This document shows positions 1-64,000 of a stretch of DNA of 64,000 bases, in pieces (position 1 is the stretch's first letter; every line of letters begins with the position of its first letter). Under the pieces are notes generated by a model that saw only the letters and a program-made list of their open reading frames with translations, ran no database searches and was not told where the DNA came from. The stretch lies in the NCBI GenBank assembly GCA_003331585.1, contig QOPG01000004.1, positions 1 to 64,000 on the forward strand, read 5' to 3'. A program made the position numbers and the translations under genes. This stretch comes from Gammaproteobacteria bacterium. GTDB lineage: Bacteria; Pseudomonadota; Gammaproteobacteria; Steroidobacterales; Woeseiaceae.

Positions 1-50
1 ATTAAAATTATGTTATAAATAAAGTTGTTTAATTCATCTGGATGTAAGCG

Positions 51-968
51 TTGAATATTCGAATCGCAACCCGTAAAAGCGATCTTGCAATGTGGCAGGC
101 AAATCATGTCTGTGAAAAACTAAAAAATTTGGAAGAAATAAGTAGTGTTGAGCTCGTTCCTATGACTACTGAAGGAGATTTAAACCTTGATCAAAATCTT
201 CAAAAAATAGGTGGAAAAGGTCTCTTTATCAAAGAATTAGAACATGCAATTCTTCAAAAGAAAGTTGATATCGCAGTTCATTCAATGAAAGACATGCCCG
301 TAAAATTACCAGATGGATTCTGTATTGCGGCCACTCTAAAACGAGAGTCACCATTTGATTCACTGATCACTAATAATAACTTAAAACTCAAACAACTGAA
401 AAGTGGAGCTATCATAGGTACTTCCAGTCTCAGAAGGCAATCTCAAATCTTAAGACTTCGCCCGGATATAGAAATAAAAAACCTAAGAGGCAATGTTAAT
501 ACGAGGATGAATAAACTCGAAGAAGGCGAATTTGATGCAATCATTCTTGCAAGAGCTGGCATTGAGAGGTTAGGTTTGTCTGAGAGCATTACAGAAACAT
601 TTTCACCTGATGATATGATCCCGGCAGCAGCACAGGGTGTTATAGGTATTGAATGCGCCACAAATAATAAAGATATTATTAAGATACTAAGCGCTCTCGA
701 TGATAAAGAATCAACTATTACTACTAATGCAGAAAGATCAGTTAACAGAGAGTTAAAAGCAGATTGTCAATCTCCAATAGGATCTTATGCGACAATAACT
801 CAAACAAAATGTAAAATTGAAACTATAGTTGCTTCGCCAGACGGCTCGAAAACAATTAGAGAATCAATAATTGGAGACCAGGACAAAGCAGTTGAATTGG
901 GTAAAATATTAGCCCAGAAATTAATCTCTCTCGGTGCAGAAGATATAATTAAATTATCTCAATTATGA
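51..968 (+). CDS. hemC: Porphobilinogen deaminase (hydroxymethylbilane synthase)
   Basis: HemC polymerises four porphobilinogen units into hydroxymethylbilane in heme synthesis, in the cytosol. The 305-residue protein has the family length and order: IATRKSDLA at the N terminus, HSMKDMP, GTSSLRRQSQ, LRGNVNTR, and the DCQSP motif whose Cys carries the dipyrromethane cofactor. The start is TTG at 51; the only nearby upstream ATG (42) is followed at once by a stop. It opens a long same-strand gene run and its stop overlaps hemD by 4 bases (ATGA), implying translational coupling. Its promoter lies at or before the window edge. Confidence 0.97.
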   Translation: MNIRIATRKSDLAMWQANHVCEKLKNLEEISSVELVPMTTEGDLNLDQNLQKIGGKGLFIKELEHAILQKKVDIAVHSMKDMPVKLPDGFCIAATLKRESPFDSLITNNNLKLKQLKSGAIIGTSSLRRQSQILRLRPDIEIKNLRGNVNTRMNKLEEGEFDAIILARAGIERLGLSESITETFSPDDMIPAAAQGVIGIECATNNKDIIKILSALDDKESTITTNAERSVNRELKADCQSPIGSYATITQTKCKIETIVASPDGSKTIRESIIGDQDKAVELGKILAQKLISLGAEDIIKLSQL

Positions 969-1726
969 TTACATCAAAAAAAATTCATCCAAAAACACTC
1001 ATTCTTCGTTTCAAAAAACAAAATAAAAATCTCATAAAATCACTCGATGAAAACAACATAGGATTTATTTTACTGCCACTGATGTCTATAAAAGCACTCG
1101 AATCTGAAAAAATTATTAAATCCATAAATAATATATCTTCGACAGATATTTTTATTTTTGTTAGTCAGAATGCAGTGGAAACAAGTTATAAATATTTAAG
1201 TTTTAATAACTCGAAAATAGTAGCCATTGGACCCACAACAAAGTCTAAAATTGAAAAATCTGGAGCAAAAGTAAACTTCTGTCCAAAAGATAATTTTACT
1301 AGTGAAAATTTACTTAATAGTGATTTTTTAAAAAATGTTAAAAATAATAATATAACGATTGTTCGAGGAGATACTGGAAGAGATAAACTTCGAAGAGAAC
1401 TTCAAATTAGAGGTGCAAATGTTAAGAATTTAGTCACCTATAAAAAAATAATCAATGAGCTAACTATTGACGAAGTAAATCAACTCAAATATCTAATTGA
1501 AAATAAAACAATAGAATATATTGTCGTCATGTCAACAGAATTAGTTGCAAATTTTATTATGATCTTAAATTCACATAATATAAAAACAAAAAAATTACCT
1601 ACATTCATCGTTCCTAGTCAAAGGATTTCTGAATACATAAGAAAGAATATACGGGGTTCAAAATGTATAGTTACAGATGACCCAAGAGACGAAGCAATTG
1701 TTAATACTTTAATCGAATATCTCTAA
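965..1726 (+). CDS. hemD: Uroporphyrinogen-III synthase
   Basis: HemD closes and inverts ring D of hydroxymethylbilane to give uroporphyrinogen III. The family is poorly conserved, so the call rests on size (253 residues, family about 240-260), position directly after hemC with a 4-base overlap, and typical short matches: the FVSQNAVE segment near residue 60, IVRGDTGRDKL near 135, and a C-terminal region resembling the usual 'V-P-S-x-R' strand. hemX follows after one base. The protein is very lysine- and asparagine-rich, as expected for this AT-rich genome. Confidence 0.9.
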   Translation: MITSKKIHPKTLILRFKKQNKNLIKSLDENNIGFILLPLMSIKALESEKIIKSINNISSTDIFIFVSQNAVETSYKYLSFNNSKIVAIGPTTKSKIEKSGAKVNFCPKDNFTSENLLNSDFLKNVKNNNITIVRGDTGRDKLRRELQIRGANVKNLVTYKKIINELTIDEVNQLKYLIENKTIEYIVVMSTELVANFIMILNSHNIKTKKLPTFIVPSQRISEYIRKNIRGSKCIVTDDPRDEAIVNTLIEYL

Positions 1727-1727
1727 T

Positions 1728-2735
1728 ATGAAAGAAGTCAGCAAAAAAGATAAATCTAATTCAAAATCGTCGGCTATATTAACAGTGCTGTTAATTTTGT
1801 TAAGCCTGTTTATTGTAATTTTATATATTTATTTTGAGAGGAATTTTATTCATAAAGATAATTTTGAAGTATCAATTATTAATAAATATGAGATGCTAAT
1901 TGACGAGAGACTAGGAGATCAAAGTAAAATCTATAATCAAATTAATAAAAAGCTTCTTGAAATAGAAAATAATCAAAATCAATTAATGATCGACTATGAT
2001 TATTTGAAAAATAATGATTTTCGTCAGGAAGATCATCCCAATAATTCTGATATTTTTTTGGTATCAGAGACAAAATATCTTCTGGAGATGGCATTTTCCC
2101 GTAATCTTATATCAAGAGAAAAGAATGACATTATAAATTTACTGAGAGAAGCAAATCTAATTTTAGACGGATTAAATTATAAAGAAATAGATGAAATAAA
2201 ATTGGCAATCCAAAATGAGATACAAGATTTATTGTCGAATAAAGATAACAATGAAGAATTGATATCGCAACTGTCACAACTTAGTAATAAAGTAGAATCA
2301 CTAAAAACAAAAAATTCTTATTCTATAAATACTAAAACTGAGGTTACCTCTACCTCAAAATATCAAAAACTATGGATTTCAATAAAAGAGGCTTTAAATG
2401 ATGTGATTTCAATAAAAAAATATGACTCGCTAGATATTGATAGAGAATTATCAGAAAAGATAATATCGATACAATTAAAAAAACTACTTAATGATGCAAT
2501 ACAATCAATAGAACTCAACAATACAGACTCATTTAAAGCATCACTAAAAGCCTCAAGTAATTGGATTAAGCTCTATTTTGATGAAAATGATAATGAAGTC
2601 ATAGGAATTCAGGAAAAAATAAAAAAAATGGAAGATGAGGAGAATAAATATCTGAGTAACATTAAAGGCATAATAAATTTAATTGAAAATTTTGAAAAAA
2701 CAGTACTTTTAACTAATCAACCGCCAATGAATTAA
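1728..2735 (+). CDS. hemX: HemX-like inner-membrane protein
   Basis: HemX-family proteins are encoded after hemD in many gammaproteobacteria; their exact role in heme synthesis is unsettled and they should not be read as a methyltransferase. The 335-residue protein has a basic cytosolic N terminus, one membrane helix at about residues 15-35 (LTVLLILLSLFIVILYIY), then a long helical, coiled-coil-prone periplasmic domain rich in Glu, Lys and Asn. The motif VSETKYLLEMA near residue 110 resembles the conserved HemX core. It sits between hemD (1-base gap) and hemY (no gap), so it is almost certainly co-transcribed. Confidence 0.85.
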   Translation: MKEVSKKDKSNSKSSAILTVLLILLSLFIVILYIYFERNFIHKDNFEVSIINKYEMLIDERLGDQSKIYNQINKKLLEIENNQNQLMIDYDYLKNNDFRQEDHPNNSDIFLVSETKYLLEMAFSRNLISREKNDIINLLREANLILDGLNYKEIDEIKLAIQNEIQDLLSNKDNNEELISQLSQLSNKVESLKTKNSYSINTKTEVTSTSKYQKLWISIKEALNDVISIKKYDSLDIDRELSEKIISIQLKKLLNDAIQSIELNNTDSFKASLKASSNWIKLYFDENDNEVIGIQEKIKKMEDEENKYLSNIKGIINLIENFEKTVLLTNQPPMN

Positions 2736-3920
2736 ATGAAATTTGGCTTATACATCGTATTAACAATTTTGTTTGGTGCGTTTATTGCACAGATTTTGAA
2801 TGAGAACCCTGGATATATATCTATTTATTTTAGAGATTATGTTATTGAGCTTTCTTTAATCTTTTTTTGCTTTGCACTAATCCTAACTTTTCTTTTTCTT
2901 CACTATTTAATAAAAACATTAAAAGCACCTAAAATAATTCTCAAAAAAACTAGGATCGCAATTCAAAATAAAGCAAATAATCTTCTTGAAAAAAGCTACC
3001 TAGAAATGTTGAAGGGTAATTATCCAATTGCTGAAAAATATGCAAAAAAAGCAAGATTCAATTGCAGCTCTCCTTTGTTAGCTTATATGCAGATCATACA
3101 TGCCACTGACGCCCAAAAAAATCGCATGCAGAGAGATGATTGGCTTAAAAATGCATTTAAAAAATTTAAATACGCCGAAGAAGTGATTTTATACACTCAA
3201 GCTAAAATTCAGATGAGAGAATTAAACTATGAAGATGCTAGAGCAACACTAGGAAAAATAATAGAAAAAAATCCTAATAATATTTTAGCAAAAGAACTAT
3301 TAACTGATCTGTATATTCGATTTTCAGAATGGGAATCACTTTCAAATGATCTTGATGATATTAAAAATAAAAGTAAATTCGAGAAGGATAAAATAGATAA
3401 GTTAGAGATTTTAATTTGTAATGCACTAATAAATTCTAAGGATAATATAAAAAGTATTAAGAAGTACTGGAAAGGTTTATCTAAATCCTTAAAAAATAAT
3501 CCTATATTACTGAATGAATATTGTTTGAAATTATCAAGTAAAAATGAAAAGGAAAATGCGAAAAAAGAAATACTGTCTTTTATGAAAAAAGAATACTCAA
3601 ATGATCTGGTAAAAACTTTTATTAAAATTCACTCTAATCAGACAACAGATGTGATAAAAAAACTATCCCAGTGGATAGAAAAATACCCTCAACAAACAGA
3701 ATTACTTCTCATGGCTGCTAAAGTAAGAATAAAAAATGAAGAATGGCACGAAGCAAAAAACCTCGTTGAAAAAGCCATATCAATAGAGACAAAAGAAGAA
3801 AGCTTTTTTATATTAGGAGAAATATTATTTCACTTTGGCAAAGTTGATTCTGCTTGTGAAGCCTACCGAAAAGGGATGAAAATGAAGATCAATAAATCTC
3901 AACCGAAAATATCTCCATGA
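2736..3920 (+). CDS. hemY: HemY-like protein with two membrane helices and TPR repeats
   Basis: This is the proteobacterial HemY of the hemCDXY operon, not the protoporphyrinogen oxidase of the same name in Bacillus. Two membrane helices occupy roughly residues 3-22 and 38-60. A long cytosolic region of TPR-like helical pairs follows (for example LEKSYLEMLKGNYPIAEKYA near 90 and EDARATLGKIIEKNPNN near 165). HemY is thought to organise late heme synthesis, by inference from operon conservation. It begins immediately after the hemX stop and its own stop overlaps the next gene by 4 bases. Confidence 0.88.
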   Translation: MKFGLYIVLTILFGAFIAQILNENPGYISIYFRDYVIELSLIFFCFALILTFLFLHYLIKTLKAPKIILKKTRIAIQNKANNLLEKSYLEMLKGNYPIAEKYAKKARFNCSSPLLAYMQIIHATDAQKNRMQRDDWLKNAFKKFKYAEEVILYTQAKIQMRELNYEDARATLGKIIEKNPNNILAKELLTDLYIRFSEWESLSNDLDDIKNKSKFEKDKIDKLEILICNALINSKDNIKSIKKYWKGLSKSLKNNPILLNEYCLKLSSKNEKENAKKEILSFMKKEYSNDLVKTFIKIHSNQTTDVIKKLSQWIEKYPQQTELLLMAAKVRIKNEEWHEAKNLVEKAISIETKEESFFILGEILFHFGKVDSACEAYRKGMKMKINKSQPKISP

Positions 3921-4753
3921 ATTATCTAATTGCAGGAGCTGGGTATACCGGTTTGTCAGTTGCAAAAAAATTGCAAGGAGAAAAGGTAACTTTATTGAGT
4001 AGAAGTTTTAATAATAAACTAGAATTCGATAGTCAAAAGATAGATCTGGATAAAGACGATTTTACAATTTCAATTACTTCACCTTTTGTAGTTCTTTATA
4101 CAATTCCACCTAACACCGCGAGTTTAAGTGATGAGAGATTAAAATTATTTTTAAAAAAATTGAAAATAAATCCAAACAGAATAGTTTATTTAAGCTCTAG
4201 TGGTGTGTATGGAGATAGGAAAGGAAATTATACAGATGAAACAGTCAAGCCTAATCCCATAACAAAAAGAGCCATCAGAAGATTAAATGCAGAAAAATGC
4301 ATTACTGACTGGTGTCATAAGAATAAAGTTGAGCATGTCATACTTAGAGTTTCAGGTATTTATGGACCTGATAGATTGGGTATTGAAAAGTTAAGACAAG
4401 GTCTGACTGTAATTAAGCAGTCTAAAGCAAAACCCAGCAATAGAATTCATATAAAAGATCTCACTAATTGTTGTATTAGTGCAATGATGAAAGATAAATT
4501 AAGTAATATTTATAATATTGGAGATGGAGATCATAGTAATCAGACTTGGTTTTATAAAGCTGTATGTCATCAAGTTGGTATAAAAAATCCAACTGAAATA
4601 GAAGCTGCAGAGGCTAAGATGAAATGGGGAGCAATGCGATTATCATTTCTCAATGAATCGCGACGACTTGATGTTAATAAAATGAAAAGGGAATTAATCG
4701 ATAACCTCAGATACCCAAACGCAATAGATGGTATAAAAGAAAGCCTGCCTTAA
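3917..4753 (+). CDS. SDR-family NAD(P)-dependent epimerase-like protein
   Basis: This is an extended short-chain dehydrogenase of the NAD-dependent epimerase group, similar in size (278 residues) to E. coli YeeZ, whose function is unknown. The N terminus has a Rossmann signature, IAGAGYTGLS (GxGxxG type), YLSSSGVYG carries the usual Ser/Tyr region, and LRVSGIYGPDR is a common epimerase segment. It overlaps hemY by 4 bases (ATGA), so it belongs to the hem transcript, but there is no evidence for a role in heme synthesis. A short 10-base gap with an AGAGGA ribosome-binding site precedes the following DUF484 gene. Confidence 0.75.
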   Translation: MNYLIAGAGYTGLSVAKKLQGEKVTLLSRSFNNKLEFDSQKIDLDKDDFTISITSPFVVLYTIPPNTASLSDERLKLFLKKLKINPNRIVYLSSSGVYGDRKGNYTDETVKPNPITKRAIRRLNAEKCITDWCHKNKVEHVILRVSGIYGPDRLGIEKLRQGLTVIKQSKAKPSNRIHIKDLTNCCISAMMKDKLSNIYNIGDGDHSNQTWFYKAVCHQVGIKNPTEIEAAEAKMKWGAMRLSFLNESRRLDVNKMKRELIDNLRYPNAIDGIKESLP

Positions 4754-4763
4754 GAGGACGCCT

Positions 4764-5432
4764 ATGACAAAAAAAAATAGCACTGATGAAAATAAAATAA
4801 TCTCGTATTTAGAAGATAATCCTGATTTCTTTCTCGATAAGAATGATTTGCTAATTAATTTAGAAATTCCTCATCAAAAAAAAGGAAGTATATCTCTTGT
4901 AGAACACCAAATTGAAATCTTACAGCAAGAGAATAAGCAACTAAAAAACCAACTTAACGAACTTATAAAAAACGCTTCATCAAACCATAAGATAATAGAA
5001 AAAATACAGAATCTCTCATGTAAATTAATTCAAAGTAAAAGCTCATCAGAGGCATTAAGTTATTCAAGAAAATTTCTGATAAATGAGTTTGAAATTAATG
5101 ATTGTACATTCGTATTTTATGAAAAACGCGATTTTAAAAAATTTAAATTCTTACTGATAAAAAATAAAACAGATAAATCTTTAAAGTTATTTGAATCATT
5201 TATTAAAAATAATATCCCGAGATGCAACAAATTAAGTGACACTCAATACCAATTTCTTTTTATTAATTCTGATTCAATTAGATCCAGTGCTCTAATTCCC
5301 ATTGGCCTAAGTGAAAATATCGGTTTTCTCGCAATTAGTAGTCTTGATGAAGAGCGATTCAGTCCTGATATGAGTATGGATTATCTTTTAATCATAGGTA
5401 AACTTATCTCCAATGCAATATTACGATTTTAG
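4764..5432 (+). CDS. DUF484 family protein
   Basis: The 222-residue protein belongs to the DUF484 (YigA-type) family, whose genes usually lie just before xerC in gammaproteobacteria, exactly as here. The N-terminal motif YLEDNPDFFLDKNDLL matches the family signature. It is followed by the LVEHQIEILQQENKQLKNQL coiled-coil segment at about residues 45-65 and a GAF-like C-terminal half. GAF domains bind small molecules or mediate dimerisation; no ligand can be named. The dapF gene often found upstream of this pair is absent here and replaced by the hem/SDR genes. Confidence 0.85.
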   Translation: MTKKNSTDENKIISYLEDNPDFFLDKNDLLINLEIPHQKKGSISLVEHQIEILQQENKQLKNQLNELIKNASSNHKIIEKIQNLSCKLIQSKSSSEALSYSRKFLINEFEINDCTFVFYEKRDFKKFKFLLIKNKTDKSLKLFESFIKNNIPRCNKLSDTQYQFLFINSDSIRSSALIPIGLSENIGFLAISSLDEERFSPDMSMDYLLIIGKLISNAILRF

Positions 5433-5459
5433 AGAAATAATTAGCTTGCACCTGATGCC

Positions 5460-6365
5460 ATGAAGAATGAAAAAAAATGGATTGATAAATTTATAAATCA
5501 TCTTAAAGTTCAGAGACAATTATCTCCATATACCTGCAAAAACTATTACAAAGATTTGATTTTATTTTTCCAATATTGCGAAGAAGGTGATCTTGATTCA
5601 TGGAACAATATTGACTCTGAGCACATTAGATCATTCAGTGCCGTAAGATTCAGATCTGGAATTAATCCTAAATCCATTCAACGAAATCTCTCCTCAATAA
5701 GATCTTTTTTTAATTATCTAATAAAAGAAAATAAATTAAAGAATAATCCAGGTCGATCGGTAAGAGCGCCAAAAACAAAGCAAAAACTTCCCGAAAATAT
5801 AGATGCAGATATGATGATGCAATTACTCGATATTAAAGAAAATGGATTTATACCCAACCGAGATCGAGCAATTTTTGAGTTAATGTATTCTTCTGGATTA
5901 AGATTATCTGAACTCGTCAATCTGAATACTACTGATATAGATTTGTCGGATGCAACTGTCATAGTAACTGGAAAAGGAAATAAGCAACGAATAATACCAG
6001 TTGGGCGATATGCAATTAGAGCCATAAGTTTATGGTTGGAATCAAGAAATGAAATTCTGTATTCAGAAAGTAAAGCTCTTTTTATGACAAAAAAAGGGAA
6101 ACGAATAAGCAACAGATCCATCCAATCTAGATTAGACTATTGGGGAAGGAAGCAAAATATACCCACAAAAATTTACCCGCACATGCTAAGGCATTCTTTC
6201 GCATCACACCTATTAGAATCAAGCCAGGATCTCAGGGGGGTGCAAGAATTACTTGGGCATGCAAACATAAGTACAACTCAGATATATACACATCTTGATT
6301 TTCAGCACCTTGCCCAAATATATGATGATTCACATCCGCGAGCAAAAATTAAGCGGAAGGAATGA
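5460..6365 (+). CDS. xerC: Site-specific tyrosine recombinase XerC
   Basis: XerC acts with XerD at the dif site to resolve chromosome dimers. All catalytic residues are visible: Arg148 in SGLRLSEL, Lys172 in TGKGNKQR, His241 and Arg244 in HMLRHSF, His267 in LGHANIS and the nucleophile Tyr276 in IYTHLD, within one residue of the E. coli positions. The 301-residue length is typical and the N-terminal SAM-like DNA-binding domain is intact. It is chosen over a phage integrase because of the DUF484-xerC-hslVU context and the close match to XerC spacing. hslV follows 44 bases downstream. Confidence 0.96.
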
Positions 6366-6409
6366 GTAATAGTTTAATTGGTAGTTTTTTGCTACAAAGT
6401 GAGGGAAAA

Positions 6410-6949
6410 ATGGAACAATTTCGCGGCACCACTATTGTCTCTGTAAGAAGAGATAATAAAGTTGCAATTGCTGGGGATGGGCAAGTTAGCCTAGGCAATA
6501 CTGTTATGAAAGGGAATGCGAAAAAAGTAAGGACTTTGGCTTCTGGAAAAGTGATTGCTGGCTTTGCAGGTGGTACAGCAGATGCATTTACACTCTTTGA
6601 ATTATTCGAGAGCAAAATAGAGCAATATGGAAATCTTACAAGAGCAGCCATAGAGTTAGCTAAGGAATGGAGAACAGATCGTCGACTTCGTCGCCTCGAA
6701 GCTCTTCTTTGTGTGGCAGATCAAGAATCTTCTTTTATTATATCTGGAAATGGTGATGTTATAGAGCCAGAGAATAATATTATGGCTATTGGGTCTGGAG
6801 GATCCTTCGCACAAGCTTCCGCACTTGCATTAATGAAGAACACTAAATTAGATGCGAAAACTATAGCGAAAGAATCATTAAATATTGCGAGCGAAATCTG
6901 TGTATACACAAATAACAATATTATTATTGAAGAACTGATTAAGAAATAA
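6410..6949 (+). CDS. hslV: ATP-dependent protease peptidase subunit HslV
   Basis: HslV forms the double-hexamer peptidase core of the HslUV (ClpYQ) protease. I start it at ATG 6410, preceded by a strong GAGGG ribosome-binding site, giving 179 residues; the open frame extends to 6362 but that start lacks support. The catalytic threonine lies in GTTIVSVRR, so six residues (MEQFRG) precede it. In E. coli only Met precedes Thr1, so a short propeptide must be removed here, as in several other bacterial HslV proteins. [15 protein letters not shown] and [11 protein letters not shown] are family signatures. hslU follows after 15 bases. Confidence 0.95.
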
Positions 6950-6964
6950 ACATACGAGATAACT

Positions 6965-8302
6965 ATGTCCCAAATGACACCCAGAGAAATTGTTCAAGAA
7001 CTTGATAATCACATTATTGGGCAAGATGAAGCAAAAAGAGCGGTTGCAATTGCTCTAAGAAACCGATGGAGACGCTCTAACGTCGACGAACCACTCAGAA
7101 GCGAAATTACTCCAAAAAACATATTAATGATAGGAGCAACCGGGATTGGGAAAACTGAAATTTCTCGTAGGCTAGCAAAACTTGCAAAAGCCCCATTTAT
7201 AAAAGTGGAAGCCACAAAATTTACTGAAGTTGGTTATGTTGGTAGAGAGGTAGATAGCATCATAAGAGATCTGGTGGATATCGCAGTAAAAATTACCAAA
7301 GAAAGTGAAATGGAGAAAGTAAAGCATCGCGCTGAAGATGCAGCAGAAGAGAGGATCTTGGATGCACTGCTACCACCCTCACCTTCAAGTAACAAAGATG
7401 GCAATGGGCAACCTGAATCTAAAATGCAAGACACACGACAAAAATTTCGCAAAATGCTTAGGGAAGGAAAGCTTAGTGAAAAAGAGATTGAACTAGATAT
7501 TCAAGCTGTTCCAGTTGGAATAGAGATCATGGCACCACCAGGGATGGAGGAAATGACTAATCAACTTCAAGGAATGTTTCAAAACCTCTCAAATAATAAA
7601 ACCAAGACTCGTAAGTTAAAAGTACAAGATGCTATGAAAATTTTGACTGACGAAGAAGCTGCAAAAATGCTTGACGATGAAAAATTAAAATCTCAAGCCA
7701 TAGAAGCTGTTGAAAATCAGGGCATAGTATTTTTAGATGAAATTGATAAGATCGCCAGAAGATCAGAAGGCGTCGGTGCGGATGTATCAAGAGAAGGTGT
7801 TCAAAGAGATCTATTGCCTTTAATTGAAGGTTCAACTATTAACACAAAATACGGAATGGTTAAAACAGATCATATTCTTTTTATCGCGTCTGGTGCTTTT
7901 CATGTTTCTAAGCCCTCAGATTTAATTCCAGAATTACAAGGAAGATTCCCAATACGTGTTGAATTAAAATCTCTTACAACAGAAGATTTTGTAAAAATTC
8001 TAACGGAGCCCGATGCATCACTAACAACACAATATTCAGCGCTCATAAAAACTGAAGGAGTAAATCTCAAATTCACTAAAGATGGAGTTCAAAGACTTGC
8101 TGAAGTGGCATTCCATGTTAATGAAAATACAGAAAATATTGGTGCACGAAGACTTCATACTGTCATGGAACGCCTACTTGAAACTGTGTCCTTCGAGGCT
8201 TCTGAAATAGATGGGAGTAATATTAAAATAGACAAAAATTATGTAAATGAGCATTTGGTTGAACTGTCTAAAAACGAAGACTTAAGTCGTTACATACTTT
8301 AA
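6965..8302 (+). CDS. hslU: HslU ATPase (unfoldase) subunit
   Basis: HslU is the AAA+ unfoldase that feeds substrates to HslV. The 445-residue protein (E. coli 443) has a Walker A at residues 57-64 (GATGIGKT, Lys63), an inserted I-domain at about 110-240 (with the [13 protein letters not shown] segment), a Walker B (VFLDEIDKI), the [12 protein letters not shown] sensor region, and a C terminus ending SRYIL, which in this family docks into HslV pockets. The family pore-motif region around [12 protein letters not shown] is intact. In enterobacteria the hslVU operon is under sigma-32 control; no promoter can be recognised directly upstream here. Confidence 0.97.
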
Positions 8303-8320
8303 TCGCAACCAGATAGATAA

Positions 8321-8674
8321 ATGCCAAGTGTACCAATTGAAATAAAAGTACAAAAAAAACAAAGAAGATTGGTTATCGAATACTCTGATAAACAATCTTT
8401 CGAATTATCATTCGAATACCTAAGAGTTCACTCTCCATCCGCAGAAGTGAAAGGTCATGGTCAAGGTCAAGAGGTACTTCAATTAAATAAAGAAAATGTT
8501 TCGATTGAATCAGTGTTGCCAGTAGGCAACTATGCTATTAAGTTAATCTTTGATGACGGTCATGACTCAGGTATCTATACCTGGAAATATCTTCAAGAAT
8601 TGGGAGAAAATAAAGCTAAGTATTGGCGAGCTTATCTCGACCGAGTTAAAGCTTCTAGATATACTTCGATCTAG
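8321..8674 (+). CDS. DUF971 family protein (GBBH-like N-terminal domain)
   Basis: This 117-residue protein consists of a single DUF971 domain, the fold also found at the N terminus of gamma-butyrobetaine hydroxylase. The characteristic strands are present: [27 protein letters not shown] near the N terminus, and [19 protein letters not shown] near the C terminus. It has no catalytic dioxygenase domain. Genes of this type regularly follow hslU in gammaproteobacteria; eukaryotic and bacterial relatives have been linked to iron-sulfur cluster work, but a role here is inference only. The gap to hslU is 18 bases. Confidence 0.85.
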
Positions 8675-8691
8675 TACAAATAAAATTGATC

Positions 8692-9435
8692 ATGAATAAA
8701 AAAACAACTCACTTTGGATATAAAACTGTTTCTCAAGAAGAGAAAGCGGGTTATGTAAAAGACGTATTTGATTCCGTTTCAAATCGATACGATTTGATGA
8801 ATGATCTTATGTCTGGCGGCTTACATAGGCTATGGAAAAAATACACAATCGATAAGGCTTCAGCTCGATATGGCCAGAAAATCCTTGATTTGGCGGGTGG
8901 CACAGGTGATCTAGCTAAAGTTTTTGCAGGTAAGGTAGGAGATGAGGGTCATGTTGTTTTAGCTGATATTAACTTCTCGATGTTGAACGAAGGTAGAACA
9001 AGATTAATAAATTCAGGAATTTCAGGAAATCTATCAATCACGCAAGTTAACGGAGAAAATTTAGCCTTTAAAGAAGGGTCATTTGATATTGTCACTATTG
9101 CATTTGGTCTGAGAAACATTACTGATAAACAGGCAGCACTTTCTTCTATATATCAGACATTAAAACCTGGGGGGAAACTTCTAATTTTAGAATTTTCAAA
9201 ACCCATAAATTTATTGCGTCCTGCATATGATTTATATTCATTCAAAATTCTTCCTCTTCTGGGTAAATTGGTCGCTAATGATGCAGATAGTTATCAATAT
9301 CTAGCTGAATCAATAAGGATGCATCCAGATCAGGATAAACTAATAACGATGATGGAAGATGCAAATTTTGAAAGATGCCGTTTTACAAACTTAAGTGGTG
9401 GAATTGTAGCTTTACACGAAGGGTATAAATTTTGA
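8692..9435 (+). CDS. ubiE: Ubiquinone/menaquinone methyltransferase UbiE
   Basis: UbiE is the SAM-dependent C-methyltransferase of ubiquinone (and, where present, menaquinone) synthesis. The frame opens at TTG 8686, but ATG 8692 gives the usual N terminus [13 protein letters not shown], so I use it (247 residues; E. coli 251). Family motifs: [20 protein letters not shown] motif [18 protein letters not shown], and [15 protein letters not shown]. Its stop lies 5 bases before the ATG of ubiJ, the normal ubiE-ubiJ-ubiB order. Together with ubiB it indicates aerobic respiration with ubiquinone. Confidence 0.97.
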
Positions 9436-9440
9436 TATTA

Positions 9441-10043
9441 ATGTCAGACAAACATAGTTTAATTAAACCACTTCTATTGGCAATTAACAGACAGATAGAA
9501 ACGAAAACACCTGCTGTTAAACTATGCGAAGAATTGGAAGGTAAAATTATCTCAATCAATATAAAAAATACATCACACCATTTCGATGTGATAATTAAAT
9601 CAAAAGAATTCCAATTACATCCCATACCAAATGAATATCATGTAAAAATATCAGGCTCACTTCTGAGCTTCGTTAATTTAGCGAGAAAAGATTCTAAAGA
9701 TGCAGTTATTGATGGCTCTATTAATTTTGATGGTGATGTGGGTGTAGGACAGAAATATCAGAAGTTAATTGGTCTATTAAAACCTGATATTGAGGAAGAA
9801 TTATCTCATTTTGTTGGGGATATTGTGGCAAATAATTTTAGTTCATTTGTAAGGGCGACAAAGAGGTGGGCGATTAATTCAAAAAATACTTTTGATGAGA
9901 ATATCGCTGAGTATCTCCAAGAAGAAACAAGAATTATGCCTAATAAATTTGAGTTCAATAATTTCTCAAAAAAAATCAGTGAGCTTCGAGATGATGTTGA
10001 ACGTATTGAGATCAGAATTAAAAACTCATTAAACTCAAGATAA
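9441..10043 (+). CDS. ubiJ: Ubiquinone biosynthesis accessory factor UbiJ (SCP2 domain)
   Basis: UbiJ carries an SCP2-type lipid-binding domain and supports the soluble Ubi complex in E. coli. The 200-residue product (E. coli 201) is placed by its position between ubiE and ubiB and by the pattern of an N-terminal SCP2 domain (IINIKN-like strands, VKISGSLLSFVNLA, AVIDGSINFDGDVGVGQKYQ) followed by a helical, coiled-coil C terminus (FSKKISELRDDVERIEIRI). The open frame extends to TTG 9432, but ATG 9441 is preferred. It is 3 bases from ubiB. Confidence 0.9.
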   Translation: MSDKHSLIKPLLLAINRQIETKTPAVKLCEELEGKIISINIKNTSHHFDVIIKSKEFQLHPIPNEYHVKISGSLLSFVNLARKDSKDAVIDGSINFDGDVGVGQKYQKLIGLLKPDIEEELSHFVGDIVANNFSSFVRATKRWAINSKNTFDENIAEYLQEETRIMPNKFEFNNFSKKISELRDDVERIEIRIKNSLNSR

Positions 10044-10046
10044 AAA

Positions 10047-11660
10047 ATGTTAACCCCTAAAAATATTATCCGACTTTTTACTATACAAAAAATTCTTTTT
10101 GGCTATCGGCTAAATGAATTGATCGATAAAATTCCAATATTAAAGCCTTTTAAATATTTATTTTTCTTTTTTCCTAAAAAAATAAATAATCAGTCCTCAT
10201 TAGGAGAAAGAATAACTAGAGCATTAGAAGAATTGGGTCCCATTTTTGTTAAATTTGGGCAAGTAATTTCGACAAGACGTGATCTTCTCCCCGCTGATAT
10301 AGCCAATGAACTAGCCAAACTTCAAGACCAAGTTACTCCATTCGCTCAATCTGAAGCCATCAAAATACTAGAAAATGAATACGATAAACCCCTCAAAGAA
10401 ATTTTTTCAAAAATAGATAAAAAACCATTAGCAGCAGCATCAATCGCACAGGTGCACAGTGCTTTATTGAAAAATGGCAAGAAAGTAATAATAAAAATAT
10501 TACGTCCAAATATAAAAAACCAAATTGAACGTGATATCGCGATCCTATATGCGATTGCTGAATCCTTAGAAAAGTTTTGGGATGAGAGTGAACAAGTCAA
10601 GCCAATAGAAATTGTCAAAGAGTATGAAAAAACCATCATAAATGAACTCAATCTTAAAAGAGAAGCAGCAAATGCGGCTAGACTAAAAAGAAATTTTTCA
10701 GGATCCGATCTACTCTACGTCCCTGAGATATATTGGGAGTATTGTAGATCCAATATTCTTGTGCAAGAAAGAATATTTGGGGAACCAATAAGAGATATCG
10801 AGACGCTTAAAAAAAATAATACAAATATGAAAAAATTAGCTGAGAATGGAGTTGAGATATTTTTTACTCAAGTCTTCAGGCATAATTTCTTCCATGCTGA
10901 TATGCATCCTGGAAATATTTTTGTAAAAATAGAAGATCCAAATAACCCTAAATACGCAGCAGTCGACTTTGGAATAATTGGTACTTTAACAAAAGACGAT
11001 CAGTACTATCTTGCGGAAAATTTTTTGGCATTTTTTGAAGGTAATTATAATAAAATCGCACAATTACATATTGACTCTGGCTGGGTTCCAAGAGAAACAA
11101 GGGTTGATGAACTTGAAATAGCAGTGCGCACAGTATGTGAACCCATATTCAATAAACCTCTGTCAGAAATTTCATTCGCCAATGTCCTAATTAGTTTATT
11201 TAATACTGCCAGGCAGTTTAATATGGAAATCCAGCCACAACTGATCCTTCTTCAGAAAACACTGTTTAATATTGAAGGTTTGGGGCGGGAACTATATCCA
11301 AACCTAGATTTATGGAAAACTGCGTATCCTGTCTTAAAAGAATGGATGAATGAACAAATAGGAGTAAAAGCAGTAGTAACTGATCTGAAGGAAAACCTAC
11401 CCTTATTGAGGCAAACTGCACGAGATTTTCCAAGGATCTTAAAAGAAATAACATTAAGGTCAGAACAAGAAAACACAAACAAAATGAAAGTTATTGAAAT
11501 TCAAAAAGAGTTATTGAAACAAAAAAATCAACTTTTTACTCTTAGTGTGAGTGTCACTTCATTTTTATCAGGAGTCCTTATTCATTTATTTGGATCAAGT
11601 CCATTAATTGGTTCAACCTTATTATTTATAGGTGTTATGAGTTTTTTCAAAGCTAGGTAA
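10047..11660 (+). CDS. ubiB: UbiB-family atypical kinase/ATPase for ubiquinone synthesis
   Basis: UbiB belongs to the ADCK/Coq8 protein-kinase-like family and is needed for ubiquinone assembly. The 537-residue protein (E. coli 546) shows the KxGQ-type signature FVKFGQVISTRRDLLP, an Ala-rich loop AAASIAQVHSA, the catalytic-loop equivalent HADMHPGN, and VDFGIIG in place of DFG. Two C-terminal membrane helices occur at about 498-516 and 518-534 (LFTLSVSVTSFLSGVLIHLF, then LIGSTLLFIGVMSFF). It completes ubiE-ubiJ-ubiB; the tatABC or hisI genes that often follow are not here, and trmB comes next. Confidence 0.96.
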   Translation: MLTPKNIIRLFTIQKILFGYRLNELIDKIPILKPFKYLFFFFPKKINNQSSLGERITRALEELGPIFVKFGQVISTRRDLLPADIANELAKLQDQVTPFAQSEAIKILENEYDKPLKEIFSKIDKKPLAAASIAQVHSALLKNGKKVIIKILRPNIKNQIERDIAILYAIAESLEKFWDESEQVKPIEIVKEYEKTIINELNLKREAANAARLKRNFSGSDLLYVPEIYWEYCRSNILVQERIFGEPIRDIETLKKNNTNMKKLAENGVEIFFTQVFRHNFFHADMHPGNIFVKIEDPNNPKYAAVDFGIIGTLTKDDQYYLAENFLAFFEGNYNKIAQLHIDSGWVPRETRVDELEIAVRTVCEPIFNKPLSEISFANVLISLFNTARQFNMEIQPQLILLQKTLFNIEGLGRELYPNLDLWKTAYPVLKEWMNEQIGVKAVVTDLKENLPLLRQTARDFPRILKEITLRSEQENTNKMKVIEIQKELLKQKNQLFTLSVSVTSFLSGVLIHLFGSSPLIGSTLLFIGVMSFFKAR

Positions 11661-11665
11661 AAGTT

Positions 11666-12337
11666 GTGAGAACGGTAAAAAGTTTTGTAAAAAGAAATGG
11701 AAGAATAACAACTGGGCAAGTCTTCGCTTTAAAAAATATGTGGTGTAAATTCGGCATCGATTACACCGAAAAAATCCTAGATTTAAAAAAATTATTCGGC
11801 AATCAATCGCCTGTTCATATTGATATTGGTTTCGGTGACGGAAATGCTCTTATTCAAGAGGCAGAAAAGAATCCAAAAACAAATTTTATTGGTATTGAAG
11901 TCCATAGACCTGGGATTGGACGATGCTTAATGGAGATCAGAAAGAAAGAACTGAGTAATATATTGATCTCATCGCACGATGCTCAGGAGGTTATGAAATC
12001 ACAAATTAAAGATGATTCACTAGATCGGATAAATCTTTATTTTCCTGATCCCTGGCCAAAAAAAAGACATTATAAACGAAGAATTATTCAGACAGAGTTC
12101 TTAAACTTATGTGCAAAAAAACTTAAAATGCATGGGATATTCTGTATCGCAACAGATTGGAGAAATTATGCTGAACACATTGATTCTGTAATCGATCTGA
12201 ACGAAAACTTTACAATTAAAATACGTTTAATTCATAAAGGTGAAGGTGAAGCAAATAGACCATCCACCAAATTCGAAAAAAAAGGTTTAAAGAAAGGTCA
12301 TTTAATCTGGGATTGGGTTTTAAAAAAGACTAACTAG
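11666..12337 (+). CDS. trmB: tRNA (guanine-N7-)-methyltransferase
   Basis: TrmB methylates G46 of tRNA using SAM. The start is GTG at 11666, five bases after ubiB. The N-terminal VKSFVKRNGRITTGQ is the family opening, followed by the SAM site HIDIGFGDGNAL, the conserved NFIGIEVHRPGIG and the signature YFPDPWPKKRHYKRR (residues about 128-142), and a C-terminal RPSTKFEKKG. At 223 residues it matches the usual size (about 220-240). It ends a 12-kb plus-strand run; the convergent Rieske gene stops only 11 bases away. Confidence 0.95.
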   Translation: MRTVKSFVKRNGRITTGQVFALKNMWCKFGIDYTEKILDLKKLFGNQSPVHIDIGFGDGNALIQEAEKNPKTNFIGIEVHRPGIGRCLMEIRKKELSNILISSHDAQEVMKSQIKDDSLDRINLYFPDPWPKKRHYKRRIIQTEFLNLCAKKLKMHGIFCIATDWRNYAEHIDSVIDLNENFTIKIRLIHKGEGEANRPSTKFEKKGLKKGHLIWDWVLKKTN

Positions 12338-12348
12338 ATTAAAATTTA

Positions 12349-12702
12349 TCATGGCAACTTTATAATCACTCTTTCGTTATTGATAAAACATTCTAGTTTT
12401 AATAATTTACTCCCCACACATGGCCCGGAAACACATAATCCACTCTCAATATCGAAAATTGCTCCGTGAGAAGAACAAATAATTTTCTTTTTATCTGGGG
12501 TTAAAAAATTATCCGGACTCCAATTTAATTGATGCCCAGCATGAGGACAATAGTTTTTATATGCATAAATATTTTTACCATACTTTACTAAGAAGCCATG
12601 AAAAGGCCAATCACCCTCACCCACTTTGAACTCCTTACAACCAGAATCATTTATCTCATCAATATTGCTTATGCTAAACTCGTTTGAGTTTCTATTCTTC
12701 AT
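12349..12702 (-). CDS. Small Rieske [2Fe-2S] protein
   Basis: This is a stand-alone Rieske domain of 117 residues starting at ATG 12702; the open frame reaches 12789, but that longer form would overlap ampG by nearly 100 bases. The cluster ligands are clear: Cys52-x-His54 in YCPHAGH and Cys76-x2-His79 in CSSHGA, spaced as in ferredoxin-type Rieske proteins. There is no signal peptide or membrane anchor, so a cytosolic electron-transfer subunit is likely; the oxygenase or reductase partner is not in the window. The gene overlaps the ampG stop by 11 bases, indicating co-transcription. Confidence 0.85.
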   Translation of the reverse strand: MKNRNSNEFSISNIDEINDSGCKEFKVGEGDWPFHGFLVKYGKNIYAYKNYCPHAGHQLNWSPDNFLTPDKKKIICSSHGAIFDIESGLCVSGPCVGSKLLKLECFINNERVIIKLP

Positions 12703-14032
12703 GTTTAATTTTATCGTATTGTTTTGCTGCAAAAAATGATAAAAATATTGCTGGCAACCCAAGAATTCCGGCATAAATGAAGAACCCAAGCCAACCAGAT
12801 ATTTCTTGAATATTTCCTGAAAAACCTGCTAAAAATTTCCCAAAAAATGTGCTGACTGAAGAAAATAATGCATATTGTGTTGCAGTAAATTTGAGATTAG
12901 TGAGACTGGATAAATATGCGATGAAAACTGTTCCTGCGAATCCCATGGTAAAGTTATCAGCACTTATTGTAATAGTTAACATGCCAATGTTTGGACCAAC
13001 TAAAGCAAGAATTGCGAAGAAAAGATTGGTGCTAGCAATAAGAATAGTAGCCATAATAATGCATCTTGATAATCCGAGCTTGAGGATAGCAACAGCTCCG
13101 ATTGCAGTACCTAAAAGAGAGACCCAAAGTCCATAGAATTTAGCAATACTTGCAATCTCTGTTTTTGAAAATCCTATATCCAATAAGAATGGACTGGCCA
13201 GTATTCCTAGCACATAATCACTAACTCTAAAAAATGAAATAAATATTAAGATCATAATGGCCGACCTTCCATAACGATCAAAAAAGTCAACAAAAGGTTG
13301 GACTACAGCAGATATAATCCATTCTTTTCCATTTATTTGATTTTGATTTAAAGATTTCGTTTCACAATTTATAGATGGTGGCTCTTTGCAATAAATTGTT
13401 GTCAATATTCCAATCAACATAAATAAGGCCATCATTTTATAGCTTGTAGACCACGAACTGTATTCAGCAAATAAAAAAGCACCTGCCGTTCCAAAGGCAA
13501 TCGCCACTCTGTACCCATACTGATAGGAGGCAGCTAGAACTCCTTGCATTTCAATTTTTGCGATTTCGATTCTGTATGCATCAAGTGCTATATCTTGTGT
13601 GGCTGATAGCAAAGCGATTGCGATAGCTACAAAAGTGAATGCGGTTAGTGCGTTTCTAGGGTCGATATTAGAGAGATAAAACAAAGAAATAGCAATACCA
13701 ATTTGTGATACTAGGAGCCATGATCTTCTTCTTCCAAGATATCCTCCTAAAAATGGAACTTTTAATGAATCTACTAGAGGCGACCAAATAAACTTAAAAC
13801 TATATGCAAAACCAAGCCAAGCAAATGTACTAATCGTACTTCTCTCGATATCCGATTCTTCTAACCAGCCTGTTAATGTTGAATAGACTAAGGGAAATGG
13901 TAGGCCTGCTGAGAATCCTAGAAAGAATATCGTCAATATTTTTTCTTGGAAATAAAATTTCCAATCTATTTTAGAAAGAAAGAAAATTTTTGAATTCTCA
14001 CTATTCAATCTAAATGCTCCAATCATACTCAA
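12692..14032 (-). CDS. ampG: AmpG-like MFS permease (muropeptide transporter family)
   Basis: AmpG imports anhydro-muropeptides from the periplasm for cell-wall recycling. The 446-residue protein has about 12 membrane helices and AmpG-type sequences: FLGFSAGLPFPLVYSTL at the first helix, FKFIWSPLVDSLK, GRRRSWLLVSQ in the loop after helix 2, and LSATQDIALDAYRIE, which carries the conserved D-A-Y-R motif. The AmpG/SLC33-like MFS branch also includes acetyl-CoA transporters, so substrate is inferred. Its start overlaps the upstream xthA stop by 23 bases. No beta-lactamase or AmpD is in the window. Confidence 0.82.
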   Translation of the reverse strand: MSMIGAFRLNSENSKIFFLSKIDWKFYFQEKILTIFFLGFSAGLPFPLVYSTLTGWLEESDIERSTISTFAWLGFAYSFKFIWSPLVDSLKVPFLGGYLGRRRSWLLVSQIGIAISLFYLSNIDPRNALTAFTFVAIAIALLSATQDIALDAYRIEIAKIEMQGVLAASYQYGYRVAIAFGTAGAFLFAEYSSWSTSYKMMALFMLIGILTTIYCKEPPSINCETKSLNQNQINGKEWIISAVVQPFVDFFDRYGRSAIMILIFISFFRVSDYVLGILASPFLLDIGFSKTEIASIAKFYGLWVSLLGTAIGAVAILKLGLSRCIIMATILIASTNLFFAILALVGPNIGMLTITISADNFTMGFAGTVFIAYLSSLTNLKFTATQYALFSSVSTFFGKFLAGFSGNIQEISGWLGFFIYAGILGLPAIFLSFFAAKQYDKIKHEE

Positions 14033-14786
14033 TGATCAAAGGCGCATGATCTGAAAAACGCTTCCTTTTATATATTTCAGTTGAAAGGACTCGATCTCTC
14101 AATTTTGATGTAACTATTTGATAATCAATGCGCCAACCAACATTATTATCCCAAGCCCTTCCACGATTTGACCACCAGGTATATTGGTCCTCTTTATCAT
14201 TAATTAATCGAAAAGCGTCAGAATATTTATATTCTGAGAAAACTTTAGTAAGCCACTCTCTCTCTTCTGGCAAAAATCCAGAATTCTTTTTATTAGCTCT
14301 CCAGTTTTTTAGATCAATTTCATGATGCGCTATATTCCAGTCTCCACACAACACATATTCTGAGTGTCGTCTTCTTAATTTTTTAAGATGATTTTCAAAC
14401 TTTTCTAGGCACTCCATTTTAAAACTTTGCCTGACATCTCCTGAAGATCCTGATGGCAGATAAATAGAAACCACATTTATCGAATCAAAACGTACTTCGA
14501 GATACCTGCCTTCTTCATCGAATTCTTTGTATCCGATTCCGCAAATTATTTTCTTTGGTTTTATGCGGCAAAATATTGCAACTCCGCTATAGCCTTTCTT
14601 CAAGGCATCATTGTAGTAGCAAAAGTAACCTTTAGGTCTAAAACACTCATCTTCTAGCTGATGAATTTGCGCTTTAGTTTCCTGAATACAGACTACATCA
14701 GCATTTTGGCGTTTTAGCCAATCGAAGAATCCTTTTCTGGCAGCAGCCCTTATTCCATTTGTATTTACACTTATAATTTTTAACAA
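14010..14786 (-). CDS. xthA: Exodeoxyribonuclease III / AP endonuclease
   Basis: This Mg-dependent EEP-family nuclease cleaves abasic sites and trims 3' blocked ends in base-excision repair. Motifs along the 258-residue chain: SVNTNGIRAA at the N terminus, CIQETKAQ (metal Glu), the loop KGYSGVAIF, VSIYLPSGS, CGDWNIAH (catalytic Asp/Asn), WWSNRGRAWDNNVGWRIDYQI, and the terminal FSDHAPLI with the catalytic His. It is the first gene of a minus-strand operon with ampG and the Rieske gene, diverging from pyrE across about 120 bases. Confidence 0.95.
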   Translation of the reverse strand: MLKIISVNTNGIRAAARKGFFDWLKRQNADVVCIQETKAQIHQLEDECFRPKGYFCYYNDALKKGYSGVAIFCRIKPKKIICGIGYKEFDEEGRYLEVRFDSINVVSIYLPSGSSGDVRQSFKMECLEKFENHLKKLRRRHSEYVLCGDWNIAHHEIDLKNWRANKKNSGFLPEEREWLTKVFSEYKYSDAFRLINDKEDQYTWWSNRGRAWDNNVGWRIDYQIVTSKLRDRVLSTEIYKRKRFSDHAPLIIEYDWSI

Positions 14787-14824
14787 AAATTAATCCTAAT
14801 TTGCCCTTTTGTCACTAAAGTATA

Positions 14825-14854
14825 CTGACAATAAAAATTACATAAACATATAAT
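14825..14854 (+). promoter_or_regulatory. Predicted sigma-70 promoter for pyrE
   Basis: CTGACA at 14825-14830 (5 of 6 to consensus) is separated by 18 bases from a perfect TATAAT at 14849-14854. Transcription would begin near 14861, after the upstream TTG of the open frame, which supports the ATG at 14910 as the real pyrE start and gives a leader of roughly 50 bases. No pyrimidine-sensing attenuator hairpin with a T-run is evident in that leader. Confidence 0.6.
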
Positions 14855-14909
14855 ATCGTTGTGCAACAAAAAATCGCTAAATTGTTTAATTGATAATATT
14901 TTTATTCAT

Positions 14910-15554
14910 ATGGAAGAACATAAAATAAAATTCCTGAAGATGGCAATTGAAATGAATGTTCTTCAATTTGGCAGCTTTAAATTAAAATCAGGCAGGCAAA
15001 GTCCATACTTTTTTAATGCTGGATTATTTAATACTGGAGAATCAATTGCGGCACTAGGTCAGTATTATGCTGATACCATTATGTCTTCTAATATTAATTT
15101 TGACATGATCTTCGGTCCTGCATACAAGGGAATCCCAATAGCAACATCCACGGCATCAGCACTATCAAGAAAATACAATACAAACAAACCTTTCGCATAT
15201 AATCGTAAGGAGCAAAAGAAACACGGCGAACAAGGCCTGATAGTTGGTTCCAAAGTAGAGGGCAAAGTTTTGATTGTAGATGATGTTATTACTGCTGGAA
15301 CAGCAGTAAAAGAAGCATTTCAACTTATTAAGTCATCAGGAGCTAACGTGGCAGGCCTCGTGGTATCAATAGACCGCCAGGAGATTGGCAGTTCAGATAA
15401 ATCAGCTATACAGGAACTGCAAGAAAATTTAAATATTCCTGTTGTGTCAATCGCGAATCTTCAAGATCTAATCAATCATATTGAAACTAGCCAAAACCTA
15501 ATAGAATATTTATCTTCAATGAAAAGATATCAATCTAAATATTGTTCAATATAA
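14910..15554 (+). CDS. pyrE: Orotate phosphoribosyltransferase
   Basis: PyrE converts orotate and PRPP to OMP in pyrimidine synthesis. Starting at ATG 14910 gives 214 residues (E. coli 213); the longer open frame from TTG 14859 adds 17 residues unlike the family. Motifs: FKLKSGRQSPYFFNAG near residue 25, FGPAYKGIPIA, the flexible-loop NRKEQKKHGEQG with catalytic Lys residues, and the PRPP-binding VLIVDDVITAGTA. It lies alone between xthA (divergent) and dut (convergent, 7 bases between stops). Confidence 0.96.
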   Translation: MEEHKIKFLKMAIEMNVLQFGSFKLKSGRQSPYFFNAGLFNTGESIAALGQYYADTIMSSNINFDMIFGPAYKGIPIATSTASALSRKYNTNKPFAYNRKEQKKHGEQGLIVGSKVEGKVLIVDDVITAGTAVKEAFQLIKSSGANVAGLVVSIDRQEIGSSDKSAIQELQENLNIPVVSIANLQDLINHIETSQNLIEYLSSMKRYQSKYCSI

Positions 15555-15561
15555 TTTTACT

Positions 15562-16029
15562 CTATGATTTGCCAGAATGTCCGAACCCACCTTCTCCTCG
15601 GTCTGTCTGCTTAAATTCTTGAACAATATCAAATTCAACTTGTTCAACAGGTACAAATACCATTTGAGCAATTCTTTCGCCAGGTTTAATGGAATAAGAA
15701 GTTGAACTTCTATTCCAACACGAAATAAAGATTTGGCCCTGATAGTCTGAATCGATTAGCCCTGTCAAGTTCCCAAGAACAAGCCCATGTTTATGACCTA
15801 AGCCGGATCTAGGTAAAAGGACTGCTGCAAGTTTATTGTCTGCAATATAGATTGCTATTCCTGTTGGAATCAAAACAGTTTCACCTGGAGTCACTTTAAC
15901 TTCTTCGTCTATGCAAGCTCTCATATCCATACCAGCCGATCCATCGGTTGCTATATGTGGCAATGGAATTGATGAACCAATCTTAGAATCAAGTATTTTT
16001 AATTGTATAGATCTCAATATTTTAACCAT
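15562..16029 (-). CDS. dut: dUTP diphosphatase
   Basis: Dut hydrolyses dUTP to dUMP, keeping uracil out of DNA and supplying the dTMP precursor. All five trimeric dUTPase motifs are present in the 155-residue protein: AGMDMRA (I), [11 protein letters not shown] (II), GLIDSDYQG with the catalytic Asp (III), [10 protein letters not shown] (IV) and the C-terminal P-loop-like [12 protein letters not shown] (V). The start codon abuts the coaBC stop with no gap, the classic coaBC-dut operon of gammaproteobacteria. Confidence 0.97.
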
Positions 16030-17259
16030 TTAACGAATTGACATTACATTCGAAGTTTTCATTTTACTATTATCTAATTTTAGACAGAATCTCTCTGTAA
16101 TTAATTCAACAAGTTGTTGTGCGAGTATTGTTTTTCTTTTTTTCTCGAATTTTTTTTCTCCACCATTCCAAAAAACACTTACAGCATTTTCATCAACATC
16201 AAAACCAATATTTTTTCCAACCTTGTTAGCGATTATCATGTCTAAAGATTTTAATCTAAGTTTCTCTTTTGCATACTTTTTTAGATTTTCCGTTTCTGCC
16301 GCAAAACCAACAGTAAAAGGAGGTTTTTTCTGCTCTGCAACAGATGAAAGGATATCTGGTGATTTTGTCAATTTGAGTGACAGTGTTTCACCTTGTTTTT
16401 TTATTTTTTGGTTCGATAAGTTATTACATTGATAATCAGAAACTGCTGCCGCTGAGATAAATATCTCAACTTTTGGTAAATTATTATGCACAGCTTTAAA
16501 CATCTCTTGTGTTGATTCCACTTTTACCATTTTAATACCATCGGGCGTAGGTAAATGGGATGGACCGCTTATCAGTGTTACATCACAACCAAAGGACGAG
16601 AAGGCGCTTGCCATTGCATATCCCATTTTTCCAGAACTTCTGTTCGATATATAACGGATTGGATCTATCGCTTCTCGTGTCGGTCCTGCTGTAATTAGGA
16701 TTTTTTTTGATCTTAGAGGTGAAGACAAAGAATACTTATTTTCAATATAGTCCAAAATAACATCTGGCTCAGGCATTCTGCCTTTACCTATTTCGCCACA
16801 TGCTTGGTCGCCATATTCAGGTTCAATAATTCCTACTCCACGTTCATTTAATATTTTTTTATTTTCCTCAACTGCTTTATTTGCCCACATCACAGAATTC
16901 ATCGCCGGCGATATTATAATAGGCGCTTCTGATGCAACACAGAGTGTTGATAGGAGATCTTCAGCAGAACCATAAACTAATTTAGACATAAAATTTGCTG
17001 TCGTCGGAGCAACTAAAATACAATCAGCCCATCGAGCTAACTCGATATGACTCATTGCGGCTTCTGCTTTTTCGTCCCACAATGAACTTCTTACCTCATT
17101 CGATGAAACTGCTTGGAGTGTAGTTTTCGTGACAAATTTTTTTGCGCTCTCACTTAAAACCACTCTTACAGACATTCCATTAGCCCGAAAAGATCTTATC
17201 AATTCTGGTGTTTTGTAAGCAGCAATGCTTCCGGTTATTCCTAATAGTATATTTTTCAT
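16030..17259 (-). CDS. coaBC: Bifunctional CoaBC (phosphopantothenoylcysteine synthetase/decarboxylase)
   Basis: This fused enzyme ligates cysteine to 4'-phosphopantothenate and decarboxylates the product, two steps of coenzyme A synthesis. The N-terminal flavoprotein CoaC half shows GITGSIAAYK, the active-site His in MSHIELARWAD, the SPAMNSVMW substrate clamp, and Cys in QACGEIGKGRMPEP. The CoaB half follows from about residue 185 with ITAGPTREAIDPIRYISNRSSGKMG, AAAVSDY and KLTKSPDIL. Length is 409 (E. coli 406). CoaD, the next enzyme, is encoded about 1.5 kb away. The radC gene usually found divergent to coaBC is absent. Confidence 0.96.
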   Translation of the reverse strand: MKNILLGITGSIAAYKTPELIRSFRANGMSVRVVLSESAKKFVTKTTLQAVSSNEVRSSLWDEKAEAAMSHIELARWADCILVAPTTANFMSKLVYGSAEDLLSTLCVASEAPIIISPAMNSVMWANKAVEENKKILNERGVGIIEPEYGDQACGEIGKGRMPEPDVILDYIENKYSLSSPLRSKKILITAGPTREAIDPIRYISNRSSGKMGYAMASAFSSFGCDVTLISGPSHLPTPDGIKMVKVESTQEMFKAVHNNLPKVEIFISAAAVSDYQCNNLSNQKIKKQGETLSLKLTKSPDILSSVAEQKKPPFTVGFAAETENLKKYAKEKLRLKSLDMIIANKVGKNIGFDVDENAVSVFWNGGEKKFEKKRKTILAQQLVELITERFCLKLDNSKMKTSNVMSIR

Positions 17260-17381
17260 AATAATCTGGGTAATTGTATCTCCAAGACTGCAAGCTTATA
17301 CGTTTCGGGGTATAAATTTCCAGTAATAATTTTATCTTTAAGGGTTGAAGAATACGTTTTTTTATTAATCCATGAAAAACA

Positions 17382-17397
17382 GTTAATATGTATTAAC
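17382..17397. repeat. 16-bp inverted repeat in the coaBC-rpmB intergenic region
   Basis: The sequence GTTAATA-TG-TATTAAC is a perfect inverted repeat with 7-base arms. It lies about 30 bases upstream of the rpmB -35 box and about 120 bases upstream of coaBC, in the window's longest gap (250 bases). It has operator-like symmetry, but no regulator can be named and AT-rich DNA yields such palindromes by chance. Confidence 0.35.
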
Positions 17398-17426
17398 AAC
17401 AAAATTAAATTATTTAATAAAGAATC

Positions 17427-17455
17427 TTGATATGATAGCGTTTGACTGGTATAAA
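17427..17455 (+). promoter_or_regulatory. Predicted sigma-70 promoter for rpmB-rpmG
   Basis: TTGATA at 17427-17432 and TATAAA at 17450-17455 are separated by exactly 17 bases, a strong match to the sigma-70 consensus. The expected start of transcription is near 17462, leaving a leader of about 48 bases before the rpmB ATG. The strength fits a ribosomal-protein operon. Confidence 0.7.
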
Positions 17456-17509
17456 GTTTCGCTGATTTACTAGCTATCACCTTATTAATTAGATTTTAAG
17501 AGAATTAAC

Positions 17510-17752
17510 ATGTCTAGAGTTTGTCAAGTTACTGGAAAAAGACCAATGAGTGGAAACAATGTTTCGCATGCTAATAATAGAACTCGTCGTCGTTTTCTTC
17601 CAAATTTACAATATAAGAGATTCTGGTTAGAAAAAGAGAATCGATATATTAAATTGAGAGTCTCCCAACAAGGACTCCGTTTAATTGATAAGCATGGGTT
17701 AGAGAAAGTTCTTGCTGACATTAAAAAAACTGCTAAAAAGCTTAAAGGGTAA
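17510..17752 (+). CDS. rpmB: Ribosomal protein bL28
   Basis: bL28 is a small basic protein of the 50S subunit. The 80-residue product is the typical proteobacterial form: [23 protein letters not shown], then the [10 protein letters not shown] segment and a basic helical C terminus ([14 protein letters not shown]). Ribosome-binding site AAGAGAA lies about 7 bases before ATG. It is followed 5 bases later by rpmG, the invariant rpmBG pair. Confidence 0.97.
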
Positions 17753-17757
17753 TAGAA

Positions 17758-17913
17758 ATGAGAGAAAAAATAAGACTTGTATCAAGTGCTGGAACTGGAC
17801 ATTTTTATACCACAGATAAAAACAAACGTTTGCATCCAGAAAAGATGGAGACGAAGAAATATGATCCAACGATTCGAAAACACGTTCTATACAAAGAAGC
17901 AAAAATCAAATAA
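17758..17913 (+). CDS. rpmG: Ribosomal protein bL33
   Basis: This 51-codon gene lies directly after rpmB. Its translation starts [19 protein letters not shown], continues with [18 protein letters not shown] and ends [12 protein letters not shown], near-identical in layout to E. coli L33. It lacks the Cys-x2-Cys pairs, so it is the zinc-independent form and does not respond to zinc starvation by ligand loss. The rpmB-rpmG-mutM order is conserved in gammaproteobacteria. Confidence 0.97.
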
Positions 17914-17985
17914 TCCGCCTCCAGTCCATAACTGCTCGAACTGGTGATTTGATATAGGCATTTAATATTATACAAACTCTGAAGA

Positions 17986-18798
17986 ATGCCTGAACTACCT
18001 GAAGTTGAAACTACCAAAATTGGAATTCGTCCTTGGATTACAGATATTCTCATAGAGGATGTTGTTATTAGGGAAGACAGGCTTCGTTGGAAAATACCAA
18101 ACTACATTCGATCTAGATTAGTAGGTAACAAAATAAAATCTGTCACAAGAAGAGCGAAATACCTTTTATTAAATCTTAAACATGGGTCAGCAATTATTCA
18201 TCTTGGTATGTCTGGAAGTTTAAGAGTTATCGAGAGCAATGAGCCTCCTATGAAACATGATCATTTTGATATTGTTTTTAACAAAAAAATTTCTTTAAGA
18301 TATCGTGATCCAAGAAGATTTGGTGCTTTTTTATGGAGCGAAAAACCTCAAAAGCACAAACTGCTCTGTAAGCTTGGTTTAGAGCCTTTATTAGATGAAT
18401 TTACGGGAGATTATTTATGGGAAAAATCTAGAAACAGAAAAACAACCATCAAACAATTGATTATGAATTCTCAAATTGTTGTTGGTGTTGGAAATATTTA
18501 TGCATCTGAATCATTGTTTCTTTCCGGAATAAATCCATCATTACGAGCGAACCGCGTATCTAAAATTCGAATGAAAAAATTAGCATCCAAAATTAAAACT
18601 GTACTCAACGAAGCTATAAAAGCTGGTGGAACAACATTGCAAGATTATTACAAAAGCGATGGTAACGCAGGGTATTTTAAGCAAGAATTAAAGGTATATG
18701 GTAAAGAAAACAGTCCATGCATTATCTGCGATGCGTCAATACTAATGAAGAAATTAGGCCAGCGATCAACTTTTTATTGCAAAAACTGCCAGACTTGA
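17986..18798 (+). CDS. mutM: Formamidopyrimidine-DNA glycosylase (Fpg/MutM)
   Basis: MutM excises 8-oxoguanine and formamidopyrimidines and nicks the abasic site. The mature N terminus PELPEVETT supplies the catalytic Pro2 and Glu3; Lys58 lies in RRAKYLL; LIMNSQIVVGVGNIYASESLF is the helix-two-turn-helix; and the C-terminal zinc finger has Cys-x2-Cys pairs in PCIICDAS and YCKNCQ. It has 270 residues (E. coli 269). It follows rpmG by 72 bases and is convergent with coaD, with 9 bases between stop codons. Confidence 0.97.
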   Translation: MPELPEVETTKIGIRPWITDILIEDVVIREDRLRWKIPNYIRSRLVGNKIKSVTRRAKYLLLNLKHGSAIIHLGMSGSLRVIESNEPPMKHDHFDIVFNKKISLRYRDPRRFGAFLWSEKPQKHKLLCKLGLEPLLDEFTGDYLWEKSRNRKTTIKQLIMNSQIVVGVGNIYASESLFLSGINPSLRANRVSKIRMKKLASKIKTVLNEAIKAGGTTLQDYYKSDGNAGYFKQELKVYGKENSPCIICDASILMKKLGQRSTFYCKNCQT

Positions 18799-18807
18799 TA
18801 ATTCTTT

Positions 18808-19290
18808 TTAATTAGTTTTGAAGCGATCAACTAAAGCTTTTTCGACAACAGGAGACACAAAACCACTAACATTTCCCCCCATTGTTGCGATCTCCCTGAC
18901 TAAGCTTGATGTTACAAATGCATATTCCGTCGGTGTAAGAAATGCGGTTTCAATATGTTTAGCTAAATAACGATTCATATTTGCTAATTGTAACTCATAC
19001 TCGAAATCAGACACTGCCCTTAACCCTCTTACAATCACACCAATATCATTTTCAACTGCAAAATCTACAGTTAGGCCAGAATATTCACAAACTTCAATAT
19101 TTTCTATGTCACTTAATACACTTGTAGCCATTGAGACGCGCTCAGAAAGTGAAAACATCGGATTCTTTTCTGGATTTGCAGCGATAGCAACAATTACAGA
19201 ATCAAATATTTTTGACGCCCTAGTAGCAAGCTCCCTATGACCGAGAGTCATGGGATCAAATGTTCCTGGATACATTGCTTTAACAGACAT
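18808..19290 (-). CDS. coaD: Phosphopantetheine adenylyltransferase
   Basis: CoaD transfers AMP from ATP to 4'-phosphopantetheine, the penultimate step in coenzyme A synthesis. The 160-residue protein has the nucleotidyltransferase signature MYPGTFDPMTLGH (T/HxGH-type), EYSGLTVDFA, VRGLRAVSDFEYELQLANMNR with its substrate-binding Arg, and the ISSSLV-like TSSLVREIA near the C terminus. It lies 27 bases after rsmD in a minus-strand pair, as in many gammaproteobacteria. Confidence 0.97.
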   Translation of the reverse strand: MSVKAMYPGTFDPMTLGHRELATRASKIFDSVIVAIAANPEKNPMFSLSERVSMATSVLSDIENIEVCEYSGLTVDFAVENDIGVIVRGLRAVSDFEYELQLANMNRYLAKHIETAFLTPTEYAFVTSSLVREIATMGGNVSGFVSPVVEKALVDRFKTN

Positions 19291-19317
19291 CTTAAATCCT
19301 CTTGTATTTATTTATAA

Positions 19318-19914
19318 TTAAATAACTTTTATCAATGCAAAACAAACATTAGCAATATTTTTTTTTCGAGCTATTATCCATTTTTTTGGTAAATCAGGAA
19401 ATTTCTGGTTCTTGTTGATTTCAATATAAATATATCCCTTAGGCGTTACAAGCTCATATTTAATAATCAGGTTAATCGTTTCATCAATTATATTATCCGT
19501 AAAAGGAGGATCTAAAAAAATCAAATCATATGAATTATTTTTATTTGAAGATAAAAAATCAAAAGCATTTGTTTTAAAAATATGAGAATTTTCTGCAATA
19601 AATAATTCTTTTGCTTTTTTCAGCTGTTTGATTGCCACTTCTGTTTTATCGATAAAGATACAATTATCCGCACCTCTGGATAGAGCCTCGAAACCAAGGC
19701 TTCCTGTTCCCGCAAAGAGATCCAGACAATTCAATCCTGATATCTCAGATCTCAACCAATTAAATAGCGTTTCTCGAATTCTTTCTGATGTTGGTCTTAA
19801 TCCTTCATAATTCTCTACTTTAAGAGTTCGATTGCGCCATTTTCCAGAGATAATTCTTACTTTTCCTTTATAAATATTTTTTGATGAATATTTTTTATTA
19901 CTAGTCATTTTCAA
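19318..19914 (-). CDS. rsmD: 16S rRNA (guanine966-N2)-methyltransferase
   Basis: RsmD methylates G966 of 16S rRNA during small-subunit assembly. The 198-residue protein has the family order: a basic N terminus, VRIISGKWRNRTLKV, LRPTSERIRETLFNWL, the SAM motif CLDLFAGTGSLGFEALSRGA, and the catalytic FLDPPF (DPPF tetrapeptide). The gene is divergent from ftsY across 45 bases, the conserved rsmD-ftsY arrangement; a TATAAT at 19927-19932 in that gap could serve ftsY, but a matching -35 is not clear. Confidence 0.94.
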   Translation of the reverse strand: MKMTSNKKYSSKNIYKGKVRIISGKWRNRTLKVENYEGLRPTSERIRETLFNWLRSEISGLNCLDLFAGTGSLGFEALSRGADNCIFIDKTEVAIKQLKKAKELFIAENSHIFKTNAFDFLSSNKNNSYDLIFLDPPFTDNIIDETINLIIKYELVTPKGYIYIEINKNQKFPDLPKKWIIARKKNIANVCFALIKVI

Positions 19915-19959
19915 AGTATATTTTTATATAATAGAACAATCATAACTGAGAATGACAAA

Positions 19960-20916
19960 ATGAGTGATAAGGAAAGTAAATCAATAAGCTTTTTTTCTCG
20001 ATTAAAAAATACTCTTGCTGGAACAAAGGCATCAGTAACAGATAATTTTTTTAATTTCTTGGGTAAAACCTCTATAGATGATGATCTTATTGAAGACATT
20101 GAAGCGCACCTTATCATGTCAGATGTTGGTATTGAAACAACAGATATAATTATTAAGCAACTTAAAAACGAAACAAAGAAAAAAATTTCAGAGATAAAAG
20201 ACCTCAAGAATGTCCTAAAAAATATCATGCTATCTATCCTTGAACCTGTAGATATTAGATTAACCGTCGAAAGTGAGGATAAACCGTTCGTTATTCTCAT
20301 GGTTGGAGTTAATGGTGCCGGTAAAACAACTTCTATTGGAAAATTATCTAGCTCTTTTATATCAAATAATAATTCGGTGTTATTAGCCGCAGGAGATACT
20401 TTCAGAGCAGCGGCTGTTGAACAATTGGAATCTTGGGCGAATAGAAATAATATTGATATTGTCTCTCAGGTCAGCGGCGCTGACCCTGCAGCTGTTTGCT
20501 ATGATGCTTATGATTCTGCAAAGGCAAAAAATATCGATATCCTAATGGTAGATACAGCAGGAAGGCTTCACACACAAAAAGGGCTAATGGATGAACTCGT
20601 TAAAATAAAAAATACTCTCAATAAGCAATCCTTGGATGCACCACATGAAATTCTATTGGTTCTTGATGCCAGTTTAGGTCAAAATGCTCTGATTCAAGCA
20701 GAGAGATTTAACGAGACTCTAGGTGTAACAGGTTTAATCATTACTAAACTTGACGGAAGCGCTAAAGGAGGAATTCTTTTGAGTATTGCCAATCAATTAA
20801 ATATTCCCATTCGTTACATTGGTATAGGTGAAAAAGCTGAAGATATGAAAACATTTGATCGTTTTGAATACGTCGATGCCTTGCTTGATTACCCTAACCC
20901 AAATGAAAGAAATTGA
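19960..20916 (+). CDS. ftsY: Signal recognition particle receptor FtsY
   Basis: FtsY is the membrane-associated SRP receptor GTPase that delivers ribosome-nascent chain complexes to the translocon. The 318-residue protein has only a short N-terminal extension before the NG domain, unlike the long acidic A domain of E. coli FtsY (497 residues). GTPase motifs: VGVNGAGKTTSIGKL (G1), DTFRAAAVEQL, VDTAGRLHTQ (G3), ITKLDGSAKGG (G4) and YIGIGEKAEDM. The ftsE and ftsX genes that normally follow are absent; rpoH comes next after about 200 bases. Confidence 0.97.
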   Translation: MSDKESKSISFFSRLKNTLAGTKASVTDNFFNFLGKTSIDDDLIEDIEAHLIMSDVGIETTDIIIKQLKNETKKKISEIKDLKNVLKNIMLSILEPVDIRLTVESEDKPFVILMVGVNGAGKTTSIGKLSSSFISNNNSVLLAAGDTFRAAAVEQLESWANRNNIDIVSQVSGADPAAVCYDAYDSAKAKNIDILMVDTAGRLHTQKGLMDELVKIKNTLNKQSLDAPHEILLVLDASLGQNALIQAERFNETLGVTGLIITKLDGSAKGGILLSIANQLNIPIRYIGIGEKAEDMKTFDRFEYVDALLDYPNPNERN

Positions 20917-21056
20917 TAATCTATTGCCTTAAGATTTACGCGATTTAACGCAAAAAATCACTAAAATATCGCCAAATTATTAACAATAAAATATATACTA
21001 AATTATTGATTTATATATATTTTATACAAATGTTTTATTATTTTTGCCTGTTTTTA

Positions 21057-21083
21057 TTAGCACTCGTATTAGGAGACTGCTAA
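21057..21083 (+). promoter_or_regulatory. CIRCE-like HrcA operator upstream of rpoH
   Basis: The 27-base element is TTAGCACTC, nine spacer bases, GACTGCTAA. The established CIRCE consensus is TTAGCACTC-N9-GAGTGCTAA, so left arm and spacing are exact and the right arm differs at one base (21077). CIRCE is the binding site of the heat-shock repressor HrcA. It ends 37 bases before the rpoH start, in the probable 5' leader or at the promoter. A TATTAT at 21036-21041 could be the -10 box, but I see no convincing -35. The hrcA gene itself is not in the window. Confidence 0.8.
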
Positions 21084-21120
21084 AATCTATACATTATTAG
21101 GTAAAAATTAATACAAAAAT

Positions 21121-21984
21121 ATGGATACAGTATTACCAAAAGTTAATTATGATTTAATACAGGCAGGACCTGTAGGAAGTCTTGACGCCTATATTCAAGG
21201 TGTAGGAGCTATACCTGTGTTGACCAGAGAGGCAGAACTTGAGCTCGCTAATAAATACAATAATGAAGAAGATTTAAAAGCAGCAAGAGAACTTGTCATG
21301 GCTCATCTTAGGTTTGTAATACATATTGCAAAAGGCTACACAGGCTATGGATTACCATTAGAAGATTTAATCCAAGAAGGAAATGTTGGTCTTATGAAAG
21401 CTGTAAAAAGATTCGATCCTGATTTTAATGTTAGGCTCGTCTCATTTGCAGTGCACTGGATAAGAGCTGAAATCCATGAGTATGTTCTAAAGAATTGGAG
21501 AGTTGTTAAAATTGCAACAACAAAAGCACAAAGAAAACTATTCTTCAATCTCCGTAAACATAAAAAAAGTCTAAGCTGGTTATCTGCAGATGAAACAAAA
21601 GCCGTGGCGGATGATCTTGGAGTATCTGTCCGTGAAGTAAGTGAAATGGAAAAACGATTAAGCTCGCATGATATGACGTTCGATCAAAATGGAGATGACA
21701 ATGATGATAGTCAAAGTTTTACTCCCGCAGCATATTTGCCCAGCCCAGACAGTGATCCGGCAGAGACTGTCGAAAAAGAACAATGGAGAAACTCAACAAT
21801 TGCTAAAATGCAGGAATCTCTGAATCACTTAGACCCTAGGAGTCAAGATATTTTAAATAGCAGATGGCTGTCTGAGAAAAAAGAAACTCTTCATGACCTT
21901 GCAGAAAGATACGGTGTTTCAGCTGAGAGAATAAGACAAATTGAAGTAAATGCAATCAAAAAGTTACGTCTTTCAATGATATAA
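21121..21984 (+). CDS. rpoH: Heat-shock sigma factor RpoH (sigma-32)
   Basis: RpoH directs RNA polymerase to heat-shock promoters. The 287-residue protein (E. coli 284) begins after the usual short N terminus with AYIQGVGAIPVLTREAELELA. The region 2 segment RFVIHIAKGYTGYGLPLEDLIQEGNVGLMKA is intact, as is the RpoH box QRKLFFNLRKHKK that distinguishes it from RpoD and RpoS. The C terminus carries the region 4.2 helix-turn-helix LHDLAERYGVSAERIRQIE. It is separated from ftsY by 204 bases holding a CIRCE-like operator, so repression by HrcA is inferred in addition to the known post-translational control in relatives. Confidence 0.97.
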   Translation: MDTVLPKVNYDLIQAGPVGSLDAYIQGVGAIPVLTREAELELANKYNNEEDLKAARELVMAHLRFVIHIAKGYTGYGLPLEDLIQEGNVGLMKAVKRFDPDFNVRLVSFAVHWIRAEIHEYVLKNWRVVKIATTKAQRKLFFNLRKHKKSLSWLSADETKAVADDLGVSVREVSEMEKRLSSHDMTFDQNGDDNDDSQSFTPAAYLPSPDSDPAETVEKEQWRNSTIAKMQESLNHLDPRSQDILNSRWLSEKKETLHDLAERYGVSAERIRQIEVNAIKKLRLSMI

Positions 21985-22000
21985 AAATTTTTAAGTAGTT

Positions 22001-22085
22001 AAGATTGCCAAAGAACGAATCTCGAAAAATTTGTATATATTTCCAAAAATATAATATATTTTCTTTGCGAAAATATTACAATCTT
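22001..22085 (+). repeat. Nested inverted repeats between rpoH and gcdH
   Basis: An outer pair AAGATTG (22001-22007) / CAATCTT (22079-22085) encloses an inner pair CAAAGAA (22009-22015) / TTCTTTG (22061-22067), with further A/T-rich self-complementarity inside. This could fold into a long stem near the end of the rpoH transcript. There is no strong T-run directly after it, so it is not a standard intrinsic terminator. The role is unknown and chance pairing in AT-rich sequence is possible. Confidence 0.3.
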
Positions 22086-22115
22086 TTGGCTTGCTTCATG
22101 GTATTACACTATAAT
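22086..22115 (+). promoter_or_regulatory. Predicted sigma-70 promoter for gcdH
   Basis: TTGGCT at 22086-22091 (4 of 6) lies 18 bases before a perfect TATAAT at 22110-22115. The implied leader before the gcdH ATG (22186) is about 65 bases and contains an AGGA motif. No binding site for a named regulator is recognisable. Confidence 0.5.
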
Positions 22116-22185
22116 ATAAGCCTGATTTTGGGTTTATTAAACGCTAGAAAATATAATAAAAGGACTTAATTAGTCAGAGAAAATA

Positions 22186-23370
22186 ATGGCAAATACAAAA
22201 GGAAAAAATCAACCTCTTGATGCGCTTGACTTACTAGATATTAGAAGTGATCTAACGGAAGAAGAGTTGATGGTTAAAGATTCTGTAGCTCGTTTCGTCG
22301 ATGATAAAGTACTTCCAATAATTAAAGAATCATTTGAGAATCATACATTCGCTAATGAATTGGTTAGTGACATAGCAGATCTCGGGCTTTTTGGGAGTTC
22401 TATAGATGGTTATGACTGTGCTGGACTAAATAGCATTTGCTATGGATTAATCTGCCAAGAACTTGAAAGAGGTGATAGTGCCCTTCGAAGCTTTGTTTCG
22501 GTTCAAAGCAGTCTTGTGATGTTCCCTATTCATGCATATGGCTCCGACGAACAAAAAGATAGATGGTTACCCCAGTTAGCAAAAGGCTCAAAAGTGGGAT
22601 GTTTTGGTCTTACCGAGCCCCATGGTGGATCTGATCCAACAAATATGAAAACACATGCAAAGAAAGATGGTGATGATTGGATTCTAAATGGCTCAAAAAT
22701 GTGGATTACAAATGGATCTATTGCTGACGTTTGCGTTGTTTGGGCAATGACAGATGAGGGTGTTAGAGGATTTTTGGTAGAAAAAGATATGCCTGGATTT
22801 GATGCCCAGGAAATTCATAACAAATTCTCTTTGAGAGCATCTATCACTGGGGCCCTATTTTTTGATAATGTCCGAATTCCAAATTCAAATGTACTACCTG
22901 GAATCGTTGGTATGAAGGGACCTCTTAGCTGTTTAAGCCAAGCAAGATATGGAATCTCATGGGGAGTAATTGGTGCAGCTCAAGCATGCCTCGAAGAGGC
23001 GCTTAACTATTCTAAAGAACGCATCTTATTCAATAAGCCAGTTTCCCATACACAAACTATTCAAATCCGGCTTGCTGATATGTCCAGAAGAATTACAACT
23101 GCTCAGCTTTTATCTTTCAAGCTTGGCAAATTGAAAGATGCAGGTAAGTTGACACCTTCACAAATTTCAGTTGCTAAATGGAATAATTGTAGAATGGCAC
23201 TGGATATTGCAAGAGATGCCAGAGATATATTAGGTGGAAGCGGTATAAGTGCTGAATATGTTCCTATTCGGCACATGCTTAATCTTGAAAGTGTTATAAC
23301 GTATGAAGGTACCGAGACGGTCCATCAGCTAGTTGTTGGTAAAGAGCTAACTGGTATCAATGCATTTTAA
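22186..23370 (+). CDS. gcdH: Glutaryl-CoA dehydrogenase (acyl-CoA dehydrogenase family)
   Basis: The enzyme oxidises and decarboxylates glutaryl-CoA to crotonyl-CoA during lysine, tryptophan or glutarate breakdown, passing electrons to ETF. The 394-residue sequence resembles GcdH more than general acyl-CoA dehydrogenases: a conserved Arg in ALRSFVSVQSSLVM, FGLTEPHGGSDP, FSLRASITGALFFDNV, LSQARYGISWGVIGAA, ARDARDILGGSGIS and the catalytic Glu374 in TYEGTETVHQL. A solitary copy without a CoA-transferase or ETF gene nearby leaves the exact pathway open. Confidence 0.88.
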   Translation: MANTKGKNQPLDALDLLDIRSDLTEEELMVKDSVARFVDDKVLPIIKESFENHTFANELVSDIADLGLFGSSIDGYDCAGLNSICYGLICQELERGDSALRSFVSVQSSLVMFPIHAYGSDEQKDRWLPQLAKGSKVGCFGLTEPHGGSDPTNMKTHAKKDGDDWILNGSKMWITNGSIADVCVVWAMTDEGVRGFLVEKDMPGFDAQEIHNKFSLRASITGALFFDNVRIPNSNVLPGIVGMKGPLSCLSQARYGISWGVIGAAQACLEEALNYSKERILFNKPVSHTQTIQIRLADMSRRITTAQLLSFKLGKLKDAGKLTPSQISVAKWNNCRMALDIARDARDILGGSGISAEYVPIRHMLNLESVITYEGTETVHQLVVGKELTGINAF

Positions 23371-23405
23371 GTGAATAAATCGATACTCAGATCTTAAATA
23401 AAGAA

Positions 23406-24689
23406 ATGTGGCGCATCGCAGCGCCTATGATCCTCTCTAATATATCCATACCGCTCGTTGGTATAACGGATACCGTAATAACAGGACACTTAGAAAATCC
23501 AGAATATCTAGCTAGTATTGCTGTGGCGACAACAATTATTGGTTTCTTTGTTGCCAGTATGAATTTTTTAAGAATGGGTACTACCGGTATAACGGCTCAA
23601 TATTTTGGTGCGAAGAATTTTGATGGTTTCAGAATTATTCTGGGACAAACTTTACTCGTGGCAATCTCAATCTCTTTCATCGTAATTTTATTACAAAATC
23701 AAATTAACCAAATAGGTCTTTTTTTAATTGGATCACAAGAAAGTGTTGCCTATTATGCTAGCCAGTATTTTTATATCCGTATATGGGGTATACCCGCTAC
23801 ACTTATTAACTTTTCATTAATTGGTTGGTTTATAGGCCTTCAAAATGCATCCGCTCCGCTGAAGATGGTAATAGTTACAAATATTACCAATATCATTTTG
23901 AGCCTAGTGTTTGTTTTGATTTTTCAAATGCAAATTAAAGGAATCGCTCTAGCTTCTGTAATTGCAGAAATACTTGGCACGCTCATAGGTTTTATATATG
24001 TCCTTAAGGAGCTAAAGAGATATAAAGGTCAATGGATCTCCAATAAGATTCTAAAATTAAAAGAATATAAAAGGTTCATGCAAATCAATATCAATTTATT
24101 CATCAGAACTCTCTCATTGATATTTGCCTTTGCTTTTTTAACTGCTCAGGGAGCAAGATATGGCGGAATTGTGCTAGGAGCGAATGCATTACTTATGAAC
24201 TTTCAAAATCTTTTAGCTTACGTGTTAGATGGTTTTGCTCATGCAGCAGAGGCGCTTGTAGGAAAAGCAGTAGGTAAGAAAGATTCTAAGTTATTTAAAT
24301 CTACAGTAAATATCTGTTTAAGATGGTCAGTTTATATTGCACTAATTTTTACCTTATTTTATATATTATTAGGGGAAAATTTAATTTACCTAATAACTCA
24401 TCACCAAAATATTCGTGATATGGCTATAGAGTATCTTCCTTGGATGATAGTTTCGCCTATAGTCTCAGTTTGGTCTTTTCTATACGATGGAGTCTTTACT
24501 GGTGCTACTCGTTCCAGAGATATGCGTAATGCCATGTTAGTCTCATTATTAATGATTTTCTTGCCAAGTTGGTATCTTCTCCAACCTCTTGGCAATCATG
24601 GTTTATGGCTCGCTTTCACATTATTCATGTTCAGCAGAGGTGTCACTATGCATTTACTTTATAGAAGGATTAATCTTTCATCAGATTAA
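23406..24689 (+). CDS. dinF: MATE efflux transporter, DinF subfamily
   Basis: This is a 427-residue, 12-helix MATE exporter. The opening MWRIAAPMILSNISIPLVGITDTVITGHL resembles E. coli DinF closely, and AEALVGKAVG is a DinF-type segment in the second half. ATG 23406 is the only conventional in-frame start; a stop lies at 23376, so at most nine residues could be added. DinF relatives export drugs, bile salts or oxidised metabolites; the substrate here is unknown. It follows gcdH by 35 bases and converges on the spermidine-dehydrogenase-like gene with 6 bases between stops. Confidence 0.85.
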   Translation: MWRIAAPMILSNISIPLVGITDTVITGHLENPEYLASIAVATTIIGFFVASMNFLRMGTTGITAQYFGAKNFDGFRIILGQTLLVAISISFIVILLQNQINQIGLFLIGSQESVAYYASQYFYIRIWGIPATLINFSLIGWFIGLQNASAPLKMVIVTNITNIILSLVFVLIFQMQIKGIALASVIAEILGTLIGFIYVLKELKRYKGQWISNKILKLKEYKRFMQININLFIRTLSLIFAFAFLTAQGARYGGIVLGANALLMNFQNLLAYVLDGFAHAAEALVGKAVGKKDSKLFKSTVNICLRWSVYIALIFTLFYILLGENLIYLITHHQNIRDMAIEYLPWMIVSPIVSVWSFLYDGVFTGATRSRDMRNAMLVSLLMIFLPSWYLLQPLGNHGLWLAFTLFMFSRGVTMHLLYRRINLSSD

Positions 24690-24695
24690 TAAATA

Positions 24696-26585
24696 TTAGG
24701 ATGTTTGTTCTTCCACAGCACGCCATGCAGAATCAATTGCCGCATTGACATAGGCGTGTGCCTCTGAATCTGAATTTGCAATAGAGATATTTCCAAATTG
24801 CGCTCGACCGATTTCATGCGGTGCTTTCCCTTCTTCCCATTCCGGGTCATATAAAGATGAATATTCATAAGCATAGCCATGAGGCCATCGATTCACTGTG
24901 ATAGCCCTAATATCAGTCTCATGATTGAAGCCGTGAGGTCCTAATAATGCTTGGAGCTGATCGCGTATTTGCTGCTCATAAGTAGCAAATGATGTTGAGT
25001 ACACAATATGACGACCAGCTTTGTATAATTCTCGTAGAGTTTCTTTACCAGTTGCTTGTACCTCTGGAACGCTCATCATAAAGATTACCATTGGATCACT
25101 GGATTTTTTAGGTGGCTGATATCCGCCTGTTGAAGTATAAGGAGCTGTTGTAACTACAACAAAAGGATCTTTGGGGCAATCAATTCTATTAACACCAAGC
25201 TCAGAGAATGCAATGCCATCTTCTAAATGGATATTAGCCCAAACAAGTGGCATTTTTTCAGCATAACGAAGGCTGTTTTTTTGTGATTCAGGTAACTCTG
25301 GACATAAGTGAGGAATCATATTGTTGTAACAAGCTAAAATGGCGCGCTTCCCCATAACCCTTAATGCCATGCCCTCCTCTACATAATCCACTTCTACTCT
25401 ATTATCCTCTGTTTGTCGCACACCAACTACCGTGCTATTAAGTCTTAATCGAATTGAATGTTCACTTTTATCGAGCATTTTATAATCAAAATGACTATTA
25501 GAAATATTTGTAAAGTCCGCATCATCTATTGTTACTGCTGGAATCAATTTCGCTACCAATAATCTTGGTACAGAGGCATTTCCATCGGGGAAATATAAGG
25601 ATTCGCTGCCACTCATTTCCCATAATAAAATCTTTTGCAACAATTTCGTTAGTTTTCCCATTGATTGCAACCCAGGCGCACCGATTGAAAAAGCATCCAT
25701 AACGCTAATATTTTTTCCACCAACACCCCAGAGTAACTTCATAAATGCATAGAATATCGACGAAGTTTCATCATCCAAACCAACCCGATCTGATAAGAAA
25801 TCTCCGTAACTTACAGATTGAACATATCGATATGATTCACGAAGAGAAAGATCATCTAAATAATCTCGCCCTCCGTTAAAAAATTCTATTAATTTATCTT
25901 GCTCAATGACTGGTATTGGCAATGCTTTAATAGCAGTTTCAATATCACCTTCACCTTGGTTTAAAGTCATCCAATTAGCTTTAACGGTAACATGGCCATT
26001 AGGGCCCGGAAGAGATAAAGCGCTTTGTCCATCAGTGCTTGTTAGTGACTCATAGCCATCACTTTCATTATCTCTCATAGCATCTAGATCAATACCTAAG
26101 TCCTGAAGCAACCCTTTTGCTTCCTTACTGTAATCTCTTGGATTTTCTAGATTGACAGATCCGCCAATACCCAATAATAATTTTCCATCATGCTCAAATT
26201 CATTACGTTTGGCGTGACCACCAAAATCATCGTGATTATCCAATAGTAAAATGCGTGCATCTTGACCCATTTTTTGTTGATAAAACCTAGCAGCAGCGAG
26301 ACCACTTATTCCTGCACCCACGATCACTAGGTCATATTCTTCATTGAGATCTTTGTAGGAGGTCGGCTTTTGACCTGTCCATGCTAATGCATGCGCCACC
26401 TCAAAAGAACCTTGATGACTGCCACGCATACCATTAAGCATGGGCGGATAATTATATAAAGATTTATCTAACTCATGGTTCAATAAATCACTCTGTCCAA
26501 ATAAATTAAGAGGACTTAAAACATTAATTCCTGTCCCAATGATTACACCATTACAGAAATCTCGCCGTGTTACATTTTTCTTCAC
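24696..26585 (-). CDS. spdH: Tat-exported FAD oxidoreductase, spermidine dehydrogenase-like
   Basis: The 629-residue flavoprotein starts with a twin-arginine signal (TRRDFCNG, Arg7-Arg8, then a hydrophobic stretch), so it should be exported folded to the periplasm. The motif LRGSHxGSFEVAH-type (MRGSHQGSFEVAHALAW), the FAD-binding VIVGAGISGLAAARF near residue 85, and LDNHDDFGGHAKRNEF match the Pseudomonas/Citrobacter spermidine dehydrogenase group (about 620-636 residues), which oxidises spermidine to 1,3-diaminopropane and 4-aminobutanal. Substrate is inferred from family likeness. It is divergent from an aldehyde dehydrogenase across 95 AT-rich bases. Sampled lines are GC-richer than neighbouring genes, hinting at transfer. 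Confidence 0.72.
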   Translation of the reverse strand: MKKNVTRRDFCNGVIIGTGINVLSPLNLFGQSDLLNHELDKSLYNYPPMLNGMRGSHQGSFEVAHALAWTGQKPTSYKDLNEEYDLVIVGAGISGLAAARFYQQKMGQDARILLLDNHDDFGGHAKRNEFEHDGKLLLGIGGSVNLENPRDYSKEAKGLLQDLGIDLDAMRDNESDGYESLTSTDGQSALSLPGPNGHVTVKANWMTLNQGEGDIETAIKALPIPVIEQDKLIEFFNGGRDYLDDLSLRESYRYVQSVSYGDFLSDRVGLDDETSSIFYAFMKLLWGVGGKNISVMDAFSIGAPGLQSMGKLTKLLQKILLWEMSGSESLYFPDGNASVPRLLVAKLIPAVTIDDADFTNISNSHFDYKMLDKSEHSIRLRLNSTVVGVRQTEDNRVEVDYVEEGMALRVMGKRAILACYNNMIPHLCPELPESQKNSLRYAEKMPLVWANIHLEDGIAFSELGVNRIDCPKDPFVVVTTAPYTSTGGYQPPKKSSDPMVIFMMSVPEVQATGKETLRELYKAGRHIVYSTSFATYEQQIRDQLQALLGPHGFNHETDIRAITVNRWPHGYAYEYSSLYDPEWEEGKAPHEIGRAQFGNISIANSDSEAHAYVNAAIDSAWRAVEEQTS

Positions 26586-26680
26586 TAACTAAACCAATCA
26601 TTTATATAATTTAATATAATACTATAACAATGAGAGATGTTTGTGGTCACTCGATTTAATTAAAAGAATAGAGGTTAAAA

Positions 26681-28105
26681 ATGTCAGGATTAAATAAGCA
26701 AGTTAAGTTAAAAATTGATGATGCTCTTGCAAGTCAACAGAGCTATGCGCTAGAGCTTCGAAAGTCAGACTATAAAAGAAGAATTGAAGTGCTAGATCGA
26801 TTTGAAAAGGTATTTCGAGCCTCAGAAGAAAAAATATACAAATCTGCCGCCGACGATTTTGGTAAGCCGCAAGCTGAAGCGGATATAGCAGAGATAATGC
26901 CAGTTCTGATGGAGCTTAAGCATGTACGTAAAAATCTGAAAAAATGGATGAAGCCGATTCCGGTTAAAGCGACCATGATGCTATTTGGCACTTCATCGAA
27001 AATTGTCAAGGAGCCAAAGGGCGTAACCTTAATAGTTTCACCTTGGAATTATCCCTTTTACCTAACTTTTGGCCCTATGATCTGGTCTATTGCGGCAGGT
27101 AATACAGTCATCATAAAGCCTTCAGAGATGACACCTAACATGTCTGCTATTATCAGTGAGATTGTCGAAAAAGCATTCAGTCCAGAGGAAGTTTGTCTAT
27201 TTCAAGGAGATGCTGTCGTGGCCAGTTATTTAACTAGTTTACCTTTTGATCATATTTTCTTCACGGGTAGTCCGGCGGTTGGAAAACACGTAATGGCGGC
27301 TGCGGCGAAAAATCTAACGTCAGTAACATTAGAGTTGGGTGGTAAAAGTCCAGTAATAGTCGACAAGTCGGTAGACATTAAAAAAGCTGTGAAATCGATT
27401 GCCTGGGGTAAGTTTGTCAATAATGGGCAAACTTGTATTGCGCCAGATTATCTCTATGCTCACGAGTCAATTAAAGGTGAATTTGTTACAGAATTGGTGG
27501 CCTGTATTGAAAAACAGTATGGTCTAGGTAATGTTGCTAGGGACAATGATGATTACTGCCAGATCGTCAATGATACTCACTACCAACGTATTAAAAGACT
27601 GTTGACCGATGCGCAAGCACGAGGTGGTAAGCTGGTTACAGGAGGTCAAACTGATGACACGAAACGATTTATAGCACCAACATTGATTGAAGGAATGGCG
27701 AGGAATGCAGCTATCATGTCTGAGGAGATATTTGGCCCTTTATTACCGATAATTACCTTTACTGATCTTGATGAAGTGATCTCATATATCAATAGTAAGC
27801 CTAAACCCTTGGCCCTATATATTTTTAGCAAAAATAGTCGCAATATTGAAAAAATACTGACTGAAACTAGTGCGGGTGATTCCTGCATCAACCAAACTAT
27901 GATGCATAATGCGCACCAGAATCTGCCGTTTGGTGGGGTTAACAACAGTGGCATTGGTAAGTCGGGAGGTGTTTGGGGATTTGATGCCTTCAGTCATGAA
28001 CGAAGTGTATTAACTGATAAATTTAGCTCTGCATCAATGCTGCACCCGCCCTACACGTCGAAGGTTAGAAAATTGATCAAAATGGCTATTAAGATGGTGT
28101 CATAA
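26681..28105 (+). CDS. Class 3 aldehyde dehydrogenase
   Basis: This 474-residue NAD(P)-dependent aldehyde dehydrogenase has the ALDH3/fatty-aldehyde layout: VSPWNYPFYLTFGPMIWSIAAGNTVIIKPSE, GSPAVGKHVM, the general base Glu218 in LELGGKSPV, the nucleophile Cys252 in NNGQTCIAPDY, EEIFGPLLPI, and LPFGGVNNSGIGKSGG. The C terminus ends in a basic amphipathic segment, as in membrane-associated relatives. Placement opposite a spermidine dehydrogenase-like gene suggests it oxidises the aminoaldehyde product, but class 3 enzymes usually prefer longer aliphatic or aromatic aldehydes, so this is open. AGAGG ribosome-binding site precedes ATG. One hand-counted line is 48% GC. Confidence 0.9.
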   Translation: MSGLNKQVKLKIDDALASQQSYALELRKSDYKRRIEVLDRFEKVFRASEEKIYKSAADDFGKPQAEADIAEIMPVLMELKHVRKNLKKWMKPIPVKATMMLFGTSSKIVKEPKGVTLIVSPWNYPFYLTFGPMIWSIAAGNTVIIKPSEMTPNMSAIISEIVEKAFSPEEVCLFQGDAVVASYLTSLPFDHIFFTGSPAVGKHVMAAAAKNLTSVTLELGGKSPVIVDKSVDIKKAVKSIAWGKFVNNGQTCIAPDYLYAHESIKGEFVTELVACIEKQYGLGNVARDNDDYCQIVNDTHYQRIKRLLTDAQARGGKLVTGGQTDDTKRFIAPTLIEGMARNAAIMSEEIFGPLLPIITFTDLDEVISYINSKPKPLALYIFSKNSRNIEKILTETSAGDSCINQTMMHNAHQNLPFGGVNNSGIGKSGGVWGFDAFSHERSVLTDKFSSASMLHPPYTSKVRKLIKMAIKMVS

Positions 28106-28118
28106 TTAATTTTAAATG

Positions 28119-28152
28119 TTGCTCAGCTTATTTCAGGGCTGCCAGTGAGCAA
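28119..28152. terminator. Candidate bidirectional hairpin between convergent genes
   Basis: TTGCTCA (28119-28125) and TGAGCAA (28146-28152) are perfectly complementary 7-base arms around a 20-base loop that can pair further (AGC/GCT). It sits in the 59-base gap between the convergent aldehyde dehydrogenase and MATE stop codons, where a shared terminator is expected. There is no clear T-run on either side, so termination strength is doubtful. Confidence 0.4.
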
Positions 28153-28164
28153 GAATTGAAGCAA

Positions 28165-29517
28165 TCAATCCATCTTTTCGATCTGACCTGATACTGAATT
28201 TACCGCCCAACGGTAGGCAATAATTCCTGAAATAATATTCGCTGTGGCATATGCAATGAATATTCCACTCATAGAAAAGTAGATTTCTAGTATATAAGCC
28301 ATCGGGATATATATAATTACCATTCTGATAAGACTGATTACAACAGCCGGAGATGGTTTTCCCATGCCATTAAATGCGGCATTCATTGTCATCACAATCC
28401 CATAAGCTCCATAACTGATCGGGGCGAATAACAAAAACAAAGATGCAGCTTCTATTACTGATTCACTTTGACTGAACAGTAATGGCAAAGTATCTCGATA
28501 AATAATTAAAATAGCTGCGAAAAATAAACCAACTGATAAACAGAAGATAGAGCATTGTTTAAGAGCTTGAAATATTCTTTTTGATTTTTTTGCTGAAAGA
28601 TTTTGACCAACAAAAGGTCCAATAATCGCTGAAAGCGCATAAAACATAACCAATACAACGGATTCAATTCGACTAGCAACGCCAAACCCAGCCACAACCT
28701 CAGGGCCATATGTAGCTAACATAGCGGTTATCACAGCGGTAGCAATTGGAATTATAGTATTGGTTGCTGCAGCTGGAATCCCTACATGAAGGATATCAGA
28801 CCAAGAAGATTTCATTTCCGAGAAACTTGGTTTTTCATAACTCAACATATTTAAGCGGTGGCTCATAAAATATATAGTTCCTAGAAAAATCGCACCTCTT
28901 GAAATCAAAGCTGCCATTGCTGCTCCTTTCAGCCCCATAGCAGGAATCGGACCAAAACCAAAAATCATGATTGGATCAATAGCTATATTTGCAATTGAAG
29001 CAATTATCATCAATAAACTTGGCAAGCGTGTGTCTCCGGTGGCACGCATACTGCTCATTCCAACCATACCTACAACAACAAATGGAACACCTAGATACAG
29101 TATTTCCATATAACCTCTAATAAGAGGAATCATTTCTTCAGGAGCACCCAAAGTTAGGAATAACCTATCTATAGTCATTATTCCTAAAAAGCTAATACTG
29201 CCGGTTATAATAAATGAAAGTAATAAACTATCGGTTGCTAATCTTGCAGCACGAACCGGATCATTCGCTCCAATAGCCCTTGCTACCACCGATGAAGTTC
29301 CAGCACCTAATCCAATAGCGACGCTCATGACTATCATTAATATTGGATAAGCAAAGCTCAATGCCGCTAATTCCCAATCCCCCACCATACCGATGAAAAA
29401 AGCGTCTGCAAAACCTTGTAACATCATTGTAAAAACACCAAAAAAAACTGGCACAGTCATTTTGACGAGATGCTCACCTACTGGTCCTTTAGTTAGTCGG
29501 GCTTGCTGTGATTCCAT
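28165..29517 (-). CDS. MATE efflux transporter (MepA/VmrA-like)
   Basis: A 450-residue, 12-helix MATE protein distinct from the DinF type upstream. Typical features are VPVFFGVFTMMLQGFADAFFIGMVG at helix 1-2, GLGAGTSSVVARAIGAND, and the repeated second-half counterpart ATAVITAMLATYGPEVVAGFGVASRIE. The small loop MRATGDTRLP is a common MATE segment. Substrate cannot be read; nearness to polyamine-oxidation-like genes invites, but does not show, export of amines or aldehyde products. A perfect 14-base palindrome lies about 50 bases upstream. Confidence 0.85.
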   Translation of the reverse strand: MESQQARLTKGPVGEHLVKMTVPVFFGVFTMMLQGFADAFFIGMVGDWELAALSFAYPILMIVMSVAIGLGAGTSSVVARAIGANDPVRAARLATDSLLLSFIITGSISFLGIMTIDRLFLTLGAPEEMIPLIRGYMEILYLGVPFVVVGMVGMSSMRATGDTRLPSLLMIIASIANIAIDPIMIFGFGPIPAMGLKGAAMAALISRGAIFLGTIYFMSHRLNMLSYEKPSFSEMKSSWSDILHVGIPAAATNTIIPIATAVITAMLATYGPEVVAGFGVASRIESVVLVMFYALSAIIGPFVGQNLSAKKSKRIFQALKQCSIFCLSVGLFFAAILIIYRDTLPLLFSQSESVIEAASLFLLFAPISYGAYGIVMTMNAAFNGMGKPSPAVVISLIRMVIIYIPMAYILEIYFSMSGIFIAYATANIISGIIAYRWAVNSVSGQIEKMD

Positions 29518-29565
29518 TCCTAATCCTAAGTTATATTGTAGAAATATACTGTGCTATGAAATATC

Positions 29566-29579
29566 ATATCTCGAGATAT
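29566..29579. promoter_or_regulatory. 14-bp perfect palindrome upstream of a MATE gene
   Basis: ATATCTCGAGATAT is fully self-complementary and lies 49-62 bases upstream of the minus-strand MATE start at 29517, in a 111-base gap after gltD. TetR- and MarR-type repressors that control efflux genes bind such symmetrical sites, but no regulator gene is adjacent. Operator function is inference. Confidence 0.35.
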
Positions 29580-29628
29580 ATAAAGTACTTCGCCAATATA
29601 GTAGCTAAAATTTTATTCCTTACACTTT

Positions 29629-31044
<1,416 letters not shown>

Positions 31045-34000
31045 TTAAGCCGCGTCTCTTAATGAGGCAATTAATGATCCCAGTTCAGATGCTTTAGGTT
31101 TTACAACCCAAAACTTTGATAAAAAAGATCTGTAATCTTGTAAAATTTCTTGTGCTACATCGCTTTCTGTAGCCTCGTAGTGATCAGTTATCAATGACCT
31201 CAAGTGATGAGCATGTGCTTCCATATTTTCTGGTGTTATACGATGGATATCGATTAACTCATGATTATATAAATCCACAAATTTTCTATCGAGATCCAAT
31301 ACATAAGAAAACCCTCCTGTCATTCCTGCACCAAAATTTAATCCTGTCGGTCCAAGAACGACTACTACTCCATCTGTCATATATTCACAGCAGTGATCAC
31401 CAGCACCCTCTATAACAGAGACTGCACCTGAATTCCTCACAGCAAATCTCTCTCCTGCTTGTCCGCTAGCGAATAATTTTCCTCCAGTGGCTCCATATAG
31501 ACATGTGTTACCAATTATGACTGTTTCACTGGGTAAAAATTTTCTATTTTCGGGTGGTTTAATCGTGATTCTTCCTCCACCCATACCTTTACCCACGTAG
31601 TCATTTGCATCACCTGTTAAGTTAATATTCAAACCTTCAACATTGAAGGCACCCAAACTTTGTCCAGCCGTCCCTTTTAGATTTAAATAAATAGGCGCAT
31701 CTGATATTCCTTTACCACCGTTCAATCGAGCTATTTCACCTGATAATTTTGCACCGATCGACCTGTTATTATTATAGATATCAAAAAAGAACTCGCCTCC
31801 TGTTTTATCTTTAATACAAGAAAGTGTTTCCTTGAGGATAGTTTCGGCTAATTCACCTTTATCGTATGGATCATTTCCTGGTGCTGAACAAAACCTAGGT
31901 TTATTTTTTGTTAGACCATCTGAGTCAATGATGGGTCTCAAATCTAGGCTGCTTTGTCTTTTTGTCTCACCTGGTAGTATTTCAATTAAATCAGTTCGAC
32001 CAATTATTTCTTCTAAACTTTTTACACCCAGCTTTGCCAACCAATAACGCACGTCTTTAGCAATAAATGTAAAGAAATTAATTATCATGTCAGGTAACCC
32101 AATAAAATACTCACTTCTTAAGACATTATTTTGTGTCGCCACGCCTGTTGCGCAATTATTTAAGTGACATATTCTTAAATATTTACAGCCAAGAGCAACC
32201 ATCGGCCCGGTACCGAATCCAAAACTCTCCGCTCCCAAAAGAGCTGCCTTTATTACATCCAATCCAGTCTTAAGGCCACCATCGGTTTGCAATATAACTT
32301 TATGCCTCATGTCGTTTTTACTAAGAACTTGATGCGTTTCTGATAATCCCAATTCCCATGGGCTTCCTGCGTACTTAACAGAGCTAAGGGGGCTTGCACC
32401 TGTTCCACCATCATGTCCAGATATCGTAATCAAGTCAGCATATGCTTTGACTACTCCAGCTGCGATGGTTCCTACACCTGGCTCTGCGACTAGCTTGACT
32501 GAAACAAGTGCTTTTGGGTTAACCTGCTTAAGATCAAAAATCAATTGAGATAAATCTTCAATAGAATATATATCATGATGAGGTGGAGGGGAGATTAAAC
32601 CAACACCCGGTTTCGCGTACCTCAGTTTGGCTATCATCTTATTAACTTTATGGCCAGGCAATTGGCCGCCCTCTCCAGGCTTCGCTCCTTGAGCAATTTT
32701 TATCTGGATAACTTCAGCATTGACGAGATACTCGGCTGTAACTCCGAATCTCCCAGAAGCTATTTGTTTTATTTTAGATCTCCTCTCATTGTTATAACGA
32801 GAAGGATCCTCGCCTCCTTCTCCTGAGTTGGACCTTCCACCCAATCTATTCATTCCAATAGCCAAGGCTTCATGAGCTTCAGGCGATAAAGCCCCAAGAG
32901 ACATCCCAGCACTATCAAAACGCTTGATAATATTACTCAAAGGCTCAACATCATCTACATCAATTTTTTTACCTAATGGCACTGGCTTCATTAAGTCCCT
33001 CAGAGTCGAAACAGGTCTTTGATTAACCAGATTTGCATATTTTATGTAGGTATCAAAACTGCTTGTTTTCACTGCTGCTTGCAGTGTTGATATCACCTCA
33101 GGATTATAACAGTGGTACTCACCATCATGGACATACTTATATAGACCCCCTTGAGATAATGGCTCTCCTGAAGAATTAGATAGTAAAGTAAGTTGCCTTT
33201 GATCCTCCTCTAAATCAGAAAATTTTGCCCCTTGTATACGGCTCACAGTTCCTCGAAAACAAAAATCAACAATCTCTTCATGCAAACCTATAATTTCAAA
33301 TAATTGTGCGCCTCTGTAACTTGCAACAGAAGATATTCCCATTTTTGACATAATTTTAAATAGGCCTTTCCTTATACCTCTTCTGTAACTTCTGCCCAAT
33401 TGCTGTGTTCTATCAACATTTCCTCTTCTTGCTAGATCATGCAAACTTTGATAAATCAAATACGGATAAACAGCGGTAGCCCCATATCCAATTAAACATG
33501 CAAAATGATGGGAATCTCTAGCCACAGCCGTCTCGACAATAATATTAGTTCCACATCTCAAACCCAGTTTTATCAGATGATGATGCACTGCACCTGTTGC
33601 AAGAAGAGCATGGGCTGGAATCATATTTGATTTGAGATAACGATCACTGAGTAATATAAATGCTTTTTTTTCTATTGCAGCTGCTTCCGCTTCTCTGCAA
33701 ATTCTTTTTAGCGCATCTTTTAAGTTACCCGATTCAGGGTAATTCAAGTCTATGAAAGCATGTCTATCTCCAAACATTTCAGGCAATAGTAACTGCCTCA
33801 ATTTTTGTTGAGATAAGACAGGTGAATTTAAAATCACTTGATCAGCATGCTTTGATGACAAATCAAATAAGTTAGCAGCTCTGCCAATATTTGTTTGTAA
33901 TGTCATGACCACGCGCTCTCTCAGTGAATCTATTGGAGGATTGGTAACCTGAGCGAATTGTTGTCTGAAATAATCAAAAGGAGATCTAATTTTCTTCGAG

Positions 34001-35502
34001 AGCACTGGCATCGGTGTATCATCCCCCATTGAACCAACAGGCTCTTGCTCTGTAATTGCAAGAATACTAATAACCTCTTTAAGTTCTTCGCGTGTTAGAT
34101 TAAACATCTTTTGATAACTCAATAGCATTTCTTTATCCATTGGTTCAGCCGCAATTTTTCTATCAATTAACTGAGAGTCCAGATATCTAAAGCCATTCCT
34201 TAGCCATTTTTTATATGGTGATCCAGCTTTTATTTGATCGTGAATTTGATTATCACTGAGAATAGAGCCTTGCAGTAAGTCAACAGCGATCATTTCACCA
34301 GGTTTGAGTCGACCTTTCTTAATCACATTATCATCCGAATAATCATAGACACCGATTTCTGAAGCAATAGTTATATGCCGATCTTTTGTTATTACGTACC
34401 TTGCAGGCCTTAATCCGTTTCTATCAAGACAACACGCTGCGTAACGCCCATTCATAAATACGATTCCAGCAGGACCATCCCAGGGTTCCATGTGACATGA
34501 ATAAAATTCATAAAAAGCCCTTACATCTGAATCCATCATTTCGTTTGCTTGCCAGGCGGGAGGAATTAGAATTCTCATTGCTTCTAATAAGTTCATTCCA
34601 GAAATTTGCATCAGCTCTAACATGTTATCTAAAGTCGAAGAATCAGAACCAAATTCAGAAACAATAGGTCTCAGATCGGAAATATCACCCAATAAATCTG
34701 TATTAAAATATTTAGCTCTTGCTGATGCCCAATTTCTGTTTCCTTGGATTGTATTAATCTCTCCGTTATGGGCAAGATAACGAAATGGTTGGGCTAGCTT
34801 CCATTCAGGGAGTGTATTGGTAGAAAAACGCTGATGGAAAAGGCAAGAGGATGTAACTAGATTTTTATCTTGTAAATCCAAATAAAACTCGGATAGTGCG
34901 TGTGGCATTACCATACCTTTGTAACTGAGTGTTTCAGAAGAAAGGTGAGTGATATATGAAAACTCATCTAGATTTTTATACTGATTTTCGGCTCTTCTTC
35001 TTGCTAAAAATAATTTTCGCTCGAATAATGCATCCGAAATATTTTCAGGACAATTCACATAAACTTGCTCAATATAGGGGAGTGTTTTTTTTGCAATAGC
35101 TCCGCAAACAGAGCTATTAATCGGGACCTTTCTCCATCCTGCAATTTTAAGCTCTTCCTTTTGAATACAATCATTAATAATATTTTTTATGGCAGATCTT
35201 TTTTTTATATTTGGATTTAAAAAGACAGTTCCAACAGCAAATTTTTCATTCAATTTAATATTTAAATTACTAGCTTCTTGTTTTAGAAAATTTTGTGGAA
35301 AATTTAATAAAATACCACAGCCATCTCCAGTCGAACCATCAGCTGAAATAGCGCCTCGATGAGTTAATCGTTTTAACGCTGTAATTGCTGTTTCTATAAC
35401 CCAGTGACTAGGTTGATCATCTATATTTGCAATTAGACCAAAACCGCAACTATCGCGTTCAAAAGATGGGTCATATAAACCTCTTCTTTGTTTTTTGGTC
35501 AT
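31045..35502 (-). CDS. gltB: Glutamate synthase (NADPH) large subunit
   Basis: GltB uses glutamine and 2-oxoglutarate to make two glutamates, the ammonia-assimilation step after glutamine synthetase. The 1485-residue chain (E. coli 1486) has an 18-residue propeptide before Cys19 (RDSCGFG), which becomes the N-terminal nucleophile of the glutaminase domain. FMN-binding TIM-barrel motifs follow (PGEGGQLPGHKV, ISGHDGGTGASPLSS), then the [3Fe-4S] cysteines in CKYLRICHLNNCATG and the C-terminal beta-helix with repeated Gly patterns. The start has a GGAGGAG ribosome-binding site. Upstream lie a likely promoter and two inverted repeats. Confidence 0.98.
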   Translation of the reverse strand: MTKKQRRGLYDPSFERDSCGFGLIANIDDQPSHWVIETAITALKRLTHRGAISADGSTGDGCGILLNFPQNFLKQEASNLNIKLNEKFAVGTVFLNPNIKKRSAIKNIINDCIQKEELKIAGWRKVPINSSVCGAIAKKTLPYIEQVYVNCPENISDALFERKLFLARRRAENQYKNLDEFSYITHLSSETLSYKGMVMPHALSEFYLDLQDKNLVTSSCLFHQRFSTNTLPEWKLAQPFRYLAHNGEINTIQGNRNWASARAKYFNTDLLGDISDLRPIVSEFGSDSSTLDNMLELMQISGMNLLEAMRILIPPAWQANEMMDSDVRAFYEFYSCHMEPWDGPAGIVFMNGRYAACCLDRNGLRPARYVITKDRHITIASEIGVYDYSDDNVIKKGRLKPGEMIAVDLLQGSILSDNQIHDQIKAGSPYKKWLRNGFRYLDSQLIDRKIAAEPMDKEMLLSYQKMFNLTREELKEVISILAITEQEPVGSMGDDTPMPVLSKKIRSPFDYFRQQFAQVTNPPIDSLRERVVMTLQTNIGRAANLFDLSSKHADQVILNSPVLSQQKLRQLLLPEMFGDRHAFIDLNYPESGNLKDALKRICREAEAAAIEKKAFILLSDRYLKSNMIPAHALLATGAVHHHLIKLGLRCGTNIIVETAVARDSHHFACLIGYGATAVYPYLIYQSLHDLARRGNVDRTQQLGRSYRRGIRKGLFKIMSKMGISSVASYRGAQLFEIIGLHEEIVDFCFRGTVSRIQGAKFSDLEEDQRQLTLLSNSSGEPLSQGGLYKYVHDGEYHCYNPEVISTLQAAVKTSSFDTYIKYANLVNQRPVSTLRDLMKPVPLGKKIDVDDVEPLSNIIKRFDSAGMSLGALSPEAHEALAIGMNRLGGRSNSGEGGEDPSRYNNERRSKIKQIASGRFGVTAEYLVNAEVIQIKIAQGAKPGEGGQLPGHKVNKMIAKLRYAKPGVGLISPPPHHDIYSIEDLSQLIFDLKQVNPKALVSVKLVAEPGVGTIAAGVVKAYADLITISGHDGGTGASPLSSVKYAGSPWELGLSETHQVLSKNDMRHKVILQTDGGLKTGLDVIKAALLGAESFGFGTGPMVALGCKYLRICHLNNCATGVATQNNVLRSEYFIGLPDMIINFFTFIAKDVRYWLAKLGVKSLEEIIGRTDLIEILPGETKRQSSLDLRPIIDSDGLTKNKPRFCSAPGNDPYDKGELAETILKETLSCIKDKTGGEFFFDIYNNNRSIGAKLSGEIARLNGGKGISDAPIYLNLKGTAGQSLGAFNVEGLNINLTGDANDYVGKGMGGGRITIKPPENRKFLPSETVIIGNTCLYGATGGKLFASGQAGERFAVRNSGAVSVIEGAGDHCCEYMTDGVVVVLGPTGLNFGAGMTGGFSYVLDLDRKFVDLYNHELIDIHRITPENMEAHAHHLRSLITDHYEATESDVAQEILQDYRSFLSKFWVVKPKASELGSLIASLRDAA

Positions 35503-35547
35503 AACTCCTCCGGAGCATGCAAGTTAAATACCTGCAAACTCAGTTTG

Positions 35548-35576
35548 TATATAAAACAACTTCAAGTTGGTCTGAA
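35548..35576 (-). promoter_or_regulatory. Predicted promoter for gltBD
   Basis: Read on the minus strand, TTCAGA (35576-35571, 4 of 6) is followed after 17 bases by TATATA (35553-35548, 4 of 6), with a start expected near 35541 and a leader of about 40 bases. The spacer contains CAACTT-G-AAGTTG, a 13-base palindrome, so a repressor could bind between the boxes. Confidence 0.45.
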
Positions 35577-35585
35577 TATTCGACT

Positions 35586-35606
35586 TTTCAAATATTGTAT
35601 TTGAAA
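35586..35606. promoter_or_regulatory. 21-bp inverted repeat upstream of the gltB promoter
   Basis: TTTCAAATA-TTG-TATTTGAAA has perfect 9-base arms around three bases. Its centre is about 55 bases upstream of the predicted gltB transcription start, the position where LysR-type and similar activators commonly bind. It contains a T-N11-A core as LysR-type sites do. It is also 90 bases past the norM stop but lacks a T-run, so it is not a normal terminator. The regulator is unknown. Confidence 0.45.
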
Positions 35607-35696
35607 GAGATGAAATCGCGTTTTTTATTGTGCTCCTTTGAAAAAAAGGAGAAGTTAAGTATATGATATTTCGGTGTTTAATTCCAGTTAGAGAGA

Positions 35697-37034
35697 CTAC
35701 TGATGTGAGGCAGAAACATTATTCAATCGGTTTGTGAGCAATATAGCTGCAACAGATAATCCCAAAACGAATCCGCACCATATAAAACTCGGTGGCAACT
35801 TGTATACTTTTCCTAAAACATAAGACAAAGGGAATGCCAAAACCCAATAGGAAAATAAGTTAATTATCATAGGTACTTTTGTATCTTTATAACCTCTTAG
35901 TGCACCAGCTGCACCAATCTGAATTCCGTCAACAATCTGAAAAATAGCGGCTACTAAAAGTAAATTCATTGCCATGTCCTTAATAAATTTATTATTTGTA
36001 TACAAATCTATGATTTCACCCCTAATCAATAACAGTAAACATGAAGATATAAGCATGAATAATCCGCAAATAAATACGCCTGTATATGCATAAACTCTAG
36101 CTTGATTATTATCGCTCTTTCCTAGTGACTGGCCCACTTTAACTGTGGTTGCTGCACTGATTGCGAGAGGAATCATAAAGGTAACTGTGATGACATTTAA
36201 AGCAATTTGATTAGCACTTGTAATTATTGCACCCAAAGTTCCAATCATGATTGATACGGCTGAGAAAAGGCCTGCTTCAGCTGTTACAGATATAGATATA
36301 GGGATACCAAGTTTAAGAATTTCGCGCATGATGGTTAATCGAAATGCTGTAGCTTTTTCGAAAATCTTTAGCTTCTTATATCTTGGGTTCATAAAAACAT
36401 AACAAGAGAGATAAAAAAACACCAACCACATTGAAATAGCACTTGCTAAACCGCAACCAAGAACTCCCAATTTTGGTGCACCAAAATTTCCAAAAATAAA
36501 AGTGTAATTTAACAAGATGTTAAGAATGAGTGCCAAAACTGATGAATACATAACTGGCCGAGTAAAACCTATGCCCTCAGTTGTATATCGAAAAACAAGG
36601 AAAAGGAAAATTCCTGGAGCACCATAAATAATAGTAGTTGTAAATTCGATTACAAGATGACGAAATTCAATATCTATACCCACAGCCTCAAGTAAAATAG
36701 TTATGAACTGTTTTATAAGCAAAATTACAATAACTCCGATAAAGAAACTCATCAAACATGCCTGACGAGAATATCGACCAATGAGCTGTTCTTTCTTTTC
36801 ACCAAATAAACGGGCAACAATTGGTGACATCGCCATCATCATCCCGTTGTATGCTTGAAAAATTAAAAACCAGATACTTCCTCCAACTGCTACCGCAGCT
36901 AATTCTTTGGGGCCTAATTGCCCAGCCATCAGCGCATCTGTAACTTGGATACCGGCTATTGCAAGATTGTTCGCAATTAATGGGGAAGCAAGTTTTAAAA
37001 TTGAAGTTATATTGTTAAAAGTAATTTTCTGCAT
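35697..37034 (-). CDS. norM: MATE efflux transporter, NorM subfamily
   Basis: A 445-residue, 12-helix sodium- or proton-coupled multidrug exporter. NorM-type features include the opening ILKLASPLIANNLAIAGIQVTDALMAGQLG, MMMAMSPIVARLFGEKK, and VDGIQIGAAGALRGYKDTKVPM, the conserved TM10-11 loop of the family. It is the third MATE gene within 14 kb, each from a different subfamily. It is divergent from the thiolase gene across 122 bases and co-directional with gltBD, separated by 194 bases with its own likely promoter for gltB. Confidence 0.88.
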   Translation of the reverse strand: MQKITFNNITSILKLASPLIANNLAIAGIQVTDALMAGQLGPKELAAVAVGGSIWFLIFQAYNGMMMAMSPIVARLFGEKKEQLIGRYSRQACLMSFFIGVIVILLIKQFITILLEAVGIDIEFRHLVIEFTTTIIYGAPGIFLFLVFRYTTEGIGFTRPVMYSSVLALILNILLNYTFIFGNFGAPKLGVLGCGLASAISMWLVFFYLSCYVFMNPRYKKLKIFEKATAFRLTIMREILKLGIPISISVTAEAGLFSAVSIMIGTLGAIITSANQIALNVITVTFMIPLAISAATTVKVGQSLGKSDNNQARVYAYTGVFICGLFMLISSCLLLLIRGEIIDLYTNNKFIKDMAMNLLLVAAIFQIVDGIQIGAAGALRGYKDTKVPMIINLFSYWVLAFPLSYVLGKVYKLPPSFIWCGFVLGLSVAAILLTNRLNNVSASHQ

Positions 37035-37156
37035 GATTTTAAAACTATTTATTTATGAATGTGCTAATCGACATCTCTTCATCAAAAAATTAAGTGAATG
37101 GCGTATAATGTTAACCTGATAATAAATAAATTAAATATATTTAGGAGATAAGCGAG

Positions 37157-38440
37157 ATGCTTGGTGACGGAAAATCAAAAAAAGTTGGTGTGATTGGTGG
37201 GTCAAGAATACCATTTTGCAGAGCGAATACCGCTTACAAAGACTCATCCAATCAAGAGATGATGACAGCCTCGCTTAAATCAATTGTAAATAAATTTAAT
37301 TTGCAAAACACAGTATTGGGCGATGTAGCGCTTGGTGCTGTAATAAAACACTCCAGTGATTGGAATCTAGCAAGAGAATGTGTAATTGATTCTGGGCTTT
37401 CTATTAAGACGCCAGGTGTTGATATGCAAAGAGCATGTGGTACAGGATTGGAAACGATAATGAACATTGCTAACAAGATTGCCCTAGATCAAATTGATTC
37501 AGGCATTGGGGGTGGTGTTGATTCAATCAGTGATGCGCCTATCGTTTACAATGACAATTTAAGAAAAATATTACTTAAAAGTTTTACTGGAAAGTCTCTA
37601 AAAGAAAAACTCGTTCCTTGGTCTAGAATGAGACCAAAACTATTAAAACCAAAATTACCTGGTGTAAAAGAACCCAGAACAGGTCTATCCATGGGAGAAA
37701 GTACGGAAATTATTGCAAAAGACTACGCTATCTCTCGTCATGACCAAGATACATTGGCAATAGAAAGTCATGCTAAAGCCAGTCGTGCTTATGATGAGGG
37801 ATTCTATAAAGACCTAGTGGTCCCATTCGAAGGTGTTGAAAAAGATAATATAATTCGCCACGATTCCACAATTCAAAAGCTAGCCTCATTGAAAACAGTC
37901 TTTGATAAGGGGGTAAATGCTACTTTAACACCTGGAAATAGCACATCTCTGACAGATGGTTCTGCAGCTGTATTACTTGCTAGTGACGAATGGGCAAATA
38001 AAAATAATTTGGATATAGAATCTTATATAACAAGTTTTGAAATAGCTGCTGTAAATTATATTGATAATGAAGGCCTCCTAATGGCGCCAGCATATGCAGT
38101 ATCAGAGATGCTAAAAAAACAAAATCTAAATCTACAAGATTTTGATTTTTATGAAATACATGAAGCTTTTGCTGCTCAAACATTAGCTACCATTAATGCC
38201 TGGAAATCTGAAGAATTTTGTAAATCAAAACTCGGAAGAGAAAAGGTAATGGGTTCCTTTGATCATAACAAACTCAATGTAAAAGGAGGAAGTCTTGCAA
38301 TAGGACATCCATTTGCAGCAACAGGCGCTAGAATTGTCGCTACATTGTCCAAGTTACTCAAAGATAATGGCGGTGGAAAAGGTTTGATTTCAATATGCAC
38401 TGCGGGTGGTATGGGTATTACTGCCATTTTAGAAAGATAG
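37157..38440 (+). CDS. fadI: Acetyl-CoA acyltransferase (FadI-type thiolase)
   Basis: The thiolase cleaves 3-ketoacyl-CoA in fatty-acid beta-oxidation or works in reverse. The 427-residue length and sequence follow FadI: GGSRIPFCRANTAYKD at the N terminus, nucleophile Cys94 in QRACGTGLE, the His of EIHEAFA, GGSLAIGHPFAATGAR, and the second Cys in CTAGGMG. No FadJ or FadB lies beside it, so the multienzyme partner is elsewhere. AGGAGA ribosome-binding site is well placed before ATG, and a TATAAT at 37104-37109 may be its -10 box. Confidence 0.9.
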   Translation: MLGDGKSKKVGVIGGSRIPFCRANTAYKDSSNQEMMTASLKSIVNKFNLQNTVLGDVALGAVIKHSSDWNLARECVIDSGLSIKTPGVDMQRACGTGLETIMNIANKIALDQIDSGIGGGVDSISDAPIVYNDNLRKILLKSFTGKSLKEKLVPWSRMRPKLLKPKLPGVKEPRTGLSMGESTEIIAKDYAISRHDQDTLAIESHAKASRAYDEGFYKDLVVPFEGVEKDNIIRHDSTIQKLASLKTVFDKGVNATLTPGNSTSLTDGSAAVLLASDEWANKNNLDIESYITSFEIAAVNYIDNEGLLMAPAYAVSEMLKKQNLNLQDFDFYEIHEAFAAQTLATINAWKSEEFCKSKLGREKVMGSFDHNKLNVKGGSLAIGHPFAATGARIVATLSKLLKDNGGGKGLISICTAGGMGITAILER

Positions 38441-40122
38441 AAAAATTACCTGCGATCAATATCATAGATAATCTCAGACACATACTTTCAAGTTTAAATT
38501 CAATCCTCTGGAATGAATATTGGATAATGATAATCGCATTTACGGGTCTAGTTTTCACAATTTGGTCAGGATTTGCTCAATACAAAATTATACGCCATAC
38601 ACCAAAAATCCTAGGCGGTGAATTCAACAATAAAAATGATGATGGCGTTATTAGTCATTTTCAAGCACTTTCCACAGCCTTATCAGGAACCGTTGGACTT
38701 GGGAATATTAGTGGAGTTGCGTTAGCCATTACATTGGGAGGTCCAGGAGCAATTTTTTGGATGTGGGTAATTGCCATTTTTGGTATGGCAATAAAATTAA
38801 TCGAGGTTATCCTCTCGATGCTTTACCGAAATACAGAAGATCCAGAAAATCCTCATGGAGGGCCTATGTGGGTAGCAGAAAATGGATTCAAGAAAACATT
38901 TCCAAAGTATAAAAAGCTCGGCAAGACACTTGCAATACTTTTTGCTATAAGCATTGCAACTTCCTCAATCACTGGTGGCAATATGTTTCAAGCATGGAGT
39001 GTTGCAGATATTACTTATGAATATTTTGGCATTGAAGGGTGGGTTACTGGAATTATTTTATCAATAATTGTGGCAGCAGTTATATTAGGTGGAATTGAAA
39101 GAATAGCGAAAGTCACATCAAAAATAGTACCAGTCATGGTTACGTTATATATTCTAGCTGGATTCTACGTGTTATCTATTCATATTTCAGAAGTACCTGA
39201 AATGTTAATTTTAATTGTAACTTCAGCATTTACTACAACTCAAGCAAGTGGTGCTTTTATAGGAGGCACCGTTGGTACTGCTTTTATGTTTGGCACCAAA
39301 AGAGCAATATTCTCAAATGAAGCAGGTCAAGGGTCATCACCTATTGTTCATGCCGCAGTAAAGACAAATGAGCCTGTAAGAGAAGGAATGATAGCTGGAA
39401 TTGAACCTTTAATTGACACAATTGTAGTTTGCACATTTACAGCCTTAATCATCTTATCTACTGGAACTTGGGATCGTAAAGCAGACATAGAGTTCGATGA
39501 AATACCTACTGTCAATTATGAAAATAATGCGTGGTCATTCTCAAAGATAATTCATAATGAAAAAAATGGTAAAGCCGGTGATCCAGTAATCATGTTGGTT
39601 GAAGCAGGAAAAAATAAATCATCCAATCAAAATATTCATAAAATTCCTGGAAAAATAATGGTTAATCGAGATAATTTTGAGATTCAATGGAATGATTTCT
39701 CCTCTGACATAAAGCCTAAAATTATTACTGATGGATATTTTTATGATTATGTTGGCGCTACAATGACTGCTAAAGCTTTCGATTCAGTTAATCCAGGCTT
39801 AGGAAAATGGCTTATAACTATTGCATCATGGTTCTTTGCAATATCTACGATAATGGCCTGGGGTTATTATGGGGAACAAGGAATAATTTATCTCGCGGGA
39901 GAACAAAGTAAAACATCATTTCGCATCATTTATTGTTTGTTAATTTTTATTGCTACTCTTGGCTTTATTGAAACAAGTGTTGATCTTGATAATTTGAGTG
40001 GTATTGGTTTAGGAATAATTGTTTATGCGAACCTACCAATTTGCTGGGTGTTCGGGTACCAAGCTATAAGAGCCTATAAAGCATATATAAACAACGAAAA
40101 AGTACGTAACATTGAAAATTAA
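38395..40122 (+). CDS. Sodium:alanine symporter (AGCS family) with a large insertion
   Basis: AGCS proteins take up alanine or glycine with sodium. Signature parts are STALSGTVGLGNISGVALAI near residue 95, NPHGGPMWV, GTKRAIFSNEAGQGSSPIVHAA near 300 and GWSYYGE-like MAWGYYGEQG near 490. The protein is 575 residues, about 100 longer than usual, because roughly residues 360-450 form a soluble insert between two membrane helices. The only conventional start upstream of the conserved INIIDNLRHILSSLNSILW region is ATG 38395, which overlaps fadI by 46 bases; a non-ATG start near 38450 is an alternative. Confidence 0.85.
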   Translation: MHCGWYGYYCHFRKIEKLPAINIIDNLRHILSSLNSILWNEYWIMIIAFTGLVFTIWSGFAQYKIIRHTPKILGGEFNNKNDDGVISHFQALSTALSGTVGLGNISGVALAITLGGPGAIFWMWVIAIFGMAIKLIEVILSMLYRNTEDPENPHGGPMWVAENGFKKTFPKYKKLGKTLAILFAISIATSSITGGNMFQAWSVADITYEYFGIEGWVTGIILSIIVAAVILGGIERIAKVTSKIVPVMVTLYILAGFYVLSIHISEVPEMLILIVTSAFTTTQASGAFIGGTVGTAFMFGTKRAIFSNEAGQGSSPIVHAAVKTNEPVREGMIAGIEPLIDTIVVCTFTALIILSTGTWDRKADIEFDEIPTVNYENNAWSFSKIIHNEKNGKAGDPVIMLVEAGKNKSSNQNIHKIPGKIMVNRDNFEIQWNDFSSDIKPKIITDGYFYDYVGATMTAKAFDSVNPGLGKWLITIASWFFAISTIMAWGYYGEQGIIYLAGEQSKTSFRIIYCLLIFIATLGFIETSVDLDNLSGIGLGIIVYANLPICWVFGYQAIRAYKAYINNEKVRNIEN

Positions 40123-40145
40123 AAAACAGCATCCACATATCTGAT

Positions 40146-41261
40146 ATGCCAAAACTAAAATCGGATAAAAATTTTAATCATGGATCGACTAGCTCAATAG
40201 GTGTATGTATCGTAAATCTGGGTACTCCAGAAAATACAAGTACCGCTGCTGTAAGAAAATATCTAAGACAATTTTTATCCGATTCTAGGGTAATTGAAGT
40301 TCCAAAAATTATATGGTGGTTCATTCTAAATATTTTTATCCTTCCTTTCAGGCCTGCCAAATCTGCTGAGGCATACGGAAAGATCTGGATGAAAGAAGGT
40401 TCACCCCTCCTGATTTTTTCAAATGAGATTAAAGATAAACTTCAAGTTTTATTTGATGAAACAGAAACAAATCAAAAAATTCATATAGAGCTAGCAATGT
40501 CATATGGTCAACCATCAATTCAACAAGCAATTGATAATCTCATCAGTAAGTCTGCTAGGAAATTATTTTTGCTTCCCATGTATCCACAATATTCAAGCAC
40601 AACAACCGGATCAGTTTTTGAAAATATCACAAAAGAACTCTCAAGGCAGCGCTGGATACCCGAATTTAGATATCTCAATCATTATCATGATGAGCCTGAA
40701 TATATAGAGACAATCTCAAAAAGTATAAAAAAACATTGGAAAAAAAATGGTAGAGGTGAAAAATTACTATTTTCTTTTCACGGGCTACCGCACAAAATGC
40801 TTCTTGATGGTGATCCATATCATTGTCAATGCTATAAAACTGCAAGGTTAATATCTAAAAAACTGTTGTTAAATGAAAATGACTGGTTTGTAAGTTTTCA
40901 ATCTCGTCTTGGTCCCACAAAATGGCTAGAGCCTTATACTGACGAAACCCTTAAGTCTTGGGGGAAAAGCCAAGCTGGAATTATTGATGTGATATGCCCA
41001 GGATTTTCAGTCGATTGCCTAGAAACACTTGAAGAAATTGCTATGGAAAATAATGAGCTATATCAAGAGGCGGGTGGCAAAGAAATTCGTTATATCTCAG
41101 CTCTTAATTCCGAAAAAGATCATATCACTTTTTTGTACGATCTAATACGCAAGAATATTTCGGACTGGATAAAAGTAGATGAATTGATTGGTTACGACGA
41201 TATCGAGAGAGAACTTAAGATATCTCGTGATGAAGCCTTAAAAAAAGGTGCAAAGAAATAA
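40146..41261 (+). CDS. hemH: Ferrochelatase
   Basis: HemH inserts ferrous iron into protoporphyrin IX, the last step of protoheme synthesis. The catalytic His212 is in LFSFHGLPHKM; VCIVNLGTPEN opens the domain, PMYPQYSSTTTGS carries conserved metal/porphyrin contacts, and FQSRLGPTKWLEPYTDETL and CPGFSVDCLETLEEI are family hallmarks. The 371-residue size fits the longer proteobacterial form rather than the 320-residue E. coli protein. It follows the symporter by 23 bases and its stop is only 3 bases from the convergent exonuclease gene. Confidence 0.96.
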   Translation: MPKLKSDKNFNHGSTSSIGVCIVNLGTPENTSTAAVRKYLRQFLSDSRVIEVPKIIWWFILNIFILPFRPAKSAEAYGKIWMKEGSPLLIFSNEIKDKLQVLFDETETNQKIHIELAMSYGQPSIQQAIDNLISKSARKLFLLPMYPQYSSTTTGSVFENITKELSRQRWIPEFRYLNHYHDEPEYIETISKSIKKHWKKNGRGEKLLFSFHGLPHKMLLDGDPYHCQCYKTARLISKKLLLNENDWFVSFQSRLGPTKWLEPYTDETLKSWGKSQAGIIDVICPGFSVDCLETLEEIAMENNELYQEAGGKEIRYISALNSEKDHITFLYDLIRKNISDWIKVDELIGYDDIERELKISRDEALKKGAKK

Positions 41262-41264
41262 CAC

Positions 41265-42155
41265 TTACTGAGACTGAAGGTCATTAATCCTCTCAGCTTG
41301 CCTTCTGAGTGCTGTCCCAATTCCAAGCTCACTATACAATTCATTAATTCCAGTTATATTTGGTTTTTCAATAAGTAAATTTTGCTTAATATTCTTTATT
41401 TCAACATGACATTCTATACCAGTAAGTTTTCTTGAAAGCATTACCTTGTCAAAATGCTTCTCAAGCTTTGCTCCTAGTGTTTTTGACCCTCTGACTGGGA
41501 CTTTATAAATTCTATCCAAATTTCTATAGATGCTATCTAAATCATTAAAATGTTGAAGGAGGGCTACAGCTGTTTTTTTTCCCACCCCAGGCGCACCGGA
41601 AATATTATCTACGGCATCACCAGCTAGTGCTAAATAATCAGCTATTTGTTCAGGTTTTACTCCAAAAACATCGGGTATTTTGTTGTAATCTATTTTTCCT
41701 TTACCGGTATAGTCCCAAAAAATATCATCTTTCCCGATTAATTGTGCGAGATCTTTATCTCTGGAAATAATGGTTGAAGGTCTTCCAGACTCTCTACCAA
41801 ATCTAACAAGTGTTCCAATTAGATCATCTGCCTCATATCTTGGATGACTCCAATTAAAAACACCAAGTAAGTCAACGAATTCTTTGCACTGTTGAAATTG
41901 TCTTTTCAGCTCTATCGGTGCTGGCTCTCTATTAGCTTTATATTCAGCGCAAATTTCTGTTCTAAATGAGCTTTCGAGACTCTCATCAAATAAAATTCCA
42001 AGATATTTTGGATTATTCCTTTCGATAAAATCACCGATAAATCGACAAAAGCCATAGAAAGCATTGATAGGGTTCCCTTTATTGTCGGTGATGTCTTCTG
42101 GCATTGAATAATGAGCTCGAAAAACATAAACACTAGCATCAATTAAATATTGCAT
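41265..42155 (-). CDS. Stand-alone 5'-3' exonuclease (PolA N-domain/FEN-like)
   Basis: This 296-residue protein is an isolated 5'-3' exonuclease/flap-endonuclease domain like the N terminus of DNA polymerase I and like ExoIX/Xni. Metal-binding acids are visible: Asp6 (YLIDASVY), Asp57 (ILFDES), Glu108 and Asp110-Asp111 (RYEADDLIG), Asp133 and Asp135 (SRDKDLAQL). The helix-hairpin-helix region GDAVDNISGAPGVGKKTA follows at about 180-198. It would remove RNA primers or 5' flaps. polA itself is not in the window, so whether this is additional or replaces that function is unknown. Confidence 0.85.
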   Translation of the reverse strand: MQYLIDASVYVFRAHYSMPEDITDNKGNPINAFYGFCRFIGDFIERNNPKYLGILFDESLESSFRTEICAEYKANREPAPIELKRQFQQCKEFVDLLGVFNWSHPRYEADDLIGTLVRFGRESGRPSTIISRDKDLAQLIGKDDIFWDYTGKGKIDYNKIPDVFGVKPEQIADYLALAGDAVDNISGAPGVGKKTAVALLQHFNDLDSIYRNLDRIYKVPVRGSKTLGAKLEKHFDKVMLSRKLTGIECHVEIKNIKQNLLIEKPNITGINELYSELGIGTALRRQAERINDLQSQ

Positions 42156-42311
42156 TTTTGCTCTTTAACCAGAAATATTTATCATCATATATTAATTGAA
42201 AAAAAGTTGTTTAGATTCACTATTGGTTGTGTCATTATTCGCTTTTTTATAGAAAAATCTTGGTTTGTATTAATATTATCAACTTCATAATTAATGAAGG
42301 TGGAGGAAAAA

Positions 42312-43439
42312 ATGTCACTGACAATTGGTGTCCTCAAGGAGAGAGTTGAAGGCGAAACCCGTGTTGCATTAACACCGGAAATTGCAAAAAAACTAGTTTC
42401 TTTAAAAGCTCAAATTTTCATGGAAAAAGATGCGGGGAAATTATCTAATCATCTAGATAGTGAATATGAAGATGTTCAATTTTTAGATGAAAAAGAAGTA
42501 CTAAAGAAGTCTGATCTCCTACTCACAGTTCAGCCAATTAGTCCTGAGCAATCGGATAATTTAAAACAAAATTCGTACGTTATTGGAATGATATTTGGTC
42601 ATATTAATAAAGAGGTGGTGCAATCCTTTTTGGATAATAAACATACATCATTTGCGATGGAGCTTATGCCGAGAATATCTCGAGCACAAAGCATGGATGT
42701 TCTTTCATCCCAAGCAGCAGCCTCTGGTTATCAAGCAGTGTTAATCGCAGCAAGCACGCTCGATAAATTTTTTCCCATGCTAACCACGGCTGCCGGAACA
42801 ATCAGGCCCGCACAAGTTCTAGTTATTGGAGCTGGTGTTGCAGGCCTTCAGGCAATTGCGACTGCAAAAAGATTGGGCGCAATAGTAAAAGGGTATGATG
42901 TGAGAAGCGCGACAAAAGAACAAATAGAATCTCTTGGAGCAAAATTCATAGATACAGGTGTATCTGCTGATGGTGAAGGAGGATATGCAAGAGAATTAAC
43001 TGATGAAGAAAAAACGAAGCAACAAGAGGCATTGGAAAATGAAATTGCAAATTGCGACGTTGTAATTTCTACTGCTTTAGTCCCAGGAAAACCCGCTCCA
43101 AAAATTATCAGAAAAGAAGCTGTTAAAAAGATGAAGTCTGGGGCATTAATAGTTGATTTAGCGGCTGAGACTGGAGGAAATTGTGAGCTCACGAAGGCTG
43201 GTGAAACAATATCGACTGGAAATGTAAAAATTGTTGGGCCTATAAATCTTGCATCATCTCTAGGAAAGCATGCCAGCGAAATGTATGCGAGAAACTTATA
43301 TAATTTTATTTCTCCTGCAATAAAAGATGGCGAATTAAATATTGATTGGGAAGATGAAGTTTTCTCCAAATCCAACCTTACTCATGATGGTGAAATTAAA
43401 CATAAATCTTCTAAAGAGATGATACAAGGAGATTCATAA
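42312..43439 (+). CDS. pntAA: NAD(P) transhydrogenase subunit alpha part 1 (NAD-binding domain I)
   Basis: This is the soluble NAD(H)-binding component of the proton-pumping transhydrogenase. ATG 42312 with a GGAGG ribosome-binding site is chosen over ATG 42294, giving 375 residues. Motifs: TIGVLKERVEGETRVALTPE, the RQD-loop region SRAQSMDVLSSQAA, Rossmann VLVIGAGVAGLQAIATAKRLGA and VDLAAETGGNCE. The membrane part is a separate gene, as in Rhodospirillum rubrum, whereas E. coli PntA is fused. The stop overlaps pntAB by one base (TAATG). Confidence 0.96.
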   Translation: MSLTIGVLKERVEGETRVALTPEIAKKLVSLKAQIFMEKDAGKLSNHLDSEYEDVQFLDEKEVLKKSDLLLTVQPISPEQSDNLKQNSYVIGMIFGHINKEVVQSFLDNKHTSFAMELMPRISRAQSMDVLSSQAAASGYQAVLIAASTLDKFFPMLTTAAGTIRPAQVLVIGAGVAGLQAIATAKRLGAIVKGYDVRSATKEQIESLGAKFIDTGVSADGEGGYARELTDEEKTKQQEALENEIANCDVVISTALVPGKPAPKIIRKEAVKKMKSGALIVDLAAETGGNCELTKAGETISTGNVKIVGPINLASSLGKHASEMYARNLYNFISPAIKDGELNIDWEDEVFSKSNLTHDGEIKHKSSKEMIQGDS

Positions 43440-43750
43440 TGATAGAACAGATTATTCAGATTGATGGATTTATTGCGCTTTATATATTTATGTTAGCAGC
43501 ATTTGTTGGTTATGAGATAATCGGAAAAGTACCAGCAATACTTCACACACCACTGATGTCTGGCTCAAATTTCATTCATGGAATTGTTCTTGTTGGTGCA
43601 ATGATTGCACTCGGTCAAGCTGAAACAGAACTTGAAAAGATTATTGGGTTTTTAGGAGTATTTCTAGGTGCAGGAAATGCGGTCGGTGGATATGTTGTAA
43701 CCGAAAGGATGCTAGAAATGTTTAAAAGCAGCAAGGATAAGAAATCATGA
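43439..43750 (+). CDS. pntAB: NAD(P) transhydrogenase subunit alpha part 2 (membrane)
   Basis: The 103-residue protein supplies the alpha-side membrane helices of the proton channel. Helices lie at about residues 11-30, 41-60 and 65-85, and HTPLMSGSNFIHGIVLVGAM is the strongly conserved first-loop segment. The order pntAA-pntAB-pntB with overlaps of 1 and 4 bases shows a tightly coupled operon. It is shorter than the R. rubrum subunit (139 residues), lacking the N-terminal extension. Confidence 0.95.
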   Translation: MIEQIIQIDGFIALYIFMLAAFVGYEIIGKVPAILHTPLMSGSNFIHGIVLVGAMIALGQAETELEKIIGFLGVFLGAGNAVGGYVVTERMLEMFKSSKDKKS

Positions 43751-45123
43751 ATATAATGAATTTGCAGTTAGTAATCCATACCAGTTATTTCATAGCAGCC
43801 ATACTCTTTATCTTTGGTTTACAAAGAATGAGTTCGCCAGTTACAGCGAGAAATGGCATTGTTTGGGCTGGTGCAGGAATGGTTTTGGCTACGTTGGTAA
43901 CGTTTCTTTATCCAGGAATGTCTAATTTTATTTTAATGATAGTTGCTATTGGACTAGGTGGAGTTATTGCCTGGATCAGTGGTAAAAAAGTTGAAATGAC
44001 AGATATGCCACAAATGATTGCACTTTATAATGGAATGGGTGGAGGTGCTGCGGCTGCTATCGCAGCAATTGAACTTTTTAGCGGCAAAGATCATGGTCTA
44101 ACTTTCGCTATTTTGGCTATACTTGGTGGATTTATTGGTGCTGTCTCTTTCAGTGGAAGCTTGGTTGCTTTCGCAAAATTACAAGGATTTAAAAATACAA
44201 CTTTTAGATTTCCTGGACAACAAACTCTAAACTTTATAGTTCTCATCGCTATTTTTGCTGTCGGTGCGTATATCACTATTCAACATAGCTCAGGAAATAT
44301 AGTTTCAATTTTCTTTCTACTTGCTCTGATATTGGGTATCACCATGACAGTCCCAATTGGTGGAGCAGATATGCCTGTTGTGATATCACTCTACAATGCT
44401 TTCACTGGACTAGCTGTAGCATTCGAGGGATTTGTTCAGCAAAATCCTGCAATGATCATCGCTGGAACAGTTGTAGGTGCGGCTGGATCGTTACTTACTC
44501 AACTTATGGCAAAAGCAATGAATAGATCGTTAGCACACGTTCTTTTCTCAGGTTTTGGAGAAACTACAGCAGAAGGTAGTGAAGTGACAGGATCAATGAA
44601 ACCAATTGATGCAACTGATGTTGGGGTAATGATGGCATTTGCAAATAAAGTATTAATTGTTCCTGGTTACGGAATGGCAGTTGCTCAAGCTCAACATAAA
44701 GTCTGGGAATTGACACAATTACTCATCGAGCGAGATGTCGATGTGAAATTTGCTATTCATCCCGTAGCCGGAAGAATGCCTGGACATATGAATGTTCTCC
44801 TTGCAGAAGCAGGAGTCCCATATGACATCATCTATGATGAAAATGAAATTAACTCAGAATTCGAGTCCGCAGATGTGGCTCTAATAATTGGAGCAAATGA
44901 TGTTGTTAATCCAGTTGCAAGAACAGATCCATCAAGTCCAATATATGGGATGCCTATACTTAATGCTGATTATGCAAAAAATGTTATAGTTGTTAAACGA
45001 GGACAAGGTGCTGGTTTCTCAGGAATTGAGAATGCGTTATTCTTTCTCGATCAAACTAGAATGCTTTACGGTGATGGACAGGAAATGGCATCTGAATTGA
45101 TTCAGTCAGTAAAATCAATTTAA
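43747..45123 (+). CDS. pntB: NAD(P) transhydrogenase subunit beta
   Basis: PntB contains the remaining membrane helices and the NADP(H)-binding domain III; the complex uses the proton gradient to make NADPH from NADH. Membrane motifs include RMSSPVTARNGIVWAGAGM and IALYNGMGGGAAA. Domain III is in the C-terminal third: VPGYGMAVAQAQHKVWEL, HPVAGRMPGHMNVLLAEA, IIGANDVVNPVA and VVKRGQGAGFSGIEN, which bind NADP. The length of 458 residues is normal. The NADPH made could feed GltBD, encoded in the same window. Confidence 0.97.
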   Translation: MNIMNLQLVIHTSYFIAAILFIFGLQRMSSPVTARNGIVWAGAGMVLATLVTFLYPGMSNFILMIVAIGLGGVIAWISGKKVEMTDMPQMIALYNGMGGGAAAAIAAIELFSGKDHGLTFAILAILGGFIGAVSFSGSLVAFAKLQGFKNTTFRFPGQQTLNFIVLIAIFAVGAYITIQHSSGNIVSIFFLLALILGITMTVPIGGADMPVVISLYNAFTGLAVAFEGFVQQNPAMIIAGTVVGAAGSLLTQLMAKAMNRSLAHVLFSGFGETTAEGSEVTGSMKPIDATDVGVMMAFANKVLIVPGYGMAVAQAQHKVWELTQLLIERDVDVKFAIHPVAGRMPGHMNVLLAEAGVPYDIIYDENEINSEFESADVALIIGANDVVNPVARTDPSSPIYGMPILNADYAKNVIVVKRGQGAGFSGIENALFFLDQTRMLYGDGQEMASELIQSVKSI

Positions 45124-45182
45124 TAAATTATGCACACATAAGGGTCTCAGAAGTTAAAGATAAACTAATTCATAGACAGTCT

Positions 45183-47369
45183 ATTATCAAAGTAGCACTT
45201 GATGTTCCTCTCTTTAAGTTATTCGATTATAAATTAAATAAGAACTGCACATTTAAACTAAAAAAAGGTTGTCGTGTTTTAGTCCCATTTGGTAAGCAGA
45301 AAAAAGTAGGCATAATAATAGGGTTTAGTAACAATACTAGAATTCCATCCTCAAAATTACGTTCATTTATATCAATAATAGATAATGAACCAATTCTTAG
45401 TATGAATGATATGAAATTTATATCATTCGCTAGCAATTATTATCAATACCCGATTGGGAAAGTAATAAGTGCAGCTCTTCCAGTCCAACTAAAAAAAGGT
45501 TTTCCTTTAATTAGTTATATTGACCAACTATCACTTACCAACCATGGAAAGGCGTGCTCAACGAGCAATCTAAAAAAAAGTGCCCCTAAACAAGCCGAGC
45601 TTCTCGAAATACTGAAAATTAAAGTCAGATTAAATGAAAAAGATTTAAATAATCTCTCCCCTAACTGGAGAAGATATTACAAGGGGTTAATTGAAAAAAA
45701 ATTAGTAAAAAAAGATAGAGTTATTAATAATTATCGGGTTAATCAAAAATATATCAGACCATCATCAGGTCCAGACTTAAATTCAGAACAAGCCAATGCT
45801 GTAAACACAATAATTAATGAAAAGAAATTTAAAACGTTCCTAATTGATGGTGTCACAGGCAGTGGAAAAACAGAAGTTTATTTGCATTTAATCAAAAATA
45901 CTCTCAAAAATGACAAGCAATGCCTCATATTAGTTCCTGAAATTGGGCTAACCAGTCAATTTATCAATAGAATAATTAAAAGAATTGGGCTAATTCCTCA
46001 TCAGTTTCATTCATCATGCACAGAAAACGAAAAATTCATTACTTGGAAAGCGATTCGTGATTCAAAAGCAGAAATCGTTTTAGGTACAAGATCAGCAATA
46101 TTCTCTCCCTTCAAAAATTTAGGCATTATCATTGTAGATGAGGAAAATGACGTTTCATACAAACAACAGGAAGGTTTTAGATATTCTGCAAGAGATCTCG
46201 CAATAATAAAAGCGAAACACTGTAACATTCCTGTAATTTTGGGATCCGCTACTCCTTCAATCGAAAGCATTAATCAGTGTAAGAAAAATATTTACACAAA
46301 ACTACAACTTACGGAGAGAGCTGGAGAAGCAAAATTACCGTCAATGCATCTAATAGATATAAACAAAAACAAAACAAAAGATGGAATAAGTGATTTGCTA
46401 CTAAAAACAATGAATGAACACCTCAAAAAAAACGGTCAAATTTTGGTTTTTGTCAACAGGCGGGGTTATGCGCCAACGCTGATTTGTAAATCATGCAACC
46501 ACATTGAGAAATGTAAGAGATGCGATTCAAGAATGACGGTATATCAATCGAAAAACTCTCTTATATGCCACCATTGTGGGTCGAAGGAAAAACTCAAGAC
46601 TTCATGCCACGTGTGTGGCTCAGAATATATTGCTTTGGGACAGGGAACACAAAGGATTGAATCTGCACTTAATAAACATTTTTCTAGTGAGTGGATTATG
46701 AGAATCGACAGCGATTCAACCAAATTAAAAGATTCACTTGATAAGGCTTTAGAGGCAGCGAAGTCAGGTACAGCAAAGATACTTATTGGTACACAAATGT
46801 TATCGAAAGGTCATCATTTCTCATCACTAACACTTGTGGCAATCATTAATGCTGATCAAGGTTTGTTTAGTAACGATTTTAGAGGAAGTGAACGTCTGGC
46901 TCAAAGCATTACTCAAGTTGCTGGTAGAGCTGGCAGGGAAAATAAAAAAGGACAAGTATTAATTCAAACAGAATATCCTGATCATCCATTTTGGGAGACT
47001 TTGTTTAAAGGTGGATACAAGAATGCTATTAGATTAATTTTAGAGGAGAGAAAACAAACTGGGTGGCCACCGTATTCATATATAGCATTATTAAGAACGG
47101 AATCTCATCAAAAAAAATTTACATGGGAATTTTTAAAAAAATCCAAACTCATTCTCTCTTCAAATAATTCAACTATCGATATTCTTGGTCCTGTTAGTGC
47201 GCCAATGGAAAAAAAAGCAGGTAAATACAGAGGCCAATTATTACTACAATCAAATAATAGAAAGATACTCAATCATTGTATTTCATCATTTATTCAAGAG
47301 ATTGAAAGCAAAAAAATCACTCGGCGTGTAAAATGGTCATTGGATATAGATCCAATTGAATTATTCTAG
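45183..47369 (+). CDS. priA: Primosomal helicase PriA (non-canonical start)
   Basis: PriA restarts stalled replication forks. The C-terminal 655 residues (from ATG 45402) hold the helicase: Walker A DGVTGSGKTEVYL, DEEND (DEAH-like), GSATPS, the zinc cysteines CKSCNHIEKCKRCDSR...CHHCGS...CHVCGS, and QVAGRAGRE. The frame is open upstream to 45096 and clearly encodes the normal N-terminal 3'-end-binding domain (IIKVALDVPLFKLFDYKL, VLVPFGKQKKVGIIIG), yet has no ATG, GTG or TTG before 45402. I place the start at ATT 45183 for family length (728 residues; E. coli 732); ATT 45168 is another option. Confidence 0.85.
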   Translation: MIKVALDVPLFKLFDYKLNKNCTFKLKKGCRVLVPFGKQKKVGIIIGFSNNTRIPSSKLRSFISIIDNEPILSMNDMKFISFASNYYQYPIGKVISAALPVQLKKGFPLISYIDQLSLTNHGKACSTSNLKKSAPKQAELLEILKIKVRLNEKDLNNLSPNWRRYYKGLIEKKLVKKDRVINNYRVNQKYIRPSSGPDLNSEQANAVNTIINEKKFKTFLIDGVTGSGKTEVYLHLIKNTLKNDKQCLILVPEIGLTSQFINRIIKRIGLIPHQFHSSCTENEKFITWKAIRDSKAEIVLGTRSAIFSPFKNLGIIIVDEENDVSYKQQEGFRYSARDLAIIKAKHCNIPVILGSATPSIESINQCKKNIYTKLQLTERAGEAKLPSMHLIDINKNKTKDGISDLLLKTMNEHLKKNGQILVFVNRRGYAPTLICKSCNHIEKCKRCDSRMTVYQSKNSLICHHCGSKEKLKTSCHVCGSEYIALGQGTQRIESALNKHFSSEWIMRIDSDSTKLKDSLDKALEAAKSGTAKILIGTQMLSKGHHFSSLTLVAIINADQGLFSNDFRGSERLAQSITQVAGRAGRENKKGQVLIQTEYPDHPFWETLFKGGYKNAIRLILEERKQTGWPPYSYIALLRTESHQKKFTWEFLKKSKLILSSNNSTIDILGPVSAPMEKKAGKYRGQLLLQSNNRKILNHCISSFIQEIESKKITRRVKWSLDIDPIELF

Positions 47370-47402
47370 AAAAGAAACTGCGATTAAATAAGAGATCGGT
47401 AA

Positions 47403-49136
47403 TTGAAAACAACAATCATAAAAGCTATTGAGTCAGGTATTGCCAAAATACCAAAGATAAAAAAAATAAATCAACAGAATATAATCTCAGACTCTGTTGA
47501 AAGAACTCGTGACTATAAGCATGGTGATTTTACCAGTAACATTGCTATGCGAGTGGCAAAATCATTGAGAAAAAATCCCCGAGAATTAGCTAAAGAAATA
47601 GCAGACAATATACCTCAAGATAAACTCATAAATAAAATAGAAATCGCTGGGCCTGGTTTTATTAACTTTCATCTTGATAATTCAGCTTATCATTCAGAAA
47701 TACGGGATATTCTATCTAATAAGAAAAAATTTAATCAAAAAAAAGAAAAAATTCTTTTAGAATTTGTATCCGCAAACCCAACAGGACCTCTTCATGTCGG
47801 ACATGGAAGACATGCCGCTTATGGTGCATCTTTAGGAAATATTTTAGAAGCTGTTGGTTATGATGTTACTCGTGAATATTATGTAAATGATGCTGGAAGA
47901 CAAATGGATATATTATGTATCAGTGTAATAATTCATTTACTAAAGAATAAAAATATTAAAATAAAAATGCCTACTTCTGGCTATCAAGGTCAATACATTA
48001 AAATCATTTCTGAAACAATCAAACAAAAGATCAAAATAGATCAAACCATGTTATCTAAATTTCTTCCATCAATTAATGATGCTGAAGATCCTGAAAAGTA
48101 TATTGATGATCTCATTGAGAACACTAAAAATATTATTGGAATAAAAGTTTTTAATAAAATAAGAAATCAATCACTTGAATCAATCAAATCTGACATAAGA
48201 GTTGATCTCGAAGAGTTTGGAGTAATTTTTGACTCATGGTTTTCAGAACAAGAACTTGAAAATAAAGGTGACACAGACAAAGTATTAAAAATCCTTGATG
48301 AAAACAACTATCTGTACGAAAAAGAAGGAGCAATATGGTTTAAGGCAGAAGACCATGGGGATGAAAAAGATCGAGTTGTAGTTCGAGAAAATAAAAATAA
48401 GACATATTTTACATCTGACATTGTTTATCACCACGATAAAAAAGTAAGAGGATACGATACACTAATAGATATTCTTGGTTCAGATCATCATGGATATATA
48501 GCTAGAGTGAAAGCAGGCTTAGAAGCGATGGAGCATAATCCAAATGATCTTCAAGTTGAATTAGTTCAATTCGTCTCTTTGTTTAGAGATGGAGAAAAAT
48601 TATCAATGTCAACGAGATCCGGTGAATTCGTTTCTCTCAGGCAGCTTAGAGACGAAGTTGGTAATGATGCGGCCAGATTTTTTTATATTATGCGTTCAAA
48701 TGAGCAACATTTAGATTTCGATTTAGAGCTAGCAAAAAGTAAGTCGAATGAAAATCCCGTTTACTATATACAATATGCACATGCCAGAATAGCTAGTGTT
48801 TTGCGTCAACTTAAGGAACAGTCACTTGATCATGACAAAGACAATGGATCTTCAAATTTAGATCTACTTTCTACAAAAAAAGAAAGAAATTTGATGGTTG
48901 CTCTATCTAAATACTCTGAAGTTATTAATACAGCTGCAAAAAATCATTCTCCACATAGCCTAGCTCAGTACCTGCGTGACTTAGCTAATGAATTCCATTC
49001 ATACTATAATGATTCAACTTTTATTGTTGATGATGAAAAATTAAGAGATGCCAGACTGAATTTAATAATTGCAACTCAAATTATCATCTCATCAGGGTTA
49101 GAACTACTCGGTGTTTCAAGCCCTTCTTCAATGTAA
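47403..49136 (+). CDS. argS: Arginyl-tRNA synthetase
   Basis: ArgS charges tRNA-Arg. The 577-residue class I synthetase equals E. coli in length. The N-terminal Add-1 domain is followed by the HIGH equivalent HVGHGRHAAYG within ANPTGPLHVGHG, the SDHHGYIARV segment, and a KMSKS equivalent KLSMSTRSG. The C-terminal anticodon-binding domain contains YYIQYAHARIASVLRQL. The start is TTG at 47403. It lies 33 bases after priA, and the downstream convergent gene stops 8 bases away. The SPOR gene that often follows argS in this group is not present. Confidence 0.96.
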   Translation: MKTTIIKAIESGIAKIPKIKKINQQNIISDSVERTRDYKHGDFTSNIAMRVAKSLRKNPRELAKEIADNIPQDKLINKIEIAGPGFINFHLDNSAYHSEIRDILSNKKKFNQKKEKILLEFVSANPTGPLHVGHGRHAAYGASLGNILEAVGYDVTREYYVNDAGRQMDILCISVIIHLLKNKNIKIKMPTSGYQGQYIKIISETIKQKIKIDQTMLSKFLPSINDAEDPEKYIDDLIENTKNIIGIKVFNKIRNQSLESIKSDIRVDLEEFGVIFDSWFSEQELENKGDTDKVLKILDENNYLYEKEGAIWFKAEDHGDEKDRVVVRENKNKTYFTSDIVYHHDKKVRGYDTLIDILGSDHHGYIARVKAGLEAMEHNPNDLQVELVQFVSLFRDGEKLSMSTRSGEFVSLRQLRDEVGNDAARFFYIMRSNEQHLDFDLELAKSKSNENPVYYIQYAHARIASVLRQLKEQSLDHDKDNGSSNLDLLSTKKERNLMVALSKYSEVINTAAKNHSPHSLAQYLRDLANEFHSYYNDSTFIVDDEKLRDARLNLIIATQIIISSGLELLGVSSPSSM

Positions 49137-49144
49137 ATAAAGAA

Positions 49145-49510
49145 CTAAAAGAGTTGGTTCCTTTTATTATATTGAACTAATAGGTATGAAAAGAGCAATA
49201 GAAGAGATATGCAGATAATTTCAAAACTATCTCCGAGCAAAGTCCTGTATTTAACGCTGAAAAATAATGCAAAGAATAAATGGATATCAAAAATAAAAAA
49301 AATCCAAAACAGTATTTTCTTTGCCACCCTTTTGTTTTTGAATCCATAGTAAGATAAATTTGAAATCAAGATAGTGATAAACAAAATTGCGGTTGGAATA
49401 ATGTAATGTTTACCAATAACAAATGTTTGTATTACAGCTAAAAATCCCAAAGCTGATAAAATAGCGAATATCAAATCAAAAGAACTTTTGAGTGAAATTT
49501 TATTTTCCAT
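49145..49510 (-). CDS. Hypothetical small membrane protein, four predicted helices
   Basis: I do not recognise this 121-residue protein. Four hydrophobic segments span about residues 12-32, 37-57, 66-86 and 96-114, with short Lys/Arg-rich loops (FKNKRVAKK between 2 and 3, YNKRNQLF at the end) that suggest both termini in the cytosol. There is no signal peptide or known motif. An AGGAG ribosome-binding site precedes ATG by 9 bases, supporting real expression. It lies 28 bases after ntrX and so may be the last gene of the def-fmt-rsmB-ntrYX operon, in the place where trkA is often found. Confidence 0.65.
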   Translation of the reverse strand: MENKISLKSSFDLIFAILSALGFLAVIQTFVIGKHYIIPTAILFITILISNLSYYGFKNKRVAKKILFWIFFIFDIHLFFALFFSVKYRTLLGDSFEIICISLLLLFSYLLVQYNKRNQLF

Positions 49511-49538
49511 ACTTATAAACTCCTATTTTTTCTTTATT

Positions 49539-50909
49539 TTATGGATTGTCTTTTGTTTTTATATCTATTTGTAATGACTTTAATTTTCGATATAGATGTG
49601 TTCGCTCAACACCGACTCTTTTAGCTAATTTACCAACTTTACCATCGCATAGTATCAATTGCTGCTGAAGGTATGCTTTTTCAAATTGTTCACGAGCTTC
49701 TTTAAGAGGCAAAGATAAAAGATCTTGTTTTATCAATGATTCTACAGGATCTTTATCTATCTCTTTTTTTAACTCTTCTTCTGTTTCATCAAGAGTAACA
49801 TCATCTGTTATACCTTTTACTAAGAGTCTCTCTATTATATTTTTTAACTCAATATGATTTCCAGGCCAGGGGAAATTTCTTAATCGATTTTGTGCTGCAA
49901 CTGTAAAACGTCTGTATGTCAATTCTTGTGCTTCGGAAAGTTGATCTGTATAAAATTTAATGAAATCTGGAATATCCTCAGCATGTTCTCTTAGAGGAGG
50001 AACCTTAATTGTTTGAATATTAAGATTTGATATTAATTCACGCTTCAATCTTCCTTCTCTTACTTGATTTAGGTAATTTTCATTAACGATTGCAATCGTC
50101 CTAAAATTACATTGAATTTTCTCTTTTCCGCCATTTATATTAAAGATATTCGTTTCTAGAATATTATTAATAATAAGCTGAGCATTAAGATTGAACTCAG
50201 CAAGATTTTTAAGAATCAATGTTCCATTTTGTAATTTATCAATAATACCTAGTGTTATTTTTTCACTTTTACCTGATCCTAAAATTTCATCTTTTAATAC
50301 TTCTTCAGATAGTGATGAAGAATCTAATGTAATACAATTATTCATAGAACGATCGCTTATATTATGAACATAATTCGCATAAGCCTCTCTTCCTGTTCCA
50401 TCTTCGCCAATTATCAAAATTGAGGAGTCTACTTTAGCAACTCTACTAAGTTCTTTCCTAAAATCTTTAAGAAGATCGCTATGTCCTATTGATACGAAAG
50501 AAGCGTTGTCAATTGATCGTTTTGGATTAGTTTTTTTCTTTCGTTCTGTTAACGCACCCTCAACGGTTCGAAGTAATTTCGCTATAGAAAGTGGTTTTTC
50601 AACAAAATTTGAAGCGCCTAAATGTGTTGATTCAATTGCAGTATCGACTGTTCCATGGCCTGACATCATTACTACCTCAGAATTGAGATTCTCCTCCTCT
50701 GACCATTGCTTTAAGAGTGATATCCCATCAGTTTCAGGCATCCATATATCCAATAAAATCAAATCGAATTCTTTTTTCGATCTTTTTCTATTGGCTTCTG
50801 ATGCAGATGATGCAACTGTTACATCGTAGCCCTCTTCAGAGAGAATTTCACTAATTAACTCTCTTATATCTAATTCATCATCAACAACCAAAACACTCAT
50901 TGAGCTCAT
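49539..50909 (-). CDS. ntrX: NtrX-like response regulator with degenerate AAA+ domain
   Basis: This is the regulator partner of NtrY. The receiver domain has the acidic pocket VVDDE, phospho-acceptor Asp54 (LLDIWMPETDG) and VEKP with its Lys. A Fis-type helix-turn-helix closes the 456-residue chain (LAKRVGVERTHLYRKLKSL). The central domain has lost sigma-54 activator features: Walker A reads GEDGTGRE with Arg174 in place of Lys, the Walker B position reads GTLILKNL instead of GTLFLDEI, and no GAFTGA loop is present. It probably works as a DNA-binding regulator without sigma-54 activation. The start overlaps the ntrY stop by 4 bases. Confidence 0.88.
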   Translation of the reverse strand: MSSMSVLVVDDELDIRELISEILSEEGYDVTVASSASEANRKRSKKEFDLILLDIWMPETDGISLLKQWSEEENLNSEVVMMSGHGTVDTAIESTHLGASNFVEKPLSIAKLLRTVEGALTERKKKTNPKRSIDNASFVSIGHSDLLKDFRKELSRVAKVDSSILIIGEDGTGREAYANYVHNISDRSMNNCITLDSSSLSEEVLKDEILGSGKSEKITLGIIDKLQNGTLILKNLAEFNLNAQLIINNILETNIFNINGGKEKIQCNFRTIAIVNENYLNQVREGRLKRELISNLNIQTIKVPPLREHAEDIPDFIKFYTDQLSEAQELTYRRFTVAAQNRLRNFPWPGNHIELKNIIERLLVKGITDDVTLDETEEELKKEIDKDPVESLIKQDLLSLPLKEAREQFEKAYLQQQLILCDGKVGKLAKRVGVERTHLYRKLKSLQIDIKTKDNP

Positions 50910-53146
50910 AATGAATGTACTCCATTGTCTTTTTTATGCTTAAAACTGGAAATCATTTTCTCTCTCATTTTTTCGTTTTCTGGCATAAATATTTTTATCA
51001 CAGCACCCTGTTTTTTTGCATTTTCAGCTTCTATAAAGCCCATATGCTCTTCAACTAGTTTTTTAACTATAGCTAACCCAAGACCTGTACCCTTTGATTT
51101 AGATGTAACATACGGATCAAATATTTGACCTAAAGAATTTTTATCAAAGCCAGATCCATTATCTTCTATACAAATCTCAATCATTTTAATATTGTTAATA
51201 TCGCATTGTTTTACATTCACAGATATTGTTCCCGCTATATCTTCAGGAATGGCTTCAATAGAATTTCTGACAAGATTATGGATAATTTGTCTTATCCTGC
51301 CTGGATCAGCGTCAAACTTTAAATCATCTGAATCAATATCGAACGTAATATTAATTTTGGATTCTTGCTCTTGATAGAGATCAATAATTTCTCTCAAAAG
51401 AATAGCTATATTTATCGTCACAATCTCCATATCAGGAGAGCGCGCATAATCACTGAATGCATTTACCATCTCTTTTAACGCTGCAACCTGTTCAACAATT
51501 ATATGAGTTGAACGATCTAAAATTTCAGCATCTTCTTTAGGCATCGTATTTAAGTATTTTCTTCTTACCCTTTCAGCAGATAACTGAATTGGCGTGAGTG
51601 GATTCTTGATTTCATGTGCTAATCTTCTGGCAACCTCGCCCCATGCAGCATCACGTTGAGATTGAATTTGAATTGTTATGTCATCAAATACAACGACAAG
51701 ACCTTCATTCTCCATTGTGTCATTTGAGAGGTCAGAGCATGCACATGTCAATATTCTTCTCCCTGTATCGGAGTGGACAATAATTTGCTCATGCCAAACC
51801 ATATTACCTTCATCAAGATACTTTTTTATCACAACAAATAATTCATTAAGGACATTGTGCTCTTTTGCTAAATTAGAGAGTAATTCCCCTCTGCTCTCTG
51901 AAAAGTCAACATTTAAAATAGAGCCAGCTGCTTTATTTGCAGTTCTTATTTTTAGATCAGACTCGAGTGAAATTACTCCAGTGGACAGGCTCGCTAATAT
52001 AATTTCTAAATTTGCTCTTTCTGCTTCAACCAAGTTTTGGCTCAAACTTGCTTGTTTTCTTGCTATTGATAACCCTTTAGTCATCTCATTGAAAGAATTT
52101 ATCAAGAAACCAATCTCATCTTTTCCTGGTACAGGCAATCTCATATCAAAATCACCCTTGGCTACCGCTTTTGTACCTTCAACTAAATTTTGTATCGGAG
52201 AAACTAGTCTTCTTGAAAGGACAAAAGCCCCAAAAATTGAAGCTAATAATGAAATCATTAGTACCGCAGTCAATGTCAAACTAAATGTTCTTTTTAATGG
52301 TTCTCGAAGATAAACTATTCTTTTATAATCGGTATAAGAGGAATCAATACTATTAACCATTCGACCTATACGTTGTGATACAGGAAATCGTGCTCTAATT
52401 ATCCCAATTATATCCGGCATATTTTCAGCCACTAGAGGAACAGCAGTTCGTATTTCATAAGCATCATTACTAAGTGGATCAAGACTGACATACGGGCGAT
52501 TCTGTCTTATTTGCATCATGACCTCATTGGAAACCCTACTTGGAACATTATTTACTGACAAATCAGAATTAGTTGCTAATATTCGGCTGTTTCGACCAAA
52601 CAAGGTAATCTCACTAGCACCAATTTCTTCTCTGAGTTTCCCTATTTCATAAATGAATTGCGAGCTATTGGTTTCTCTCAATCTCTGAGCAATTTGCTCT
52701 GTGGCAGACAAATGATCCCGCATCTGCATAGCAAGTGCATTTCTGCTTAAAGTAAGAGCATCATCAAGACCTGTCTCAACTTCTACATTAAACCAAGTAT
52801 CTATGCCTCGATTAATAAACTGCATCGAAAAATAAAAAACAATTAAGAGTGGAATTATAGCTAATCCCACAAACATACCGACCATTTTTGCTTTTAGCCT
52901 AGAGCCTGGAATATTTTGTTGATAATCACGAAATAATCTAAAAAGATTTCCTACCAAAAGAACCATTAGCACAAATAAGCATAGAATATTTACCCAAAGG
53001 ATTGAATTGGCAAGCTGATCAAAATTTTCTGAATTCTGAGCAGCCTGGCTCAACATAATTAACGCAATGAAAGTTAAACCAACACCGAAAGCGCTCATCA
53101 TGGCATAAAGAAGTGGCCTTATCTTTGGAGTTGCCATTCGTACCAC
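50906..53146 (-). CDS. ntrY: NtrY-like sensor histidine kinase
   Basis: NtrY is a membrane histidine kinase that phosphorylates NtrX; the pair is linked to nitrogen, redox or envelope control in other proteobacteria. Over 746 residues it has membrane helices at about 12-34, 48-68, 88-110 and 287-311, a periplasmic sensor of about 170 residues, a HAMP domain (SRRLVSPIQNLVEGTKAVAKGDF), a PAS region, the HisKA site His511 in RRLAHEIKNPLTP, and HATPase motifs DNGSGFD and GTGLGLAIV. The kinase motifs are intact even though its partner's AAA+ domain is not. Its 5' end overlaps the DUF4390 gene by 28 bases (19 if Met4 is used). Confidence 0.94.
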   Translation of the reverse strand: MVRMATPKIRPLLYAMMSAFGVGLTFIALIMLSQAAQNSENFDQLANSILWVNILCLFVLMVLLVGNLFRLFRDYQQNIPGSRLKAKMVGMFVGLAIIPLLIVFYFSMQFINRGIDTWFNVEVETGLDDALTLSRNALAMQMRDHLSATEQIAQRLRETNSSQFIYEIGKLREEIGASEITLFGRNSRILATNSDLSVNNVPSRVSNEVMMQIRQNRPYVSLDPLSNDAYEIRTAVPLVAENMPDIIGIIRARFPVSQRIGRMVNSIDSSYTDYKRIVYLREPLKRTFSLTLTAVLMISLLASIFGAFVLSRRLVSPIQNLVEGTKAVAKGDFDMRLPVPGKDEIGFLINSFNEMTKGLSIARKQASLSQNLVEAERANLEIILASLSTGVISLESDLKIRTANKAAGSILNVDFSESRGELLSNLAKEHNVLNELFVVIKKYLDEGNMVWHEQIIVHSDTGRRILTCACSDLSNDTMENEGLVVVFDDITIQIQSQRDAAWGEVARRLAHEIKNPLTPIQLSAERVRRKYLNTMPKEDAEILDRSTHIIVEQVAALKEMVNAFSDYARSPDMEIVTINIAILLREIIDLYQEQESKINITFDIDSDDLKFDADPGRIRQIIHNLVRNSIEAIPEDIAGTISVNVKQCDINNIKMIEICIEDNGSGFDKNSLGQIFDPYVTSKSKGTGLGLAIVKKLVEEHMGFIEAENAKKQGAVIKIFMPENEKMREKMISSFKHKKDNGVHSL

Positions 53147-53703
53147 TCGCTTTTAATGTCCCATTGACTTCTCCAAAAAAACAACATTCGCAATGGTGCA
53201 GAGTATTGTTTTGTGCTCAATAGAGCCTGGAGTCTCATCCTGTAATTAGAATCATTTGATAGTTCGTTATCATTTACCAAAAATAAATTTTGAATTCTTC
53301 CTAATCTGTTGAGAGCTGAAAATAATGTTGCATAGGAATCCTGAGTATCATTCACAGTATCTCTAACAATATATCGCTGACTTAGAGGCTTATATTCAAG
53401 CTCAAATTGGAAAGACAGCTCAATTTCTTTATCATCAGGCATAAACCTCCTCACTCTTATGAATTCGATGCTTAATTCAATTGTCAGAGGAACGCCACTA
53501 TTAAGTGCATTCAGAGCTTCGTCACTTAAAAATAATTGTAATCTTGCGTCCAAAACATGCGTTTGATCAATAAGAACTGACTTAGCAGATCGAACATCAA
53601 AATAACCCTCATGATTTGGCCTCATTTGTGCCAACAGATCAAATGAAGAAAATACGCCTAATATAATGGCAAGTTTCATTATTTTTGTAATATATTTTCT
53701 CAT
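53119..53703 (-). CDS. DUF4390 family protein, exported
   Basis: The 194-residue protein has a signal peptide (MRKYITKIMKLAIILGVFSSFDLLAQ), so it should be periplasmic or outer-membrane associated. DUF4390 proteins are encoded between rsmB and ntrY in many gammaproteobacteria, the exact position here. Visible family features include ARLQLFLSDEALNALNSGVPLTIELSIEF-type strands, SQRYIVRDT and the Trp-rich tail FWRSQWDIKSEWYEW. The function is unknown; it might present a signal to NtrY, by inference from the constant pairing. It begins 3 bases after the rsmB stop. Confidence 0.82.
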   Translation of the reverse strand: MRKYITKIMKLAIILGVFSSFDLLAQMRPNHEGYFDVRSAKSVLIDQTHVLDARLQLFLSDEALNALNSGVPLTIELSIEFIRVRRFMPDDKEIELSFQFELEYKPLSQRYIVRDTVNDTQDSYATLFSALNRLGRIQNLFLVNDNELSNDSNYRMRLQALLSTKQYSAPLRMLFFWRSQWDIKSEWYEWQLQR

Positions 53704-53706
53704 TAT

Positions 53707-55041
53707 TTAATTCTTTTTTTCCAAGCATGCAAAATAGAACCCGTCCATGTTCATAATGCCAGGTAATACTTGGTAACCATATTCTGTTTTAATCATTTGT
53801 TTTTTTATGTTGTTATTTAGCAACAAATCTCCATGTGCAACATTATCATGTTTTTTCTTAAATTGATTGATTACATCATCATTTTCTTCTCTGAAGAGAG
53901 AGCAAGTAACATAAATCATCCTCCCATTTTTAGATAAAGTACCCCACAAAGAATTAAGTATCTTTAGTTGCTTCTTATGATATGCAGATATGTCAGATAC
54001 TTTCCTTAAATGCTTAATATCTGGATGCCTTCTAATCACACCTGAAGATGAACATGGCGCATCTAATAATATTAAGTCAAAAAACTCTGAATCCCACCAG
54101 CTTTCAATATCATTAAGATCATTAATGAGAATATCCTTCTTATACCCCAACCTCTCCAAATTTTGATCAATCAATTTAGCTCTTAACGGATCAATTTCAA
54201 TTGCCGTAAGTTGAGATGACTCAACAATATTTTCTAAAATTTGTCCTGTTTTTCCTCCAGGAGCTGCACAAGCGTCTAAAATACGACCATCCTTTCCGTT
54301 CAATAAACATTCCACTGCAAGCTGAGCTGCTCCATCTTGGATAGAAACATATCCATCATAAAACTTCGGAAGGGAATCAATTTGAATTGGATTTTTGAGA
54401 CAAACGGAATATTTGCAATCACCTATATAACCAAGATTACTTTTTGATACATTATTTTCACTGGCAATCATATCTATATATTTGTTTGCAGTAATTTTCT
54501 TCGGATTTACTCTTAACCACATGGGCGCTTTTTCATTATTACTCTCAAGAATTATTTTCCAGTGATCTGGCCAATCTTTTTTAATTTTTTGTATCATCCA
54601 AATTGGATGATTAAATTCACTTTCGTCTTCAATATCATTTATTTTCTTATTAGATCGTAAATATGCTCTTAATATTCCGTTAATGAATGCGGTGTGATTT
54701 TTTTTCTTTAATTTTTTTGCAGCCTCTACAGTCAATGAGACAACTGCATGATTTGGTATCCTTGTTCTATCAATTTGGAATATAGCTGTCTCAAGAAGAA
54801 TTTGGACAATTTTATCTCTTTTCCTAATTGGTGTTTTTAAGAATCTTTTGATTTTACTTTTTAATTCCCAATGAAACCGGATGGTCCCATAGCAGATATT
54901 TTTGAATAGAGAGACATCATTACCATGAATTTTTTTTATGGCATCGTGAATTGCTTTATCAAGGGAAACTTTTTTATAAATAACGCTATGTACAACATCG
55001 GAAGATTTTGCACGTATTAGCACACTATCCTTATTTTCCAT
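53707..55041 (-). CDS. rsmB: 16S rRNA (cytosine967-C5)-methyltransferase
   Basis: RsmB methylates C967 of 16S rRNA. The 444-residue protein has an N-terminal NusB-like RNA-binding domain (RTRIPNHAVVSLTVEAAKKLKKK near 100), then a SAM-dependent domain with QDGAAQLAVECL, LDACAAPGGKTGQIL, LLDAPCSSSGVIRRHPDIK and the catalytic second Cys in YVTCSLFREEND. It lies 2 bases after fmt and 3 before the DUF4390 gene. Normal length (E. coli 429). Confidence 0.96.
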   Translation of the reverse strand: MENKDSVLIRAKSSDVVHSVIYKKVSLDKAIHDAIKKIHGNDVSLFKNICYGTIRFHWELKSKIKRFLKTPIRKRDKIVQILLETAIFQIDRTRIPNHAVVSLTVEAAKKLKKKNHTAFINGILRAYLRSNKKINDIEDESEFNHPIWMIQKIKKDWPDHWKIILESNNEKAPMWLRVNPKKITANKYIDMIASENNVSKSNLGYIGDCKYSVCLKNPIQIDSLPKFYDGYVSIQDGAAQLAVECLLNGKDGRILDACAAPGGKTGQILENIVESSQLTAIEIDPLRAKLIDQNLERLGYKKDILINDLNDIESWWDSEFFDLILLDAPCSSSGVIRRHPDIKHLRKVSDISAYHKKQLKILNSLWGTLSKNGRMIYVTCSLFREENDDVINQFKKKHDNVAHGDLLLNNNIKKQMIKTEYGYQVLPGIMNMDGFYFACLEKKN

Positions 55042-55043
55042 GG

Positions 55044-55973
55044 TTATAAACTCAAAAGAGGTTTATTTGCACTGTATACTTGATCACAAAATTCGGCTGC
55101 AGATATCCTATTTTTACCAGGCCTCTGAAGTTCATGTATGACTAGTGATCCTTTGCCACAAGCGACTTCAATTCCTCTTTTGTCAGCTGAAATTATATGT
55201 CCTGGTTTTGCGTTATTTTTTTTTGCTTCTGCTTTCCAGCATTTAATGGGCTCATCGCCATACATGAAGTAGGCTCCAGGAATAGAATTAAAAGCTCTGA
55301 CATGCCTTTCAAGACTTTTTGATGAATTTTTCCAATCCATCAGAGCATTGCTTTTTTTTATTTTACCTGTGTAACATGCTTCATTTTCATTTTGAGATTT
55401 AAATTTGATATTCCCTAATAATATTGACTCGAGATCTGACTTGATTGCTTCTGCGCCCAAGTCAGCAAGCTTTTTATTTAAGTGATCAGCTGTCTCTGTT
55501 TGGTTAAGTTTAATTTTATGGTGAGAATAGATTGGCCCATTATCCAACCCTTTTTCCATTTTCATTATTGTGACACCAGTTTTTAAATCACCATTCATAA
55601 TGCATGATTGAATCGGAGAAGCTCCCCTCCATCTGGGTAATAAGGATGCATGAATGTTGATACATCCTATTTTTGGAATTTTTAAGAGCTCTTCATGAAA
55701 TATAATTCCATAGGCAACGACAACAATCATATCAGGATTAATTTCTTTAATTAGATTAAGAAATTTTGCATCGATGATTGATTTTGGTTGTAAAACAGGA
55801 ATCTTATGTTTTTCAGAACATAATTTTACAGCACTTTTAGATATTTTTTTACCTCTGCCTGATTTTCTATCAGGTTGAGTGATGACATGAGATGGTTTTA
55901 AGCCAATCTTAACTAGTGCATTCAAGGAAGGAACAGCGAATTCTGGAGTGCCTGCAAAAATGATTCTAAACAT
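55044..55973 (-). CDS. fmt: Methionyl-tRNA formyltransferase
   Basis: Fmt formylates initiator Met-tRNA using 10-formyl-THF. The 309-residue protein shows IIFAGTPEFAVPSLNAL, QPDRKSGRGKK, the catalytic core NIHASLLPRWRGASPIQ (Asn, His) with the later Asp in MEKGLDNGPIY, and a C-terminal OB-fold tRNA-binding domain from about residue 210. It forms a tight operon with def upstream (29-base gap) and rsmB downstream (2 bases), coupling formylation and later deformylation of nascent proteins. Confidence 0.97.
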   Translation of the reverse strand: MFRIIFAGTPEFAVPSLNALVKIGLKPSHVITQPDRKSGRGKKISKSAVKLCSEKHKIPVLQPKSIIDAKFLNLIKEINPDMIVVVAYGIIFHEELLKIPKIGCINIHASLLPRWRGASPIQSCIMNGDLKTGVTIMKMEKGLDNGPIYSHHKIKLNQTETADHLNKKLADLGAEAIKSDLESILLGNIKFKSQNENEACYTGKIKKSNALMDWKNSSKSLERHVRAFNSIPGAYFMYGDEPIKCWKAEAKKNNAKPGHIISADKRGIEVACGKGSLVIHELQRPGKNRISAAEFCDQVYSANKPLLSL

Positions 55974-56002
55974 TTGTATTATTCACGAATAATTATGCAA
56001 AT

Positions 56003-56524
56003 TCAGCCAGCAGATTCTGTATTGGTAGAGTATTTTTCTTGTTTTTGGATTAGTTTTCTGATTTTCTGCCTTTTTGCTTCTGATAAATAATCAATAAATA
56101 ACTTGCCGTTAAGATGATCAATTTCATGTTGCACACAAATAGCTAAGAGCCCATTTAGCTCTTCTTCATGAGATACGCCATGACGATCAAGATATTTAAT
56201 TGAAATTGTCTCATAACGCGCAACATCATCTTGATACCCAGGAATAGATAGACATCCTTCATTTGAATTAATATTTCCTTCGTTTTTTGTAACTTCAGGA
56301 TTAATCATTACATAAGGTTGATTTTTTTCTGCAGAAATATCCGTTACTAATAAACGCTTATGAATATCAACTTGTGTAGCTGCCAATCCAATACCTGGAG
56401 CTGCGTACATTGTTTCAAACATATCATCTATGGTCTCTTGTAGCTCATCATTAAAAGTATCAATTGGGGATGCTGTTATCCTGAGCTTAGGGTCCGGAAA
56501 TTCCAGAATCTTCAATATTGTCAT
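56003..56524 (-). CDS. def: Peptide deformylase
   Basis: Def removes the N-formyl group from new proteins. The three catalytic motifs are present in the 173-residue enzyme: GIGLAATQVD (motif 1), EGCLSIPG with the metal-ligand Cys (motif 2), and QHEIDHLNG with the two metal His and the catalytic Glu (motif 3). It is the first gene of the minus-strand def-fmt-rsmB-ntrYX operon and is divergent from smg across 212 bases. The LysM-domain and dprA genes that usually lie between def and smg are missing. Confidence 0.97.
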   Translation of the reverse strand: MTILKILEFPDPKLRITASPIDTFNDELQETIDDMFETMYAAPGIGLAATQVDIHKRLLVTDISAEKNQPYVMINPEVTKNEGNINSNEGCLSIPGYQDDVARYETISIKYLDRHGVSHEEELNGLLAICVQHEIDHLNGKLFIDYLSEAKRQKIRKLIQKQEKYSTNTESAG

Positions 56525-56629
56525 TGTCTTATACTCTATATTTAAGAATTAATTATATATAAACACTATTTTAGTTAATAGTCAGAACTGTCAATTAGAT
56601 TTAAAATAATATTACACATACATTGACGA

Positions 56630-56658
56630 TTGATTAAGTTTGCTCCATGCTCCATATT
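56630..56658 (+). promoter_or_regulatory. Possible promoter for smg-topA
   Basis: TTGATT (56630-56635) and CATATT (56653-56658) are separated by 17 bases, each matching 4 of 6 consensus positions. The predicted start is about 70 bases before the smg ATG. The 212-base divergent gap must also hold the def promoter, which I could not place with confidence. Confidence 0.35.
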
Positions 56659-56736
56659 TCAGGTATGGACTATTGAATCTTAATTTATAAGCACAATAAT
56701 GAAATATCAGAAAATAATTCATAAGGAAAACTATAT

Positions 56737-57210
56737 ATGAGAGAAAGTGTTCTTGATGTTTTGATGTATCTATTCGAAACCTATATCGAAACCCAAGATA
56801 TACCTGAAATCAATCACAATGATTTAAAAACAGATTTGGTTAAGGCCGGTTTTAGTGTCAGTGAAATCGAAAAAGCTTTTGACTGGTTAGATAAGTTAGC
56901 CGAAAATAATGAAATCATAGGCGACCTTCATGATAATGCTTCAAGTAGGCTATATAATGATATTGAGATGAATCGTCTTGATACAAGTTGTAGAGGCTTT
57001 ATATACTATTTGGAGCAAATAAATATCCTAACGACAACACAAAGAGAGCTACTAATTGATAGACTGCTCGCTTTGGACACAAGTGAAATTAATATTGAGC
57101 AGATAAAATGGATTGTGCTAATGATACTTTTCAGTCAACCAGGCCAAGAAAAAGCATACTCCAAAATGGAAGATTTAATTTTTGAATCAAATGAAGATTT
57201 TCTTCATTAA
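56737..57210 (+). CDS. smg: Smg family protein (DUF494)
   Basis: Smg is a small helical protein of unknown function conserved near def/dprA and topA in beta- and gammaproteobacteria. The 157-residue length equals the E. coli protein. The start MRESVLDVLMYLFETYIE and the central LVKAGFSVSEIEKAFDWL and SRLYNDIEMNRLDTSCRGFIYYLEQ are family signatures. The C-terminal half resembles an HTH-like helical bundle, but DNA binding is not shown. An AAGGA ribosome-binding site precedes ATG; topA follows after 27 bases. Confidence 0.9.
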   Translation: MRESVLDVLMYLFETYIETQDIPEINHNDLKTDLVKAGFSVSEIEKAFDWLDKLAENNEIIGDLHDNASSRLYNDIEMNRLDTSCRGFIYYLEQINILTTTQRELLIDRLLALDTSEINIEQIKWIVLMILFSQPGQEKAYSKMEDLIFESNEDFLH

Positions 57211-57237
57211 AAATATTATGGAATTAACACAAACAGA

Positions 57238-59853
57238 ATGAGTAGTCTTGTAATAGTTGAGTCTCCGGCAAAAGCCAGAACAATTTCCAAATATTTAGGC
57301 AATGAATTCATTGTCAAATCCAGCGTGGGTCATGTCAGAGATCTCCCTAAAGGAAAACGTAAAACTCAAAAGAGATCAACGATTCCAAAAAATCTCCCTG
57401 AAAATGAGAAACAGCAACTTAAAATTAAAAACGATAGATTAAGGCTAATAAGACGAATGGGGGTTGACCCAGATAACGAGTGGAAGGTTGATTATGAAAT
57501 AATTCCTGAGAAAGAAAAAGTAGTAAAAGAGCTTAAAAAAGCGGCAAAAAATGTTGATCACATATATTTGGCAACTGATTTGGATAGAGAGGGAGAGGCT
57601 ATTGCGTGGCATTTGAAAGAAGCTCTCGGTTCAAAAAAATACAATTACTCTAGAGTTCGATTTAATCAAATTACAAAAAATTCAATTCTTGAATCATTCG
57701 CTGATCCAAAGGAAATTGATAGTAATTTAGTCATGGCCCAACAAGCCAGAAGATTTTTAGATCGAGTTGTTGGATTCGAACTTTCACCTCTTCTTTGGAA
57801 AAAAATAGCCAGAGGATTATCGGCAGGAAGAGTTCAATCTGTAGCATTGAGATTATTAGATGAAAGAGAGAGGTTGATACAGGAATTTGTACCAAAAGAA
57901 TTTTGGGAAATTTCAATGGATGTTTTAAATAGTGAAAATAATAAAATTTCATTTTCATTGCTAAGAAAAAAATCCGATCCTCTTCTGTCTAAAGATGAAG
58001 CAGATAAAATCGAACAATTAATAAAAAGTAGTGATTTATCCATTAATGACATTGTAAAAACACCCACTAAAGCAAAACCAAAAGCGCCATTTATCACCTC
58101 AACACTCCAGCAAGCAGCGTCAACAAGATTGAGTTATAACGTTAAGAGAACAATGCGAGTTGCTCAAAAACTTTACGAAGCAGGCTATATAACCTACATG
58201 AGAACAGACGCACCAAGCTTGAGCAAAGAGTCTATTGATGATGCTAGGAATTACATAGACATTAAGATTGGAAAAAATTATTTAAATGAAGCACCAAGAA
58301 TATACTCAGGTACAGAAAATGCCCAAGAAGCACACGAAGCAATAAGACCTACGAGTGCTTTTATTCGAGCGTCTGATTTAGTTAATGTCAGTGATGAAGA
58401 AACCAAGCTCTATGAACTTATATGGCAACAATATATTGCTTGTCAGATGAAAGATGCAGAGTATCTATCTACATCAGCCAAAATAACTCTTGATAACTAT
58501 ATATTCACTGCAAAAGGTCGAGAGGTTGTATTTGATGGCTATACCAGAATTGCAAGGCCATCAAACCAAGATGATGCAATTTTACCTCCACTTTCCAAGG
58601 GTGAAATTCTATCGTTAGATGCTCTAAATAAAGAACAAAAATTCACTAAACCGCCGGCAAGATTTTCAGAAGCTGCATTAGTAAAAGAGCTCGAAAAAAA
58701 AGGAATTGGAAGGCCTTCTACATACGCACAAATTATATCCACAATTCAAGACAGAGGTTATGTAGAAATACAAAATCGACGATTTTTTGTAAAGAAAATC
58801 GGGCACATCGTTACAGAAAGATTAATAGAAAGCTTTGATGACATTATGAACTATGACTTTACTGCAAATTTTGAAAACGATCTGGATAAAGTCGCCAATG
58901 GAGAACTCGATTGGAAGATTGTGCTTAATCACTTTTATGATGCCTTCCAAAAAGATTTAATTTCAGCCTCTGATGATGAAAACGGTATGAAGCCTAACAA
59001 ACCAATCGAGACAAATATTATATGCCCTGAATGTGAAAAGCATAATATGGTTATAAGAAATTCTTCCAATGGTGTCTTTCTTGGATGCACAGGTTATAAC
59101 AACACTGGTGATGAAAAATGTAAAAAAACCCTAAATCTCATATCTGGAGATGAAGCAATCAGTATAGATGACAATGATGAAGCACAGAATTTACTTATCA
59201 AAAAAAGATGTGAATTGTGCAATACCAGTATGGATAATTTTCTTATAGACGAAAACAGAAAATTACATGTTTGTGGAAAGAACCCTGATTGCAGTGGGTT
59301 TTCTGTGGAAGAGGGTAAATTTAAAATAAAAGGTTATGATGGTCCTATATTGGAATGTCATAAATGTGGGTCAGAAATGCAATTAAATACTGGAAGATTT
59401 GGAAAATATTTTAACTGTCAGAACGAAGAATGCGGAACAACTCGTCAACTCCAAAGAAATGGGGAGCCCAAACCTATAACTATGGAGCCGATTAGTATTC
59501 CTGAATTGCTTTGCGAAAAATGCGAAGATCATTTTCTACTTAGAGATAGTATGAAAGGATTATTTCTTGCTGCAAGTAAATTTCCAAAAAACAGGGAAAC
59601 CCGGGCACCAAAAGTATCAGAAATAAACAGTTTGAAAGATCGGTTGATTGATGCCTGTAAATATCTACCAAATAAAAATAAGCACTTATATTTAATTAGC
59701 GCTCCTATAAACGATAAAGATGGAAATCCATATATCATTAGATACAACAAAAATGATGATATTCATTATGTCGCATCTGAAAAAGATGGTAAGAAAACAA
59801 AATGGACAGCCACATATACAAATGGTCATTGGGAAGAATCACTAAAGAGCTAA
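57238..59853 (+). CDS. topA: DNA topoisomerase I
   Basis: TopA relaxes negative supercoils by single-strand passage. The 871-residue protein (E. coli 865) has the TOPRIM motifs VIVESPAKARTI and ATDLDREGEAIAWHL (DxDxE-type), the active-site Tyr320 in YITYMRTDAPSLS, and EAHEAIRPT. Three C-terminal zinc-finger-type domains follow (CPECEKHNM, CELCNTSMDN, CHKCGSEMQL each with a distal Cys pair), then zinc-less ribbon domains. It lies in the conserved smg-topA-tsaC order. Confidence 0.97.
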   Translation: MSSLVIVESPAKARTISKYLGNEFIVKSSVGHVRDLPKGKRKTQKRSTIPKNLPENEKQQLKIKNDRLRLIRRMGVDPDNEWKVDYEIIPEKEKVVKELKKAAKNVDHIYLATDLDREGEAIAWHLKEALGSKKYNYSRVRFNQITKNSILESFADPKEIDSNLVMAQQARRFLDRVVGFELSPLLWKKIARGLSAGRVQSVALRLLDERERLIQEFVPKEFWEISMDVLNSENNKISFSLLRKKSDPLLSKDEADKIEQLIKSSDLSINDIVKTPTKAKPKAPFITSTLQQAASTRLSYNVKRTMRVAQKLYEAGYITYMRTDAPSLSKESIDDARNYIDIKIGKNYLNEAPRIYSGTENAQEAHEAIRPTSAFIRASDLVNVSDEETKLYELIWQQYIACQMKDAEYLSTSAKITLDNYIFTAKGREVVFDGYTRIARPSNQDDAILPPLSKGEILSLDALNKEQKFTKPPARFSEAALVKELEKKGIGRPSTYAQIISTIQDRGYVEIQNRRFFVKKIGHIVTERLIESFDDIMNYDFTANFENDLDKVANGELDWKIVLNHFYDAFQKDLISASDDENGMKPNKPIETNIICPECEKHNMVIRNSSNGVFLGCTGYNNTGDEKCKKTLNLISGDEAISIDDNDEAQNLLIKKRCELCNTSMDNFLIDENRKLHVCGKNPDCSGFSVEEGKFKIKGYDGPILECHKCGSEMQLNTGRFGKYFNCQNEECGTTRQLQRNGEPKPITMEPISIPELLCEKCEDHFLLRDSMKGLFLAASKFPKNRETRAPKVSEINSLKDRLIDACKYLPNKNKHLYLISAPINDKDGNPYIIRYNKNDDIHYVASEKDGKKTKWTATYTNGHWEESLKS

Positions 59854-59885
59854 TATCATAGCTTACGTAACTGACGATAATTAAA

Positions 59886-60446
59886 TTGTCCAAAAAAGAA
59901 TCAAAACATATAGAACAAGGCGCTAAGGTTGTTATGAACGGAGGCGTAATAGCCTATCCTACTGAAGGTGTTTTTGGCTTAGGTTGCCTCCCTGATAATT
60001 ACGAAGCTGTAAATAGGATTTTAAATATAAAGAAAAGAGATATTAAAAATGGATTGATCGTGATCGTTTCATCACTCCATCAACTAAAAGGTTGGGTAAA
60101 TCTTACCTCTGCTCATGTAAACAGAATCAAAAATGAATCGGAAGTAGTTACCTGGATAGTAAAAAAAACAAACCAAGTTCCAATCTGGGTAAGTGGCGAG
60201 CATGATTCAATAGCAATCAGATTAACAAAACATCCTATAGCAGCTGCCCTTTGTGATATTTCAGGTTCCTCATTAATCTCAACAAGCGCTAACATGTCTG
60301 GCGAGCAACCTCCGAGCAATCAAAATTCACTCCAAGAGCAATTTTGTGACATAGTAGACTATATTGTAGCTGGCGAATGTGGCATGAAAAATGGATCCTC
60401 AATGATAAAATGTATTGATACTCAAGAAATAATCCGACCTAGATGA
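59886..60446 (+). CDS. tsaC: Threonylcarbamoyl-AMP synthase
   Basis: TsaC makes threonylcarbamoyl-AMP from Thr, bicarbonate and ATP for the t6A37 modification of tRNA. The 186-residue YrdC-type protein (E. coli 190) has the nucleotide-binding opening [16 protein letters not shown], the basic [13 protein letters not shown], and [15 protein letters not shown] near the C terminus. It starts with TTG at 59886, 33 bases after topA, and overlaps hemF by 4 bases. The same tsaC-hemF-aroE neighbourhood is standard in gammaproteobacteria. Confidence 0.94.
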
Positions 60447-61372
60447 TGAAAAAAAAAGACTCAAATACAACGGAGGTCAAAAGATATCTTCTGAAATTAC
60501 AAGATAAGATTTCATCAAGTGTAAAAAATATTGATAGTAGTACTTCAATTCAAGTTGACGATTGGAGAAGAGAAGAAGGTGGTGGTGGACAAAGCCGGAT
60601 TTTTAAAAATGGAGAGATATTTGAACAAGCTGGAGTAAATTTTTCTCATGTTAGTGGGTCAAAACTTCCTGAAACAGCAACAAAGCTCAGGCCAGAACTA
60701 ATGGATAGTAATTACGAAGCAATGGGTTTGTCATTAGTTATGCATCCTGAAAATCCATTTATTCCGACGACTCATGCGAATCTTAGGTATTTCTCAGCTG
60801 AAAATAAAAAAGGTAACACGGTATGGTGGTTTGGAGGTGGATTTGACTTAACGCCATATTATCCATTCAAAGAAGACGTTATTTCTTGGCATCAATGCGC
60901 TTACAATGCATGTAAAGATTTTGATGAGAAATATTATTTTAAATTCAAAAAATGGTGTGATGAATATTTCTATCTAAAACACAGGCAAGAAACACGTGGA
61001 GTTGGCGGTTTATTCTTTGATGACTTCAATGAACTGGGTTTTGATAAATCTTTTCAATTTATCCAGTCTGTGGGTCAACAATTTGTTAAAGCGTATTTCC
61101 CTATAGTGAATGCCAGAAAAGATCACCAATACAATAAGCATCATAAGGACTTTCAGTTATATAGAAGAGGACGATATGTAGAATTTAACCTCTTATATGA
61201 CCGAGGGACACTTTTTGGTCTTCAAACTGATGGTAGAACTGAGTCAATTCTTATGTCACTTCCTCCGGCTGTTAGATGGGAGTATAATTGGTCCCCTAAA
61301 GATAACTCGCCAGAAAAAGATCTATATGATAATTATCTCAAACCTCAAAATTGGCTAAATTCTAATAAATGA
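60443..61372 (+). CDS. hemF: Oxygen-dependent coproporphyrinogen III oxidase
   Basis: HemF uses molecular oxygen to convert coproporphyrinogen III to protoporphyrinogen IX, so this organism makes heme aerobically. The 309-residue protein has [65 protein letters not shown] and [16 protein letters not shown], the full set of family motifs. ATG 60443 overlaps the tsaC stop by 4 bases. The next gene begins within its stop codon. Confidence 0.97.
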
Positions 61373-62295
61373 TAAAAGAAATACAAATAGAACAATTGAA
61401 AGGTGTTTTTAGCCCGGTAATTACACCGTTTAATCCTGATTTAAGTGTCGATTACAAAAAATTGATTCATCAGTGTGAATGGCTGATTTCACAGGAAGTG
61501 GGTCTTGCTGTATTTGGAACAAATAGCGAAGCAAATTCATTGTCTGTTGATGAAAAAATATTCTTACTTAATAAATTAGTTGAATATGGTATCGACCCAA
61601 ATAAACTCATGCCAGGAACAGGCTGCTGCGCGTTGTCAGATACCATTAAATTAACTAAACATGCCGTGAAATTAGGATGCTCTGGTGTTTTAATGCTTCC
61701 TCCATTCTATTATAAAGCAGTAAATGATGATGGTTTGCTTGAATACTTTTCGAATGTGATTGATTCAGTAAATGACGACAGACTAAGGATTTATTTATAT
61801 CACATTCCACCAATTGCTATGGTAGGAATAAGCTTGCAGTTAATTGAAAAACTTCTCAAAAGATATCCTCGATACGTCGCTGGAATAAAAGATAGTTCCG
61901 GTGATTGGAGTAACACTCAAAATATGCTCGATGAGAATTGGGATAATTTTAGTATTTTTGCAGGCAGCGAATCATTTCTATTGAAAACTATGCAAAATGG
62001 TGGGGCTGGCTGTATCTCGGCCACAGCAAATATAAATCCAAAAAAAATATTTGATGTTTATAAATATTGGGAAAAATCAGACTCCATAGATATGCAAGAG
62101 GAATTAAATGTTTTACGAAACATCGTGCAAAGTTATCCGCTAATACCTGCATTAAAATGCATCGTAAGTCATTTTTGTGAAGACAAAAATTGGAATATTT
62201 TAAGGCCTCCACTCACTGGATTAAATGTATCCGATAGCAAAAAACTTATTAATGAATTAAATGCCATAAACTTTAATCTAATCAAATCAAATTAG
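61369..62295 (+). CDS. DapA-like (DHDPS/NAL family) aldolase or lyase
   Basis: This 308-residue TIM-barrel protein belongs to the dihydrodipicolinate synthase/N-acetylneuraminate lyase family. The Schiff-base Lys174 ([10 protein letters not shown]) and Tyr144 (YLYHIPP) are present. The usual GTTGE phosphate-loop motif reads [11 protein letters not shown], unlike true DapA, so substrate may differ from aspartate semialdehyde; pyruvate-dependent chemistry is likely. I recall similar [11 protein letters not shown] proteins from alphaproteobacteria, suggesting transfer (inference). It overlaps hemF by 4 bases and precedes hemB by 82 bases. Confidence 0.82.
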
Positions 62296-62377
62296 ATTGA
62301 CCATTAAATAAAATCAATTTGTTGTAATATGTCGGTTTATAATACTTTATAAAATATAGTTAGATTGATTTAAGCTC

Positions 62378-63382
62378 ATGAAAAATAATAATTTAAACCA
62401 GTATCCAAACACAAGAATGCGTCGATTAAGAAAGACAAGAGCGATACGTGAATTAGTGGAAGAAACATCATTAAATGTAAATGATCTTATATATCCTGTA
62501 TTCATCACTGATAAAAATAACAGCGAAAACATAGAGCTAATGCCAGACATAAAAAGATTATGCATGAATGATCTTATGCAAACTGCAGAAAAATTGGTAT
62601 TGCACGGAATTCATGCGATCGCACTATTTCCAGTTATCGATAAAAAATATAAATCCAGTAATGGAGAAGAGGCATATAAATCAGACGGATTAATACAAAA
62701 GACGATAGCAAAATTGAAATCTGAATTTCCTGAGCTGCTTGTTATCACTGATGTAGCTCTCGATCCCTATACTACTCATGGTCAAGACGGCATTATTGAT
62801 GATAATAACTATGTTACAAATGATAAAACGATACAGATTCTCAAAAAGCAGGCCCTTTCACATGCAGAAGCTGGTGCTGATATTGTTGCTCCCTCAGATA
62901 TGATGGACGGCAGAATTGGAGCAATTAGAGCAGAATTAGAAAAGAATAATTTTCATAATACATTAATTTTATCTTATGCCGCCAAATACGCGTCATGCTT
63001 TTATGGACCTTTTAGAGACGCCGTTAATTCAAGTGATAGCCTAGCTACAGGTAATAAAAATAATTACCAAATGGATCCAAGAAATTCTGATGAAAGTCTC
63101 AGAGAGGTGGCCTTAGACATAAGCGAGGGTGCTGACATTGTAATGATTAAACCGGCAATGATGTACCAGGATATAATTTTAAAAATAAAATCAGAATTTG
63201 CCTGTCCAGTCTTTGCTTTTCAGGTAAGCGGTGAATATGCGATGTTAAAAGCAGCTGCTAACGCTGGCTACCTTTGTCATAAAGAATCTGTCATGGAATC
63301 TGTTCTATCTATAAAACGATCTGGAGCGTCAGGTATATTCACCTATAATGCTATTGAGATTGCACAATGGCTCAAAGAATGA
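62378..63382 (+). CDS. hemB: Delta-aminolevulinic acid dehydratase (porphobilinogen synthase)
   Basis: HemB condenses two aminolevulinates to porphobilinogen, the substrate of HemC at the other end of the window. Catalytic lysines are Lys203 (SYAAKYASCFYGPF) and Lys258 (VMIKPAMMY). The metal region reads DVALDPYTTHGQDG, lacking the Cys triad of zinc enzymes and matching the Mg-dependent Pseudomonas type. RMRRLRKTRAIRELVEE at the N terminus and QVSGEYAM are conserved. Length is 334 residues. It lies between the DapA-like gene and aroE, where hemB is not normally found. Confidence 0.97.
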   Translation: MKNNNLNQYPNTRMRRLRKTRAIRELVEETSLNVNDLIYPVFITDKNNSENIELMPDIKRLCMNDLMQTAEKLVLHGIHAIALFPVIDKKYKSSNGEEAYKSDGLIQKTIAKLKSEFPELLVITDVALDPYTTHGQDGIIDDNNYVTNDKTIQILKKQALSHAEAGADIVAPSDMMDGRIGAIRAELEKNNFHNTLILSYAAKYASCFYGPFRDAVNSSDSLATGNKNNYQMDPRNSDESLREVALDISEGADIVMIKPAMMYQDIILKIKSEFACPVFAFQVSGEYAMLKAAANAGYLCHKESVMESVLSIKRSGASGIFTYNAIEIAQWLKE

Positions 63383-63407
63383 GTAAAAAATACTCTTATA
63401 ATAATTA

Positions 63408-64000
63408 ATGAATAATAAACTTAAAGAGAAATACGGAGTCATCGGTGATCCGATCTCTCATAGTCGGTCTCCTGAAATCCATAAATTGTTTGCACAACAA
63501 TTTAACGAAAAAATAGATTACAACAAATACCACATAAAAGCCGATAATCTAAAACAGTTTATTATCGATTTTCATTCAAGTGGTGGCAGAGGTCTCAATA
63601 TTACCTTGCCTCATAAAATGTCGGCAATGAATTCAGTTAGTGTGCTAAGCCCGAATGCAATTCAAGCAAAAGCAATTAATACAATTTATTTTAATGGCAA
63701 TGAAATTATAGGTGATAACACAGATGGTATTGGCTTAATCGCTGATCTCTGTAATAATTTTCAAGTTGAAATTAAAAATAAGAAGATTCTAATACTGGGT
63801 GCCGGAGGTGCAGTTCGAGGTATCATCGGATCATTAATCAAAGAGAATCCATCGCATATTGAAATCGCAAATCGAACCATCTCTCACGCTGAAAAAATAT
63901 CAAAAGATTTCTCAAATGAAGCATCAATAAAAACATGTACCATAGAAGAGCTTAATGAAAAAGGGAATTTTGATTTAATAATTAATGCGATTTCATTTGA
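63408..64000 (+). CDS. aroE: Shikimate dehydrogenase, 5' part (cut by window end)
   Basis: AroE reduces 3-dehydroshikimate with NADPH in aromatic amino-acid synthesis. The visible 197 residues start MNNKLKEKYGVIGDPISHSRSPEIHK-type (substrate-binding SHSRSP), then LNITLPHK with the catalytic Lys, GDNTDGIGL with the catalytic Asp, the NADP Rossmann LGAGGAVRGI and ANRT for the 2'-phosphate. The frame runs off the window with about 75 residues missing. It starts 25 bases after hemB and completes the tsaC-hemF-aroE neighbourhood, interrupted here by the DapA-like gene and hemB. Confidence 0.96.
   Translation, partial: MNNKLKEKYGVIGDPISHSRSPEIHKLFAQQFNEKIDYNKYHIKADNLKQFIIDFHSSGGRGLNITLPHKMSAMNSVSVLSPNAIQAKAINTIYFNGNEIIGDNTDGIGLIADLCNNFQVEIKNKKILILGAGGAVRGIIGSLIKENPSHIEIANRTISHAEKISKDFSNEASIKTCTIEELNEKGNFDLIINAISF

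Follow-up and report, generated by a model that had tools for sequence, protein, structure and literature searches.

A CIRCE Operator Upstream of rpoH

How is rpoH, the gene for sigma-32, controlled in a gammaproteobacterium that also encodes HrcA? The textbook account of sigma-32 control is based on E. coli, an organism without HrcA. In the window (the whole 64 kb stretch of DNA that was analyzed), the original prediction had placed a CIRCE operator, one base off consensus and with the exact nine-base spacing, before rpoH. Our analysis confirmed it, and the locus has the following features.

19960–20916, forward strand: ftsY, the gene upstream of rpoH, given for context only (TIGR00064, 349 bits)
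20917–21056, forward strand: ftsY-rpoH intergenic stretch 5′ of CIRCE, without a sigma-E −35 element
21057–21083, forward strand: CIRCE (HrcA operator), with left arm 21057–21065, spacer 21066–21074 and right arm 21075–21083
21057–21086, forward strand: predicted sigma-70-type promoter on the operator (promoter scan and conservation of T at +3)
21121–21984, forward strand: rpoH, sigma-32, 287 amino acids (TIGR02392, 395 bits against a cut-off of 323; NF005143, 414 bits)

The operator reads TTAGCACTC-GTATTAGGA-GACTGCTAA and is separated from the rpoH ATG (21121) by 37 nt. Its sole departure from the consensus used here, TTAGCACTC-N9-GAGTGCTAA, lies in the right arm, where position 21077 is C instead of G. 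There is no second CIRCE (at most three mismatches) anywhere in the window, and dinucleotide shuffles put the expected number of matches per window at 0.02. The RpoH protein is 85% identical to that of Woeseiaceae bacterium RS417, the nearest named genome, and the source is thus probably a species of the Woeseiaceae with a small genome.

A single HrcA was found in the source genome (1.31 Mb, 81% complete); it scored above the cut-offs of both PF01628 and TIGR00331 (318 bits). Its gene adjoins grpE, and this hrcA-grpE locus has no CIRCE of its own. The search for further operators, which like the search for hrcA had been proposed with the original prediction, found only one other CIRCE in the genome (up to three mismatches). 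It precedes groES and reads TTAGCACTC-N9-GAGTGCCAA. Two CIRCE per genome is also the rule among the relatives, where the sites examined precede groES and rpoH. The rpoH site in the window is the same operator as that of the classical HrcA target, groESL. At groES, CIRCE lies just 3′ of a sigma-32-like promoter (CTTGAAA...CCCCTATTA in the relatives, CTTGAAA...CCTTATTA in this genome) and supplies no −10 element, unlike the rpoH CIRCE, whose right arm would offer one, as described below.

Conservation of the Operator and Co-occurrence with hrcA

Six rpoH loci were recovered from the genus. The arms are identical in all six, the C included, and the nine-base spacer differs; unchanged arms around a varying spacer indicate that the arms are under selection. 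Across the order, CIRCE with at most one mismatch was found in 54 of the 55 rpoH upstream regions read, and the one locus without it belongs to G047, a genome in which both hrcA and CIRCE are missing. Outside the order, named genomes with the site include those of Pseudoalteromonas, Rheinheimera, Alishewanella, Alkalimonas and Kangiella, most of those of Catenovulum and one of those of Cycloclasticus. It was absent at rpoH in the genomes read of Shewanella, Colwellia, Idiomarina, Pseudidiomarina, SAR86, Marinobacter and Pasteurellaceae. With hrcA present and the 27-base site kept before rpoH in close relatives, the original prediction escapes both of the objections that it had raised against itself.

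A sample of the class Gammaproteobacteria was drawn evenly, each family being represented by one genome that is at least 90% complete. CIRCE preceded rpoH at 88 of 97 loci from hrcA-positive genomes versus 5 of 31 from hrcA-negative ones (Fisher p = 8e-15), a comparison in which kinship is controlled by the choice of one genome per family and nothing further, and in which hrcA (or, in the comparisons below, rpoE) may escape detection where assemblies are incomplete. Match scores at rpoH were bimodal, with either 0–3 or at least 6 mismatches, and nine hrcA-positive loci were missing the site. Conservation in the genus, order and class, together with this co-occurrence, makes control of rpoH by HrcA well supported, and such control is probably ancestral. 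The wiring had been thought uncommon, and perhaps a compact solution in a streamlined genome. Neither reading could be kept: CIRCE before rpoH is the norm in HrcA-bearing Gammaproteobacteria, and relatives with genomes of 3–6 Mb carry the same site.

The rpoH CIRCE was kept at five loci (L209, L235, L245, L298 and L289) whose genomes had no detected hrcA. Either hrcA is absent from the assembly in these cases or the arms have been kept for their role in the promoter.

Predicted Promoter Elements That Overlap the Operator

What the original prediction overlooked is that CIRCE shares sequence with the predicted core promoter of rpoH, and that the genus of the window has lost the sigma-E part of this promoter. 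In most rpoE-positive relatives, a sigma-E −35 element (GGAACT) lies 16–17 nt 5′ of CIRCE, and the −10 (TCTAA) spans the left arm and spacer; a sigma-E-type GGAACT-N17-TCTAA is completed by the TC at the end of the left arm together with the three bases that open the spacer (mostly TAA, TCA or TTA). The phasing is fixed. Of the 82 CIRCE sites from rpoE-positive genomes in the class sample, 50 have GAAC at an identical distance (its preceding base being 16 nt 5′ of CIRCE) and 9 have it one base further out; the average for other offsets is 0.3. Altogether, a phased sigma-E −35 was present at 64 of these 82 sites versus none of the 11 from rpoE-negative genomes. Judged by these elements and by the presence of rpoE, the relatives have a predicted sigma-E-dependent rpoH promoter of the E. 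coli P3 type.

The element and the sigma factor have been lost together. In the order, the rpoE-negative genomes G033, G041 and G048 and the genus of the window all lack the sigma-E −35; G042 (82% complete) is the single discordant rpoE-negative genome, and G034 and G055 are exceptions among the rpoE-positive ones. RpoE (TIGR02939) and RseA (PF03872) were found in none of nine genomes of the genus, one of which is 99% complete. In the window, GGAAC is missing from the phased position 16–17 nt before CIRCE, and with both element and rpoE missing, a sigma-E promoter at this locus was ruled out. The genus has lost the sigma-E half of the rpoH promoter and retained CIRCE and the predicted sigma-70-type −10. 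The loss is derived, and is one among several such losses in the order.

That −10 would be formed by the right arm itself. Its TGCTAA, followed by a conserved nnT, gives TGCTAAnnT, which matches the extended sigma-70 −10 (sought as TGnTAnnnT). The third base after CIRCE is T at 72 of 82 rpoH sites in rpoE-positive genomes and 10 of 11 in rpoE-negative ones, compared with 0 of 11 groES sites; the extended −10 pattern is therefore conserved and specific to rpoH sites. All six rpoH loci of the genus carry TGCTAAAAT. A promoter scan of the region returned one match only, composed of TTAGCA (21057–21062), an 18-nt spacer that includes TG (21078–21079) and the −10 TAAAAT (21081–21086). Because shuffled sequences gave more sites than this (2.9 versus 1), the scan by itself proves nothing, and the case for a sigma-70-type −10 rests on conservation. 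On that ground, we infer that rpoH in the window is transcribed from a promoter of this type.

Alternative Explanations

Since promoter elements overlap both arms, the operator could have been kept mainly as core promoter (sigma-E −10 and sigma-70 extended −10), with HrcA regulation secondary or absent. The persistence of the site in five hrcA-negative genomes is in keeping with this idea, but conservation is just as high at arm bases beyond the promoter elements, most families have a complete palindrome, and the site has gone from 26 of the 31 hrcA-negative loci. We regard this explanation as improbable. A chance resemblance to CIRCE, for which nothing speaks but the single mismatch, is scarcely credible given how few matches are expected per window, and was dismissed because the site is kept in the genus, order and class. 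The CIRCE before rpoH in the window is real.

The C at 21077 raises the further possibility that the genus site is a weakened relic with reduced HrcA binding, and that rpoH is constitutive or controlled post-transcriptionally. All genus loci share this non-consensus base, sigma-E control has already gone from the genus, and the affinity of HrcA for the operator may indeed be reduced. However, the remaining 17 arm bases are identical in all six loci, around a diverged spacer. The same base also recurs in distant genomes, at 7 of the 93 class rpoH sites and at groES sites, so it is probably tolerated. A check for an RNA thermosensor, limited to one fold of the early part of the rpoH mRNA, gave a structure that was not notable (z = −1.67). 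A relic seems to us unlikely, and a little more so than an operator kept mainly as core promoter.

A Model for Control of rpoH

We consider it likely that HrcA acts at this site, as predicted, and that the operator represses rpoH transcription and forms part of the rpoH promoter. HrcA bound at 21057–21083 would cover TTAGCA-N18-TAAAAT from the −35 through to the −10 and shut RNA polymerase out of rpoH. In other bacteria, HrcA is inactivated when GroE is titrated by unfolded protein. If the same holds in this organism, heat or unfolded protein would draw GroE off HrcA, HrcA activity would be lost, and groESL and rpoH would be derepressed together. Sigma-32 could then boost groESL, through the sigma-32-like promoter beside the groES CIRCE, and the remaining heat-shock genes.

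The operator of most relatives would also overlie the −10 of the sigma-E promoter, which resembles that of E. coli rpoH; rpoH there may therefore respond both to envelope stress, through sigma-E, and to the chaperonin load of the cytoplasm, through HrcA. In the genus of the window, the sigma-E input would have been lost and the HrcA input kept, with HrcA blocking one sigma-70-type rpoH promoter. We lean, with some reserve, toward the view that the ancestral gammaproteobacterial rpoH promoter was composite. In such a promoter, an HrcA operator laid over the sigma-E −10, and doubling as a sigma-70 extended −10, would sum envelope stress and chaperonin load in one 27-base site; the E. coli sigma-E promoter would be a remnant after the loss of HrcA, and the genus of the window the mirror case after the loss of sigma-E.

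If rpoH is normally under HrcA, sigma-32 would be tied transcriptionally to GroE load in most Gammaproteobacteria, and two classical heat-shock circuits would be stacked rather than alternative. The fusion of operator and promoter would represent a directly testable two-input design, and nature offers single-input versions of it, with sigma-E alone in E. coli and HrcA alone in the genus of the window.

Comparison with Known Systems

The region upstream of E. coli rpoH contains TGAACTT-N16-TCTGA, which we take to be the sigma-E promoter P3. Its elements and spacing are those of the GGAACT-N17-TCTAA that surrounds CIRCE in the relatives. No CIRCE was found upstream of E. coli rpoH, where the best match has seven mismatches. 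E. coli thus has the sigma-E element without CIRCE, whereas the window has CIRCE without the sigma-E element.

In the searchable papers, we found no account of the class-wide CIRCE-rpoH pattern beyond a precedent in Geobacter, nor of the fusion of a CIRCE operator with a promoter. As that search covered the openly searchable papers, CIRCE before rpoH may already be listed for Gammaproteobacteria, for instance in RegPrecise, and the novelty of the HrcA-rpoH wiring itself is uncertain. Later work on RpoH of Geobacter sulfurreducens reportedly exists. For this species, Rodionov et al. (2004; PMC545781) predicted a CIRCE upstream of rpoH, at −51 relative to the start codon. The likeness extends to the presence of HrcA and to a groESL that is also under CIRCE (PMC545781). 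The same paper treats G. sulfurreducens as a deltaproteobacterium and reports CIRCE at its hrcA-grpE-dnaK-dnaJ locus, in contrast to the genome studied here, and it describes no overlap of CIRCE with a sigma-E or sigma-70 element.

The Neighborhood of rpoH

Several minor observations concern the surroundings of the operator. In L080 (uncultured Kangiella), two CIRCE-like sites stand in tandem upstream of rpoH. In the window, positions 20998–21016 carry the stretch TAAATTATTGATTTATA, which is like the TAAnTnATTGTTTTTA that recurs about 50 nt 5′ of the rpoH CIRCE. Similar stretches turn up across much of the family and in some of the order's other families, whether or not the genome has rpoE, and are perhaps another promoter or factor site. 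The gene ftsY lies directly 5′ of rpoH in all six loci of the genus (19960–21121 in the window). In four other members of the family that were examined, an FtsX-like reading frame precedes rpoH where the genus has ftsY, and the genus seems to have lost ftsE and ftsX at this position.
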